A DNA stretch of 47,157 bases from Cetobacterium somerae ATCC BAA-474 (GTDB lineage Bacteria > Fusobacteriota > Fusobacteriia > Fusobacteriales > Fusobacteriaceae). Position numbers and translations under genes: made by a program. The notes beneath the pieces were generated by a model. That model was not told the DNA's origin. It searched no databases and saw only the letters and a list, made by a program, of their open reading frames with translations. Of the stretch, positions 1 to 47,157 are shown piece after piece; position 1 is the first letter of the stretch, and the number at the start of each line of letters is the position of its first letter. Location of the stretch: the NCBI RefSeq assembly GCF_000479045.1, contig NZ_KI518117.1:1-47157 (forward strand), given 5' to 3'.

Positions 1-2
1 TT

Positions 3-31
3 ATAGTACCATAAATTTTAAACTTCGTCAA
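3..31 (-). promoter_or_regulatory. Promoter reading out of the left edge
   Basis: On the minus strand TTGACG is followed after 17 bp by TACTAT, with an upstream TGG that makes an extended -10. It points left, away from the DUF1576 gene, so it would drive a gene outside the window. No clear terminator for the DUF1576 gene is visible before it. Pattern match only. Confidence 0.5.
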
Positions 32-67
32 TGATTTATTTTTTTATTTTTAAAAACTTTTTTTAGT

Positions 68-1402
68 CTACCATTTTTCATTAAGATTATCCTCTGTTTT
101 TCTAATTAAATCATGCAACGCTTTTTGTCTTTGAAGATATTTAGCTCTTCTTTTATTTACACTTTCTTTAGTTGTATTTATTATTGGTAATAAGAAACCA
201 GCTATAATTCCAGCTGAAAATCCATTATTATAAAGATTAAGTCCTCCATGAATTACACCAATACTTTGGACTACAGCTATATGTAACATTCCTGCTACAA
301 CTCCCCATATAGGTCCATACACACCTGCAATTGGAGCTAAAGAAGTTCCAAATAACCCTGATAAAGCTATTGTAAAGCCATCTGTAGTACTTCCAAACTT
401 TCCTAAAAATACACCAAATAGTATCGGAGTTATATTTAAAATTGTTTTTCCATAAGCTGAGAATCCAACTATTGTTAATATTCCTGCTAATAAAGGACCA
501 TTTAAAGTTTGACCTAATAAAATTGGATACATCATAGCTACAAACCCCATAATTCCCATATTTATAAAAGTAAGTCCATATCCATATTTTATAACAAAAT
601 CACTTTTTAATCCCGTATCTTTTAATAATGTCTTATACCCTGAAAAACTTTTATTATTTATGTAGTAACCTATAAATATTAATGATAAAAACACTCCACT
701 AGATATAACTTTTAGTTCTAAATCGTGTTCTGTTGAAATTATTCTTTGAGGAACAACAACAAATTGGTAAAGCTTTAAAACTGAAGCTATTACAGCTCCT
801 AATATTCCTCCAGTAAATCCTAGATTATAAAGATTGAATCCTTCATGAAATCCTGCCATTTTTTTAGCTAATGGTGTTACAATAAATCCAATTACAATAC
901 CTAAAACAATTGCATTTATATATGCATATTCACTTAATACATGAATATTAAAAGCAACTTCACTTATAAATGGAGCTAGTGCACTTGTAAAAGATATTGT
1001 TACTAAAATATCTTTAAAGTCTATGTGCTCATACTTTGAGTAAAGAATTCCACCAACATAAAATGGTAAAATATTTAAAATATTTTTTCCAAAAAAGGAA
1101 AATCCAAATACTGTAAAAAATGATGCTATTGCTATACCATTTAACGGAGTTCCTAGAAGCCTCATTAAAGTATAGTTAAATATAAAAATTAAAAAAGCGT
1201 TTAAAAATGTCGCTCCCATTCCACCAATAACTAAAAAATCAGTTATCAATACCGTTGGAGATGTCAGAATTCTTATAAATCCTGCTAATACATTTTCTTT
1301 CCCTCTTAAAACAAAATAAACAAACATAGCAAAAAGTATTCCTGCTACTACTTCTGTTAGAAGCCAAATCTTTTTGCTTCTATTCCCTTTAAAATTATCC
1401 AA
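68..1402 (-). CDS. DUF1576 family multi-pass membrane protein
   Basis: A 444-residue polytopic membrane protein with about a dozen hydrophobic segments; I recognise it as DUF1576, a family without an assigned function. The sequence shows an internal duplication: residues about 84-205 and 297-405 both carry an LNG...GF..(F/Y)GK.ILN block followed by a G.NLYN.GF..GI block, as in transporters built from two repeats. The start is TTG at 1402, with a GGGGTGAT ribosome binding site a few bases upstream. It is divergent from psuK-psuG, sharing a 154-bp intergenic region. A role in moving pseudouridine or another nucleoside is an inference from that neighbourhood alone. Family call fairly sure, function unknown. 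Confidence 0.72.
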   Translation of the reverse strand: MDNFKGNRSKKIWLLTEVVAGILFAMFVYFVLRGKENVLAGFIRILTSPTVLITDFLVIGGMGATFLNAFLIFIFNYTLMRLLGTPLNGIAIASFFTVFGFSFFGKNILNILPFYVGGILYSKYEHIDFKDILVTISFTSALAPFISEVAFNIHVLSEYAYINAIVLGIVIGFIVTPLAKKMAGFHEGFNLYNLGFTGGILGAVIASVLKLYQFVVVPQRIISTEHDLELKVISSGVFLSLIFIGYYINNKSFSGYKTLLKDTGLKSDFVIKYGYGLTFINMGIMGFVAMMYPILLGQTLNGPLLAGILTIVGFSAYGKTILNITPILFGVFLGKFGSTTDGFTIALSGLFGTSLAPIAGVYGPIWGVVAGMLHIAVVQSIGVIHGGLNLYNNGFSAGIIAGFLLPIINTTKESVNKRRAKYLQRQKALHDLIRKTEDNLNEKW

Positions 1403-1431
1403 TCTATCACCCCTTTTAACTCTCTATTAAA

Positions 1432-1460
1432 ATTTTAATATTTTTTCCATTAAAAATCAA
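1432..1460 (-). promoter_or_regulatory. Promoter of the DUF1576 gene
   Basis: TTGATT-N17-TAAAAT on the minus strand, with the -10 about 30 bp upstream of the TTG start at 1402. Spacing is ideal and no competing element lies nearby. Confidence 0.6.
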
Positions 1461-1479
1461 TTTTTTTATATATAAATCA

Positions 1480-1508
1480 TTGACTTTTCAATACTTCAAT
1501 GATAATAT
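1480..1508 (+). promoter_or_regulatory. Promoter of psuK-psuG
   Basis: TTGACT-N17-TAATAT on the plus strand, close to the vegetative consensus and identical in both hexamers to two other promoters in this window (38083-38111 minus and 38129-38157 plus). Transcription would start near 1515, inside the palindrome at 1511-1542. Confidence 0.78.
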
Positions 1509-1510
1509 TT

Positions 1511-1542
1511 AAACAAAAGTTTATGTATATAAACATTTGTTT
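1511..1542. promoter_or_regulatory. 32-bp palindromic operator at the psuK start site
   Basis: A near-perfect inverted repeat: arms begin AAACAAA and end TTTGTTT, contain GTTTAT/ATAAAC, and only two of the sixteen base-pair positions fail to mirror. It begins 3 bp after the -10 TAATAT and ends 5 bp before the GGAGG ribosome binding site, so a protein bound here would block initiation. The best candidate ligand is the winged helix at the N-terminus of PsuK (autoregulation); that is an inference. Confidence 0.65.
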
Positions 1543-1556
1543 AAACGGAGGTGTTT

Positions 1557-2642
1557 ATGACCAACAGAGAAAAAGAAATTTTAAAGTGGATTGAAGAAAA
1601 TCCTTTTATATCTCAATCTGAATTAGCAGAAAAAGCTGATATTGCTCGTTCATCTGTTGCAGTACATATTTCTAACTTAATAAAAAAAGGTAAAATAATT
1701 GGAAAAGGATATATTATACAAAAAAAATCTTTCGTTTCTGTTATTGGTGGAACTAATATTGATATTTCAGCTCAATCTTATTCATCTTTAAAAGACTACG
1801 ATTCTAATCCTGGGAAAGTTAGCACATCTTTTGGTGGAGTTGGAAGAAATATTGCAGATAATTTATCAAGATTAAATCAAGATGTTGAACTAATAACAGT
1901 ATTAGGTGATGATTTTAACGGTGAAGAAATTAAAAGAAATTGTAAGTCTTTAGGAATAAATATATCTAACTCCTTAACAATTCCAAATTCACCAACATCA
2001 ACTTATATATCAATTTTAGATGATAATAATGATATGAAACTAGCTATATCAGCTATGGATCTCTATGATAACCTTTCGATAGATTTTATTAAATCTAAGA
2101 AAGAGATTTTAGATGAATCAAAGCTATGTATAATTGACACTAATATACCAAAAGAAACTATTGAATATATAGTTAATAATTTTTCAATTCCATTATTTTT
2201 AGATTGTGTTTCTACAACTAAAGCTTTAAAAATAAAAGAATTTATTGGAAAATTCCACACTATAAAGCCTAATCAACTTGAAGCTGAAACACTTTCTGGC
2301 ATAAGTATTATAGATCAAACTTCATTACAAGAATGTGCTAATTTCTTCATTCAAAAAGGAGTTAAGCAAGTTTTTATCTCTTTAGGTGAAAAAGGCGTGT
2401 TCTACTCTAATGGAGAAATATGCGGTCATATGAAACCATTTAGAACAAAAGTTATAAATACTACTGGTGCTGGTGATGCTTTTATGTCTGGAATCGCCTA
2501 TAGTTACTTAGAAAATTTAGATATTATTGAAAGTTGTAAAAATGGTATTGCATGTGCTGCAATAGCTATTTCAAGTGAAAAAACAATAAGTGATAACATG
2601 TCTTTAGAAAATATTAATAGAATCAAGGAGGAAAATTTATGA
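1557..2642 (+). CDS. psuK: Pseudouridine kinase with N-terminal winged-helix domain
   Basis: Phosphorylates pseudouridine to pseudouridine 5'-phosphate for PsuG. Residues about 1-55 form a helix-turn-helix ([20 protein letters not shown]), typical of HTH-fused PfkB kinases. The rest is a PfkB/ribokinase fold: GGTNIDI near the start, the [14 protein letters not shown] sugar-binding signature, and NTTGAGDAF with the catalytic Asp near the end. GGAGG at 1547-1551 lies 5 bp before ATG 1557, so I chose that start over the in-frame GTG at 1551; the product is 361 residues. The stop overlaps the psuG start (ATGA), so the two are translationally coupled. The HTH may bind the palindrome at 1511-1542. 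Substrate is assigned from the psuG partner. Confidence 0.88.
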
Positions 2643-3559
2643 ATTTAGCAAAATATTTAGAAATTTCAAAAGAAGTTAGGGAAGCATTAGAAAATAACAA
2701 ACCAGTTGTTGCTCTTGAGTCAACTATAATATCTCACGGTATGCCTTATCCACAAAATGTTGAGACTGCTTTAAAAGTTGAAGAAATTGTTAGAGAAAAT
2801 GGTGCTGTACCTGCCACTATCGCTATTCTAAATGGAAAACTTAAAGTTGGTTTAAGTAAAGAAGAGGTTGATTACTTAGGAAAAAAAGGATTAGAAGTTA
2901 CTAAAGCTAGTAGAAGAGATATTCCTGCTATATTAGCTTCTGAAGATGATGGTGCTACAACTGTTGCATCTACTATGATTATTGCAGCTCTTGCTGGTAT
3001 TAAAGTATTTGCTACAGGAGGTATTGGTGGAGTTCATAGAGGAGCTGAAACAACAATGGACATCTCTGCTGATTTAGAAGAGTTAGCTATGACTGATGTA
3101 GCTGTTGTTTGTGCTGGAGCTAAATCAATTCTTGATATTGGTTTAACACTTGAATTCTTAGAAACAAAAGGTGTTCCTGTTCTAGGTTACCAAACAAAAG
3201 AATTACCCGCTTTCTATACTAGAAAAAGTGGATTTAAAGTAGATTATAAAATGGATACACCTGAGCAGATTGCTAAAACTTTAAAGGCTAAATGGGATGT
3301 TAACTTAAAAGGAGGAGTTGTTATTGCAAATCCAATTCCTGAAGAGTTTGCTATGGATTTTGATACAATTACTAATGCTATCAACAACGCTGTTGCTGAG
3401 GCTGAAGAAAAAGGTATCAAAGGAAAAGATAGTACTCCATTCCTACTTGCTAAAGTTAAAGATATTACAAAAGGAAAGAGTTTAGAATCTAATATTCAAT
3501 TAGTTTTCAATAATGCTAAACTGGCTTCTGAAATAGCTAAAAATTATTGCGAATTATAA
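2639..3559 (+). CDS. psuG: Pseudouridine-5'-phosphate glycosidase
   Basis: Cleaves pseudouridine 5'-phosphate to uracil and ribose 5-phosphate; cytosolic, with Mn2+ as the known cofactor of the family. At 306 residues it is full length and carries the family landmarks: [14 protein letters not shown] near the N-terminus, [21 protein letters not shown] in the middle (the conserved metal and substrate region) and [11 protein letters not shown]. The ATG overlaps the psuK TGA and an AAGGAGG sits just upstream at about 2626-2632. It is followed by a terminator at 3566-3602, so psuK-psuG is a two-gene operon. Confidence 0.95.
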
Positions 3560-3565
3560 AATAAC

Positions 3566-3602
3566 AAATCCCTCTTCTAGGTTTTTCTAAAAGAGGGATT
3601 TA
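3566..3602 (+). terminator. Intrinsic terminator of psuK-psuG
   Basis: Inverted repeat with arms AAATCCCTCTT and AAGAGGGATTT followed by T-rich sequence. It starts 7 bp after the psuG stop. Confidence 0.85.
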
Positions 3603-3620
3603 TTATTTTTATAAAAATAT

Positions 3621-3649
3621 AAAAAAAACAGGAACATATAAGTTCCCGT
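3621..3649 (-). terminator. Intrinsic terminator of tRNA-Gln
   Basis: On the minus strand ACGGGAAC pairs with GTTCCTGT (eight pairs, one G-U) around a TTATAT loop, followed directly by eight T. It lies 17 bp downstream of the tRNA 3' end. Confidence 0.82.
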
Positions 3650-3665
3650 TAAATACTATTTTAAA

Positions 3666-3740
3666 TGGCTGGGGTGGCTGGATTCGAACCAACGCATGAC
3701 GGAGTCAAAGTCCGTTGCCTTACCGCTTGGCGACACCCCA
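3666..3740 (-). tRNA. tRNA-Gln (anticodon UUG)
   Basis: The minus strand reads TGGGGTGTCGCCAAGCGG at the 5' end, the anticodon arm CGGAC-TTTGA-CTCCG gives anticodon TTG, GGTTCGAATCC forms the T arm, and the 3' end closes the acceptor stem (CACCCCA) and encodes CCA. The 75-nt length and sequence match bacterial tRNA-Gln. It is a single-gene transcript with its own promoter and terminator. Confidence 0.96.
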
Positions 3741-3751
3741 ACATCAATAAA

Positions 3752-3780
3752 ATAATATCATTTTTTTTTGACATTGTCAA
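3752..3780 (-). promoter_or_regulatory. Promoter of tRNA-Gln
   Basis: TTGACA-N17-TATTAT on the minus strand, with a consensus -35. The start site would fall a few bases before the mature tRNA 5' end at 3740. The -35 lies within a 13-bp palindrome TTGACAATGTCAA. Confidence 0.8.
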
Positions 3781-3787
3781 CGATTTT

Positions 3788-4099
3788 TTATTCTTCTACA
3801 ATTTCTTCTTCTACTACTTCTATTGGTGTTATTTCCTGCGACATAACCTCTTTATACTTAGCTATAACAGAATCTGTTATATCCTTTCTAAGTTCAGGTG
3901 TTATCGGGTGAGCTATATCCTTGTATTCTCCATCAGGCATTTTTCTTGAAGGCATAGCAACAAACATTCCTTTTTGACCATCAATTACTTTTAATCCATG
4001 AATTACAAAACATTCTTCAAAAGTAACATCTGCATAAGCTTTTAACTTAAGTTCGTTTTCATTTTTCACTGTTCTCAATCTTACATCTGTAATTCTCAT
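3788..4099 (-). CDS. spoVG: SpoVG family RNA/DNA-binding regulator
   Basis: A 103-residue SpoVG-family protein: [11 protein letters not shown] at the start, then [11 protein letters not shown] and [23 protein letters not shown], the conserved core, and an acidic tail ending VVEEEIVEE. SpoVG proteins bind nucleic acids, mostly RNA, and act as pleiotropic post-transcriptional regulators; sporulation is not required. It is the last gene of the leftward mfd-mazG-S4-ispE-spoVG run, matching the Bacillus neighbourhood where ispE and spoVG are also close. GGAAGGTG upstream is the likely ribosome binding site. Targets here are unknown. Confidence 0.93.
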
Positions 4100-4131
4100 T
4101 CTAAATGCACCTTCCTTATGATTTAGTAGTT

Positions 4132-4992
4132 TTATTTAAAATTGCAAAGAAATATCTCGCAATCGTTAAATCTGTGTCTTAGTTTACTAATTTTCTCATC
4201 AATATCCTCTATTAAAAATGCATAAAATGCACTTCCACTTCCTGACATAAAAAACTTTAACTCTTCTACTTCTTTTAGTTTATTTCTAAACTCAATCAAA
4301 TTTTTATCTGATTTTAACAGTGCTTCTTCTAAATTATTTTCAATATATTCTTCAACTAATGATAAATCATTTTCCTTCAAACCTTGTATTATATTATCTA
4401 TATTTGATTTTCTAGGATTATCTATATTTTTCATTTGTTTATAAGCTTCAACTGTAGATACTCCAAAAGGAGGTTTAATTATAACCAAAGAAACTTTTAA
4501 ATTATTTTCAATTTCTTGTAGTTTTTCACCTATTCCTTGAACTCTTGAAGGTTTATTTAGTATAAAAAAAGGAATATCTGCTCCTATACTTTTCCCTAAT
4601 TCTACCAACTCTCCAAAAGATAAGATATTACCATGAAATTTATTTAAAAAATTTAAAAATATCGCTCCATTGGAACTCCCACCACCTAATCCTGCTTGAT
4701 GTGGAATAATCTTTTCTAAAAAAACTTCCATACTTAAAGGAGCTAATTTTACTTTTTCATAAAATTTTATATATATTTTATAAAGAATATTACTTGAATC
4801 TACTGGAATATCCTTTTTATTTGTTTTTATTTTTAAATCACCACTTTTATCTTCAACTTTTATTATTAAATTATCACATAAATCAATCGGTATCATAGTC
4901 ATATCTAAAAGATGATATCCATTTTCTAAGACACCAACTATATTTAAACCAATATTTATTTTAGCATTTGATTGAAGATTAAATATTTTCAT
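4132..4992 (-). CDS. ispE: 4-diphosphocytidyl-2-C-methyl-D-erythritol kinase
   Basis: ATP-dependent kinase of the methylerythritol phosphate pathway to isoprenoid precursors. At 286 residues it is the normal length for IspE and shows the GHMP-kinase layout: NAKINIGLNIVG at the N-terminus, the phosphate loop PHQAGLGGGSSNGA in the middle, and FMSGSGSAFYAF near the C-terminus. Its start overlaps the preceding S4-domain gene by one base (TAATG), so translation is coupled. Confidence 0.95.
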   Translation of the reverse strand: MKIFNLQSNAKINIGLNIVGVLENGYHLLDMTMIPIDLCDNLIIKVEDKSGDLKIKTNKKDIPVDSSNILYKIYIKFYEKVKLAPLSMEVFLEKIIPHQAGLGGGSSNGAIFLNFLNKFHGNILSFGELVELGKSIGADIPFFILNKPSRVQGIGEKLQEIENNLKVSLVIIKPPFGVSTVEAYKQMKNIDNPRKSNIDNIIQGLKENDLSLVEEYIENNLEEALLKSDKNLIEFRNKLKEVEELKFFMSGSGSAFYAFLIEDIDEKISKLRHRFNDCEIFLCNFK

Positions 4993-5282
4993 TAAAATAT
5001 ATCCTCCTCACCATCTAAATCAATAACTATACCCTTACTATCTAGTAATTCTACTAATTCAGATGTTTTGCTCTTAGCTACATTTCCTTCTGGTACCTCC
5101 AATATTTTAAATTTAAAATATTTATTATAATACTCAAGCTCTAATTCCATTCCAACTTTAACTTCAGTACTAGCTTTTGCTACCTTACCATTTAATTTTG
5201 CTTTCCCACCATCAACTACTATTTTAGCAACTGGTCTTCTTTTTATTATTCTACTTACTTTTAAAAACTTGTCTAATCTCAT
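4992..5282 (-). CDS. S4-domain RNA-binding protein (RqcP/YabO-like)
   Basis: A 96-residue protein with an S4 fold over about residues 1-60: MRLDKFLKVSRIIKRRPVAK, then a VDGGKAKLNGKVAK turn and V..GMELEL. Length and position beside mazG match RqcP (YabO) of Bacillus, which binds peptidyl-tRNA-stalled large ribosomal subunits with RqcH to support alanine tailing. An Hsp15-like heat-shock role is the alternative; both share this fold. It has an extra acidic C-terminus ending DLDGEEDIF. GGAAGTGG precedes the ATG. Confidence 0.85.
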   Translation of the reverse strand: MRLDKFLKVSRIIKRRPVAKIVVDGGKAKLNGKVAKASTEVKVGMELELEYYNKYFKFKILEVPEGNVAKSKTSELVELLDSKGIVIDLDGEEDIF

Positions 5283-5355
5283 CTTGCCACTTCCTTTTTC
5301 GTAATATTATATATACCTTATTTTTTTCATATGTCAATAGTTCTAAAAAATATTT

Positions 5356-6108
5356 TTATTTTTTAGCCTCTTCCCAAACTCTATCCATCTCCTCAAGAGT
5401 TGCTTCTTCCACATTACAATTCTTTTCAACATACCTAAAACGTCTCTCGAATTTATTAGACGCTTCATTTAAACAAAGCTCAGGATTTATTCCTAAATGC
5501 CTAGATAAATTAACTAAAGCAAAGAATAAATCTCCTAGCTCTTCTCTAGCTTTTTTCTCATCTCCAACCATAACTTCATCTCTCAATTCATCTATCTCTT
5601 CTTCTACTTTATCTATAACTCCATGAATTTCAGGCCAGTCAAATCCTACCTTAGATGCTTTTTTTTGAAGTTTTTCAGCTCTTAAAAGTGCTGACATTCC
5701 CTTTGGAACTCCATCTAAAATAGAGATTCTTTCTGCATGCTCTTTTTCATCTTTTTTTATTTTTTCCCAATTAATTAAAACTTCATCTGATGTCTTTACA
5801 TCTATCCCATTTCCAAAAACATGCGGATGTCTTCTTATCATTTTTTCTGAGATACCATCAATGACATCTTCTATTTTAAATTCACCTTTTTCTTCACATA
5901 TATTAGATTGAAAAACTACTTGAAGTAACAGGTCTCCTAACTCACCTTTTAGCTTTTCTCCTCCCTCATCCATAGCTTCTAAAACTTCATATGTTTCTTC
6001 TAATAAATGAGGCTTTAAACTTTCTAAAGTTTGCTCTCTATCCCAAGGACAACCATTTGGTTCTCTTAATTTTTTTATAATTTCTACAAATTCATCAAAC
6101 TTTTTCAT
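5356..6108 (-). CDS. mazG: MazG nucleoside triphosphate pyrophosphohydrolase
   Basis: Hydrolyses (d)NTPs to NMP and pyrophosphate, cleansing the nucleotide pool. The 250 residues hold two MazG domains: the first with GCPWDREQT, EETYEVLEA and ELGDLLLQV, the second with EEEIDEL and EELGDLFFALVN, giving the acidic Mg2+ clusters. It lacks the extra N-terminal methylase-like domain found in Bacillus YabN and is the size of the E. coli enzyme. The start overlaps the end of mfd by 14 bp. Confidence 0.94.
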   Translation of the reverse strand: MKKFDEFVEIIKKLREPNGCPWDREQTLESLKPHLLEETYEVLEAMDEGGEKLKGELGDLLLQVVFQSNICEEKGEFKIEDVIDGISEKMIRRHPHVFGNGIDVKTSDEVLINWEKIKKDEKEHAERISILDGVPKGMSALLRAEKLQKKASKVGFDWPEIHGVIDKVEEEIDELRDEVMVGDEKKAREELGDLFFALVNLSRHLGINPELCLNEASNKFERRFRYVEKNCNVEEATLEEMDRVWEEAKK

Positions 6109-8866
6109 TTAAATCATCATCTCCCTTATACCAATATAAAAATTTTAAAATATCTTCAAAATAATATAATCCACCCTCTTTTTGAGAATATCTAGCTTTT
6201 TTTTCCTCAATTAGCTTCATTAATTTTTCAAAATTTACATAATCATTATTAAATTTTAAGAAATACTCTTCATCTTTTTCTACTATTTCTTCAATTTTTA
6301 AATCTTTAGCCAATATTTTTATCTCTAAATATCTTAATAAACTTACTACTTCTTTAGGGAGTTCACCAAATCTATCTATTAATTCTGCTTTTATCTCTGA
6401 CAGTTTTTCTAAATCCCTTGTATCAACTAATCTTCTATAGATTATTAATCTTTCATCTCCCTCTATATAATCTCTTGGAATATACGAATCCTCTTTCAAA
6501 ATAATTTTTGTTTCAAAATCCTCTTTATAATCTCCTTTTACTTTAGCTATTTCCTCTTGTAATAATTTTGTATATAGATTATATCCAAAAGTTTCTAAGG
6601 CACCATGTTGCTTATCTCCCAGTATTTCACCTGCTCCTCTTATTCTCATATCTTCTAAAGAAAGTTTAAAACCTCCTCCAAACTCTCCTATATCTTTTAA
6701 AGTTTCTTTTCTCTCTGAAGCTTTTTTACCTAGCTTCTTTTCCTTATCAACTATTAAATAACAATAACCTTTTCTTTTTCCTCTCCCCACTCTTCCACGC
6801 AGTTGATAAACTTGAGAAAGTCCTAATTTATCAATTCCTTCTATTAAAATGGTATTTGCATTCTCTATATCAATTCCATTTTCTATAATTGTAGTACTCA
6901 ATAAAATATCAATATCTCCATCTTGAAATTTTTTTAACTTCTCTTTTATATTTTTAGGAGTCATTTTTCCATGAATATAATCTATAGTTACAAATTTAGG
7001 TAAAATTTTCTTTAAATCATTTAATTTATCCTCTATTCTTTTAACTCTATTAAATATATAAAAAACTTGTCCTTCTCGTGCTATCTCTTTCATAATAGAT
7101 TCTCTAATATCTTTCTTATTATCATTTATAAAACTAGTTTCTACAGGAACTCTTCCCTCAGGGGCAGTTTCTATAACAGATATATCTCTAATTCCCAATA
7201 ACGCATAATTTAAAGTTCTCGGAATAGGAGTTGCTGTCAAAGTTAACATATCTACATTATTTTTCATTTTTTTTAGTTTTTCTTTATCTTTTACTCCAAA
7301 TTTTTGTTCCTCATCAACTATAATAAGTCCTAAATTTTTAAACTTTAGGTCTCCAGATAAAACTCTATGAGTTCCAATAACAATATCTACACTTCCATTT
7401 TCAACCTTTTTTATTATCTCTTTTTGTTCTTTATCTCCACTTAATCGGCTTAATAGTTCAAGTGTTATTGGATAATCTTCATACCTTTCTACAAATCTAT
7501 CATAGTGTTGTTGAGCTAAAACTGTTGTTGGTGCTACTATTAAAACTTGTTTTCCATCCATAACACATTTAAATGCTGCTCTTATAGCTACTTCTGTCTT
7601 TCCATATCCTACATCTCCACACACAATTCTATCCATAACTTTTGAGGACTCCATATCTCTTTTAACATCTTTTATAGCATTCTTTTGATCTCTAGTTTCT
7701 ATGTATGGAAACTTCTCTTCAAACTCCTCTTGCCAAACTGTGTCTGGAGAAAATTTATAACCTGTACGAAGAGCTCTTCTAGCTTGAATCTCTACAATCT
7801 CTTTCGCAAATTTAAGCATATCCTCTTCTAATTTTTCTCTTCTTCTTTTAAATCCTCTTCTTCCTAAGTTATACAATTCTGGGGTTTTTCCAGTTGATAC
7901 TAAAAATCGTTCTATTTTATTTAATCCTTCAATAGGAACAAAAAGTCTATCTTCATCTGCATATCTTATCGCCAAGTAATCCTTTCCATCAATCTCTTGA
8001 ATTCCTAAATAAATTCCAACACCATAGTTTTCATGAATAATATAATCTCCCTCTCTTATCTGAGAGATATTTTCATATTTTATTCCATCTTTTTTATTTA
8101 AAGACTTTACTCTTTCAGTGTCTCCTTCACTTTTAATTACATCTATTTTTTTAGAAACTCTCTCTATTTTTTCGTACAACTCTCTTATTTGTTGTTCTTT
8201 ATCTCTTTCTCTTACTATAGCTTCTTCTAATTTATAATTTAATATTTCAGAATTTTCTAAATAAATATCACATACTCTATTCTCTTTTAATTTTTCTAAG
8301 AGCTTTATAAAATCTATTTTTAATAAATTATTTTTGTTTATATACATATTTATTCTGCTTATTTTTTCAAAACTTTTTTGATCAAAAATAGAAAAATATG
8401 TTATTCTATCAATTTCATCTCCAAAGTACTCTATTCTAATTGGATTTTCTCCATTTAAAGGAAATATATCCACAATATCTCCTCTAACTGAAAATTCCAT
8501 TCTTTTTTCTACTAAATAATTTTTCTTATATCCGTTTTTCTCTAAAAGCTCTATAAGACTTTTTCTCGTTATTCCAGTTCCTAGTGTTAAAGTTAAGATA
8601 TCACTATTTAAAGAGTATTCTGTTAAAAGTCCTTCTAAAGATGTTAAAATTATTAATTTTTTATTACTTTTTAAACTTTCTAAAAGTTGATAGTTTACTT
8701 TATAATAATCATCTTCCTCTTGTATATTTGAAAGTTCAATTAAATCTATTTCGTTTTGATCAATTAGATTTTCAAAATAAATATCTATATTTTTATTAGA
8801 AGACCCTATATATACTACACTATTTTTATTCTCTATTAAAAATTTTGGAATATCTTTTCTAAACAT
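6095..8866 (-). CDS. mfd: Transcription-repair coupling factor Mfd
   Basis: DNA translocase that removes stalled RNA polymerase at lesions and recruits nucleotide excision repair. Domains in order: a compact UvrB-like N-terminal module, residues about 1-190; a CarD-type RNA-polymerase-interaction domain around 273-335 (HENYGVGIYLG); an SF2 motor with Walker A GDVGYGKTEV near 417, DEEQ box and TATPIPRTL; then the TRCF C-terminal domain. At 923 residues it is shorter than the usual 1,150 or so, mostly in the N-terminal half. An in-frame ATG at 8908 is rejected: AGGAGG lies 5 bp before ATG 8866, and a TATAAT at 8900-8905 would place transcription start downstream of 8908. Confidence 0.95.
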   Translation of the reverse strand: MFRKDIPKFLIENKNSVVYIGSSNKNIDIYFENLIDQNEIDLIELSNIQEEDDYYKVNYQLLESLKSNKKLIILTSLEGLLTEYSLNSDILTLTLGTGITRKSLIELLEKNGYKKNYLVEKRMEFSVRGDIVDIFPLNGENPIRIEYFGDEIDRITYFSIFDQKSFEKISRINMYINKNNLLKIDFIKLLEKLKENRVCDIYLENSEILNYKLEEAIVRERDKEQQIRELYEKIERVSKKIDVIKSEGDTERVKSLNKKDGIKYENISQIREGDYIIHENYGVGIYLGIQEIDGKDYLAIRYADEDRLFVPIEGLNKIERFLVSTGKTPELYNLGRRGFKRRREKLEEDMLKFAKEIVEIQARRALRTGYKFSPDTVWQEEFEEKFPYIETRDQKNAIKDVKRDMESSKVMDRIVCGDVGYGKTEVAIRAAFKCVMDGKQVLIVAPTTVLAQQHYDRFVERYEDYPITLELLSRLSGDKEQKEIIKKVENGSVDIVIGTHRVLSGDLKFKNLGLIIVDEEQKFGVKDKEKLKKMKNNVDMLTLTATPIPRTLNYALLGIRDISVIETAPEGRVPVETSFINDNKKDIRESIMKEIAREGQVFYIFNRVKRIEDKLNDLKKILPKFVTIDYIHGKMTPKNIKEKLKKFQDGDIDILLSTTIIENGIDIENANTILIEGIDKLGLSQVYQLRGRVGRGKRKGYCYLIVDKEKKLGKKASERKETLKDIGEFGGGFKLSLEDMRIRGAGEILGDKQHGALETFGYNLYTKLLQEEIAKVKGDYKEDFETKIILKEDSYIPRDYIEGDERLIIYRRLVDTRDLEKLSEIKAELIDRFGELPKEVVSLLRYLEIKILAKDLKIEEIVEKDEEYFLKFNNDYVNFEKLMKLIEEKKARYSQKEGGLYYFEDILKFLYWYKGDDDLNEKV

Positions 8867-8899
8867 ATACGCCTCCTGATTCTTCTTCATTTTATCTTT

Positions 8900-8905
8900 A
8901 TTATA
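8900..8905 (-). promoter_or_regulatory. Promoter -10 of the mfd operon
   Basis: A perfect TATAAT on the minus strand about 34 bp before the mfd ATG, just downstream of the citS terminator. The -35 region is only T-rich. It places the mRNA start near 8893. Confidence 0.55.
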
Positions 8906-8920
8906 CATTATTTATTTCAA

Positions 8921-8959
8921 ATTAAAAGAAAAAGAGATTGGATTACTCCAACCTCTTTT
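8921..8959 (-). terminator. Intrinsic terminator of the oad-cit operon
   Basis: On the minus strand AAAAGAGGTTGGA pairs with TCCAATCTCTTTT (one mismatch) around GTAA, followed by a T-rich tail. It lies 33 bp after the citS stop and separates this operon from mfd. Confidence 0.85.
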
Positions 8960-8992
8960 AATGTATGTAAATTAAATTAACTAAGAGCTAAA

Positions 8993-10345
8993 TTATGCAA
9001 AGAATCCAAATACCATAGATCCTAGGATAAGCATCATTGCTCCTCCTACTCTTGAAGAGATTTGTGCGAAAGAAATAAGTTCCATTCTATCTGCTGCTCC
9101 AAGAACTGCGATATCTCCAGATCCTCCTCTATTAGCCATACATAATCCTGCTGTAATAGCTGCTTCTACTGGATAGAATTTCATCTTTTTAGACGCTAAC
9201 ATAATTAATATTACTGCTCCTAAAACGATTGCTAAAGCGATTACTAAGTTAGCTATAGATAAAGAGTTTATAATCTCCTGTACATCTGTTCCAAATCCTA
9301 CTGCTCCCATTAATACCCAAATTGTATATTTAGAGAAGTACGCTTGAATCTCTTTTGCTCCAGCTTTTAATGCTGCAGGAACAACGTTTAATATATTTAA
9401 AATGATAGAGTAAATTACTAAGAATGCTAATCTATGCATTTCAAATGGGAACTTTAATGAAGTCCAAATTACTCCTGATATATGTGAGAACATAAATAAT
9501 ACTCCGATGAAAATGAACGCTGATGCGATATCTTTTGCAGTAACTACAACTTTAGGTCCTGCTTCCTCTTTTACAGCTTCTTTAGTATCATCTAATATTA
9601 AATTTCCATTTCCTGTTAATCCTGGATGTTTCTTTCCAAGTTCTTTTAAGAATGCTCCTGTAAATATAGCTATAACGTTAGCTATTGTTAAAATTGAAAT
9701 TGCAAATGCAAACCAATCTTTTGGATTTCCACCAGTTTTTTGAGCCCACATCTCTGACATAGGAATAGCTCCTGCTCCAGTTCCTCCACCCATTATAGGT
9801 AAAACATAGTTCATGATAATATCTAAAGGCTCTTTTCCAAATAAAAGTCCAGCTCCTACTCCACCTAATGTAGCTCCAGCTACTCCAATTAAAATTAATG
9901 GAATATAACCAGCTATTGATTGAAGAAGTGTTTTTCTATTTACTGTTAAAACTGAACCAACTATTAAAGCTGGAATAAATAACTCCAAGAAGTTTACTGG
10001 TTGCTCACCATAGAAAACATCAATTGCTTTTAAAACTTTTGCTGGAACTAAATTATAAGTACCCATTACTGCCGATGCAAAGAATACTAGAACTGTTCCT
10101 CCACCAATGTAGTCATTCCATATTGGAATTCTATCACCAATTTCTCCAAATAAGATACCAAATACTGCTAATATACCGAATATTACTAGAAAGTTACCTC
10201 TTAAAAAAGCTGCTTCTTTTCCACCAAAAGGTACATACACAGTTAATGCAACTATTGCTAATAAACCTAGGAACATCTGAATTGATAATCCGCTCCACTT
10301 TGACTGTCTTGGATCAAACAGTTCTTTGAAATTTTTTTGTGCCAT
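8993..10345 (-). CDS. citS: Na+:citrate symporter, 2-hydroxycarboxylate transporter family
   Basis: Imports citrate with Na+ across the inner membrane. The 450 residues form many membrane segments with the two family re-entrant loops: MGGGTGAGAIPMSEMW in the middle and NRGGSGDIAVLGAADRM near the C-terminus. The following SSRVGG supplies the Arg that binds the substrate in Klebsiella CitS. As the last gene of the operon, it feeds citrate lyase; the Na+ gradient it uses is rebuilt by the OadB pump. A malate- or citrate/malate-transporting homologue is possible, but the surrounding cit genes favour citrate. AAGGGGAG precedes the ATG. Confidence 0.92.
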   Translation of the reverse strand: MAQKNFKELFDPRQSKWSGLSIQMFLGLLAIVALTVYVPFGGKEAAFLRGNFLVIFGILAVFGILFGEIGDRIPIWNDYIGGGTVLVFFASAVMGTYNLVPAKVLKAIDVFYGEQPVNFLELFIPALIVGSVLTVNRKTLLQSIAGYIPLILIGVAGATLGGVGAGLLFGKEPLDIIMNYVLPIMGGGTGAGAIPMSEMWAQKTGGNPKDWFAFAISILTIANVIAIFTGAFLKELGKKHPGLTGNGNLILDDTKEAVKEEAGPKVVVTAKDIASAFIFIGVLFMFSHISGVIWTSLKFPFEMHRLAFLVIYSIILNILNVVPAALKAGAKEIQAYFSKYTIWVLMGAVGFGTDVQEIINSLSIANLVIALAIVLGAVILIMLASKKMKFYPVEAAITAGLCMANRGGSGDIAVLGAADRMELISFAQISSRVGGAMMLILGSMVFGFFA

Positions 10346-10405
10346 TTTTCTCCCCTTATTTCTTTAATTTATATATGTTTTTTGAATTTTGATTTCTATA
10401 CCCTA

Positions 10406-11956
10406 TTATCTTTTTATTTTTCTAACAACATCAATTATGCTACCGTCTCTATATTCAACAACAGCTACAACTTGATCTTCAAACTCTATCTCTTTTGGCT
10501 CTCCAACAATAAAGTTTGCTAATTCTCTTAATTTCTCCATAGTTACTAGCTCAATTCCAGCTTTTTGGAATCTTTCTAATAAGTCAGTTCTAGTTGGATT
10601 TACAACTACTCCATAGTCTGTTACAACTACATCAACTGTACTTCCTGGAGTAACTACAGTTGTTACTTTATCAATTATTGTAGGTATTCTTCCTCTTGTT
10701 AATGGAGCAACTATAATTGATACATTTGCTGCTGCTGCTGTATCAGAGTGTCCTCCTGAAGCTTCTCTAATAACTCCATCTGAACCTGATATAACGTTAA
10801 CATTAAAATCCTTATCTACTTCTAAAGCACTTAAGATAACAAAGTCTAACTTATTTACAGCTGGTGAACAGTTAAATGGATTTGCATAGAAATCAGCACT
10901 TACTTCTACGTGCTTTTCATTTCTTCCTATTGATTCAACTGCTGCTAAGTCAAAACATTGTGTATCATAAAGCTGTCCCATTAGTCCCTCTTCTAATAAG
11001 TCAACGAAAGCTTTTGTTATTCCCCCTAAACCAAAGCTACACTTTATATTTCTTTTTAATAACTCTTCTCTTATAAATCTTGTTACTGCTAATGAAGCTC
11101 CTCCTGAACCTGTTTGCATAGAGAAACCATCATTAAAGTATCCTGATGCTAACATTACATCTAAAACTTTTTTAGCCATTAATAACTCTTTTGGATTTGA
11201 TGTAAATCTTGTAGCTCCAGACATTATTCCATTTGGATCTCCAATCTCGTCAACTACTACAACATAATCAACTTGTGTTTGTGGAATACTCATTGGGCTA
11301 TTTGGATAGTCAACTAAAGTATCTGTTATTATGATTACTTTATCAGCATGAGCTGCGTCTACCTTTGCATACCCTAATGATCCACAAAGTGATTTTCCTT
11401 TTACTCCGTTAGCATTTCCCATGCAATCTGATGATGATGCTCCTAAGAACGCTACATCTATTTTTATATCTCCTTCAACAATAGCTCTTGCTCTTCCTCC
11501 GTGAGATCTTATAACTGCTGGGTAATCCCCTAACATTCCATTAGATATCTCTTTTGCTAAATCTCCTCTTAATCCACTTGAACCTAATCTATTTACTACA
11601 CCAGCTTTAATATGCTTTACAATTCCTTCATGAGCTTTAGTAAATGAACTAGCTTCTACTCTTAGGTTTTTGAATCCCATCTCAGCTAATTTATCTAAAA
11701 CCATTGGTAAAACTTTATCACCATTTCTAAAGTGGTGGTGGAAAGATATAGTCATTCCATCTTTTAATCCTGAATTTCTTATAGCTTCTTCTAAAGAATC
11801 TACAACTTTAGTTCTCTTTATAGCACCTTTTAAAGATTCTGTATTTTCATTAACAGATCCTTCAGGTTGATTAGTAAATGGAGCTTTATATGCTTTTCTT
11901 TCTCCGTAACCTTTTATTGTTTTTAAAAGATTTTCGTCAACTCTTTTATTTATCAT
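10406..11956 (-). CDS. citF: Citrate lyase alpha subunit (citrate CoA-transferase)
   Basis: Transfers the acyl-carrier thioester from acetate to citrate, forming citryl-ACP. The 516-residue length is normal for CitF. Visible features include SFHHHFRNGD, the glycine-rich NANGVKGKSLCGSLGYA segment, TGSGGASLAVTRF and VISGSDGVIREASGGHSD, the last around the CoA-transferase active region. It follows citE with one base between them, so expression is coupled; the complex is alpha/beta/gamma = CitF/CitE/CitD. Confidence 0.96.
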   Translation of the reverse strand: MINKRVDENLLKTIKGYGERKAYKAPFTNQPEGSVNENTESLKGAIKRTKVVDSLEEAIRNSGLKDGMTISFHHHFRNGDKVLPMVLDKLAEMGFKNLRVEASSFTKAHEGIVKHIKAGVVNRLGSSGLRGDLAKEISNGMLGDYPAVIRSHGGRARAIVEGDIKIDVAFLGASSSDCMGNANGVKGKSLCGSLGYAKVDAAHADKVIIITDTLVDYPNSPMSIPQTQVDYVVVVDEIGDPNGIMSGATRFTSNPKELLMAKKVLDVMLASGYFNDGFSMQTGSGGASLAVTRFIREELLKRNIKCSFGLGGITKAFVDLLEEGLMGQLYDTQCFDLAAVESIGRNEKHVEVSADFYANPFNCSPAVNKLDFVILSALEVDKDFNVNVISGSDGVIREASGGHSDTAAAANVSIIVAPLTRGRIPTIIDKVTTVVTPGSTVDVVVTDYGVVVNPTRTDLLERFQKAGIELVTMEKLRELANFIVGEPKEIEFEDQVVAVVEYRDGSIIDVVRKIKR

Positions 11957-11957
11957 A

Positions 11958-12857
11958 TTACTCGTCTCCTCCTAATCTTACCCCAGCTGCCTTTGCTAGT
12001 CTTAAAACATGTTCAGCTCTTTCAATAATTGGCTTATCTACCATTTTACCATCCACTGTAAATACACCTTTATTTTGCTCTAAAGCTTCTCTTGTTGCAT
12101 CTACAATTTTCTTAGCTTTCTTTATATCAATATCTGAAGGAGTATATACTTTATGAAGTAACTCAATCTGTCTTGGGTGAATTAATGATTTTCCTGAGAA
12201 TCCCATCTGCTTAATCATTGTTGCTTCTTTTATAAATCCTTCATCATTATTTACATCTGAGTAAACAGAATCTAAAGCGTCTATTCCTGCTGCTCTAGCT
12301 GCCATTACTATTAATCCTCTTCCTGTAAACAACTCTACACCTTCTGGAGATCTATTTGTTTTTAAGTTAGTTACATAGTCCTCTCCACCAATAGCCATTC
12401 CTACTAGTCTCTTTGAAGAAGTTGCAATTTGGTAAGCATTTAAAGCTCCTAAAGGACTCTCTATAGCTACCATTAACTTTGTTGTTCCAACTGGAATTCC
12501 AGCTTCTTTTTCAATTCTTTCTACATGAGCCTCAACATCTAAAACATCTTTTGGTGTATCTGTTTTAGGTATTCTTATGATATCTGGCTGAGCTCTTACA
12601 ATAAATTCTAAGTCCTCTACTCCATACTCTGTATCTAAAGCATTGATTCTTACAACAGTTTCTATATTTAAACTCTTATATACTGGTCTCATTTTTTGTA
12701 ACATATTGTAAACTAAAAATCTAGCTGAATCCTTTTCTGTTACAGCAATTGCATCCTCTAAGTCAAACATTATTGAATCTGGTCTATATATATGTACATC
12801 TTTTATTACTCCTGGATTATTTCCTGGAATAAAAAGCATCGAACGTCTTAATTTCAT
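11958..12857 (-). CDS. citE: Citrate lyase beta subunit (citryl-CoA lyase)
   Basis: Cleaves citryl-ACP to oxaloacetate and acetyl-ACP. HpcH/HpaI aldolase fold with MKLRRSMLFIPGNNPG at the start, DSIMFDLEDA (Mg2+-binding acidic residues) and VAIESPLGALNAY. The reading frame is open 17 codons further upstream, but AGGAGG lies 6 bp before ATG 12857 and homologues begin with this Met; the product is 299 residues. It starts 10 bp after citD. Confidence 0.96.
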   Translation of the reverse strand: MKLRRSMLFIPGNNPGVIKDVHIYRPDSIMFDLEDAIAVTEKDSARFLVYNMLQKMRPVYKSLNIETVVRINALDTEYGVEDLEFIVRAQPDIIRIPKTDTPKDVLDVEAHVERIEKEAGIPVGTTKLMVAIESPLGALNAYQIATSSKRLVGMAIGGEDYVTNLKTNRSPEGVELFTGRGLIVMAARAAGIDALDSVYSDVNNDEGFIKEATMIKQMGFSGKSLIHPRQIELLHKVYTPSDIDIKKAKKIVDATREALEQNKGVFTVDGKMVDKPIIERAEHVLRLAKAAGVRLGGDE

Positions 12858-12867
12858 TTTTTTCCTC

Positions 12868-13149
12868 CTACTTCCAAGTGAATTTTTGTTGAGCTGCTCT
12901 TGTAACAACTGTCTGGATTCTGCTTTTGATTACTGGCTCAATAGCCCCTTTATCATTAACTAAAACTTTAGCTGAAGTAACTCCAAGCTCTTCTAAGCTT
13001 TCTAAAATTACTCTTCTAACGTCATCTCCGTATTGTCCCATTACAACGCTTTCAATTTCTAATTCAATTCCTGTAGCATTTGGCTCAATTATTACGTACA
13101 TATCACTCGATTCAAGAGTACCTGCCACTGCTTTTACTTTGATCTCCAT
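12868..13149 (-). CDS. citD: Citrate lyase acyl carrier protein (gamma subunit)
   Basis: Carries the phosphoribosyl-dephospho-CoA prosthetic group on a serine; here Ser14 in AGTLESSDMYV is the expected attachment site, next to Ser15. 93 residues, usual length. The enzymes that make and attach the cofactor (CitG, CitX) and activate the complex (CitC) are not in this window, so they must be encoded elsewhere. Confidence 0.95.
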   Translation of the reverse strand: MEIKVKAVAGTLESSDMYVIIEPNATGIELEIESVVMGQYGDDVRRVILESLEELGVTSAKVLVNDKGAIEPVIKSRIQTVVTRAAQQKFTWK

Positions 13150-13170
13150 CTCCTGGCCTCCAATTTATTT

Positions 13171-14289
13171 TTATTTAAACATTGCTAGTAACACTCCTGC
13201 TGCTACTGCTGAACCTATAACTCCCGCTACGTTTGGTCCCATTGCATGCATCAGTAAGAAGTTACTTGGATTTTCCTCTTGTCCTACTTTTTGAACAACT
13301 CTAGCTGCCATTGGTACAGCACTTACTCCTGCTGCTCCTATCATTGGATTTATTGTACCTTTGCTAAGTTTACACATAACCTTTCCAAAGATTACTCCTC
13401 CAGCCGTTCCAAAAGAGAAAGCGAAAAGTCCTAAAATTATTATCTTTATTGTTGCAAGATTTAAAAATGCTTCTGCATTTGTTGTAGCTCCAACTGTTAA
13501 TCCAATAAATATTGTGATTATATACATTAAAGCTCCTTTTATATGTTCAACTAAGTTTGGAACAAGTCCACTCTCCTTAGCTAAGTTTCCAAACATTAAC
13601 ATTCCTACTAGCGGAATTGCTGATGGAATTATTAAAGTTACTACTATTGTTACTACTATTGGGAAAAGAATTTTTTCTCTCTTACTTACAGTTCTAAGCT
13701 GAGTCATCTTTATTTGTCTTTCCTCTTTAGTTGTAAATAATCTTATAATTGGTGGTTGAATTACTGGTACTAACGCCATATATGAATAAGCTGCAACCGC
13801 TATTGGTCCTAACATATGTGGTGCTAATTTTGAAGTTAAGTAAATTGCTGTTGGTCCATCTGCTCCACCTATAATACCGATAGATGCTGCTTCGTTACCA
13901 TTTAACCCCAATAGAACTGCTCCTACGAAAGCTCCAAAAATTCCAAGTTGTGCTGCTGCTCCAAGAAGTAAACTCTTAGGATTTGCAATTAACGGACCGA
14001 AGTCTGTACTTGCTCCAATTGCTAAGAATATTAACGGAGGATAAACTCCATATTTAACTCCTTGATATAAAATATTTAAAAGTCCATCTTTATCCATTAT
14101 TCCTTCACTTACTGGTGCTGGTAGATTAACTAATAGCATTCCAAAAGCTATTGGAAGTAAAAGATATGGTTCATACTGCTTCTTTATTGCTAAAAACAAT
14201 AGGAATAAGGCAACTAATATCATAATCCCTTGATTTACTGTCATCATTGCAATTCCTGTTGTTGCAAATAGATTATTTAAAAACTCCAT
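13171..14289 (-). CDS. oadB: Na+-pumping oxaloacetate decarboxylase beta subunit
   Basis: Integral membrane subunit that decarboxylates carboxybiotin and exports Na+. 372 residues with about ten membrane segments. Key motifs: SIGIIGGADGPTAIYLTSKL, holding the Asp needed for Na+ and proton movement in Klebsiella OadB, then VPVIQPPIIRLFTTKEER and a C-terminal NPMIGAAGVSAVPMAARV. It lies between the biotin carrier gene and citD. Sister families (glutaconyl-CoA or methylmalonyl-CoA decarboxylase beta) look similar; the linked oadA and cit genes fix the substrate as oxaloacetate. Confidence 0.93.
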   Translation of the reverse strand: MEFLNNLFATTGIAMMTVNQGIMILVALFLLFLAIKKQYEPYLLLPIAFGMLLVNLPAPVSEGIMDKDGLLNILYQGVKYGVYPPLIFLAIGASTDFGPLIANPKSLLLGAAAQLGIFGAFVGAVLLGLNGNEAASIGIIGGADGPTAIYLTSKLAPHMLGPIAVAAYSYMALVPVIQPPIIRLFTTKEERQIKMTQLRTVSKREKILFPIVVTIVVTLIIPSAIPLVGMLMFGNLAKESGLVPNLVEHIKGALMYIITIFIGLTVGATTNAEAFLNLATIKIIILGLFAFSFGTAGGVIFGKVMCKLSKGTINPMIGAAGVSAVPMAARVVQKVGQEENPSNFLLMHAMGPNVAGVIGSAVAAGVLLAMFK

Positions 14290-14319
14290 TTTAACTCCTC
14301 TCTACTTCGTTCATTATTA

Positions 14320-14676
14320 TTAAGCTATTGTTGCTACTACTACTCCACCATCAATTGTGTCACCTTTATTTACAGTAATTGACTCTACTACTCCATCAAC
14401 TGGTGATACGATTGGATTTTCCATTTTCATAGCTTCTAATATTAGTAAAGTGTCTCCTGCTTTTACTCTAGCTCCTGGAGTTACCTCTATTGATACTACT
14501 AAACCTTGCATAGGTGCTTCAACTTTTGTTCCATTTCCTGCTGGTGCAGATACTGGAGCAGCTGGTGCTGCAGTTGTTGATGCTGGTGTTGATATTGTCC
14601 CATTTACTTCTTTAACTGATTCTACTTCTACCTCGTATACTTTTTCTCCAATTTTAACTTTATATACTTTTATCAT
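14320..14676 (-). CDS. Biotin carrier protein of oxaloacetate decarboxylase
   Basis: A 118-residue separate biotin carrier. It has a short N-terminal segment, an Ala/Pro-rich flexible linker at about residues 28-48, and a biotinyl domain with EAMKMENPI, in which Lys84 receives biotin. In Klebsiella this domain is fused to the C-terminus of OadA; here it is a stand-alone gene, as in methylmalonyl-CoA and glutaconyl-CoA decarboxylases. It shuttles carboxybiotin from OadA to OadB. Confidence 0.92.
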   Translation of the reverse strand: MIKVYKVKIGEKVYEVEVESVKEVNGTISTPASTTAAPAAPVSAPAGNGTKVEAPMQGLVVSIEVTPGARVKAGDTLLILEAMKMENPIVSPVDGVVESITVNKGDTIDGGVVVATIA

Positions 14677-14694
14677 CTTTAGTTACACTCCTAT

Positions 14695-15006
14695 TTAGTT
14701 TAATTCTTTTATTCCTATAACTCTTACATTGGCATCTTTATCTTCTCCAGCTGCCTCTATACATGCTACCATCATTGCTACTCTCATCTCTTCACTTGTT
14801 ATTTTAGATGGATCAAACTTTTCTCTTTCAACTTTTTTTGGTGCTGCTGCTGGTGTAGCTTTTTTTATCTCTTGAACTTTTTCTGCTGGAATATATTTAA
14901 ACAGAGAAAGAACAAAAGCTAATATAGCTAATATTGTAAATACAACTAGCATACTTATTAAAGTTATTTCAAGAGACGTTATAAGTGATATTGCTCCTTT
15001 AAACAT
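14695..15006 (-). CDS. oadG: Oxaloacetate decarboxylase gamma subunit
   Basis: A 103-residue protein with one N-terminal membrane helix (about residues 14-36) and a charged cytoplasmic tail containing an Ala/Pro stretch; matches the OadG_gamma family. It anchors the carboxyltransferase to OadB. The C-terminus ends in a conserved AMMVACIEAAG...IGIKELN-like segment. Located between oadA and the biotin carrier. Confidence 0.88.
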   Translation of the reverse strand: MFKGAISLITSLEITLISMLVVFTILAILAFVLSLFKYIPAEKVQEIKKATPAAAPKKVEREKFDPSKITSEEMRVAMMVACIEAAGEDKDANVRVIGIKELN

Positions 15007-15030
15007 TCTTATAAATCATTCTCCTTTCAA

Positions 15031-16416
15031 CTAAAAAATTATATTTATATTTCTGTACTCTTTTTCTACTTTAGGTTTATTTCTATTTTCTAAGTATGGC
15101 TTAGCAATTTGTGGGAACATAGCATACATTAAAACATCTTCTGGACATTTTGCTAAATCTCCTATCTCCTTTGCTATTTCAGCATATTCAGGTTTTAAAA
15201 GATCTGCTGGTCTTCCTGTAAATACTGGCTCATCTCCTATAATCTTCTTCTTTATATCTTCAGACATTGGTGCTGGAGATTTTCCATATAGACCTTTTAC
15301 ATAATCCTTTATCTCTTTAGGAACCATTTTATATCTTTCCCCTGTCAGTACATTAAATACTGCCTGTGTTCCTACCATTTGACTTAACGGTGTTACTAAT
15401 GGAGGGTATCCTAAATCCTCTCTAACTCTTGGAATCTCTTTTAAAACATCCTCATATTTATCAGCTGCTTTTTGAGCTGTTAGTTGAGAAACTAGATTTG
15501 ATAACATTCCTCCTGGTAGCTGATATTCTAAAATACTTGGCTCAACAAAGTAAGCTTGCATATTTAAAACTTTTTCATCCATATATTTTTTTCTAATTGG
15601 CTTAAAGTACTCTGCAATCTCTTTTAAAAGTGTTAAATTAAGTTCTGGATCTCTTTCTCCACCTTCAAAAGTTCTAACCATAGATTCTGTTGCTGGTTGT
15701 GCTGTTCCTCCTGCAAAAGTTGAAATTGATGTATCTATAATATCAATTCCTGCATCTACAGCTCTTAAATATAGCATACTTGCTATTCCACTTGTAGCAT
15801 GAGTGTGTAATTCTAATGGTACATTAATTACTGACTTAATCTCTTTTATTAAGTTATATCCTGTTTCAGGTAGTAATATTCCAGCCATATCTTTTATAAC
15901 AATTGAATCAGCGCCCATACTTTCCATCTCTTTTGCTAACTCTTTATAGTACTCTGTTGTATGAACAGGACTTATTGTATAAGCAATTGAAAGCTGACAG
16001 TGCCCACCATATTTTTTAGTAGCTTCTGCTGCAACCTTTAAGTTTCTTGTATCGTTTAAAGCATCAAATATTCTAATTATATCAATACCATTCTCTATTG
16101 ATTTTTTTACAAATTCTTCTACTATATCATCAGCATAGTGTCTATATCCTAAAAGGTTTTGCCCTCTTAATAGCATTTGTAACTTTGTATTTTTTGCTCT
16201 CTTTTTTATCTCTCTTAATCTCTCCCAAGGATCCTCATTTAGAAATCTAATACAAGCATCAAAAGTGGCTCCTCCCCAAACCTCTAATGCATGATATCCA
16301 ACTTCATCCATTTTTTCTACAATTGGAAGGATCTCTGCAGTTGTCAATCTTGTGGCTATTAGAGATTGATGTCCATCTCTTAGACAAGTTTCTGTTATTT
16401 TAACTTTATTTTTCAA
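15031..16416 (-). CDS. oadA: Oxaloacetate decarboxylase carboxyltransferase subunit (no biotin domain)
   Basis: Transfers the carboxyl group from oxaloacetate to biotin, giving pyruvate. It contains the HMGL-like TIM barrel (ITETCLRDGHQSLIATR, ending region LELHTHATSGIA with metal ligands) and the conserved carboxylase domain. At 461 residues it lacks the biotinyl domain, which is a separate gene. The frame is open to an ATG at 16503, but AAGGAGG at 16422-16428 lies 5 bp before a TTG at 16416, homologues begin just there, and the operon promoter lies inside the apparent 29-codon extension; I therefore call TTG 16416 as the start. Confidence 0.93.
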   Translation of the reverse strand: MKNKVKITETCLRDGHQSLIATRLTTAEILPIVEKMDEVGYHALEVWGGATFDACIRFLNEDPWERLREIKKRAKNTKLQMLLRGQNLLGYRHYADDIVEEFVKKSIENGIDIIRIFDALNDTRNLKVAAEATKKYGGHCQLSIAYTISPVHTTEYYKELAKEMESMGADSIVIKDMAGILLPETGYNLIKEIKSVINVPLELHTHATSGIASMLYLRAVDAGIDIIDTSISTFAGGTAQPATESMVRTFEGGERDPELNLTLLKEIAEYFKPIRKKYMDEKVLNMQAYFVEPSILEYQLPGGMLSNLVSQLTAQKAADKYEDVLKEIPRVREDLGYPPLVTPLSQMVGTQAVFNVLTGERYKMVPKEIKDYVKGLYGKSPAPMSEDIKKKIIGDEPVFTGRPADLLKPEYAEIAKEIGDLAKCPEDVLMYAMFPQIAKPYLENRNKPKVEKEYRNINIIF

Positions 16417-16450
16417 AATATCCTCCTTGGTATCCGGTGTCCCGTATTCT

Positions 16451-16484
16451 GTATACAATTTATTATCTACACTAAAGTATACAA
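16451..16484. promoter_or_regulatory. Paired TTGTATAC boxes at the oad-cit promoter
   Basis: On the minus strand the octamer TTGTATAC occurs twice, 26 bp apart; the first copy overlaps the -10 TATACT and the second lies downstream of the start site. Each has the palindromic core GTATAC. Their placement suits an operator for the adjacent GntR-type regulator, but no binding data exist here. Confidence 0.45.
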
Positions 16485-16503
16485 CATTTTTTATATTTGT
16501 CAA
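16476..16503 (-). promoter_or_regulatory. Promoter of the oad-cit operon
   Basis: TTGACA-N16-TATACT on the minus strand, with start near 16470, about 54 bp upstream of the TTG start of oadA. No other strong promoter or terminator appears within the eight-gene run to 8993. Confidence 0.75.
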
Positions 16504-16567
16504 ATTATTTTTTGTATGTTTAATATGGTAAAAAATATAATTTTAGTACAGTGTGAACTACTTTTCC

Positions 16568-16596
16568 AAAAAAAAATCAGAATTTCTTCTGATTTT
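16568..16596 (-). terminator. Intrinsic terminator of bioA-gntR
   Basis: On the minus strand AAAATCAGAA pairs with TTCTGATTTT around GAAA and is followed by a run of T. The hairpin overlaps the end of the gntR stop codon and separates this pair from the oad-cit operon. Confidence 0.82.
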
Positions 16597-17251
16597 AACT
16601 TTCAACCTGTTTTATTAAGAACTCTTTAGCCTCTAATAGATGCTTTCTATTTACAGCTATGGCTTCTTCTTTATTACCAGCTTTTATTAATTCTACTATC
16701 TTAGCATGATCTCTATGAGCACTTAGTCTTCTATTATTATTTTCAGCTGATATTTTTCTAAACTTTTTTAAATATAGATTCAAATTATTTATTAAAGTTA
16801 CCACTCTTGGAAGATCAGAAATACTATAAAGTATTTTATTAAATTCAGAGAAGTATTTAAAAACTTCTAAAGATTTCTCTTCATCATTAACTATAGCTGC
16901 TGCTTTAGCTACATTTTCCTCTAATCTTTCAATATCTTTTTTTGTCACTCTTTCAAATAGTTCTTCAAAGATAACTGTTTCTAAAGCTATTCTAATCTTT
17001 ACTACTTCCTCTACATCCTTTTTAGTGGTTTTTGGTACTGTTACCCCACCCTTTTCTCTTGCCTCAATAAGCCCTTCTAATTCAAGCATTCTAATTGCCT
17101 CTCTTAAAGGTGTTCTACTTATATTAAGCTTTTCTGCAAATTCCTCTTCTACTATTCTACTTCCTTCTTTTATCTTTCCATTTACAATTTCATCCTTTAG
17201 ATAATCATATACTTGCTCACGGATTGATTTTTTCTTTTTTATAACCATCAT
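16595..17251 (-). CDS. GntR family regulator, FCD (FadR) type
   Basis: 218 residues: an N-terminal winged helix (about 8-75) with EEFAEKLNISRTPLREAIRM, then an all-helical FCD ligand domain with metal-ligand-type histidines in SAHRDHAKIVELI and NRKHLLEA. It follows bioA by 9 bp and lies directly upstream of the oad-cit operon. FCD regulators often bind organic acids, and the citrate operon activator CitO of Enterococcus is of this type, so it is a good candidate for the citrate-responsive regulator; this is inferred from family and position. GGGG lies just before the ATG pair. Confidence 0.85.
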   Translation of the reverse strand: MMVIKKKKSIREQVYDYLKDEIVNGKIKEGSRIVEEEFAEKLNISRTPLREAIRMLELEGLIEAREKGGVTVPKTTKKDVEEVVKIRIALETVIFEELFERVTKKDIERLEENVAKAAAIVNDEEKSLEVFKYFSEFNKILYSISDLPRVVTLINNLNLYLKKFRKISAENNNRRLSAHRDHAKIVELIKAGNKEEAIAVNRKHLLEAKEFLIKQVES

Positions 17252-17260
17252 ATTCCCCTT

Positions 17261-18598
17261 TTATTCAATTGTCTCTAGATACTCCCTAAGTGATTCATTG
17301 AAGATATCTAACATTTTATCTATCTCTTCCCTTTTAATTATATAGGGTGGCATAAAATAAACAATGTTTCCTAATGGTCTTAAAATAGCTCCTTTTTTTA
17401 AGGCTATTTTGTATATTTCATATCCTGCTCGTTCTCCAGGAATTCCAACTAATTCAATAGCTCCAATTAATCCTATTTGTCTATATTCTCCAAAATAAGG
17501 GATATCCTTTAATTTCTCTGTAGCAGATTTTCTTAAATAATCACCTTTTTCTTTTATAACTTCTAAAATATTTTCCTCTTGAAAAATTTTTAAAGTTTCC
17601 ACAGCTATTCTACATCCTATAGGATTTCCTGAGTAACTGTGAGAATGTAAAAATGATTTTCCTTCTGAATAATCTGCATAAAATGCATCATATAATTTAT
17701 CTGTTATTAAAACTATAGACATTGGAAAATATCCTGCTGTTAAACCTTTTCCAACACACATAATATCAGGACTAACTCCTGCATGTTCTATAGCAAACAT
17801 TTTTCCTGTTCTTCCAAATCCCATTGCTATTTCATCTGCAATTAAGTGAATATTTAATTTTTGTGTTAATGCTCTTAATTTTTTTAAATATATTGGCGAA
17901 TATATTCTCATTCCTGCAACACCTTGAACCATTGATTCAATTATTACTCCAGAAATTATATCTCCATTTTCTTTTAAATATTCTTCCATGTAAACGAAAC
18001 ACTCTGCGTTACAATTTTCTCTTTTTTTATCGAAAGAACAATTAAAACAATCTGGTCCTTTTACTTTTACTCCTTCTTTTAAAAGCGGCTTATAAACATC
18101 TGTAAATCTATCCATGTTTCCAACACCTAAAGCCCCAATTGTTTCTCCATGATACGCCCCATCTATTGAAACAAATGTTTTTTTCTGTGGATTTCCTGTT
18201 TGAACATGATATTGAAAACTCAATTTTATAGCTACTTCCGTACTTGAAGAACCATTATCTGTAAATATAAGTTTATTTAATCCTTTTGGTGCGACAGCTG
18301 TCAATCTTTCTCCCAATTCAATTGCTGCTTCATGAGAAAAATTTGCAAAAATTATATGCTCTAATTTATCTATTTGCTCTTTTATAGCTGCATTTATTCT
18401 TGGATTACAATGTCCAAATAGATTCACCCACCAACTTGAAACACAATCCATATATCTATTTCCAAATTCATCTTCTACGTATAGTCCATCTCCTTTTACT
18501 ATTACCATAGGAGGAAGTTGTTCATAATCTTTCATTTGTGAGCATGGGTGAAAGATATGTTCTAAATCTTTTTTCTGTAAATCACTTAGGTTTTTCAT
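17261..18598 (-). CDS. bioA: Adenosylmethionine-8-amino-7-oxononanoate aminotransferase
   Basis: PLP-dependent enzyme making 7,8-diaminopelargonic acid in biotin synthesis. 445 residues, class III aminotransferase fold: FTDNGSSSTEVAIKL, GAYHGETIGALGVG, LIADEIAMGFGRTG and the PLP lysine Lys284 in CVGKGLTAGYFP; CVSSWWVNLFGH near residue 52 is typical of BioA. An insert at residues 184-200 holds four cysteines in a C-x2-C-x8-C-x3-C pattern. No bioB, bioD or bioF is nearby, so the gene is isolated from its pathway but sits next to a biotin-dependent decarboxylase operon. A lysine-dependent variant (BioK) cannot be excluded. Confidence 0.9.
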   Translation of the reverse strand: MKNLSDLQKKDLEHIFHPCSQMKDYEQLPPMVIVKGDGLYVEDEFGNRYMDCVSSWWVNLFGHCNPRINAAIKEQIDKLEHIIFANFSHEAAIELGERLTAVAPKGLNKLIFTDNGSSSTEVAIKLSFQYHVQTGNPQKKTFVSIDGAYHGETIGALGVGNMDRFTDVYKPLLKEGVKVKGPDCFNCSFDKKRENCNAECFVYMEEYLKENGDIISGVIIESMVQGVAGMRIYSPIYLKKLRALTQKLNIHLIADEIAMGFGRTGKMFAIEHAGVSPDIMCVGKGLTAGYFPMSIVLITDKLYDAFYADYSEGKSFLHSHSYSGNPIGCRIAVETLKIFQEENILEVIKEKGDYLRKSATEKLKDIPYFGEYRQIGLIGAIELVGIPGERAGYEIYKIALKKGAILRPLGNIVYFMPPYIIKREEIDKMLDIFNESLREYLETIE

Positions 18599-18661
18599 TT
18601 AAGGTACACCTCTTCAATTATAAAATTCATATATTTAATACAAAAATAATCTTTAGTGCCT

Positions 18662-18670
18662 ATTATAGCA
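18662..18670 (-). promoter_or_regulatory. Extended -10 promoter of bioA-gntR
   Basis: TGCTATAAT on the minus strand is a perfect extended -10 about 63 bp upstream of the bioA ATG. The -35 region is poor, as is usual for extended -10 promoters. Confidence 0.6.
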
Positions 18671-18688
18671 TAAATACTTTTTTATTAC

Positions 18689-19894
18689 CTATTTTTTTCT
18701 TTTTCTACTAGATAGAATTCCAAGCTCCTCTCTATATTTTCCTACTGTCCTTCTCTGTACTAGTAGATTTTTTTCCATAAGTTTTATTAAAATTTTTTCA
18801 TCTGATAAAGGATTATTTTTATCTTCACTCTCAATAATTTTTAAAATTTCTCTTTTTATTAGCTCAGCCTTATCATCTAAAACAATATATTTTTTTAAAC
18901 TTTCTATTTTCCCATTTATTTTTATAAATTTATCTTTTAAAGCTCTTGAAATTGTAGATTCATGAAGATTTAAGCTGTAAGCAATATCTTTAACTTTTAA
19001 TGTTTTTAAATTTTTATCAAAAAGAATATATTCTTTTTGATAATTTAAAACATATCTTCCAACTTCTAAGAGTGTTTCTTGTCTTTTTATCAAACCTCTT
19101 TCTAAAGCCAAAGCTAATATTTGATCTTTTTTGTTTTCGTTTTTTAACCTTATTTTTGGAATCCCTGATTCATTTAAATTTACAATAAGCTCTTCATTAT
19201 TTGTCTCTACAAACAAATCTGGAATAATATAATCTGTTTTTTTATTTACATAAAAACCTCTCGCAGGATTAGGATTTAAATTTTTTATTGTATTTATATA
19301 CTCTTTAACTTTAGCTAATGGAATATCTCTTTCTAAAGAGATTTTTTTTAAATCTGCATTTGCAATATCCTCTAAATTTTTATCTAAAATATTAGATAAT
19401 GTATCAGTCAAAATGCCTTTATTTTCAAGTTGAATTTTTAAACACTCTATAAGATTAGTGGCACCGACTCCTATAGGCTCTAATGTGTGTAAAATTTTTA
19501 TAGCATCTTTAAATATATTTAATTTAAAACCACCATTTTTCCTTAACTCTTCTAAATTAGAGATTAAATAACCTCTTTCATCTAAATTATTTATTAGATA
19601 CTCTAAAATATCTCTAACTTCTCTTTTTATTTCTAAATAAATTATTTGCTCCTCTAAATAACTTATTAAACTCTCATCTTCCTCACCTATATTCTCAATA
19701 AAATTTTCATAATCTTCATTTTTTGAAAAATTAGATTTTGGAAAAATAATCTCTATATTTGAGTTTTTTACACTTTCTTTCTCCAAGTATTCTTTCAGTT
19801 CTTTTAAACTCATTTTTAAAATCTCTATAGATATTTTCATCTCTAAAGAAAGATTTAATTTTAAACTTTGATCTAACCCCAATTTAAAATCCAT
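18689..19894 (-). CDS. rpoN: RNA polymerase sigma-54 factor
   Basis: Alternative sigma factor for -24/-12 promoters. 401 residues, somewhat short for RpoN. Region I at the N-terminus (LDQSLKLNLSLEMKISIEIL) is the activator-responsive segment. It is followed by an acidic linker, a core-binding region (about 85-240) with ARGFYV, an HTH region (LHESTISRALKDKFI) and the RpoN box as RRTVGKYREELGI close to the C-terminus. It lies downstream of tonB, with AAGGGGGA before the ATG. Its partner activator and a cognate promoter are at 36111-38046. Confidence 0.95.
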   Translation of the reverse strand: MDFKLGLDQSLKLNLSLEMKISIEILKMSLKELKEYLEKESVKNSNIEIIFPKSNFSKNEDYENFIENIGEEDESLISYLEEQIIYLEIKREVRDILEYLINNLDERGYLISNLEELRKNGGFKLNIFKDAIKILHTLEPIGVGATNLIECLKIQLENKGILTDTLSNILDKNLEDIANADLKKISLERDIPLAKVKEYINTIKNLNPNPARGFYVNKKTDYIIPDLFVETNNEELIVNLNESGIPKIRLKNENKKDQILALALERGLIKRQETLLEVGRYVLNYQKEYILFDKNLKTLKVKDIAYSLNLHESTISRALKDKFIKINGKIESLKKYIVLDDKAELIKREILKIIESEDKNNPLSDEKILIKLMEKNLLVQRRTVGKYREELGILSSRKRKK

Positions 19895-19923
19895 TATTAT
19901 CCCCCTTTCTGTAAATATAAAAT

Positions 19924-19958
19924 AGGTAGAGTTTTAATCTTGTGTCTAGACTCTACCT
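19924..19958 (-). terminator. Hairpin after tonB, probably a weak terminator
   Basis: AGGTAGAGT and ACTCTACCT form a 9-bp stem with a 17-nt loop just after the tonB stop. The following minus-strand sequence is ATTTTATATTT, an interrupted T tract, so some read-through into rpoN is plausible; I see no convincing separate rpoN promoter. Confidence 0.55.
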
Positions 19959-19963
19959 AATTA

Positions 19964-20668
19964 TTAATTTTTTTTAAATTTAAACTCTTTTTCAAAATGA
20001 ACTTTAATTATCTTCCCTTTGTATATAATTGGCTTAAACTTCCATTTCCTCAAAGCCTTCTCTACTTCTTCTCTAAATCCAAACTTACTTTCACCAGATA
20101 TAAACTTTACATCTTTTACTGTACCATCAATATCTACAAGAAAATTAACCTTAATACTACCAACTCCATTATATCCTATTTTTCTCGCTTTTATAGGATA
20201 TTGAGGATCTACTTCTTTTAATATCTCATATTCTATACCATCTAATGATATCGCTGTGAATACTCCATCCTCTCCTTGTAAAAATCTATTTTGGTCTTCA
20301 AACTCATTGTAGCTTTCTTTTACTTTATTAGAATTAGTTTTTTTCTTTTTATTATCTGACTTTTTAGTTTCTGACTTTTTTTTCTTAACCTCTTCTTTTT
20401 TTATTATTTTTTTAACTTTTTCCTTTGTTTTTTCTTCTTCTACTGGCTTCTCTTCAGGTATAACCTTTTCATCTTGAACCTCTTCTTTTTGTTCACTCTG
20501 TTTTACTGAGCTAATATTACTATTATTACTAACTGCTCTTCTATTTTTTACTGATACTATCATCGTATTTTTCTCTTTAAACTTTAACTCTTCATCCTTT
20601 GCAAATCCAAATAGAAAAAATATAACTATACCATGCAAAATAGCTGATAGAATATAAAATTTATTCAT
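19964..20668 (-). CDS. tonB: TonB energy transducer
   Basis: Couples the inner-membrane proton motive force to outer-membrane transporters. 234 residues: one N-terminal membrane anchor (about 4-24), a long periplasmic linker that is Lys/Glu-rich rather than Pro/Lys-rich (about 55-115), and a TonB C-terminal domain (about 150-234) with DPQYPIKARKIGYNG, VNFLVDIDGTV and ALRKWKFKP. Overlaps the end of exbD by 8 bp. No TonB-dependent receptor is encoded in the window. Confidence 0.92.
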   Translation of the reverse strand: MNKFYILSAILHGIVIFFLFGFAKDEELKFKEKNTMIVSVKNRRAVSNNSNISSVKQSEQKEEVQDEKVIPEEKPVEEEKTKEKVKKIIKKEEVKKKKSETKKSDNKKKKTNSNKVKESYNEFEDQNRFLQGEDGVFTAISLDGIEYEILKEVDPQYPIKARKIGYNGVGSIKVNFLVDIDGTVKDVKFISGESKFGFREEVEKALRKWKFKPIIYKGKIIKVHFEKEFKFKKN

Positions 20669-21050
20669 AAAAATTCAGCTCCACTTTATCAACACCACTA
20701 CTTTTTAAAGCTCCAATAGCTTTCACTACAACTTCATATTTCAAATTTTTATCTGCACTTATTGTTATCTCATTTATATTAGTTACTTTTTCTCCTAAAG
20801 TTTCTAAGGTAATAGGATTAGAAGTTTTATCTACTAGTAGAAAATAGTTTTCATCTTTATCTATAACTAATTCATATACACCCTTAGATGTTTCAGAAAC
20901 CACACCACCCTTAGGAAGCTCTAATTTAAATCCACTATACTTGTCAAAAGTTGTAACTAACATGAAAAAAATTAAAAGCAGGAAAACAACATCAATTAAA
21001 GGTGTTAAATCTGGAGTTGCCAAACTTCTTCTTTTTGTTCTTCTTTTCAT
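20661..21050 (-). CDS. exbD: Biopolymer transport protein ExbD
   Basis: Proton-channel subunit of the TonB motor. 129 residues with one membrane helix containing the essential Asp in TPLIDVVFLLLIFFM, then a periplasmic domain. AAGAGGTAAG precedes the ATG, 4 bp after exbB. TolR is the close alternative, but the adjoining tonB supports ExbD. Confidence 0.92.
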   Translation of the reverse strand: MKRRTKRRSLATPDLTPLIDVVFLLLIFFMLVTTFDKYSGFKLELPKGGVVSETSKGVYELVIDKDENYFLLVDKTSNPITLETLGEKVTNINEITISADKNLKYEVVVKAIGALKSSGVDKVELNFYE

Positions 21051-21054
21051 ATTC

Positions 21055-21663
21055 TTACCTCTTCACTATATTTACTATAAATGTAGCTATTTTTTCTACT
21101 TCTAAACTCATTTTTTCTATTTTTTTATTAAATATATTATAAGCTATTATTGACGGTATAGCTATTATTAGTCCTCCTGCAGTTGTTAATAAAGCTTGAG
21201 ATATTCCTCCTGCTATAGCATTGGGATCCCCTGTTCCAGAAACTGCAATTTTTCCAAAGGCTTGAATCATTCCTGTAACTGTTCCTAAAAGTCCAATCAT
21301 AGGAGCTGTATATGCAATAATTCCTAAAATATATGTATTTCTTTCTAATATATCCATCTCTTCTAATTCAATCTCTCTTAAAAGTTCATCACTATTTTTA
21401 TAATCTCCAACTAAGCAATAACGGATTAAAAATTTTGTTAAAGTTTTTCCAACTACACCTTTTTCTTTTTTCGAAAACTCTATAGCTTCATTATACTTTC
21501 CATCTATTAAAAGTTCTTTTATCTCTTTTTTAAACATAGAATCTACTGATGTTTTATTTTTTATAAAACACAAAGACCTTTCAAAAATTACCCCTAAAGA
21601 AACCACTGATAAAATAAGTAATACATATAGTATTGGTCCTCCAGCTTTTATATAATATAACAT
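21055..21663 (-). CDS. exbB: Biopolymer transport protein ExbB (MotA/TolQ/ExbB)
   Basis: Stator subunit of the TonB motor. Three membrane helices: one at the N-terminus (GPILYVLLILSVVSLGVIFE) and two in the C-terminal half with IAYTAPMIGLLGTVTGMIQAF and ISQALLTTAGGLIIAIPS, the conserved family core. Translation most likely starts at ATG 21663, 5 bp after GGAGG, giving 202 residues; a TTG four codons upstream overlaps that ribosome binding site. Confidence 0.92.
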   Translation of the reverse strand: MLYYIKAGGPILYVLLILSVVSLGVIFERSLCFIKNKTSVDSMFKKEIKELLIDGKYNEAIEFSKKEKGVVGKTLTKFLIRYCLVGDYKNSDELLREIELEEMDILERNTYILGIIAYTAPMIGLLGTVTGMIQAFGKIAVSGTGDPNAIAGGISQALLTTAGGLIIAIPSIIAYNIFNKKIEKMSLEVEKIATFIVNIVKR

Positions 21664-21715
21664 CTCACCCTCCAAATTTTTAATAATATTTATAATTAAA
21701 GTATATATTATTCAA

Positions 21716-21745
21716 TAAAAAAGAGCAAGGTATTAACCTTGCTCT
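21716..21745 (-). terminator. Intrinsic terminator of the Spy-like gene
   Basis: On the minus strand AGAGCAAGGT and ACCTTGCTCT form a perfect 10-bp stem around TAAT, followed by TTTTTT. It separates the Spy-like gene from exbB. Confidence 0.9.
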
Positions 21746-21752
21746 CTGATAA

Positions 21753-22133
21753 TTAATTTGTTGTTTTATTTGTTTTTAACATCTCATATCTCATTTTCAT
21801 TTGCTCTGTTTTCATCTCAGCTTGGATGTTAGCTCTATCTTTGTTTATTTTTTCAATATTTGTAAAATTTGGATTCTCTTTTGCCATCTCTTTCATCATA
21901 GCTACTTTGTTTTCCTGAAGTTTGATTCTTCCCTCTTGAAGTTTTGGATTTGTTCTCATTTTTTCTCTCATTAAAGCTTTTTCTTCATTTGTTTGACACT
22001 GACCAACCATCATTTTTCCACCATTGTTATGTCCCATTCCATCAGCTGACATTCTGTGTCCATTATTTCCTTTTGCCATTGCTACTGTTCCTAATCCTAA
22101 AGCCATCATAGATACTAATAAAAATTTTTTCAT
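21753..22133 (-). CDS. Small secreted Met-rich Spy/CpxP-like protein
   Basis: 126 residues with a clear signal peptide ending GTVAMA before Lys21. The mature part is hydrophilic and mostly helical, with about fifteen methionines, two histidines and one cysteine (VGQCQT). Helical segments such as LMREKMRTNPKLQEGRIKL resemble periplasmic Spy/CpxP chaperones, though a clear LTxxQ motif is absent. Met/His richness suggests metal (copper) binding or refolding under stress; this is not proven. AGGAGG precedes the ATG and it has its own terminator, so it is a single-gene unit. Confidence 0.6.
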   Translation of the reverse strand: MKKFLLVSMMALGLGTVAMAKGNNGHRMSADGMGHNNGGKMMVGQCQTNEEKALMREKMRTNPKLQEGRIKLQENKVAMMKEMAKENPNFTNIEKINKDRANIQAEMKTEQMKMRYEMLKTNKTTN

Positions 22134-22228
22134 TTTTTATACCTCCTAAGTTTTCTCTTTGTCTTTACACAAATATACTAACAAAGTTTTATGGCTAAAA
22201 TATGGCAAAAAAACTTTTTTTGACTTTT

Positions 22229-23083
22229 TTATTTTTTTAATTCTACATATATTTTTTCAATTTCATCAAAAACTCTATGTGATGCTCTAAGTATCTCACT
22301 AGAATCAATAACATGTATGTTTTTATTTTTATAAGCATCTGTTTCCTCAATTAATTTTAAGCTATTTTTTATTCCATCAATATTTTTTACTCCTCTAGTT
22401 CCTATAATATATTTTGGATTTTCTTTTAAAATATATTCTGAAGATATTATTGGTTTTTTTCCTACTTTTGGAACTATTACATCTAATCCTAAAGTTTCTA
22501 AAATCTCTACAGGAAGAGAGTTTTTTTCAAAAGATGTAGGTGGAGAATCTGAATATAAAACTACAGCTTTCCCTTGTAATCTAAAGTTTTCTCTTATATA
22601 TTTCAATTTATTATTTAACTCCTCTACAAGTTCTTTGCTCTCTTTTTCTCTATTTACTAATTTTCCTAAAATTAATGTATTTTTTAAAATATCATCTAAA
22701 TTTTTATTTGAAAAAGTTATTGAAGGTATATTAAACTTTTCTAATCCACTCTTTTCATTTCCCATAACATTAAAAATAACTAAATCTGGATTAAAAGATA
22801 AAATTTTTTCTAATGAAGGCTTAGATATGCTTCCAGCTAAAGGTAATTTTTGAGTTTTTTCCTGTGGCCATATTTTTTTACTGTGGTTTGCAATAGCCAC
22901 AATATTTTTATCTGCTCCTAGTTTATATAAGATTTCTACTGCTCCAAAATTATAAATAACTATTCTTTTATATTCTTTTAACAAAATTTTTTCACCCTTC
23001 TCTCCTACCACATAGTTATCAACTATATCTAATGAAAATATTTTTAAAGATAACATCAAAAATAATAAAATTAAGTTCTTCAT
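22229..23083 (-). CDS. ABC substrate-binding protein, BtuF/FepB type
   Basis: 284 residues with a signal peptide (about 1-17) and the two-lobed class III binding fold: KRIVIYNFGAVEILYKLGA, ILSFNPDLVIFN and SSEYILKENPKYIIG. No lipobox cysteine, so it should be free in the periplasm, fitting a two-membrane envelope. It is the last gene of a permease-ATPase-binding-protein set, overlapping the ATPase gene (ATGA). Substrates of this class are siderophores, haem, corrinoids or metals; the sequence alone does not decide. Confidence 0.85.
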   Translation of the reverse strand: MKNLILLFLMLSLKIFSLDIVDNYVVGEKGEKILLKEYKRIVIYNFGAVEILYKLGADKNIVAIANHSKKIWPQEKTQKLPLAGSISKPSLEKILSFNPDLVIFNVMGNEKSGLEKFNIPSITFSNKNLDDILKNTLILGKLVNREKESKELVEELNNKLKYIRENFRLQGKAVVLYSDSPPTSFEKNSLPVEILETLGLDVIVPKVGKKPIISSEYILKENPKYIIGTRGVKNIDGIKNSLKLIEETDAYKNKNIHVIDSSEILRASHRVFDEIEKIYVELKK

Positions 23084-23862
23084 TTTTTACCTCGCTTTGG
23101 TAATATATATATATTATTTTCTAAATTTAAAATTTCTGGTGTAAAATTATATACTTTTTCTAACCACTTCTTTTTTATTACATCTTTTGGCTCCCCTGAT
23201 ATTGGTATTTTTCCATCCTTTATAAAAAGAATTTTATCACAAAATAATGAAGCTAGATTTATATCATGTATTACAATTATTCCAATTAAACTTTTAGCCT
23301 TAATCTCTTCTTTTAAAAGTTCTAAAAATTCTAAGGAATAATTTATATCTAAAGCTGATGTTGGCTCATCTAATAAAATAACCTCACTATTTTGAATAAA
23401 TGCTCTTCCTAATAAAATTCTTTGAAACTCTCCTCCACTTAAACTTTTTATATCTCTATTTAAATACTCTTGTAAATTTAATTTTTTTATAACTTCATCT
23501 ATTATTTTATCATCTTCTAAATCTAAACCTTTAAAGCTATTTTTTATATGAGGTACTCTTCCAAGTTTTAATATCTCTAGTACTGTAAAATTTAAATTTT
23601 GATTGGATTTTTGTGCTATAAAAGAGATTTTTTTAGCAAACTCTTTTCTTGAAAGTTTTTCAACTTCTAGATTATCTAAATAAATTTCTCCCTCTTCCTT
23701 TTCTAAAAAGCCCATTATAACTTTTAATAAAGTACTTTTCCCACAACCATTAGCTCCCAATATACCTACAAGTTCTCCTGGAAAAAAATTATAACTTATA
23801 TCATTTAAAATTTTATAATCTCCATATGAATATTTTAAATTTTTTAATTTTAAACTTTCCAT
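23080..23862 (-). CDS. ABC importer ATPase, FepC/BtuD type
   Basis: 260 residues with Walker A GANGCGKSTLLK, Q-loop in FIAQKSNQ, signature LSGGEFQRILLGRAF, Walker B VILLDEPTSALD and H-loop VIHDIN. Powers the FecCD-type permease encoded immediately upstream, which it overlaps by one base. Confidence 0.92.
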   Translation of the reverse strand: MESLKLKNLKYSYGDYKILNDISYNFFPGELVGILGANGCGKSTLLKVIMGFLEKEEGEIYLDNLEVEKLSRKEFAKKISFIAQKSNQNLNFTVLEILKLGRVPHIKNSFKGLDLEDDKIIDEVIKKLNLQEYLNRDIKSLSGGEFQRILLGRAFIQNSEVILLDEPTSALDINYSLEFLELLKEEIKAKSLIGIIVIHDINLASLFCDKILFIKDGKIPISGEPKDVIKKKWLEKVYNFTPEILNLENNIYILPKRGKK

Positions 23863-24854
23863 TACACACCTCTTCTATTTTTAAAAGCTAAGTATATAAA
23901 AAATGGAGCTCCAAATATAGCTGTTACAATTCCTATTGGTATTTCCATAGTTGTTAATACTCCTCTTGAAATCGTATCACACAGTAACAGAAATAATCCC
24001 CCATATAACATTGATAGTGGAATTAACTTTATATTACTACTTCCAAATATAATTCTCACTAAATGTGGTATTATAAGACCTACAAAACCTATCATTCCTG
24101 TAAAGGCTACTGAAAATCCCACCATAAATGTAGAAATCATTAATACTTTATATTTAAATTTTTTTATATCTATCCCTAGACTATGAGCCTCTTCATCTGA
24201 AAGTAAAATTATATCTAAATTATATCTATTTATATAAAAATATATTAATGAAAATAAAAGTGGAACCAAAAGAATTACTATTTTTTTCCAATCTGCTCCT
24301 CCTAAATACCCCATAGTCCATAGAACAACTCTAAAACTATCCTCACCAACAATATACATGACTAAAGAGATTACTGCTCTTAAGAGAGCTGAAATAGCTA
24401 TTCCTATTATTAAAAGAGTAGACAAATCTAAACTTCCTCTTTTACTATTAGAAAGCTTAAAAATTAATAATGATGTTATAAAAGAAAATATCGAGCCAAA
24501 AACACCAAAATATACCTCTGAAAGTCCTAGTAAAAAGGCTATAACCGCTCCAAAAGTACCACTAGCTGATATTCCAATTATATATGGATCTGCCATAGGG
24601 TTTCTAAAAAGTGTTTGAGTTATAGCTCCACTACTTCCTAATAACATCCCAATTATTATTGCCATAACTGCCCTAGGTATTCTTAAATTCCAAATTATTT
24701 TATACTCTAATAAATCTTTATTTCCATTTCCCAAAAGCAAATTTAACCCCTTGATAAAATCTATTTCATAGTTCCCTATAAATAGTGAGAAACAAAAAAG
24801 AAAAATTAAAATTCCAACTGAAACTATAGCTATACTTTTATTTTTTGAAATCAT
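23862..24854 (-). CDS. ABC importer permease, FecCD family
   Basis: About ten membrane helices with the family landmarks IWNLRIPRAVMAIIIGMLLG, FRNPMADPYIIGISASG and GMIGFVGLIIPHLVR (ATPase coupling region). I chose ATG 24854 (330 residues) because AAGGGAGA precedes it; an in-frame TTG at 24881 lacks a ribosome binding site and lies in the terminator of the upstream gene. The source of transcription for this importer is not obvious. Confidence 0.9.
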   Translation of the reverse strand: MISKNKSIAIVSVGILIFLFCFSLFIGNYEIDFIKGLNLLLGNGNKDLLEYKIIWNLRIPRAVMAIIIGMLLGSSGAITQTLFRNPMADPYIIGISASGTFGAVIAFLLGLSEVYFGVFGSIFSFITSLLIFKLSNSKRGSLDLSTLLIIGIAISALLRAVISLVMYIVGEDSFRVVLWTMGYLGGADWKKIVILLVPLLFSLIYFYINRYNLDIILLSDEEAHSLGIDIKKFKYKVLMISTFMVGFSVAFTGMIGFVGLIIPHLVRIIFGSSNIKLIPLSMLYGGLFLLLCDTISRGVLTTMEIPIGIVTAIFGAPFFIYLAFKNRRGV

Positions 24855-24880
24855 TGTACTTCTCCCTTTACCTTTTATCA

Positions 24881-24920
24881 AAAAATAAAATCCCCCAAAC
24901 TTATTCGGGGGATTTTTTAT
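24881..24920 (-). terminator. Intrinsic terminator after the LysM/M23 gene
   Basis: AATCCCCC and GGGGGATT form an 8-bp GC-rich stem with a T-rich tail on either strand. It begins just after the peptidase stop codon and ahead of the FecCD permease start. Confidence 0.85.
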
Positions 24921-24924
24921 TTTA

Positions 24925-26055
24925 TTAAAATTTTAAATACGTCAATGGATTCTCTATTTTTCCATTTTTTCTTATTTCAAAATGTAAGTGAGGACCACTT
25001 ACTCTTCCTGTTGCTCCACTTAAAGCTATATGTTGATTTTGAGATATTTTTTGACCTTTCTTAACATCTATTTGACTAAGATGAGCATATCTTGTTTCAT
25101 AACCATCTGAATGTTTTATTATGATAAGTTTTCCGTACCCACTAGCTCTTCCAGCAAAAGATACAACACCCTCTCTTGCAGAAACAACTTTTGTACCAGT
25201 TTTAGCTTTTAAATCTACACCTGCATGATTTAAAACTTTCTTTAATACAGGATGTTTTCTTGAACCAAAACTACTTGTTAAACTCATTGCCATTAAAGGA
25301 TTAGAAAAAGTACCTAAGTTAGTTTTTTTAACATATTCTTGCTTAAAACTGCTTAAGTATCTTGAAACTTTAGGTTCTCTTAAAAAGATTTTAGCTCCAA
25401 CTAAAAGTCTATCAATCTCATTATCTTCTTTTATTGTTTTAACATCCACTTCAAATCTCTTTGACAACCCTTCAAAAGTGTCTCCTTTTTTAATTGAGTA
25501 GAATATTCCAGGTTCTGTTGGAATATTAATCTTCTTCCCTATTTGAAGAACTCTTAAGTTTTTATCAATATTATTTGCATAGATATAGTCAGTTTTTATT
25601 TTATATTCTTTAGATAAATCTGAAATAGTATCTCCTTTTTTAATCACATATTCCATATTTTCTAATACAATTTTTTCTTCTAAGTCAATACTGCTATCAA
25701 GATCGGCTAACTCTTGTCCCTCTTGATCATCCCACTCTTTAGCAATTTTATTTTCTAATTCTAAATCCTCTAAAGTAGATTCCTCTGCTAAATTTTGTGT
25801 AACTTTTTCCTCTATTACTTTAGTTGAATTTTCTTGAGTAGAAACAATTTTTTCTTCTACTTTCTTTTCTGTAACTTCAACTTTTTCTATAGCTAGAGTT
25901 TCAGTTTCAACAACCTCTTCATTCTTTACTGTTTCTTTATTTTCAATTACCTCGTTATTTTTAGCCTCGTTATTTTTTAATGTAAACTCTCTATAAAAAA
26001 TTGATGTTACTAAAAAGACTAAAATACCTATGACTAATTTTTTCCCTTTTTTCAT
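24925..26055 (-). CDS. LysM-containing M23 metallopeptidase (murein hydrolase or activator)
   Basis: 376 residues: an N-terminal membrane anchor (about 6-20), a long Glu/Lys-rich segment (about 28-130), two LysM peptidoglycan-binding domains (about 136-178, YVIKKGDTISDLS; and 187-229, YSIKKGDTFEGLS), and a C-terminal M23 domain with the zinc motifs HAGVDLKA and GPHLHFEIR, so it looks active. It resembles NlpD/MepM-type proteins that cut or regulate cutting of peptidoglycan. Functionally unrelated to the two importers that flank it. Confidence 0.92.
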   Translation of the reverse strand: MKKGKKLVIGILVFLVTSIFYREFTLKNNEAKNNEVIENKETVKNEEVVETETLAIEKVEVTEKKVEEKIVSTQENSTKVIEEKVTQNLAEESTLEDLELENKIAKEWDDQEGQELADLDSSIDLEEKIVLENMEYVIKKGDTISDLSKEYKIKTDYIYANNIDKNLRVLQIGKKINIPTEPGIFYSIKKGDTFEGLSKRFEVDVKTIKEDNEIDRLLVGAKIFLREPKVSRYLSSFKQEYVKKTNLGTFSNPLMAMSLTSSFGSRKHPVLKKVLNHAGVDLKAKTGTKVVSAREGVVSFAGRASGYGKLIIIKHSDGYETRYAHLSQIDVKKGQKISQNQHIALSGATGRVSGPHLHFEIRKNGKIENPLTYLKF

Positions 26056-26105
26056 AATCCACCATTCTTTTCTTTATTTTTTAGTATTTTTATAAATTTT
26101 TATAA

Positions 26106-26135
26106 ATTTTACCATATTTTTATCTTTTTAGTCTA
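26106..26135 (-). promoter_or_regulatory. Promoter of the LysM/M23 gene
   Basis: TAGACT-N18-TAAAAT on the minus strand, with TGG before the -10 (extended -10). It lies about 50 bp upstream of the ATG. Confidence 0.5.
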
Positions 26136-26190
26136 GCTTTTATTTTTTTTGTATTTTTTCTGAATACAATTAGCTTTTTTCACAAAGAAT

Positions 26191-26940
26191 CTATAAAAAA
26201 ATGACTATTGGCTTGTTATTTAAAGGGTGTTTAATCACTTCTACCTCTATTTGGAATATCTCCTTTATTTTTTCAGATACAACTACCTCTTCTGGTGTTC
26301 CTTCGTATTTTATTTCACCATTTTTTATGGCAAAAATATAATCACAGTAACGACTTGCTATATTTATATCATGAATTACTGCAACAACTGTTTTATCTAG
26401 GCTTTTCACTAAATCCATAATTTGGTATTGATATCTTACATCTAAGTGATTTGTTGGTTCATCTAATAATAACACTTGACTCTCTTGTGCTATAGATCTA
26501 GCTATTAAAACTCTCTGCATCTCCCCACCAGAAAGAGTTAAAAAACTAGAATCTTTTAAATGTTTCATTCCAACCTTATCTAAAGCTTCATCAATATCTT
26601 TTTCGTAATCTTTTTTTGAAAATAAAGAACTCTTGTTATATTTTCCCATTTCAACTATCTCTTTAACCGTAAAATCAAAAATAATCTTTTGATTTTGACT
26701 TAAAACAGATATTTTTTTAGATAACTCTTTTACAGAGTAATCATTTAATTCTATTCCATCTACATAAATACTATTCTTTTTAGGAATATAATTTCTATAT
26801 ATATTTTTTAAAAGTGTACTTTTACCACAACCATTTTCACCAATTATTCCAATAAACTTTTTCTCTTTTATATTTAATTTAATATTTTTTAAAATATCTC
26901 TTTTCTCTATTTTAAAATCTAAATCATCTATTTTTATCAC
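26191..26940 (-). CDS. ABC importer ATPase, BtuD/FepC type
   Basis: 249 residues with Walker A GENGCGKSTLLKN, signature LSGGEMQRVLIARS, Walker B VLLLDEPTNHLD and H-loop VIHDIN. Starts with GTG 2 bp after the permease gene, with GGAGG upstream. Last gene of the cobalamin-riboswitch operon cbiK-binding protein-permease-ATPase, so a corrinoid or cobalt-linked role is likely. Confidence 0.92.
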   Translation of the reverse strand: MIKIDDLDFKIEKRDILKNIKLNIKEKKFIGIIGENGCGKSTLLKNIYRNYIPKKNSIYVDGIELNDYSVKELSKKISVLSQNQKIIFDFTVKEIVEMGKYNKSSLFSKKDYEKDIDEALDKVGMKHLKDSSFLTLSGGEMQRVLIARSIAQESQVLLLDEPTNHLDVRYQYQIMDLVKSLDKTVVAVIHDINIASRYCDYIFAIKNGEIKYEGTPEEVVVSEKIKEIFQIEVEVIKHPLNNKPIVIFL

Positions 26941-26942
26941 AA

Positions 26943-27974
26943 TTATCCTCCAAAATTATAGCTATTTTTTCTTAACATACTCATAAAAAATGGGGCACCT
27001 AGCATAGATGTTACAACCCCTATTGGAATCTCTTGTGTTTTAAACATAACTCTCGTTAAAGTATCTGTTCCTAATAAAAATAAAGCTCCTAAAAGTATTG
27101 CACATGGAATTAATCTTTTATGATTACTTCCAACTAATCCTCTACATATATGAGGAATTACCAATCCTACAAATCCAATTACTCCTGTTGCAGAAACTAT
27201 AAATCCAGTTAAAAAAGTAGATATAATTACAATAAAAAATCTCAGTTTTTTTACATCGACACCTAAGGTTTCTGCTAATTCATCTCCTGCAATTAAAATA
27301 TTTAACTCTCTATATTTAAATATAACTAAAATTGCCGATATCAATAATACTAAAAATAGTGTCATTAAACTTTCCCATCTAGCACCTGCTAAACTTCCAG
27401 AAATCCAAAACATAGCTCCCCTTAATTGAGATTCATTTTTAGCAGTTGTTACTAAAAATGTTGTAATTCCAGAAAATAAAGAGGATACAGCCACACCTAT
27501 TAAAACTAATTTAGTACTCGAATATCCTCCATTTCCAGCTAAATAGAAAACTAAAAAAGCTGTGAAGGTCCCAAAAACAAAAGCTCCAACACCTGGTGAA
27601 AAGGATATTCCTAAAATACTTCCCAATACAATGGAGATTACTGCACCTGTACTAGCTCCTGAAGATATTCCTAAAATATATGGACTTGCTAAAGAGTTTT
27701 TTGTTAATGCTTGCATTAAAATTCCAACTAAAGATAATCCTGCACCACCTAACAAAGCTAAAATAACCCTTGGGACTCTTAAGTTCCAAACAATCATCTC
27801 TGTTGATTTTTTCCATTCAATAGAAAAAATCTCTTTATTTGAGAGTTTATTTGCCAATATTTTCCAAACATGAATTGGAGATAGAGAAACACTTCCAATT
27901 GTTACTGCTACTGTTCCTAAAATTATAATTAAAATAAGAGATATTATAATTATATTTCTATCTTTTACTTTCAC
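26943..27974 (-). CDS. ABC importer permease, FecCD/BtuC family
   Basis: 343 residues and about ten membrane helices: VWNLRVPRVILALLGGAGLS, TKNSLASPYILGISSGASTG and GVIGFVGLVIPHICR. Overlaps the binding-protein gene by 4 bp (ATGA). Placement under the cobalamin riboswitch suggests BtuC, but the FecCD family covers other metal chelates too. Confidence 0.9.
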   Translation of the reverse strand: MKVKDRNIIIISLILIIILGTVAVTIGSVSLSPIHVWKILANKLSNKEIFSIEWKKSTEMIVWNLRVPRVILALLGGAGLSLVGILMQALTKNSLASPYILGISSGASTGAVISIVLGSILGISFSPGVGAFVFGTFTAFLVFYLAGNGGYSSTKLVLIGVAVSSLFSGITTFLVTTAKNESQLRGAMFWISGSLAGARWESLMTLFLVLLISAILVIFKYRELNILIAGDELAETLGVDVKKLRFFIVIISTFLTGFIVSATGVIGFVGLVIPHICRGLVGSNHKRLIPCAILLGALFLLGTDTLTRVMFKTQEIPIGVVTSMLGAPFFMSMLRKNSYNFGG

Positions 27975-28831
27975 TTTTTTTCCTCTCTTAATCCACTTGA
28001 AATTATCTCAATACCTTTACCAACCTTAACTCCTGCCGATATATAACTTAATGGAACTCTTATAAATCTATTGTTTTTAACAGCTTCTAATTGAGATATT
28101 GGAGAGTTATTTTTTAAATATTCTATTTTATTCTTATAGCTTATATTTCCATAATCTATAACTATAATAACTTCTGGATTTTCATCCAATACTTTTTCCC
28201 ATGTTCCAAGTCCAAATGAGAAATTTGTATCTTTAAAAATATTTTCTCCTCCAGCTATTTCAATCATAGTATTTCCAATTCCACTTCCTCCAACTACAAA
28301 TGGTGCTGATTCTTGGCTATCATATGCAAAAACCTTGATACTTTTTTTGTTTTTATTATTTTCTGTAACTTTAATAATATCTTTTTTCATATTTTCAACA
28401 ACATTTTTAGCATTATCTTTTAAATTAAAAATATCTCCGAACATCAATATATCGTCATATATATCCTCAATTTTAGATGTATCTTGAGATTTTGTAAACA
28501 CAACTTTTACACCATTTTCCTTTAGTTCCTCTACTGTTCCTAAATTTTTAGGAGTTGCTATAGATTTCCATCCTGTTAAAAGGTTAGGATTTAAAGCATA
28601 AAATTGCTCTTTAGTTGGAGCTCCTTTTGATAAAACTGGTATCTTATCATATTTCTCCTTTAATTCTGGAAGTATTTCATCATCTAAATAAGCTGTTCCT
28701 AAAATCTGATTTTCCGCTCCTATAGCTAATAAAATTTCTGTTGTAAACTGTGATGTTGAAACTGCCCTTACATTCTCTTTAGAAAAACTTAAAGTAGTTA
28801 TCAGTAAAAATAGTAACAATATTTTCTTCAT
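27971..28831 (-). CDS. ABC substrate-binding protein, BtuF-like
   Basis: 286 residues with a signal peptide (about 1-17, ending SFS) and class III binding-protein fold: AVSTSQFTTEILLAIGA, LSKGAPTKEQFYALNPNLL and GGSGIGNTMIEIAGGENIF. No lipobox. Third cistron-level product under the riboswitch via cbiK; an intercistronic hairpin at 28855-28873 precedes it. Probable ligand: a corrinoid or related tetrapyrrole, by context. Confidence 0.85.
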   Translation of the reverse strand: MKKILLLFLLITTLSFSKENVRAVSTSQFTTEILLAIGAENQILGTAYLDDEILPELKEKYDKIPVLSKGAPTKEQFYALNPNLLTGWKSIATPKNLGTVEELKENGVKVVFTKSQDTSKIEDIYDDILMFGDIFNLKDNAKNVVENMKKDIIKVTENNKNKKSIKVFAYDSQESAPFVVGGSGIGNTMIEIAGGENIFKDTNFSFGLGTWEKVLDENPEVIIVIDYGNISYKNKIEYLKNNSPISQLEAVKNNRFIRVPLSYISAGVKVGKGIEIISSGLREEKK

Positions 28832-28854
28832 AATTTCTCCTTTTAATAAAAAGC

Positions 28855-28873
28855 GGAAGAGTTAAACTCTTCC
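28855..28873 (-). terminator. Intercistronic hairpin between cbiK and the binding-protein gene
   Basis: GGAAGAGTT and AACTCTTCC form a 9-bp perfect stem; on the minus strand it is followed by GCTTTTTATT. It may act as a partial terminator, giving more cbiK than transporter mRNA, or as an mRNA stabiliser. Confidence 0.6.
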
Positions 28874-28875
28874 AA

Positions 28876-29721
28876 TTAATGAGAAGCTTTTCTTCCTTTA
28901 GCATACTCAGCTTTTTTTACTAGTATATCCTCTGGTTGAGAATTCTCTAATTTTTTAGCTCTCTCTATAAAAATATTTTGAATAGATTCAATTTCACCTA
29001 AACCTCTTAAATTTACCTCTACTTCAAATCCATTCTCTTCCAATGATTCTTTCCAATCTTCAGCTATATCATTTTTAGCATGATCTCCAGCTACAAACAT
29101 AAGAGGCATTAACGTAACTTTTCTTTTATTATCTCTTTTTAACTCTCTTACTACATTATCTAGCCCTGGATATCCTTCTACCGTTCCTATGTATATAGGT
29201 TTTTCTAAGTCTTTTGTAACATAAGCTAACATTGGATAAGCTGACAATGCAGGATGCTCTGTGCCATGCCCTATCATCACAACTCCTTCATCCTCTTTTA
29301 AAACTCCAACTTCTTTTTCTATTACTTCAATTAACTTAAAATAATCATCTACTTCTGTTAATAATGGAGTTCCAACTCTTATATCTTCAAATTTATCAGA
29401 AAACATATCCACTTCTCTTTTTAAAGCTTCCATTTCAGTTCCATTTATTATATATGTTGGTTGAATAATTACATGTTGATATCCTTGCTCTACTAGTTTT
29501 TCTAAAATTTGAGTGGTATTTAAATTTTCAATACCTCTTTTTGAAAGTATTCTATTTATAATTCTTGATGTATAAACCTGAAAAAAATCTAATTTATCAA
29601 ACTCATTTTTTAATTTTTTATTTATTATATCTATTGTTTTTTCTCTTGTGTCTTCATGTGTCGTTCCAAAATGTGCTGCTATAATCGCGCCCTTTTCCAT
29701 AGTTTTGTAAAAGTTCATCAT
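28876..29721 (-). CDS. cbiK: Sirohydrochlorin cobaltochelatase
   Basis: Inserts Co2+ into sirohydrochlorin in the anaerobic cobalamin pathway. 281 residues, the CbiK chelatase fold: IIAAHFGTTHEDTR near the N-terminus, VVMIGHGTEHPA in the middle (the metal-binding His on a conserved strand) and MPLMFVAGDHAKNDIAEDW near the C-terminus (second His). No cleavable signal is evident, so it is probably cytoplasmic, unlike Desulfovibrio periplasmic CbiKp. GGGAG precedes two adjacent ATGs at 29721 and 29718. First gene behind the cobalamin riboswitch; the rest of the pathway is not in the window. Confidence 0.93.
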   Translation of the reverse strand: MMNFYKTMEKGAIIAAHFGTTHEDTREKTIDIINKKLKNEFDKLDFFQVYTSRIINRILSKRGIENLNTTQILEKLVEQGYQHVIIQPTYIINGTEMEALKREVDMFSDKFEDIRVGTPLLTEVDDYFKLIEVIEKEVGVLKEDEGVVMIGHGTEHPALSAYPMLAYVTKDLEKPIYIGTVEGYPGLDNVVRELKRDNKRKVTLMPLMFVAGDHAKNDIAEDWKESLEENGFEVEVNLRGLGEIESIQNIFIERAKKLENSQPEDILVKKAEYAKGRKASH

Positions 29722-29778
29722 TAATCTCCCTGTATTATTTTTCTTTATTTTTATTTTAAATTAAAATTTCTCACCAAT

Positions 29779-29815
29779 AAAAAAAACCTCCCTTTTGAAA
29801 ATACTAAAAGAGAAG
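29779..29815 (-). terminator. Terminator of the cobalamin riboswitch, with competing antiterminator
   Basis: On the minus strand CTTCTCTTTT pairs with AAAAGGGAGG (ten pairs with G-U wobbles), followed by eight T at 29779-29786. The same CTTCTCT can instead pair with AGAGAAG at 29831-29837, extended by GTAAA/TTTAC, making an antiterminator spanning 29809-29837. The two structures are mutually exclusive, giving an OFF switch on ligand binding. Confidence 0.82.
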
Positions 29816-29837
29816 TGTAAAAACCTTTACCTTCTCT

Positions 29838-30015
29838 GTCCTCGCAGAATTCTAAATAATGGCAGGTCTCCTGACTTAGATTCATCCTACTCACAGCCCT
29901 TCCCAAGGTTTATATCCTCAGTGGTATTACTGTTTTCATCCTCTATACAGTGGCGGGACCGTTTGAGATTTTCACTCAATTCCCTTTTAATCAAGTTGAA
30001 CCATTACATTTTTAT
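29838..30015 (-). promoter_or_regulatory. Cobalamin riboswitch aptamer
   Basis: The minus strand carries the hallmark elements in order: GGGAATTGAGTGAAAATCTC, GGTCCCGCCACTG, GAGGATGAAAAC, CCTTGGGAAGGGCTGTGAG and finally AGTCAGGAGACCTGCC (the B12 box region). It sits between a promoter at 30023-30051 and a terminator/antiterminator, in the 5' leader of cbiK. Expected to repress cbiK and the downstream importer when adenosyl- or other cobalamins are plentiful. Confidence 0.95.
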
Positions 30016-30022
30016 CTAATTA

Positions 30023-30051
30023 ATATTAACACTTTATCGTACAAATTTCAA
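30023..30051 (-). promoter_or_regulatory. Promoter of the cobalamin riboswitch-cbiK operon
   Basis: TTGAAA-N17-TAATAT on the minus strand, starting transcription a few bases before the aptamer. Divergent from the ABC exporter promoter. Confidence 0.75.
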
Positions 30052-30113
30052 TCAAATTATCTAAAATTTATAACATTATCATCTATTATTTATATTATTT
30101 ATATCATGAAGTA

Positions 30114-30143
30114 TTGACTTTTAGGTATAAAAAAAGTTACTAT
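30114..30143 (+). promoter_or_regulatory. Promoter of the ABC exporter gene
   Basis: TTGACT-N18-TACTAT on the plus strand, about 38 bp upstream of the ATG; AAGGAG at 30167-30172 is the ribosome binding site. Confidence 0.65.
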
Positions 30144-30180
30144 TAATTTAGAAATAAATGTATTTTAAGGAGAACTTTTT

Positions 30181-31890
30181 ATGAAAAAAACATCTTTTGG
30201 AACTCTTATTTACTATTTAAAAAAGGAAAATAAGCTTCTTCTTCTATTTTTAGGTGTGAGATTAGCTATGACTGCTATTGATGTTTACTCACCACTTTTA
30301 ATTAAAAATTTAATAGATGATGCTCTTCCATCTAAAAATATTGATTTACTGTTAAAATTTTCTATTATACTAATTATTCTTTATATTTTGCGTCTATTTT
30401 TTGCCGTTAATTCTCAAGCAAACGGAAAATTAATGGGAAGTAAAATAAAACAAAGTATGAGAAATGATCTATTAAAAAAACTTTTAAATCAACCTAGTGA
30501 GTTTTTTAAAAAAAATCAAAGTGGTGATTTAATTTCTAGAGTTATTAATGACTTAGATAGTGTTTCCACTCTTTGTCATAGAGGATTAGAGGATTTTATA
30601 TTTTCAGTTATAACTATTATTGCTTCTATCTTTATAATGATAGATTTTGATTTAAAACTTTCACTAATTACTTTATTTCCTTTACCACTAACATTAATCT
30701 TTGTTTATAAGGAAAATAAAAAAATGAAAGCTGGTCATAGAAGTGTTCGAAAAAATTCAGGTTTATTATCTGCTAATCTTCATGATATTTTGAGAACTAT
30801 CTCTTTTTTAAAAGATAACTATTTAGAAGGTTATGCTCAAAAAAGATTTCTTGAAAAAAATGATACTCTTTTAGAAAGTGAAAAGAAGAATATGATTCCA
30901 TCTAGCTTAATTGTTTCAGGAGTAACTTTTTACTCCAATATAACTCAACTTATAATTATTCTTGCTGGAGGTTATTTATACATAAAAGATGGAGTTACAA
31001 TGGGAATTATCTTATCTTTTTTGCTTTTAGTTGATCGTTTTAGACTTAGAATTATGAGAATGGTTGGACTTGTTGATATCTATCAAAAAGGAATATCTGG
31101 AGTTAATAGATTTACTGAAATTATAAATCTTAACAATAGAATGGATGGAGATATACCACTAATAGAACCTATCACTTCAATTGAATTTAAAAATATAGGC
31201 TTTTCTTATGATGAGAAATCTATTTTACAAAACTTTAATTTAAAAATAGAAAAAGGAGAAAAAATAGCTCTAGTTGGTGAAAGTGGAATTGGTAAAAGTA
31301 CTACTGCTTCTCTTTTAAAAAGAGCTTTACTTCCTACAAATGGGGAGATTTTAATTAATAATATTCCATTAAATAAAATAACTTTTAAAACATATTTAGA
31401 ACGACTTGGAATCGTAGATCAAAGTGATTATATTATAAATGGAAGTTTAATTGATAATATCACTCTTGTAAAAGAAAATTGTACTGAAGAGGAATTAAAC
31501 TTTGCAATTGAAAAATCATATGTTTATGAAATTTTTGACAAATTTCCTCAAGAGGAAAATACTATAATTGGTGAAGGTGGAGTACATGTAAGCTCTGGAC
31601 AAAGACAAAAAATTGCTATGGCTAGGTTATTCTTAAAAAATCCTGATTTGATTCTTTTAGATGAAGCAACTAATGCCTTAGATATTATCAATGAAAAATC
31701 TATTTTAAAAAATATAAAAGAGGAATATAATGATAGAATTGTTATCGCAATAACTCATAGACTTAGTATCCTTGAAGATTTTGATAAAATCTATGTCTTG
31801 GGAGATGATAATATTGTTGAATCTGGTTCATTTAAAGAACTTCTAAAATTAGAAGGTAAATTCTATAGGTTATATCATGGAATTAGATAA
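30181..31890 (+). CDS. ABC exporter half-transporter (membrane domain fused to ATPase)
   Basis: 569 residues. An N-terminal type-1 exporter membrane domain (about 1-310, six helices) is followed by an ATPase domain with Walker A GESGIGKSTTAS, Q-loop VDQSDYI, a signature reading VSSGQRQKIAMARL instead of LSGGQ, Walker B LILLDEATNALD and H-loop AITHRLS. It should work as a homodimer exporting a lipid, drug or peptide; no peptidase domain and no partner gene are present, so the cargo is unknown. Monocistronic, with its own promoter and a bidirectional terminator. Confidence 0.9.
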   Translation: MKKTSFGTLIYYLKKENKLLLLFLGVRLAMTAIDVYSPLLIKNLIDDALPSKNIDLLLKFSIILIILYILRLFFAVNSQANGKLMGSKIKQSMRNDLLKKLLNQPSEFFKKNQSGDLISRVINDLDSVSTLCHRGLEDFIFSVITIIASIFIMIDFDLKLSLITLFPLPLTLIFVYKENKKMKAGHRSVRKNSGLLSANLHDILRTISFLKDNYLEGYAQKRFLEKNDTLLESEKKNMIPSSLIVSGVTFYSNITQLIIILAGGYLYIKDGVTMGIILSFLLLVDRFRLRIMRMVGLVDIYQKGISGVNRFTEIINLNNRMDGDIPLIEPITSIEFKNIGFSYDEKSILQNFNLKIEKGEKIALVGESGIGKSTTASLLKRALLPTNGEILINNIPLNKITFKTYLERLGIVDQSDYIINGSLIDNITLVKENCTEEELNFAIEKSYVYEIFDKFPQEENTIIGEGGVHVSSGQRQKIAMARLFLKNPDLILLDEATNALDIINEKSILKNIKEEYNDRIVIAITHRLSILEDFDKIYVLGDDNIVESGSFKELLKLEGKFYRLYHGIR

Positions 31891-31893
31891 AGT

Positions 31894-31923
31894 AAAAGCC
31901 ACCTTGAAGGTGGCTTTTTTTAT
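31894..31923. terminator. Bidirectional intrinsic terminator
   Basis: AAAAGCCACCTT and AAGGTGGCTTTT form a tight GC-rich hairpin, with T runs on both strands. It ends the ABC exporter (+) and the cystine operon (-), whose stops flank it. Confidence 0.9.
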
Positions 31924-31925
31924 TA

Positions 31926-33356
31926 TTACTCAATCTCAGAAGAGTTTGCTTCATTTCCTGCTTCTGCATCTTGATAAACTTCATGATTTAAGTTTCCTAA
32001 ACTCTTATCAACCATTAATGCGTTTGTAACTGATCCAATTACGTTTAACATTGTTCTTGGCATATCGATAATAGGATCGATTGCTAAGATTGGGTTAATT
32101 AGAGGGAACATAGCTGCTAATCCAGTTCCTGATAAAGCAACTGAAGCTGCCATTGTTGCTGTTCCTGGAATTCCTGCAATTCCTAATGAACTAATTGCCA
32201 CAACAATTATAGACATTACTATTAATGTTGCATCAATTGGATGTCCGCTCATATTTGTAACAAATACAATTGTTAATGCTGGGAATATTCCTGCACAACC
32301 TTGCATTCCTGCTGTTGTACCAAAACTTGCAACAAAACTTGCTGTTGATTCACTAACACCTAGTTTATTAGTTAATGTTGAAATTGTTACTGGTAAACAT
32401 CCAACACTTGATCTAGACGTAAATGCTAAAATCATTAAAGAGATACTTTTCTTTACATATGTAAATGGATTTAATCCAAAGAATGATACTGCTATCATCT
32501 GTATTACAAACATAACTGCTGTTGCTAAGTATAAAACTGCTATGAATTTTCCTACTTCTGCTATTGCTCCAATACCTTTTTGTGCAATTGTGTTTGCTAA
32601 TAATGGTACTACTGCTAAAGGCATCCATCTAATAATACTCATTGCCATTGATACTATAATTTTTTGAGAAGCATTTATTAAATCAAAGAATGGCTTTACA
32701 GTATCCATATATTTCTTTGACATTCTCTTTGCTGCTACTCCAACAACTGCTGAGAATATAACTAATCCAACAATATTTAACTTAACCATTGCTTCAACTG
32801 GGTTTGAAGGAATAAGAGCTTTCAATGTATCAACAATATTGCTAACCTCTCTGATTTTTCTTCCACCCTCTGTTGCTACAGCTTGTACTGCATCAGTTGA
32901 AACTTTTCCAACTTCAAATAAATTTCCTAAAAGTAATCCAACACCTACAGAAATTGCAACCATTACTAAAGTAATAATTAAACTTTTCTTTACTAAATCT
33001 CCTAAATTCGCATCCTCTTTCATGTTAATAATAACATGTATGATTGATACCATAACTAATGGAATAACTAACATTCTAATTAAAGATATAAATCCTCCAC
33101 CAAGTAAGCTATACCATAGTGTTGTCTCTTTTACAAATGTTAAATTCATTGGATTCTCTGGGAATCCAGCTACAAATTGAATTGCTAATCCTAAAATTAA
33201 ACCAACAACTGTTGCAACCATAACTTTTGCTGAAAAGTTAAATTTTTTCTTTGGTAACATATTTATTAGAAATAAAATTACTAATAATGCTACTAAGAAA
33301 CCAACAGTTTTCAAATCACTAATCATTAAAAATTGTTCAAAAAATACATTGTTCAT
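31926..33356 (-). CDS. TcyP-like L-cystine:cation symporter (DAACS family)
   Basis: 476 residues with the dicarboxylate/amino acid:cation symporter fold: FISLIRMLVIPLVMVSII, LAFTSRSSVGCLPVTI (the serine-rich loop) and a C-terminal PIIDMPRTMLNVIGSV substrate and cation segment. End to end it resembles the Bacillus cystine transporter TcyP, including the GLNP.TYVKK and F..FG...G..GCAGI..A segments, rather than GltP. It is the last gene of the cyuA-flavoprotein-symporter operon, so cystine uptake fits the context. GGGAG lies upstream of the ATG, with a T-rich spacer on the coding-strand complement. Confidence 0.86.
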   Translation of the reverse strand: MNNVFFEQFLMISDLKTVGFLVALLVILFLINMLPKKKFNFSAKVMVATVVGLILGLAIQFVAGFPENPMNLTFVKETTLWYSLLGGGFISLIRMLVIPLVMVSIIHVIINMKEDANLGDLVKKSLIITLVMVAISVGVGLLLGNLFEVGKVSTDAVQAVATEGGRKIREVSNIVDTLKALIPSNPVEAMVKLNIVGLVIFSAVVGVAAKRMSKKYMDTVKPFFDLINASQKIIVSMAMSIIRWMPLAVVPLLANTIAQKGIGAIAEVGKFIAVLYLATAVMFVIQMIAVSFFGLNPFTYVKKSISLMILAFTSRSSVGCLPVTISTLTNKLGVSESTASFVASFGTTAGMQGCAGIFPALTIVFVTNMSGHPIDATLIVMSIIVVAISSLGIAGIPGTATMAASVALSGTGLAAMFPLINPILAIDPIIDMPRTMLNVIGSVTNALMVDKSLGNLNHEVYQDAEAGNEANSSEIE

Positions 33357-33405
33357 TGTTTTTTTTTCTCCCGTTTCTATATTTTAATTTTTATTGAAGC
33401 CTATT

Positions 33406-34749
33406 TTATTTTGCTACATTACCAGCTACGTTCATTACATCCCAAGTTCTAGCAAATGGTGGAGCATAACAGAAATCCATCATTCCAATCTCATCCACTG
33501 TTAACTTAGCATAAATCGCTGTTGCTAAAGAGTCTACTCTTAAAACTGCGCCTTTTTTACCTGCAATTTGTCCTCCTAAAAGAACTCTTGTATCTGCATC
33601 ATAAATTAACTTTACAAATATGTCCTCTCTACCTGGATAATAGTTTGTTTGATTTTTATCTTTTATAAATACAGTTTTATAGTTTATTCCCATTTTTATT
33701 GCTTCAGATTCTGTTATTCCAGTTCTTCCAGCCTCTACATCCATAACTTTTACTGCTGCTGATCCTAAAGTTCCTTGAAACTCAGTTTCTACTCCTGCTA
33801 AGTTTTCTCCAACTATTCTACCAATTTTATTAGCAGTTGTTGCAAGAGGAATATACACATTTTCTTTTCTTACTAAATGAGGAACTGTTGCACAATCTCC
33901 TGCTGAGTAGATTGAATCAATACTTGTTCTTCCATGGTTATCTATTACTAAAGCTCCATTTCCTAACATTTCAATTCCTGTTTCTTTTAAGAAAGCTGTA
34001 TTTGGTCTTACTCCTGTTGATACAACAACTATATCAGCTGGGTATTCCCCTTTGTTAGTCTTTACTTTTACAACTTTTCCATTTTCCTCTACAATCTCTT
34101 GTACAATCTCTTCTAAGTGCAGTTCTACACCTTCGTGAGTTCTTATTTCCTCTTCCATAACATCAGTTATCTCTTTATCAAAACTTTCTAAAAGAACTCT
34201 ATCACCTAATTGAATTATTCTAACACTTCTTTTTCCTAAATGTTTAGCTGCCTCTGCTACTTCAAGTCCAATATATCCAGCTCCAACTATAACGATATCT
34301 TGGTTCTCATCTTTTAGCATCTCTTCTTTTAAGACTATTCCATCTGTATAATCTTTTAAAGTATACACACCTTTAGTAGATAAATTTTTAATTGGTGGCA
34401 TTATTGCATGAGCTCCTGTAGCTACCATTAATTTATCATAATTGTCTATAAAAGTTTCACCTGTTACTAAATTTTTAACAGTTACCTCTTTTTTATCTAC
34501 ATCAATTGCTATAACTTCGTGCTTTATTTTTATGTTCATTCCAGCTTCTATAAATTTCTCTACTGGTCTTGCTATCATATTATTTGGACTTTCAAAAAAG
34601 TTTCCAACATAGTATGGAAGCCCACAAGCTCCCCATGAAACAACCTCAGTTTTTTCATAAATTACTAACTCTGCTTCTTTGTTAAGTCTACTTGCTTTTG
34701 CTGCTGCTGACATTCCAGCGGCAACTCCACCGATAATTATTATTTTCAT
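33406..34749 (-). CDS. FAD/NAD(P)H disulfide reductase, CoA-disulfide-reductase type
   Basis: 447 residues: FAD-binding IIIIGGVAAGMSAAAKA at the N-terminus, a single redox cysteine in WGACGLPYYVG (no CxxxxC pair), NAD(P)H-binding IVIVGAGYIGLEVAEAA, FAD-binding STGVRPNTAFL and SAGDCATV, and a dimerisation domain ending FCYAPPFARTWD, whose Tyr is typical of CoA-disulfide reductases. ATG 34749 is chosen because AGGAGG lies 4 bp upstream; the frame opens six codons earlier. Between cystine symporter and cysteine desulfidase it probably reduces CoA disulfide, cystine-type mixed disulfides or persulfide; NADH oxidase is the alternative. Confidence 0.85.
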   Translation of the reverse strand: MKIIIIGGVAAGMSAAAKASRLNKEAELVIYEKTEVVSWGACGLPYYVGNFFESPNNMIARPVEKFIEAGMNIKIKHEVIAIDVDKKEVTVKNLVTGETFIDNYDKLMVATGAHAIMPPIKNLSTKGVYTLKDYTDGIVLKEEMLKDENQDIVIVGAGYIGLEVAEAAKHLGKRSVRIIQLGDRVLLESFDKEITDVMEEEIRTHEGVELHLEEIVQEIVEENGKVVKVKTNKGEYPADIVVVSTGVRPNTAFLKETGIEMLGNGALVIDNHGRTSIDSIYSAGDCATVPHLVRKENVYIPLATTANKIGRIVGENLAGVETEFQGTLGSAAVKVMDVEAGRTGITESEAIKMGINYKTVFIKDKNQTNYYPGREDIFVKLIYDADTRVLLGGQIAGKKGAVLRVDSLATAIYAKLTVDEIGMMDFCYAPPFARTWDVMNVAGNVAK

Positions 34750-34776
34750 TTTTCCTCCTAAAACCATATATTAAAA

Positions 34777-36054
34777 CTAGTTATTTAACATTATTTCTAA
34801 AACAACTTCATCTGTCTGTCTTAATCCTTCATGAGCTAAAACCTTTACATTGGCTAAAGTTGCTTCAACATCTTTACCAACTATTCCTTCTCCATATTCA
34901 AAGTTCTTTTTCTTTTTAGATAAATAGTATGAATCAAATGCCATTCCAATTGAACTCGCTATTTTTGTTGCACAAGAACTCTTTGCTCCATCACATAGCA
35001 TTCCTGATAATGTTGCTAAAGTTGTTTCAATTGCTGCATCTATTCTGTCTAAAGGCATTCCATCTAAAAAGGCTAAAGCTCCTGCTACTCCTCCTCCAGC
35101 ACAAACAACTCCACAATATGCTGATAATCTTCCAACGTTTGATTTTATATGTATTGTTGTTAAATGTGAAAAGAATAGTCCTCTTATTAATTGCTCATGT
35201 GTTAATCCTTTTTCTTCACAGTACTTTATAACTGGTAAAGATGCAGACATACCTTGATTTCCACTTCCACTTGTTGTCATTACTGGCATAGAACACCCGT
35301 TCATTCTTGCATCACTTCCAGCACTTGCAAAGCTTACAATCTTGTTTTTTAAATCTTTACCGTAAACTCCCTCTTGCATACCTTCATATAAACTTTTACC
35401 CATACTTATTCCATAATCATTTTTTAAACCTTCATTTGCTATAGCTGAGTTATAAGCTATAACCTTTTCAAAAATTGGAGCAATTAAGGCTAAATCTATA
35501 GTTTTAGCTAAATCATGGATTAACTCAACAGTTAAAAAACTTTTATCTGTCATCATATCTCCAGTAACAACTTCGTCACAAGATGCACCTTTTATTATTT
35601 CACCATTTTTTTCTATTTTAACAATATTTGTATGATAATCTTTAATCTCTATTGTAACTGTATCTTGTCCTAAAACTCCTGTAGCTCTCATATGAAGCTT
35701 TACATCCCCTTCTATTTTAGTAGCTACAACTTTTTTATTATCTAAATACTCTTTAACTTCATTTAATCTTGATTTATCAACGCTTGATATAACCATTAAC
35801 TCTTTTTTAGAATCTCCTAAAATTGTTCCAAGAGCTACAGCTGCCTCTATTCCTACCATTCCTTCTGAGTTTGGTATTTTTACACTTTTAACATTTTTTA
35901 TTAAATTTCCTGATAAAGCGATATCAACCTTCTCTGGAACTCCACCTAATATTGATGTTAATTTACTTCCTATATATGCTAAAGCTATCGGTTCTGTACA
36001 CCCCTCTGCTGGAACTATCTCTTCATTTAAAATACTTAAAATTTTATCTATCAT
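34777..36054 (-). CDS. cyuA: L-cysteine desulfidase (CyuA/UPF0597 family)
   Basis: Oxygen-sensitive [4Fe-4S] lyase converting L-cysteine to pyruvate, NH3 and H2S; related to the alpha chain of iron-sulfur L-serine dehydratase. 425 residues from ATG 36054, with Cys19 in PAEGCTEPIALAYIG, then SGSGNQGMSASLP, YCGVVCAGGGVAG and DGAKSSCATKIASS, whose cysteines match the cluster ligands of the family. The frame opens 23 codons upstream, but AAGGAGG at 36068-36074 and the sigma-54 promoter at 36111-36128 both support 36054 (ribosome-binding spacing a little long, about 11 bp). First gene of the cystine operon. A general serine-dehydratase-like role remains possible. Confidence 0.9.
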   Translation of the reverse strand: MIDKILSILNEEIVPAEGCTEPIALAYIGSKLTSILGGVPEKVDIALSGNLIKNVKSVKIPNSEGMVGIEAAVALGTILGDSKKELMVISSVDKSRLNEVKEYLDNKKVVATKIEGDVKLHMRATGVLGQDTVTIEIKDYHTNIVKIEKNGEIIKGASCDEVVTGDMMTDKSFLTVELIHDLAKTIDLALIAPIFEKVIAYNSAIANEGLKNDYGISMGKSLYEGMQEGVYGKDLKNKIVSFASAGSDARMNGCSMPVMTTSGSGNQGMSASLPVIKYCEEKGLTHEQLIRGLFFSHLTTIHIKSNVGRLSAYCGVVCAGGGVAGALAFLDGMPLDRIDAAIETTLATLSGMLCDGAKSSCATKIASSIGMAFDSYYLSKKKKNFEYGEGIVGKDVEATLANVKVLAHEGLRQTDEVVLEIMLNN

Positions 36055-36110
36055 AACTCTCAATTCCTCCTTTAAATACCTAATTATTTTATAATATACA
36101 AGTATATAAT

Positions 36111-36128
36111 AAGCAATTTTCATTCCAA
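36111..36128 (-). promoter_or_regulatory. Sigma-54 (-24/-12) promoter of the cystine operon
   Basis: The minus strand reads TTGGAATGAAAATTGCTT: GG at 36126-36125 and GC at 36114-36113 are separated by exactly 10 bp, and the -12 block TTGC matches the consensus; the -24 block is TGGAATG against TGGCACG. Transcription would begin near 36101, about 47 bp upstream of cyuA. No good sigma-70 promoter lies nearby, and three candidate activator sites are upstream. Confidence 0.85.
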
Positions 36129-36233
36129 TAGATATTTTTATTAAATTTATGTAATTTTTTATTTTTTTTTGTATTATTTTCTGTAAACTTTAAATATAGT
36201 TTAACAATATTTATATAAATTTAATTTTTATTT

Positions 36234-36286
36234 TTTTCATTTTGAAAAATTTTTCATTTTGAAAATAGTTTTTTTCATTTTGAAAA
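36234..36286. repeat. Three palindromic activator-site repeats (UAS)
   Basis: TTTTCATTTTGAAAA occurs identically at 36234-36248, 36251-36265 and 36272-36286. Each copy is itself an inverted repeat (TTTTCA/TGAAAA around three T). They lie about 108-160 bp upstream of the -24 element at 36126, the usual range for enhancer sites of sigma-54 activators, and begin 3 bp past the stop codon of the activator gene. Start-to-start spacing is 17 and 21 bp. Confidence 0.8.
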
Positions 36287-36288
36287 TT

Positions 36289-38046
36289 CTAAATATTATA
36301 TTTCTGTATTTTTCTATATAAAGTTGTCAATCCTATTCCCATTTTATCTGCAATTTTTTTCTTTCCTTCTGTATCTCTTCCAAAAATTTTGAGTGCTTTT
36401 TCAATGTAACTTTTTTCCACAACTTGAAAATCTTCCATATAAGATACATCTTTTGATTCTTTTTTCTCTACAACTATTTCATTATTTATTCTTCTATTTT
36501 CTAATAGCTTTTCAGGAACTGTGGATAAACTTAAAATATCACTATTATCTGAAAGATTAAACATAAACTCTACTACATTTTCTAATTCTCTTATATTTCC
36601 TGGCCAAGAATAATTTAAAAATAACTTTTCTACTTCTATATCAATAAAGCTTATGTATTTTTCAGTTATTCTATTATATTTTTTTATGAGATTTTTTGTT
36701 ATTGGTAAAATATCCTCTCTTCTGTCCCTTAAAGGTGCTATTTCAAAAGGAATAACTTTCAATCGATAATAAAGATCTTCTCTAAATTCTTTTTCAAGAA
36801 TTTTTTTCTCTAAATCTACATTTGTTGCTGCAATAATTCTAATGTCTAACTCTATATCTCTATTTGAACCTACTCTTGTTACTTTTCTCTCTTGAAGTAC
36901 TCTTAATATTTTAGCTTGCAAATATAAAGGCATATCTCCAATTTCATCTAAAAATATAACTCCTCCATTTGCTAACTCAAACTTTCCCATACGCCCATTT
37001 TTGTCAGCACCTGTAAAAGCTCCTCTCACATATCCAAATAGTTCACTTTCTAAAAGAGACTCAGGAATTGCTGCGCAGTTTATAACAACAAAGGGGGCAT
37101 TTCTTCTTGAACTATGATAGTGTAAAGCTCTCGCTACTAGCTCTTTTCCTGTTCCACTTTCTCCTGTTATCAACACCGTTGACTTTGAAGGTGCAACATG
37201 TTTTATTCTTTCTCTCAATAGATTAGTAAACTCTGAATCACCTATTATATTTTCTAATGAAACACTATTTGATGTTTCAACTAGGCCTCTAATTCCATCA
37301 TTTACCTTATTCATATCATCAAAAATAAAAATTTTTTCATTTTTTCCAAAAGCTTCAAAAGGTAATATTTTTCCAAGAACTGTTAACTCTTTTTCTTGAA
37401 CTTTCAATTTATATATCTCTTCTTCCATAAGAAAATCATTTTGTGAGCTTAATTGTATTTTTTTCCCAAGAATTCTACTATCTGATTCTATCTTTTTCAA
37501 AGCAAAATTATTAATACTTGTTATTATCCCCTCACTATTAAATCTCAAAACACCTTTTTGAATTGTATTCAATATTGTTGTAAGAACATTTTCTCTTTCT
37601 GTTTTTTCTAAACTTTCATTGTACTCAATAAATCTTATACTTATCAGTTCAGCCATTTGTTCAACAAAATCTAAATAATTTTTTAAATTTTCTAAAACTC
37701 TTTTCTTTTGATTTTCATCAAAAGAAACTAAACTTATTAAACCGATTAATTTTCCTTCATACATTATTGGAGTTGATATTTCTAATACTTCTAAACAACA
37801 ATCTTTTTCTGAACAACCACTACAAATCTCATCCTCTCTAGGATTTAAAATAACTGTTGTTTCTTTGGTTTCTAATGTTTTTTTATTAGCTCTTCCTCTT
37901 ATTTTTTCACCTATTTTTTGAGGTCCACTTCCTGTTATTCTTATAAGATTTTTATCACAAATCCCAACATCCATTGCAAATAGTTTCGATATTGTTTTTG
38001 CATATTTTTTTAACTCATCTTTTATTACTAATAAATCAGTTTTCAT
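36289..38046 (-). CDS. Sigma-54-dependent transcriptional activator with Cys-cluster sensor and PAS domains
   Basis: 585 residues. The N-terminal sensor (about 1-140, GAF-like) contains a cysteine cluster CSGCSEKDCC (residues 75-84) and Cys30. A PAS-like domain (about 150-250) follows. The AAA+ domain (about 262-500) has Walker A GESGTGKE, the sigma-54 contact loop GAFTGA, Walker B GGVIFLDEIGD and an R-finger region; the C-terminal Fis-type helix-turn-helix ends LTTLYRKIQKYNI. No phospho-receiver domain is seen, so it should respond directly to a ligand or redox state. It is read from its own sigma-70-type promoter and lies next to its probable target operon. Confidence 0.93.
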   Translation of the reverse strand: MKTDLLVIKDELKKYAKTISKLFAMDVGICDKNLIRITGSGPQKIGEKIRGRANKKTLETKETTVILNPREDEICSGCSEKDCCLEVLEISTPIMYEGKLIGLISLVSFDENQKKRVLENLKNYLDFVEQMAELISIRFIEYNESLEKTERENVLTTILNTIQKGVLRFNSEGIITSINNFALKKIESDSRILGKKIQLSSQNDFLMEEEIYKLKVQEKELTVLGKILPFEAFGKNEKIFIFDDMNKVNDGIRGLVETSNSVSLENIIGDSEFTNLLRERIKHVAPSKSTVLITGESGTGKELVARALHYHSSRRNAPFVVINCAAIPESLLESELFGYVRGAFTGADKNGRMGKFELANGGVIFLDEIGDMPLYLQAKILRVLQERKVTRVGSNRDIELDIRIIAATNVDLEKKILEKEFREDLYYRLKVIPFEIAPLRDRREDILPITKNLIKKYNRITEKYISFIDIEVEKLFLNYSWPGNIRELENVVEFMFNLSDNSDILSLSTVPEKLLENRRINNEIVVEKKESKDVSYMEDFQVVEKSYIEKALKIFGRDTEGKKKIADKMGIGLTTLYRKIQKYNI

Positions 38047-38082
38047 TATACTCCCTTTAATTTATACCATTTTTATATATGT

Positions 38083-38111
38083 ATATTATCAAAAATAATC
38101 GTAACAGTCAA
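38083..38111 (-). promoter_or_regulatory. Promoter of the sigma-54 activator gene
   Basis: TTGACT-N17-TAATAT on the minus strand, -10 about 37 bp upstream of the ATG. It is back to back with the plus-strand promoter at 38129-38157, the two -35 elements being 17 bp apart. Confidence 0.78.
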
Positions 38112-38128
38112 TTTTAAAAAAATAATTC

Positions 38129-38157
38129 TTGACTTTTTTACTAAAAAAAATTAATAT
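38129..38157 (+). promoter_or_regulatory. Promoter of the NifX-like/DUF134 pair
   Basis: TTGACT-N17-TAATAT on the plus strand, about 43 bp upstream of the chosen ATG at 38200. Confidence 0.78.
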
Positions 38158-38199
38158 TAATTATAGCATATGCCAATAACTAAAAAAAGAGGTGTTTTT

Positions 38200-38571
38200 A
38201 TGAAAATTGCAGTTGTTTCTGAAAATAACAAAATTAGTCAACATTTTGGAAGAGCAGAAGGTTTTTTTGTTTATGATGGTACAAATAAAGAATACCATAA
38301 AAGTAATGGACACGGAGCTATTCCTGGACAATTAAAGGAATTAGGCGTTGAATTTGTAGCTTGTGGTGGAATTGGTGAAGGAGCTTTAAATAACTTAAAA
38401 TCTCTTGATATTAAAGTTTTTTCTGGCCTAGAAGGATTTTGTGACGATATAGCTGATGGATTCTTTAAACATATACTAGTTAACGGAGAAGCAGTATGTA
38501 ATAGTCATGAGCATCACCACGAACATCATCATGGACATGGACACTCTTGTAATTGTAAGTGCGGAAAATAA
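38200..38571 (+). CDS. NifB/NifX-family (dinitrogenase iron-molybdenum cofactor-like) protein with His/Cys tail
   Basis: 123 residues from ATG 38200, which follows GAGGTG by 5 bp; the frame is open ten codons earlier. The core matches the small NifX-like family: IAVVSENNKISQHFGRAEGF, then FVACGGIGEGALNNL with a conserved Cys. The C-terminal 22 residues are almost all His, Cys, Gly and Glu, with repeated HEHHH and a CNCKC end, a strong metal-binding tail. Such proteins occur in non-diazotrophs and probably handle Fe-S or other metal clusters. Directly followed by the DUF134 gene. Confidence 0.85.
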   Translation: MKIAVVSENNKISQHFGRAEGFFVYDGTNKEYHKSNGHGAIPGQLKELGVEFVACGGIGEGALNNLKSLDIKVFSGLEGFCDDIADGFFKHILVNGEAVCNSHEHHHEHHHGHGHSCNCKCGK

Positions 38572-38573
38572 AT

Positions 38574-39017
38574 ATGGCTAGACCTACTAAAGTTAGAAGT
38601 GTAGAATTTATTCCAAATGAAACAAAGTTTATCCCTGAGGGAAGTAAAAATTGTAATATTCATTTTAATAATATAAAAATTGAAGAATTAGAAGCAATTA
38701 GACTTAAAGATTTAGAAAATTTATCTCAAGAAGAGTGTGCTGAAAAAATGGGAGTTTCAAGACAAACTTTTCAAAATATACTTAATTCAGCAAGAGTTAA
38801 AATAACCGAAGCTCTTATTATGGGATATGGAATTCAATTAAAGGGAGGAGATTTTAAAACTCCTCATTGTCAATTTATATGTAACTCTTGTGGTCAAACT
38901 TTTATTCCCACATTAAAAAAAGATTTAGATTTTTGTCCTAATTGTAATTCAGAAGATATATTTTGTACAAAAAAGAAAGTTAAATGTAGGAAAGTTTGCA
39001 AATTAGATATAAAATAA
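38574..39017 (+). CDS. DUF134 (UPF0251) DNA-binding protein with zinc ribbon
   Basis: 147 residues starting MARPTKVRSVEFIP, 2 bp after the NifX-like stop; an upstream in-frame ATG at 38559 is possible but overlaps the previous gene. It contains a sigma-factor-like helix-turn-helix (LSQEECAEKMGVSRQTFQNIL) and a C-terminal CNSCG...CPNC zinc ribbon with more cysteines after it (FCTKKKVKCRKVC). The family often sits beside NifX-like genes, so it may regulate them or metal-cofactor genes; function not established. Confidence 0.85.
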   Translation: MARPTKVRSVEFIPNETKFIPEGSKNCNIHFNNIKIEELEAIRLKDLENLSQEECAEKMGVSRQTFQNILNSARVKITEALIMGYGIQLKGGDFKTPHCQFICNSCGQTFIPTLKKDLDFCPNCNSEDIFCTKKKVKCRKVCKLDIK

Positions 39018-39046
39018 AAAAGTGAGTTTGAAAACTCACTTTTTTA
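39016..39046. terminator. Bidirectional intrinsic terminator
   Basis: AAAAAGTGAGTTT and AAACTCACTTTTT form a hairpin with A/T runs on both sides; it ends the DUF134 gene (+) and metQ (-). Confidence 0.88.
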
Positions 39047-39053
39047 TTTTATT

Positions 39054-39824
39054 CTAAAAAGCTGGAACTACTCCACCTTTATAAGTATTTTCTATAAAAA
39101 CTTTTACTTTTTCACTTTGTAAAGCTTTTACTAATTTTTGGATATCCTCTTTTTTCTCATCTCCCTCTCTTACAGCTATTAAGTTAGCATAAGGTGATTC
39201 TTTTCCTTCAATTATTAAAGCTTCTGTTAAAGGATTAAGTCCTGCTTCGATTGCATAGTTACCATTTACTACTGCTAAATCAACATCTTCTAATGCTCTT
39301 GGTATTTGAGCAGCATCTAAAGACTTAAATTTTAAATTATTTTTATTTTCTACAATATCAAACTCTGTAGCTAATAAATCTTGAGGATTCTTTAATTTTA
39401 TAATACCATTATTATGTAAAAGAATTAAAGCTCTTCCACCATTTGTTGGATCGTTTGGTATTGCTACCACTCCACCTTTTTTTAAATTCTCTATTTTATT
39501 AACTTTTTTAGAATAAACTCCTAAAGGTTCTACATGAACATTACCTGCTGATACTAATTTTAAATTTTTTTCTTTAGAAAAAGTTTCTAAATATGGTTTA
39601 TGTTGGAAAAAATTAGCATCCAACTCTTTTGAATCCAATAGTAAATTTGGTGTTACATAATCTGTTAATTCTATTATTTCTAATTCTACATTTTCATTTT
39701 TTAAATCATCTTTTACTAATTGTAAAAGTTGTGCATGAGGAACTGGAGAAGCTCCAACTTTTAATTTTGCCCCAAAACTTATAACTGATCCTAATAAACC
39801 TAATACTAAAACTAATTTTTTCAT
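39054..39824 (-). CDS. metQ: Methionine ABC transporter substrate-binding protein
   Basis: 256 residues, NlpA/MetQ family: KVGASPVPHAQLL near the mature start, DYVTPNLLLDSKELDANFFQH and IPNDPTNGGRALILL, then a VVNGNYA segment, all typical ligand-contacting parts. The signal peptide ends VISFGA with no lipobox cysteine, so unlike most MetQ proteins it should be a soluble periplasmic protein. Last gene of the metN-metI-metQ operon under a SAM riboswitch. Confidence 0.92.
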   Translation of the reverse strand: MKKLVLVLGLLGSVISFGAKLKVGASPVPHAQLLQLVKDDLKNENVELEIIELTDYVTPNLLLDSKELDANFFQHKPYLETFSKEKNLKLVSAGNVHVEPLGVYSKKVNKIENLKKGGVVAIPNDPTNGGRALILLHNNGIIKLKNPQDLLATEFDIVENKNNLKFKSLDAAQIPRALEDVDLAVVNGNYAIEAGLNPLTEALIIEGKESPYANLIAVREGDEKKEDIQKLVKALQSEKVKVFIENTYKGGVVPAF

Positions 39825-39826
39825 AA

Positions 39827-40477
39827 CTACCTCCCATTTTTTTTCAATCTATTTGATATTAAATTTCCAATTAATTGAACTCCTTGAACTAAAACTATAA
39901 TAATTAAAACCGAATAAATCATTATATCTAACTTAAATCTATTATAACCAAATCTGATAGCTAAATCTCCAAGTCCACCACCACCAATAGCTCCAGCCAT
40001 TGCAGATAAACCTATTAAATTAATAACTAATAGTGTTATTCCTTGGATTAGAGATGGTAACGATTCTGGAATCATTACTTTAGTTATTATTGTAAAATTA
40101 TTAGCTCCTAAACTTTCACTTGCTTCTATTACTCCTCTATCCACTTCTAAAACACAATTTTCAACTATTCTTGCTACAAAGGGAGCTGCCGATATAGAAA
40201 GAGGAACTATTGCTGCTGTACTTCCTATTGTCGTTCCTATTATAAGTCTAGATAGTGGTAATAATAAAATCATTAAAATTATATAAGGAAATGATCTTGT
40301 TATATTTATAATTCCATTCAAAATTCTATTTATTCCCTTATTTTCAAATATATGTCCATCTGATGTAATTGCTGCTAAAATTCCACAAGGAAATCCTATT
40401 CCTAATGAAACCACAGCAGATAATAAAACCATATATATTGTCTCTATCGTCGCTTGTATTAACATATTAAATACCAT
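39827..40477 (-). CDS. metI: Methionine ABC transporter permease
   Basis: 216 residues, five membrane segments, with the permease EAA-type loop in [17 protein letters not shown] and [18 protein letters not shown] near the end, both typical of MetI. Overlaps the end of metN by 11 bp; GGAGG is upstream. Confidence 0.93.
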
Positions 40478-41474
40478 CGTAAATAACCTCCACTCCTACA
40501 TCTAAACTTGGAAACCAAGCTATTGCTTCATTTTGTTTATCCATATCCCCTATTAATTCAACCATTAAATGTCCTACCTGCATAGTTGATAAAAGATCAA
40601 TTGCACCACCTAAGACATTTATATCTATATTAAACTTTTTTACAGCTTTAGATAATATAGGATCTCCTGCTACTGAGCCTAAAAACATTAATTTTATAAC
40701 TTTATTTCCAGATTTTTTTATGTAATCAATCTCCTCTTTTTCTTGAGGTGGAACATATGATATTAGTTCTTTTGTAATCTCTGTTTTTGGACTTAAGAAT
40801 ATTTCATATGTTTTTCCAGTTTCTACAACTTCACCATTTGACATAACAGCTACTCTGTCACAAATCTCTCTAATAACTTCCATTTGATGAGTTATTAAGA
40901 CAACTGTTAATCCCATTTTTTTTTGAATATCTTTAATTAGTTTTAATATAGACTTTGTAGTTTTTGGATCTAAAGCGGATGTTGCTTCATCTGATAAGAG
41001 AATATCTGGATTATTAGCTAAGGCTCTAGCTATTGCAACTCTTTGTTTTTGTCCTCCAGAGAGTTGAGTCGGATAAAATTCCTCTTTATCTTCAAGTTCT
41101 ACTAACTTTAAAAGTTCTTTAACTCTTACATCAATTTCTACTTTTGACCAACCATCAATTTCTAAAGGAAATGCTATATTTTCTTTAACTGTCCTAGATT
41201 TTAATAGATTAAAATGTTGAAATATCATTCCAATTTTTTTTCTTTTATTTAATAGTTCTTTTTTTGAAAGTTTTGATAAATCTACTCCTTCAATCTCTAT
41301 TTTTCCTGTTGTCAATGGCTCTAACCCATTAAATAATCTTATTAAAGAGGATTTTCCAGCTCCACTTAATCCAATAATTCCAAATATTTCACTTTTCTCA
41401 ATCTTTAAAGAAACATCTTTTACAGCATGAAACTTATTATTATAAATTTTATTCACTCTTTCTAAAGTAATCAT
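40467..41474 (-). CDS. metN: Methionine ABC transporter ATPase with NIL domain
   Basis: 335 residues from ATG 41474 (GGGAGG 5 bp upstream; the frame opens ten codons earlier within the riboswitch terminator region). Walker [13 protein letters not shown], signature [14 protein letters not shown], Walker [13 protein letters not shown] and H-loop ITHQMEV. The C-terminal NIL domain (about 255-335) is the methionine-sensing module that gives trans-inhibition in E. coli MetN. Confidence 0.95.
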
Positions 41475-41489
41475 TTTATCCTCCCGTAT

Positions 41490-41637
41490 AAAAAAAACTC
41501 CCATCTTAATATTTAATTAAGATGAGAGTAAGTAAACAAGACTTCTACTTCTCCCATCTATCTGGAGTTAGCACCACACCATAATGGTAGGTTGCTGAAA
41601 CGTCATCGGGCCAGTCCCTCGGTCTCTCTTGATGGTT
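41490..41637 (-). promoter_or_regulatory. SAM-I (S-box) riboswitch with terminator and antiterminator
   Basis: Minus strand: CCATCAAGAGAGACCGAGGG, ACTGGCCCGATGA, CAGCAACC and GGTGCTAACTCC are the S-box core; P1 closes by CCATC (41631-41635) with GATGG (41554-41558). Downstream, a terminator (arms at 41498-41510 and 41515-41527, then eight T) competes with an antiterminator in which GATGGGAG at 41551-41558 pairs with CTCTCATC at 41521-41528. SAM binding should hold P1 and allow termination before metN. Confidence 0.96.
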
Positions 41638-41643
41638 TGCTGT

Positions 41644-41672
41644 ATAATATCTTATTTGAAAAAAAATGTCAA
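41644..41672 (-). promoter_or_regulatory. Promoter of the SAM riboswitch-metNIQ operon
   Basis: TTGACA-N17-TATTAT on the minus strand; transcription starts about at the first base of the S-box P1 stem. Confidence 0.82.
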
Positions 41673-41708
41673 TATTTTTTTAAAATAAAATTTTATTTTT
41701 GTTTATAG

Positions 41709-42758
41709 TCATATTAATTCTCTTTTTATTCTGTCATTTATACAAGATAAAAATTCATAATGAGGAACTTTTAAATGATTTATACTTTCTTCTAAATCAT
41801 GAAATATTTCAATATTATCCCCTTCTTTTACTGAATCATCAACTAAAATAAATGAACTATCCATACTGATATGAACTATTTTAAACTTTTTATTATTGAT
41901 TATAGACATAATACCTTCACTTCTTTTTGAAAAGCCATCTCCATAACCTAAACGAATTTTTGCTACTTTTCTATATTTTCCTATATTTAAATTTTCTTTT
42001 TTTTCATATCCTATATATTTTAAATCATCTATATCTTTTACATCTAATATTCTACCATTTAGCTTAAAAGCTCTTTTTATACATGGATCATAGTATCCTA
42101 TTTCTTGAAGTCCAAATAAAATAGTTCCACACCGTATATGAGTGCAAAATTCACCCTCTATTGAAATAACTCCAGCACTATTTTGCATATGAATAATCTC
42201 AAATCTCTCATCTCCTAACTCTTTTAACATCTGAGAAAATCTTTTTTCTATTAAAATCATATCATCATAATCTGCAGCAAAAACATGGGTACAAAGACCC
42301 TTAAATTTTAAATTTTTTTCTCTTATTAGCTCTTTTAGTTTAAAAAAGTCTTTTTCTAAAATTCCATTTCTTCCAAATCCAAAATCTAATTTTAAATGTA
42401 ATTGTTGTGTTGAAACTCCTTTATCTAAAAGATTTAAAAGATCTTTAAAACTATTTATTACCATATGAATATTTTTATTATTTTTTAAAATTTCTATTTC
42501 ATCTATTGTTTCTAAAATAATAATATTTATGTTTTCTATTTTTAACTTTAATATTTTTTCAGCTTCGCACTCTCTAGCTACTGCAAAATATTTACAACCG
42601 TTTTCTGATAAAAATCTAACTATATTTTCTATTCCATGCCCATAAGCATTAGCTTTTACAACAGCTATTATCTCTTTATTTCTAAGTTTTTTTAAATAGT
42701 GATAGTTATGTAGAATATTTTCTTTAGAAACTTTTATTTTAAAATCTTTTAATCCCAT
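41709..42758 (-). CDS. alr: Alanine racemase
   Basis: PLP enzyme interconverting L- and D-alanine for peptidoglycan. 349 residues; PLP lysine Lys35 in VVKANAYGHG, substrate-binding LDFGFGRNG, and the second catalytic Tyr region in RLGYGDGFSKR, where most homologues have GYADG. Somewhat short, and several motifs are divergent, so activity on another amino acid is possible. It follows the ptsI terminator and is separated from metN by the riboswitch. Confidence 0.88.
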   Translation of the reverse strand: MGLKDFKIKVSKENILHNYHYLKKLRNKEIIAVVKANAYGHGIENIVRFLSENGCKYFAVARECEAEKILKLKIENINIIILETIDEIEILKNNKNIHMVINSFKDLLNLLDKGVSTQQLHLKLDFGFGRNGILEKDFFKLKELIREKNLKFKGLCTHVFAADYDDMILIEKRFSQMLKELGDERFEIIHMQNSAGVISIEGEFCTHIRCGTILFGLQEIGYYDPCIKRAFKLNGRILDVKDIDDLKYIGYEKKENLNIGKYRKVAKIRLGYGDGFSKRSEGIMSIINNKKFKIVHISMDSSFILVDDSVKEGDNIEIFHDLEESINHLKVPHYEFLSCINDRIKRELI

Positions 42759-42801
42759 AACACTCTCCCTATTACTTTTTTACAATAGTATACTCTAAAA
42801 A

Positions 42802-42834
42802 CAAAAAAAGGTGAAACATTGTTTCACCTTTTTT
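42802..42834 (-). terminator. Intrinsic terminator of ptsH-ptsI
   Basis: AAAAAAGGTGAAAC and GTTTCACCTTTTTT form a long perfect stem around ATT with T tracts on both strands, 9 bp after the ptsI stop. Confidence 0.92.
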
Positions 42835-42842
42835 AGAAAGTA

Positions 42843-44585
42843 TTATCCTAATAGCTCTTCATTATATTTGTCTATTTCTGCTAATATATCCTCTGTTGTA
42901 CTCATTGACATTACTCTTTCAACTAACGCCTCTGCTGAAGCTTTATCGATAGCCATTATATTTTTCTTTACTTTTGCAACTGAAATAGCTGACATTGAGA
43001 ATGCATCTAATCCCATTCCAAATAATAAAGCTGTTGCTCTAGCTTCTCCTGCAAACTCTCCACACATTGATATAGAGATTCCACCTTCATGAGCTCCATC
43101 TATTGCTGCTTTAATAGCTGCTAAAACTCCTGGATTGTATGTATCGTATAAGTGAGATATTCTCTCATTTCCTCTATCTACTGCTAATGTATATTGAGTT
43201 AAGTCATTTGTTCCTATTGAGAAGAAATCAACTTCTTGTGCAAACCATTTAGCTCTAAATGCTGTAGCTGGAGTTTCAATCATAATTCCTAATTGAATAT
43301 CCTCATCAAATTTTATTCCTTCAGCTCTTAATTCAGCTTTACACTCTTCTAATAAAGCTTTTGATTTTCTACACTCTTCTATTGAAATTACCATAGGTAA
43401 CATTATTTTAATATATCCAAATGCTGATGCTCTTAAAAGCGCTCTAAACTGTGTTTTTAAGATTTCAGGTCTATCTAGACATATTCTTAAAGCTCTCCAT
43501 CCTAAGAACGGATTTTCCTCATGTGGTAGCTCCATATACGGTAATGATTTATCTCCACCTATATCCATTGTTCTAATTGTTACTGGATATGATTTTCCAT
43601 TTTCATCTTTCATTGATTCAGCAACAATTTTATAAGCTTCAAATTGCTCATCCTCTGTTGGGAATCTATCATTTGCCATGAATAAAAACTCTGTTCTATA
43701 AAGACCGATTCCATTAGCACCATTTCTTAGAACTCCTGCAACATCTTTTGGAGATCCTATATTTGCCCAAGCTCCAACAGTTATTCCATCTTTCGATGTA
43801 GCTGTTTTATCTTTTAATTGCTTTAATAACTCTTTTTCTTCTAAATATTTCTCTCTTTTCTTTGAATACTTTTCTACATCCTCTTGTGTAGGTTCAATTA
43901 TAACATCACCAGTTAAAGCATCAACTATTATCGAAGCTTCATTAGTTACTAATTCAGTTATATTTCCAGTTCCAACTACTGCTGGAATCTCCAAAGATCT
44001 AGCCATAATAGATGAGTGAGCTGTTTTTCCACCAATATCAGTTATAAATGCTACAACATTTTTTAAGTCTAATTGAGCAGTATCTGATGGAGTTAAGTCT
44101 CTTGCTACTACAACTGAATTTGCAGGAAGTGAAGATAAATCAACAATATCTATTCCTACTATGTTGTATAACCATCTTTTAGCTATATCTCTTAAATCTG
44201 CTGCTCTTTCTCTTAAATACTCATCTTCTAAGTTTGCTAACATATCACAATATCCGCTGATACCTTGCTCTAAAGCATTTTCTGCTGTTATTTTTTCATC
44301 TTCAATTAGCTCTGTTACTTCATCAAATAGATCTTCATCTTCTAATAATGTTATATGTCCATCAAATATTGCCGCTTTATCTTCACCTAGTTGTCTAGCT
44401 GTTTTTTCTCTAATTTTTAATAATTGCTCTTTAGTTTTTTCTCTACCTTCGATTAACTTTTCTTTTTGAATCTCAATATTTGAGCATTCGCTTTTATCTA
44501 TGAAAAGCTCCTCTTCTTTATATAAAAATACTTTTCCTACTGCTACCCCTGGAGATGCGTCTATACCTTTTACAAATTTTCTCAT
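42843..44585 (-). CDS. ptsI: Phosphoenolpyruvate-protein phosphotransferase (enzyme I)
   Basis: First step of the sugar PTS: transfers phosphate from PEP to HPr. 580 residues; the phosphohistidine is in GGKTAHSSIMARSLEIPAVVG, PEP-binding arginines in GLYRTEFLFM, metal and PEP sites in FFSIGTNDLTQYTLAVDRG, and the catalytic Cys in ISMCGEFAGE. GGGAGAG precedes the ATG. Lies 92 bp after ptsH, with a possible attenuator in between. Confidence 0.97.
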   Translation of the reverse strand: MRKFVKGIDASPGVAVGKVFLYKEEELFIDKSECSNIEIQKEKLIEGREKTKEQLLKIREKTARQLGEDKAAIFDGHITLLEDEDLFDEVTELIEDEKITAENALEQGISGYCDMLANLEDEYLRERAADLRDIAKRWLYNIVGIDIVDLSSLPANSVVVARDLTPSDTAQLDLKNVVAFITDIGGKTAHSSIMARSLEIPAVVGTGNITELVTNEASIIVDALTGDVIIEPTQEDVEKYSKKREKYLEEKELLKQLKDKTATSKDGITVGAWANIGSPKDVAGVLRNGANGIGLYRTEFLFMANDRFPTEDEQFEAYKIVAESMKDENGKSYPVTIRTMDIGGDKSLPYMELPHEENPFLGWRALRICLDRPEILKTQFRALLRASAFGYIKIMLPMVISIEECRKSKALLEECKAELRAEGIKFDEDIQLGIMIETPATAFRAKWFAQEVDFFSIGTNDLTQYTLAVDRGNERISHLYDTYNPGVLAAIKAAIDGAHEGGISISMCGEFAGEARATALLFGMGLDAFSMSAISVAKVKKNIMAIDKASAEALVERVMSMSTTEDILAEIDKYNEELLG

Positions 44586-44618
44586 ATTTTATCTCTCCCA
44601 AAACTTTAATTTTTTGAC

Positions 44619-44671
44619 AAAAAAAAGGACAGAGTCACCCCCATCCTTCTCACACTTTAAACTATCGTCCT
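44619..44671 (-). promoter_or_regulatory. Possible attenuator or RNA element between ptsH and ptsI
   Basis: On the minus strand AGGAC at 44667-44671 pairs with GTCCT at 44626-44630 around a G-rich 36-nt loop (containing GGATGGGGGTGA), followed directly by eight T. The loop is far more G-rich than its surroundings. A terminator here would make HPr mRNA more abundant than enzyme I mRNA. The stem is only 5-6 bp plus possible flanking A-U pairs, so this is tentative. Confidence 0.45.
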
Positions 44672-44676
44672 ATTTA

Positions 44677-44940
44677 TTAGTCCTTTAGATTTTCAAGTAG
44701 GTGAGCTAACTTCTCAACTGCTTCGTTCTCATCTTCTCCTGCAGCATGAACTGTTATTTTTGCACCTTTTTTAATTCCTAAAGAAAGTAATTTTAGTAAA
44801 GATGTTCCTTTTACTTTTTTTCCTTCTTCATTTTCTAATTCAATTTGAGATGTAAATGTTTTTGCTAAACTTACAAATTCGTTACCAGGTCTTGTATGTA
44901 GTCCTGTTTCATTTTTAATTTCAACTGTTTTACTTACCAT
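44677..44940 (-). CDS. ptsH: Phosphocarrier protein HPr
   Basis: 87 residues starting MVSKTVEIKNETGLHTRPG, with the active His15; Ser47 in KGTSLLKLLSLGIKKG corresponds to the regulatory Ser46 of Gram-positive HPr. ATG 44940 is preferred over GTG 44952, which overlaps the AAGGTGAG ribosome binding site. Carries phosphate from enzyme I to sugar-specific EIIA proteins, none of which are in the window. Confidence 0.96.
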   Translation of the reverse strand: MVSKTVEIKNETGLHTRPGNEFVSLAKTFTSQIELENEEGKKVKGTSLLKLLSLGIKKGAKITVHAAGEDENEAVEKLAHLLENLKD

Positions 44941-45015
44941 AATCCTACTCACCTTTCTACATTTATTGTTTATTATTATATAAAAACATAAAGTTTAAAT
45001 CTATTATTCTAATAT

Positions 45016-45044
45016 AGAATACTTAATTTTCAAAATTTTGTCAA
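45016..45044 (-). promoter_or_regulatory. Promoter of ptsH-ptsI
   Basis: TTGACA-N17-TATTCT on the minus strand, giving a leader of about 70 nt before ptsH. A second TTGACA lies about 30 bp upstream without a good -10. Confidence 0.75.
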
Positions 45045-45136
45045 TTTTTATTTTGAATTGTTTTTTTGTCAAAAAATGTTCATTTTTAAGTCTTTAATTG
45101 TGTATTTTATGATATTTTAACTATTTTATACACTCT

Positions 45137-45166
45137 GATTTAACATATTTAACGTTTTGTTAAATC
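45137..45166. repeat. Inverted repeat after the replication-initiator-like gene
   Basis: GATTTAACA and TGTTAAATC form 9-bp arms around a 12-bp centre that itself holds a further TTTAAC. It overlaps the end of the 45166-47028 gene. There is no T run on either side, so it looks more like a DNA-binding site than an intrinsic terminator. Confidence 0.45.
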
Positions 45167-47028
45167 TACTCATTAATAACTCTCTCAATATATTTTTTTA
45201 TTGTATTAAAATAGATTTTTTTTGATTTTCTTTTCATAGTAAGTAAAAAATTCACATCTATATTTTCTTCTAGAGAACAAAGTTTAATAGCTTGCTCCTC
45301 AATTTTTAATTTTTCGTACTCATCATATTCGTCAAAAACCTTTAATATATCTACAGAGATATCAGTTTCATCAATCAATTCTTTTAAACTATTTATAACC
45401 GGTTTTTTAACTGTTCTTCTCGCTTGATTTATTTTCTTTTTACTTATTAATCCTTTTTCTTTAACAATATTGTTAAATAAAGTTAAGTTTTGTTTTGAAA
45501 CATCATTTTCTTGACTTAAGAGATTTTTTAGAACACCGTTTATGTATTGAACTAAAGTTGTTTTAATATTAGAATTTAAATTTTTATATATAATTTTCAA
45601 GACTTCAATTAGAATAATCTCTCCTTCTTCTATAAAAATTTTCTTTATCTTTGTGTCTGTTCTTTTATCCCATGATCTTGAAACATATATATTTTTCTTA
45701 GCTTTTTGAATATATTTTATTACTTCATCTGGATAAATAAATTCATTATTTTTTTCAGATTTTTTTACAACTTCTTTTTTTACTTCTTTTTTTACTTCTT
45801 TTTTACTCTCTATCTTTAATTTTTCTTCTTTTTTTGGTTTTTCATCTATAATCTCAACAATTTCAGCTTCTTCTATATCATCAGAATTAAAATTAGATTT
45901 TTCTACATATCTCTCTTTCTCTTTTGAATAAGTAATCTCTTTAGTTTTATTTGACTTTGAATTTTCTATAAATGATGAAACATGACATTCACCATCTTTT
46001 TTACTATTAAATTTATAAATTATATAATATGTATCTTCACTTTTATCTTGATATGATTTGTAATACTCTACATATCCAAGCTCAACTAATACATCATATG
46101 CTTTTTCAACTCTTTTTAATACCTGTTTCATTCTGCAAAGAACATAAGTTTTTGTATCACCATTTTTATTTACTCTTTCTGTTGTTTGTTCTGTTTTTAA
46201 TGGAATAATTGCAGCAATTGTTCTTAGATTTATTCTATCTTCTTGCTTTTCATATCTAATTTTACTAATGTATTTATAAATTCTTCCAGCTATAGGATCT
46301 TTTGCTAAAATTTCCATTAAAGCCTTTGAATTATATTTTATATATCTTTTATCACTTATTTTTTTTCTTATATTTTTATTAAGAGTAACTCTATAATATA
46401 TTTTTTTACCCTTTTTTAATTTTTGATAAGTTAAAAGTTTAAATTCCTCATCTTCAAATTTATATTTCCCTAATTTTGTATGATTTGAAACTATAAACTG
46501 ATATTCTGTATTTTTTAAATTCTTTAAAGCTTGTTCAACTTTTGTGTAATAAGTTCTATTCATTTTATTTCCTAAAAAATGAACTATAAAGTCTGAAATT
46601 TCAAATTCAATATATTCATCTTCATCATCTAAATCTTTTTTAGCTTCATAAGTTGAAATTAAATATGTATATATTTTTTCTTCAAAAATAGATGGTTGAA
46701 ATACTTTATCTCTTGAATCTTTAGCTACTAATGTACAATACATAGTAACACCCAAATCTTCAAAAGAATATTGAAAATTTACTCTTTTATTTTGTTTTTG
46801 AGGAGTAAAAAATGGAAAAACAATCATTTCGACAGGTATATTTATTACATTATCTTTTAAATTTAAAAAATTTCCAGTTTCTTTTATTATAACTTCTCTA
46901 ACTTCAATATCTGGCAATTGATTTAATCTTATATCAATTTTTGTTATATCTGTTAAAAGTGATCCTGTAGATGTTATATTAAAATTCTCTACGATATCAT
47001 CTTTTTCTTTTTTCACCTTCTTTTCCAT
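45166..47028 (-). CDS. Replication-initiator-like protein (RPA/Rep winged-helix type)
   Basis: 620 residues. The N-terminal part (about 50-330) looks like plasmid Rep initiators of the RPA type: PVEMIVFPFFTPQ, IFEEKIYTYLISTY, a predicted winged helix around SKIRYEKQEDRINLRTIAA and CRMKQVLKRVEKAYDVLVELG. A Lys/Glu-rich low-complexity linker (about 375-430, repeated KKEV) follows, then a helical C-terminal part I do not recognise. It is preceded by paired 18-bp boxes and promoters. It could be a plasmid-derived or chromosomal replication protein; identity is an inference from fold-like patterns, and no partition genes are visible. GAGAGG lies before the ATG. Confidence 0.5.
   Translation of the reverse strand: MEKKVKKEKDDIVENFNITSTGSLLTDITKIDIRLNQLPDIEVREVIIKETGNFLNLKDNVINIPVEMIVFPFFTPQKQNKRVNFQYSFEDLGVTMYCTLVAKDSRDKVFQPSIFEEKIYTYLISTYEAKKDLDDEDEYIEFEISDFIVHFLGNKMNRTYYTKVEQALKNLKNTEYQFIVSNHTKLGKYKFEDEEFKLLTYQKLKKGKKIYYRVTLNKNIRKKISDKRYIKYNSKALMEILAKDPIAGRIYKYISKIRYEKQEDRINLRTIAAIIPLKTEQTTERVNKNGDTKTYVLCRMKQVLKRVEKAYDVLVELGYVEYYKSYQDKSEDTYYIIYKFNSKKDGECHVSSFIENSKSNKTKEITYSKEKERYVEKSNFNSDDIEEAEIVEIIDEKPKKEEKLKIESKKEVKKEVKKEVVKKSEKNNEFIYPDEVIKYIQKAKKNIYVSRSWDKRTDTKIKKIFIEEGEIILIEVLKIIYKNLNSNIKTTLVQYINGVLKNLLSQENDVSKQNLTLFNNIVKEKGLISKKKINQARRTVKKPVINSLKELIDETDISVDILKVFDEYDEYEKLKIEEQAIKLCSLEENIDVNFLLTMKRKSKKIYFNTIKKYIERVINE
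45769..45808. repeat. Short tandem repeat encoding the KKEV linker
   Basis: The unit ACTTCTTTTTTT recurs about three times at a 12-bp period inside the gene above, encoding the Lys-Lys-Glu-Val repeats. It is in frame, so slippage by a whole unit would change linker length by four residues, while slippage in the T runs would shift the frame. Confidence 0.6.
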
Positions 47029-47046
47029 TAAAAACCTCTCTATAAT

Positions 47047-47075
47047 TTTATAATACTAAATATGTATATTAACAA
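47047..47075 (-). promoter_or_regulatory. Proximal promoter of the replication-initiator-like gene
   Basis: TTGTTA-N17-TATAAA on the minus strand; the -35 lies inside the 18-bp box at 47063-47080. The -10 ends about 19 bp before the ATG at 47028, so the leader would be short. Confidence 0.55.
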
Positions 47076-47080
47076 TAATA
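47063..47080. repeat. 18-bp box, copy 1
   Basis: TGTATATTAACAATAATA, identical to copy 2 at 47116-47133. It contains TATTA/TAATA inverted arms and covers the -35 of the proximal promoter. Confidence 0.7.
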
Positions 47081-47099
47081 AATATATTTAGCGTAATAT

Positions 47100-47128
47100 A
47101 ATATACCATTTTTTCTGTATATTAACAA
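47100..47128 (-). promoter_or_regulatory. Distal promoter of the replication-initiator-like gene
   Basis: TTGTTA-N17-TATATT on the minus strand with TGG before the -10 (extended -10); the -35 lies inside the 18-bp box at 47116-47133. Confidence 0.6.
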
Positions 47129-47133
47129 TAATA
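47116..47133. repeat. 18-bp box, copy 2
   Basis: TGTATATTAACAATAATA, an exact direct repeat of copy 1, 53 bp away (about five DNA turns). Possible iteron or operator for the adjacent Rep-like protein; more copies may lie beyond the right edge. Confidence 0.7.
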
Positions 47134-47157
47134 TTTTTTTGTTTTTTAATCCCCTTA

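Follow-up and report, generated by a model that had tools for sequence, protein, structure and literature searches.

In C. difficile, the gene cdsB is induced by cysteine, and it requires SigL, the regulator CdsR and a region upstream that contains two inverted repeats (PMC5767170). These repeats are 12 bp each and lie 21 bp apart (PMC5767170), and the CdsR of this organism has been classified as CdsR type 2 (PMC6615313). DioR-type sigma-54 activators (EBPs) act on dpaL and related targets (PMC6615313, PMC7438776). Dyads with a CA-N3-TG core have also been reported as UASs of SypG (TTCTCANNNTGMDWN) and LuxO (TTGCAWWWTGCAA) (PMC10162802), and Ser423 of LuxO is among the residues that are essential for its function (PMC11407668). 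With regard to fusobacteria, a limited literature search on sigma-54 enhancer-binding work found no dedicated study.

The stretch of DNA analysed here (the window) comprises 47,157 nucleotides from Cetobacterium somerae ATCC BAA-474. It contains three exact copies of the 15-mer TTTTCATTTTGAAAA, starting at positions 36234, 36251 and 36272 by exact string matching, each of which is a perfect inverted repeat of the form 6+3+6 (TTTTCA-TTT-TGAAAA). The three copies sit in an intergenic region of 213 bp with 11% GC, flanked on one side by the stop codon (36289-36291) of a sigma-54 activator gene and on the other by the -24/-12 promoter of an L-cysteine desulfidase operon; the cluster begins 3 bp past the activator end (Table 1). 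The first-pass annotation had described this triplicate palindrome, with start spacings of 17 and 21 bp, as lying about 108-160 bp upstream of the -24 element, and both statements are confirmed, the distance being counted to the GG of the promoter. In dinucleotide shuffles of the intergenic region, one match to TTTTCANNNTGAAAA arose in 10 of 20,000 and two arose in none of 20,000. Any 15-mer occurring three times was found in 184 of 20,000 shuffles of the same region, so that at this GC content the symmetry and conservation of the sites tell more than their bare exact repetition. We propose that the three palindromes are the UAS (enhancer) through which the adjacent EBP drives the cdsB operon, a reading to which comparison of sequences leads us to give a probability of roughly 0.9.

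Table 1. Features of the cysteine desulfidase locus and of the sigma-54 system in the window
Feature	Position	Strand	Basis
Predicted UAS copy 3, promoter-proximal, TTTTCATTTTGAAAA	36234..36248	.	Exact match; conserved in congeners
Predicted UAS copy 2, 17 bp from copy 3	36251..36265	.	Exact match; proximal pair 17-18 bp in congeners
Predicted UAS copy 1, distal, 21 bp from copy 2	36272..36286	.	Exact match; gap to copy 2 21-32 bp in relatives
Sigma-54 activator (EBP), 585 aa	36289..38046	-	Pfam, translation, alignment, AlphaFold2 model
-24/-12 (sigma-54) promoter element TTGGAATGAAAATTGCTT	36111..36128	-	TGG-N10-GC; same place in congeners
cdsB/cyuA-type L-cysteine desulfidase (SDH_alpha family), predicted target	34777..36054	-	Pfam; match to 9he0
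CoA-disulfide reductase family flavoprotein, probable operon gene 2	33406..34767	-	NCBIfam NF007123, over cut-off
SDF-family symporter, probable operon gene 3	31926..33356	-	Pfam SDF
rpoN, sigma-54	18689..19894	-	Sigma54_DBD E 1e-31; TIGR02395 over cut-off

A -24/-12 promoter and rpoN, both expected of a sigma-54 EBP/UAS system, are present in the window, and the dyads fall within the range of about 100-200 bp upstream that is likewise expected. The cdsB product matches the solved L-cysteine desulfidase 9he0 (E 7e-32), and the solved relatives of this SDH_alpha-family protein are L-cysteine desulfidases only. Its true start is the ATG at 36054-36052, which is preceded by AGGAGG; the mechanical ORF start at 36123 falls within the promoter element. 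As for the symporter, cystine or a dicarboxylate are guesses at its substrate.

The arrangement resembles the CdsR-cdsB system of C. difficile in that an EBP gene of the same overall family stands directly upstream of an L-cysteine desulfidase gene with a sigma-54 promoter, and in that repeated inverted repeats lie between the promoter and the EBP gene. However, the activator of the window falls on another branch of the tree, the operon adds a reductase and an SDF symporter, and the half-sites read TTTTCA, whereas the cdsB regulators of Peptostreptococcaceae, with helix S-R-A-T, have [AG]TCTCA-N3-TGAGA[CT]. A pair of sites joined by a further one is shared with DioR-type EBPs, in which the pair is 17-22 bp apart and the third site is often present, but their third site is 55-88 bp off rather than 21-32 bp, the activators of dpaL (diaminopropionate ammonia-lyase) have TTATCA-N3-TGATAA in place of TTTTCA-N3-TGAAAA, and the target here is the cysteine desulfidase gene. 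SypG and LuxO of Vibrionaceae are likewise EBPs whose sites have a palindromic CA-N3-TG core, although they are response regulators of quorum sensing and biofilm genes and the outer bases of their sites differ. The motif had initially been taken to match no known activator site; this does not hold at the level of the class, to which the UASs of SypG and LuxO (PMC10162802) and the cdsB repeats of C. difficile (PMC5767170) already belong.

The EBP comprises an N-terminal SpoVT_C/GAF-like domain, a PAS-like domain labelled solely from its pattern of strands and helices, an AAA+ domain with the GAFTGA motif and a Fis-type HTH. Pfam recovers Sigma54_activat with an E value of 2e-71 and HTH_8 just above threshold, and GAFTGA is seen in the alignment. 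In the AlphaFold2 model the recognition helix spans residues 573-582 (pLDDT about 90) and is therefore opened by L573 and T574. A C-x2-C-x5-C motif (C75, C78 and C84) is invariant in the N-terminal SpoVT_C/GAF-like domain of all 22 aligned EBPs. These cysteines might serve sensing, possibly of a metal or a thiol; the same cysteines occur in dpaL regulators, which argues against a cysteine-specific role.

Conservation of the sites was followed in the other congeners with an orthologous EBP, all 10 of which keep the gene order of EBP, sites, promoter and cdsB, with the -24/-12 element at the matching place. Absence of the repeat from close relatives keeping the operon had been named in advance as grounds against the enhancer proposal, which this test did not refute: two to three recognisable copies are in place in 10 of 10 other congeners with both activator and cdsB. 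In eight genomes all three copies are clean or nearly so, and G003 and G010 show degenerate copies next to one or two clean ones; at least one copy is imperfect in G002, G003 and G010. A single clean copy is present in G034, and no site was found at locus L282. Across the congeners the core triplet switches between AAA and TTT and the spacers vary, with the arms constant, and when ten loci are aligned with MAFFT the invariant columns number 27 among the 45 of the motif and 13 among the 116 others upstream. The proximal pair keeps a start-to-start distance of 17-18 bp, and the distance of the distal site varies (21, 22 or 32 bp in the genus of the window; 21, 24, 25 or 31 bp in another genus). 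In G005, contig C6 (locus L138, 1-10000) carries the cdsR region again as a mirror image that includes a second, truncated cdsR; this is an inverted duplication or else an artefact of assembly. In the same genome, a second GLT-type EBP precedes a small gene and a further cdsB-like gene (L130, 4177-4350); no clear site was found there, and apart from a terminator-like hairpin the region shows just TTGTCA/TTGCCA dyads, which are imperfect.

Within the genus of the window, the paired site occurs once per genome, at cdsB, with one genome having one more in a mirrored contig; the strict pair pattern misses G003 and G010 because of their degenerate copies. A reversed-pattern control gave zero matches in this genus and likewise in a second one. 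In two other genera the activator gene is often away from cdsB, and the sites remain before cdsB, as had been predicted. Triple sites and a -24/-12 promoter stand directly upstream of cdsB in four genomes with the activator elsewhere (G017, G071, G072 and G074), three full or imperfect copies precede cdsB in four more of this kind (G029, G076, G078 and G080), and in G075 two sites lie before a transporter gene which itself precedes cdsB. No paired site was found in four genomes without an EBP of this type and without a close cdsB (G001, G073, G077 and G079). The suggestion that the sites form an enhancer for the adjacent activator thus gains support from conservation among congeners, and stronger support from the sites found at cdsB with the activator unlinked, as far as sequence can tell. 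The first-pass annotation had further envisaged a regulon defined by copies at other promoters, and the genome-wide search placed the paired site only at cdsB, with no further promoter-linked copies. The window's own genome has five other single TTTTCANNNTGAAAA copies, all within open frames and none with a suitable -24/-12 element downstream, and a wider regulon in this genome was rejected on these grounds. Since the paired site occurs nowhere else in the genus, the predicted regulon is one operon.

The relationships of the activator were inferred from a tree of 110 EBPs, from which the recognition helix was left out, and from a second tree of 125 EBPs with Clostridiaceae added, the latter a quick search with several long branches. 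In both trees the EBP of the window nests, with supports of 98-99, among Fusobacteriaceae activators adjoining dpaL, these neighbours having been identified by TIGR03528. The CdsR type known from C. difficile, represented by the Peptostreptococcaceae EBPs adjoining cdsB, makes up a clade of its own with a support of 100, and orthology of the window's EBP with C. difficile CdsR is accordingly unsupported. These trees are most simply read as descent of the window's EBP from a DioR-like one. A CdsR1-type orthologue, which may still exist among weaker relatives, was also sought in Clostridiaceae above the cut-off (207 genomes, 60 loci read), and none of the promoter-linked sites detected there stands before cdsB; these sites precede dpaL and other genes.

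About 130 related activators were compared for the recognition helix and the sites, and the counts for the third base of the half-site cover 124 of them, many being close relatives. Dyads were collected upstream of -24/-12 promoters by requiring a CA-N3-TG core and at least five of six arm pairs, with positions 1-4 unbiased; the dataset holds only loci with a detected dyad and promoter. At least two dyads with a TCA core were present in 93 of 128 regions, compared with 0.1 expected from Markov-resampled sequence, the regions having been chosen for having one. Base 3, scored as the majority base per activator over half-sites with the TCA core, follows the residue pair that opens the recognition helix. 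It is A in 65 of the 66 activators whose helix opens with I/V-A, T in all 19 with L/M-T and C in 11 of the 13 with L-A; the R-A activators have C in 25 of 26 cases, together with a purine at motif position 1 in 83 of 90 half-sites. Overall, the two residues give the right base 3 for 120 of the 124 activators. This link, which is correlative, suggests that a pair of residues in the recognition helix determines a single base of the site. Thr574 of the window's EBP aligns with LuxO Ser423 in our own alignment. A match of the residues to Arg456/Asn457 of NtrC is presumed here, and was not confirmed by the literature searched.

It thus appears fairly probable that a code operates in CdsR/DioR-type activators, in which helix residues 1-2 (573-574 here) would set half-site base 3 (I/V-A for A, L/M-T for T, L-A for C, R-A for C plus a purine at base 1), and that the cysteine desulfidase operon of Fusobacteriaceae took over a DioR-like activator, with a switch that would keep the sites of this activator distinct from those of the co-resident dpaL activators. 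The same pattern could reflect shared ancestry only, with the named residues not causal: each clade is large with near-identical members, the clades also differ at further HTH residues, and the tree is a quick one with long branches. Nevertheless, on this tree the T label must have changed at least three times and the L-A label at least four times. The three T origins, namely the Fusobacteriaceae cdsB clade, G149/G150 and G278, all come with TTTTCA, the activators of the latter two standing before dpaL. Furthermore, the EBPs of loci L311 (L-T, TTTTCA) and L300 (L-A, TTCTCA) are 57% identical and share both the target dpaL and the layout. Ancestry without causation is therefore considered unlikely, albeit with appreciable weight. 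At L300 (G325, contig C1), the 3' end of the activator reading frame already contains the start of the TTCTCAAAATGATAA copies, which makes the putative UAS copies partly coding.

Two further explanations concern the palindromes themselves. Starting 3 bp after the activator stop codon, they might constitute the terminator of that gene, or a decaying local repeat without any role in cdsB control, and the RNA is able to fold into weak hairpins rich in AU (-8.7 kcal/mol). This fold is, however, unexceptional (z -1.45, with 17 of 200 shuffles as stable), and in G017, G071, G072 and G074 the sites precede cdsB and are not behind the activator gene; a terminator was rejected for its weak fold and for the sites present without the activator gene alongside, and we hold this whole explanation to be highly improbable. 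A dyad alone names no protein, and as the EBP is assigned from sequence, a different regulator such as a cdsB repressor might occupy the sites. Yet base 3 covaries with the helix residues of the EBP itself, through three independent origins, and the paired site is absent from the checked genomes without this EBP, both of which argue against a different regulator, as does the placement upstream of -24/-12 promoters that is typical of UASs. Its involvement seems very improbable.

Under the preferred reading of the palindromes as the UAS of the EBP, dimers of its Fis-type HTH would bind the TTTTCA-N3-TGAAAA dyads, possibly in a cooperative manner, judging from the site spacing. The fixed proximal pair at 17-18 bp and the looser distal third site would presumably aid assembly of the AAA+ hexamer, which, by looping of the DNA, would contact sigma-54 RNA polymerase at the -24/-12 promoter, 108-160 bp from the sites, and transcription would then start for cdsB and the genes for the CoA-disulfide reductase and the symporter. 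The trigger may be cysteine or a thiol signal, probably sensed by the N-terminal domain. The recruitment of the activator from the DioR-like (dpaL) branch may have involved a change of site from TTATCA to TTTTCA together with a change of helix from I/V-A to L-T.

These results name a predicted regulator, binding site and target for cysteine breakdown in Fusobacteriaceae, a process which should give hydrogen sulfide, pyruvate and ammonia, and they indicate that cdsB is connected to EBPs of different branches in two phyla. The motif class was previously known, and the part that a specialist would find new is the residue-to-base rule, which is compact and testable for Fis-type enhancer-binding proteins and could aid regulon prediction and the design of orthogonal sigma-54 switches.

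With regard to the surrounding genes, a dinitrogenase iron-molybdenum cofactor-like protein and an overlapping DUF134 protein are encoded divergently from the activator (38170-39017), and this gene pair also adjoins cdsR in G005. Near the cysteine operon, positions 39054-41504 encode an NlpA-type lipoprotein, a permease and a NIL-domain ATPase, which probably constitute a methionine or cystine ABC importer.
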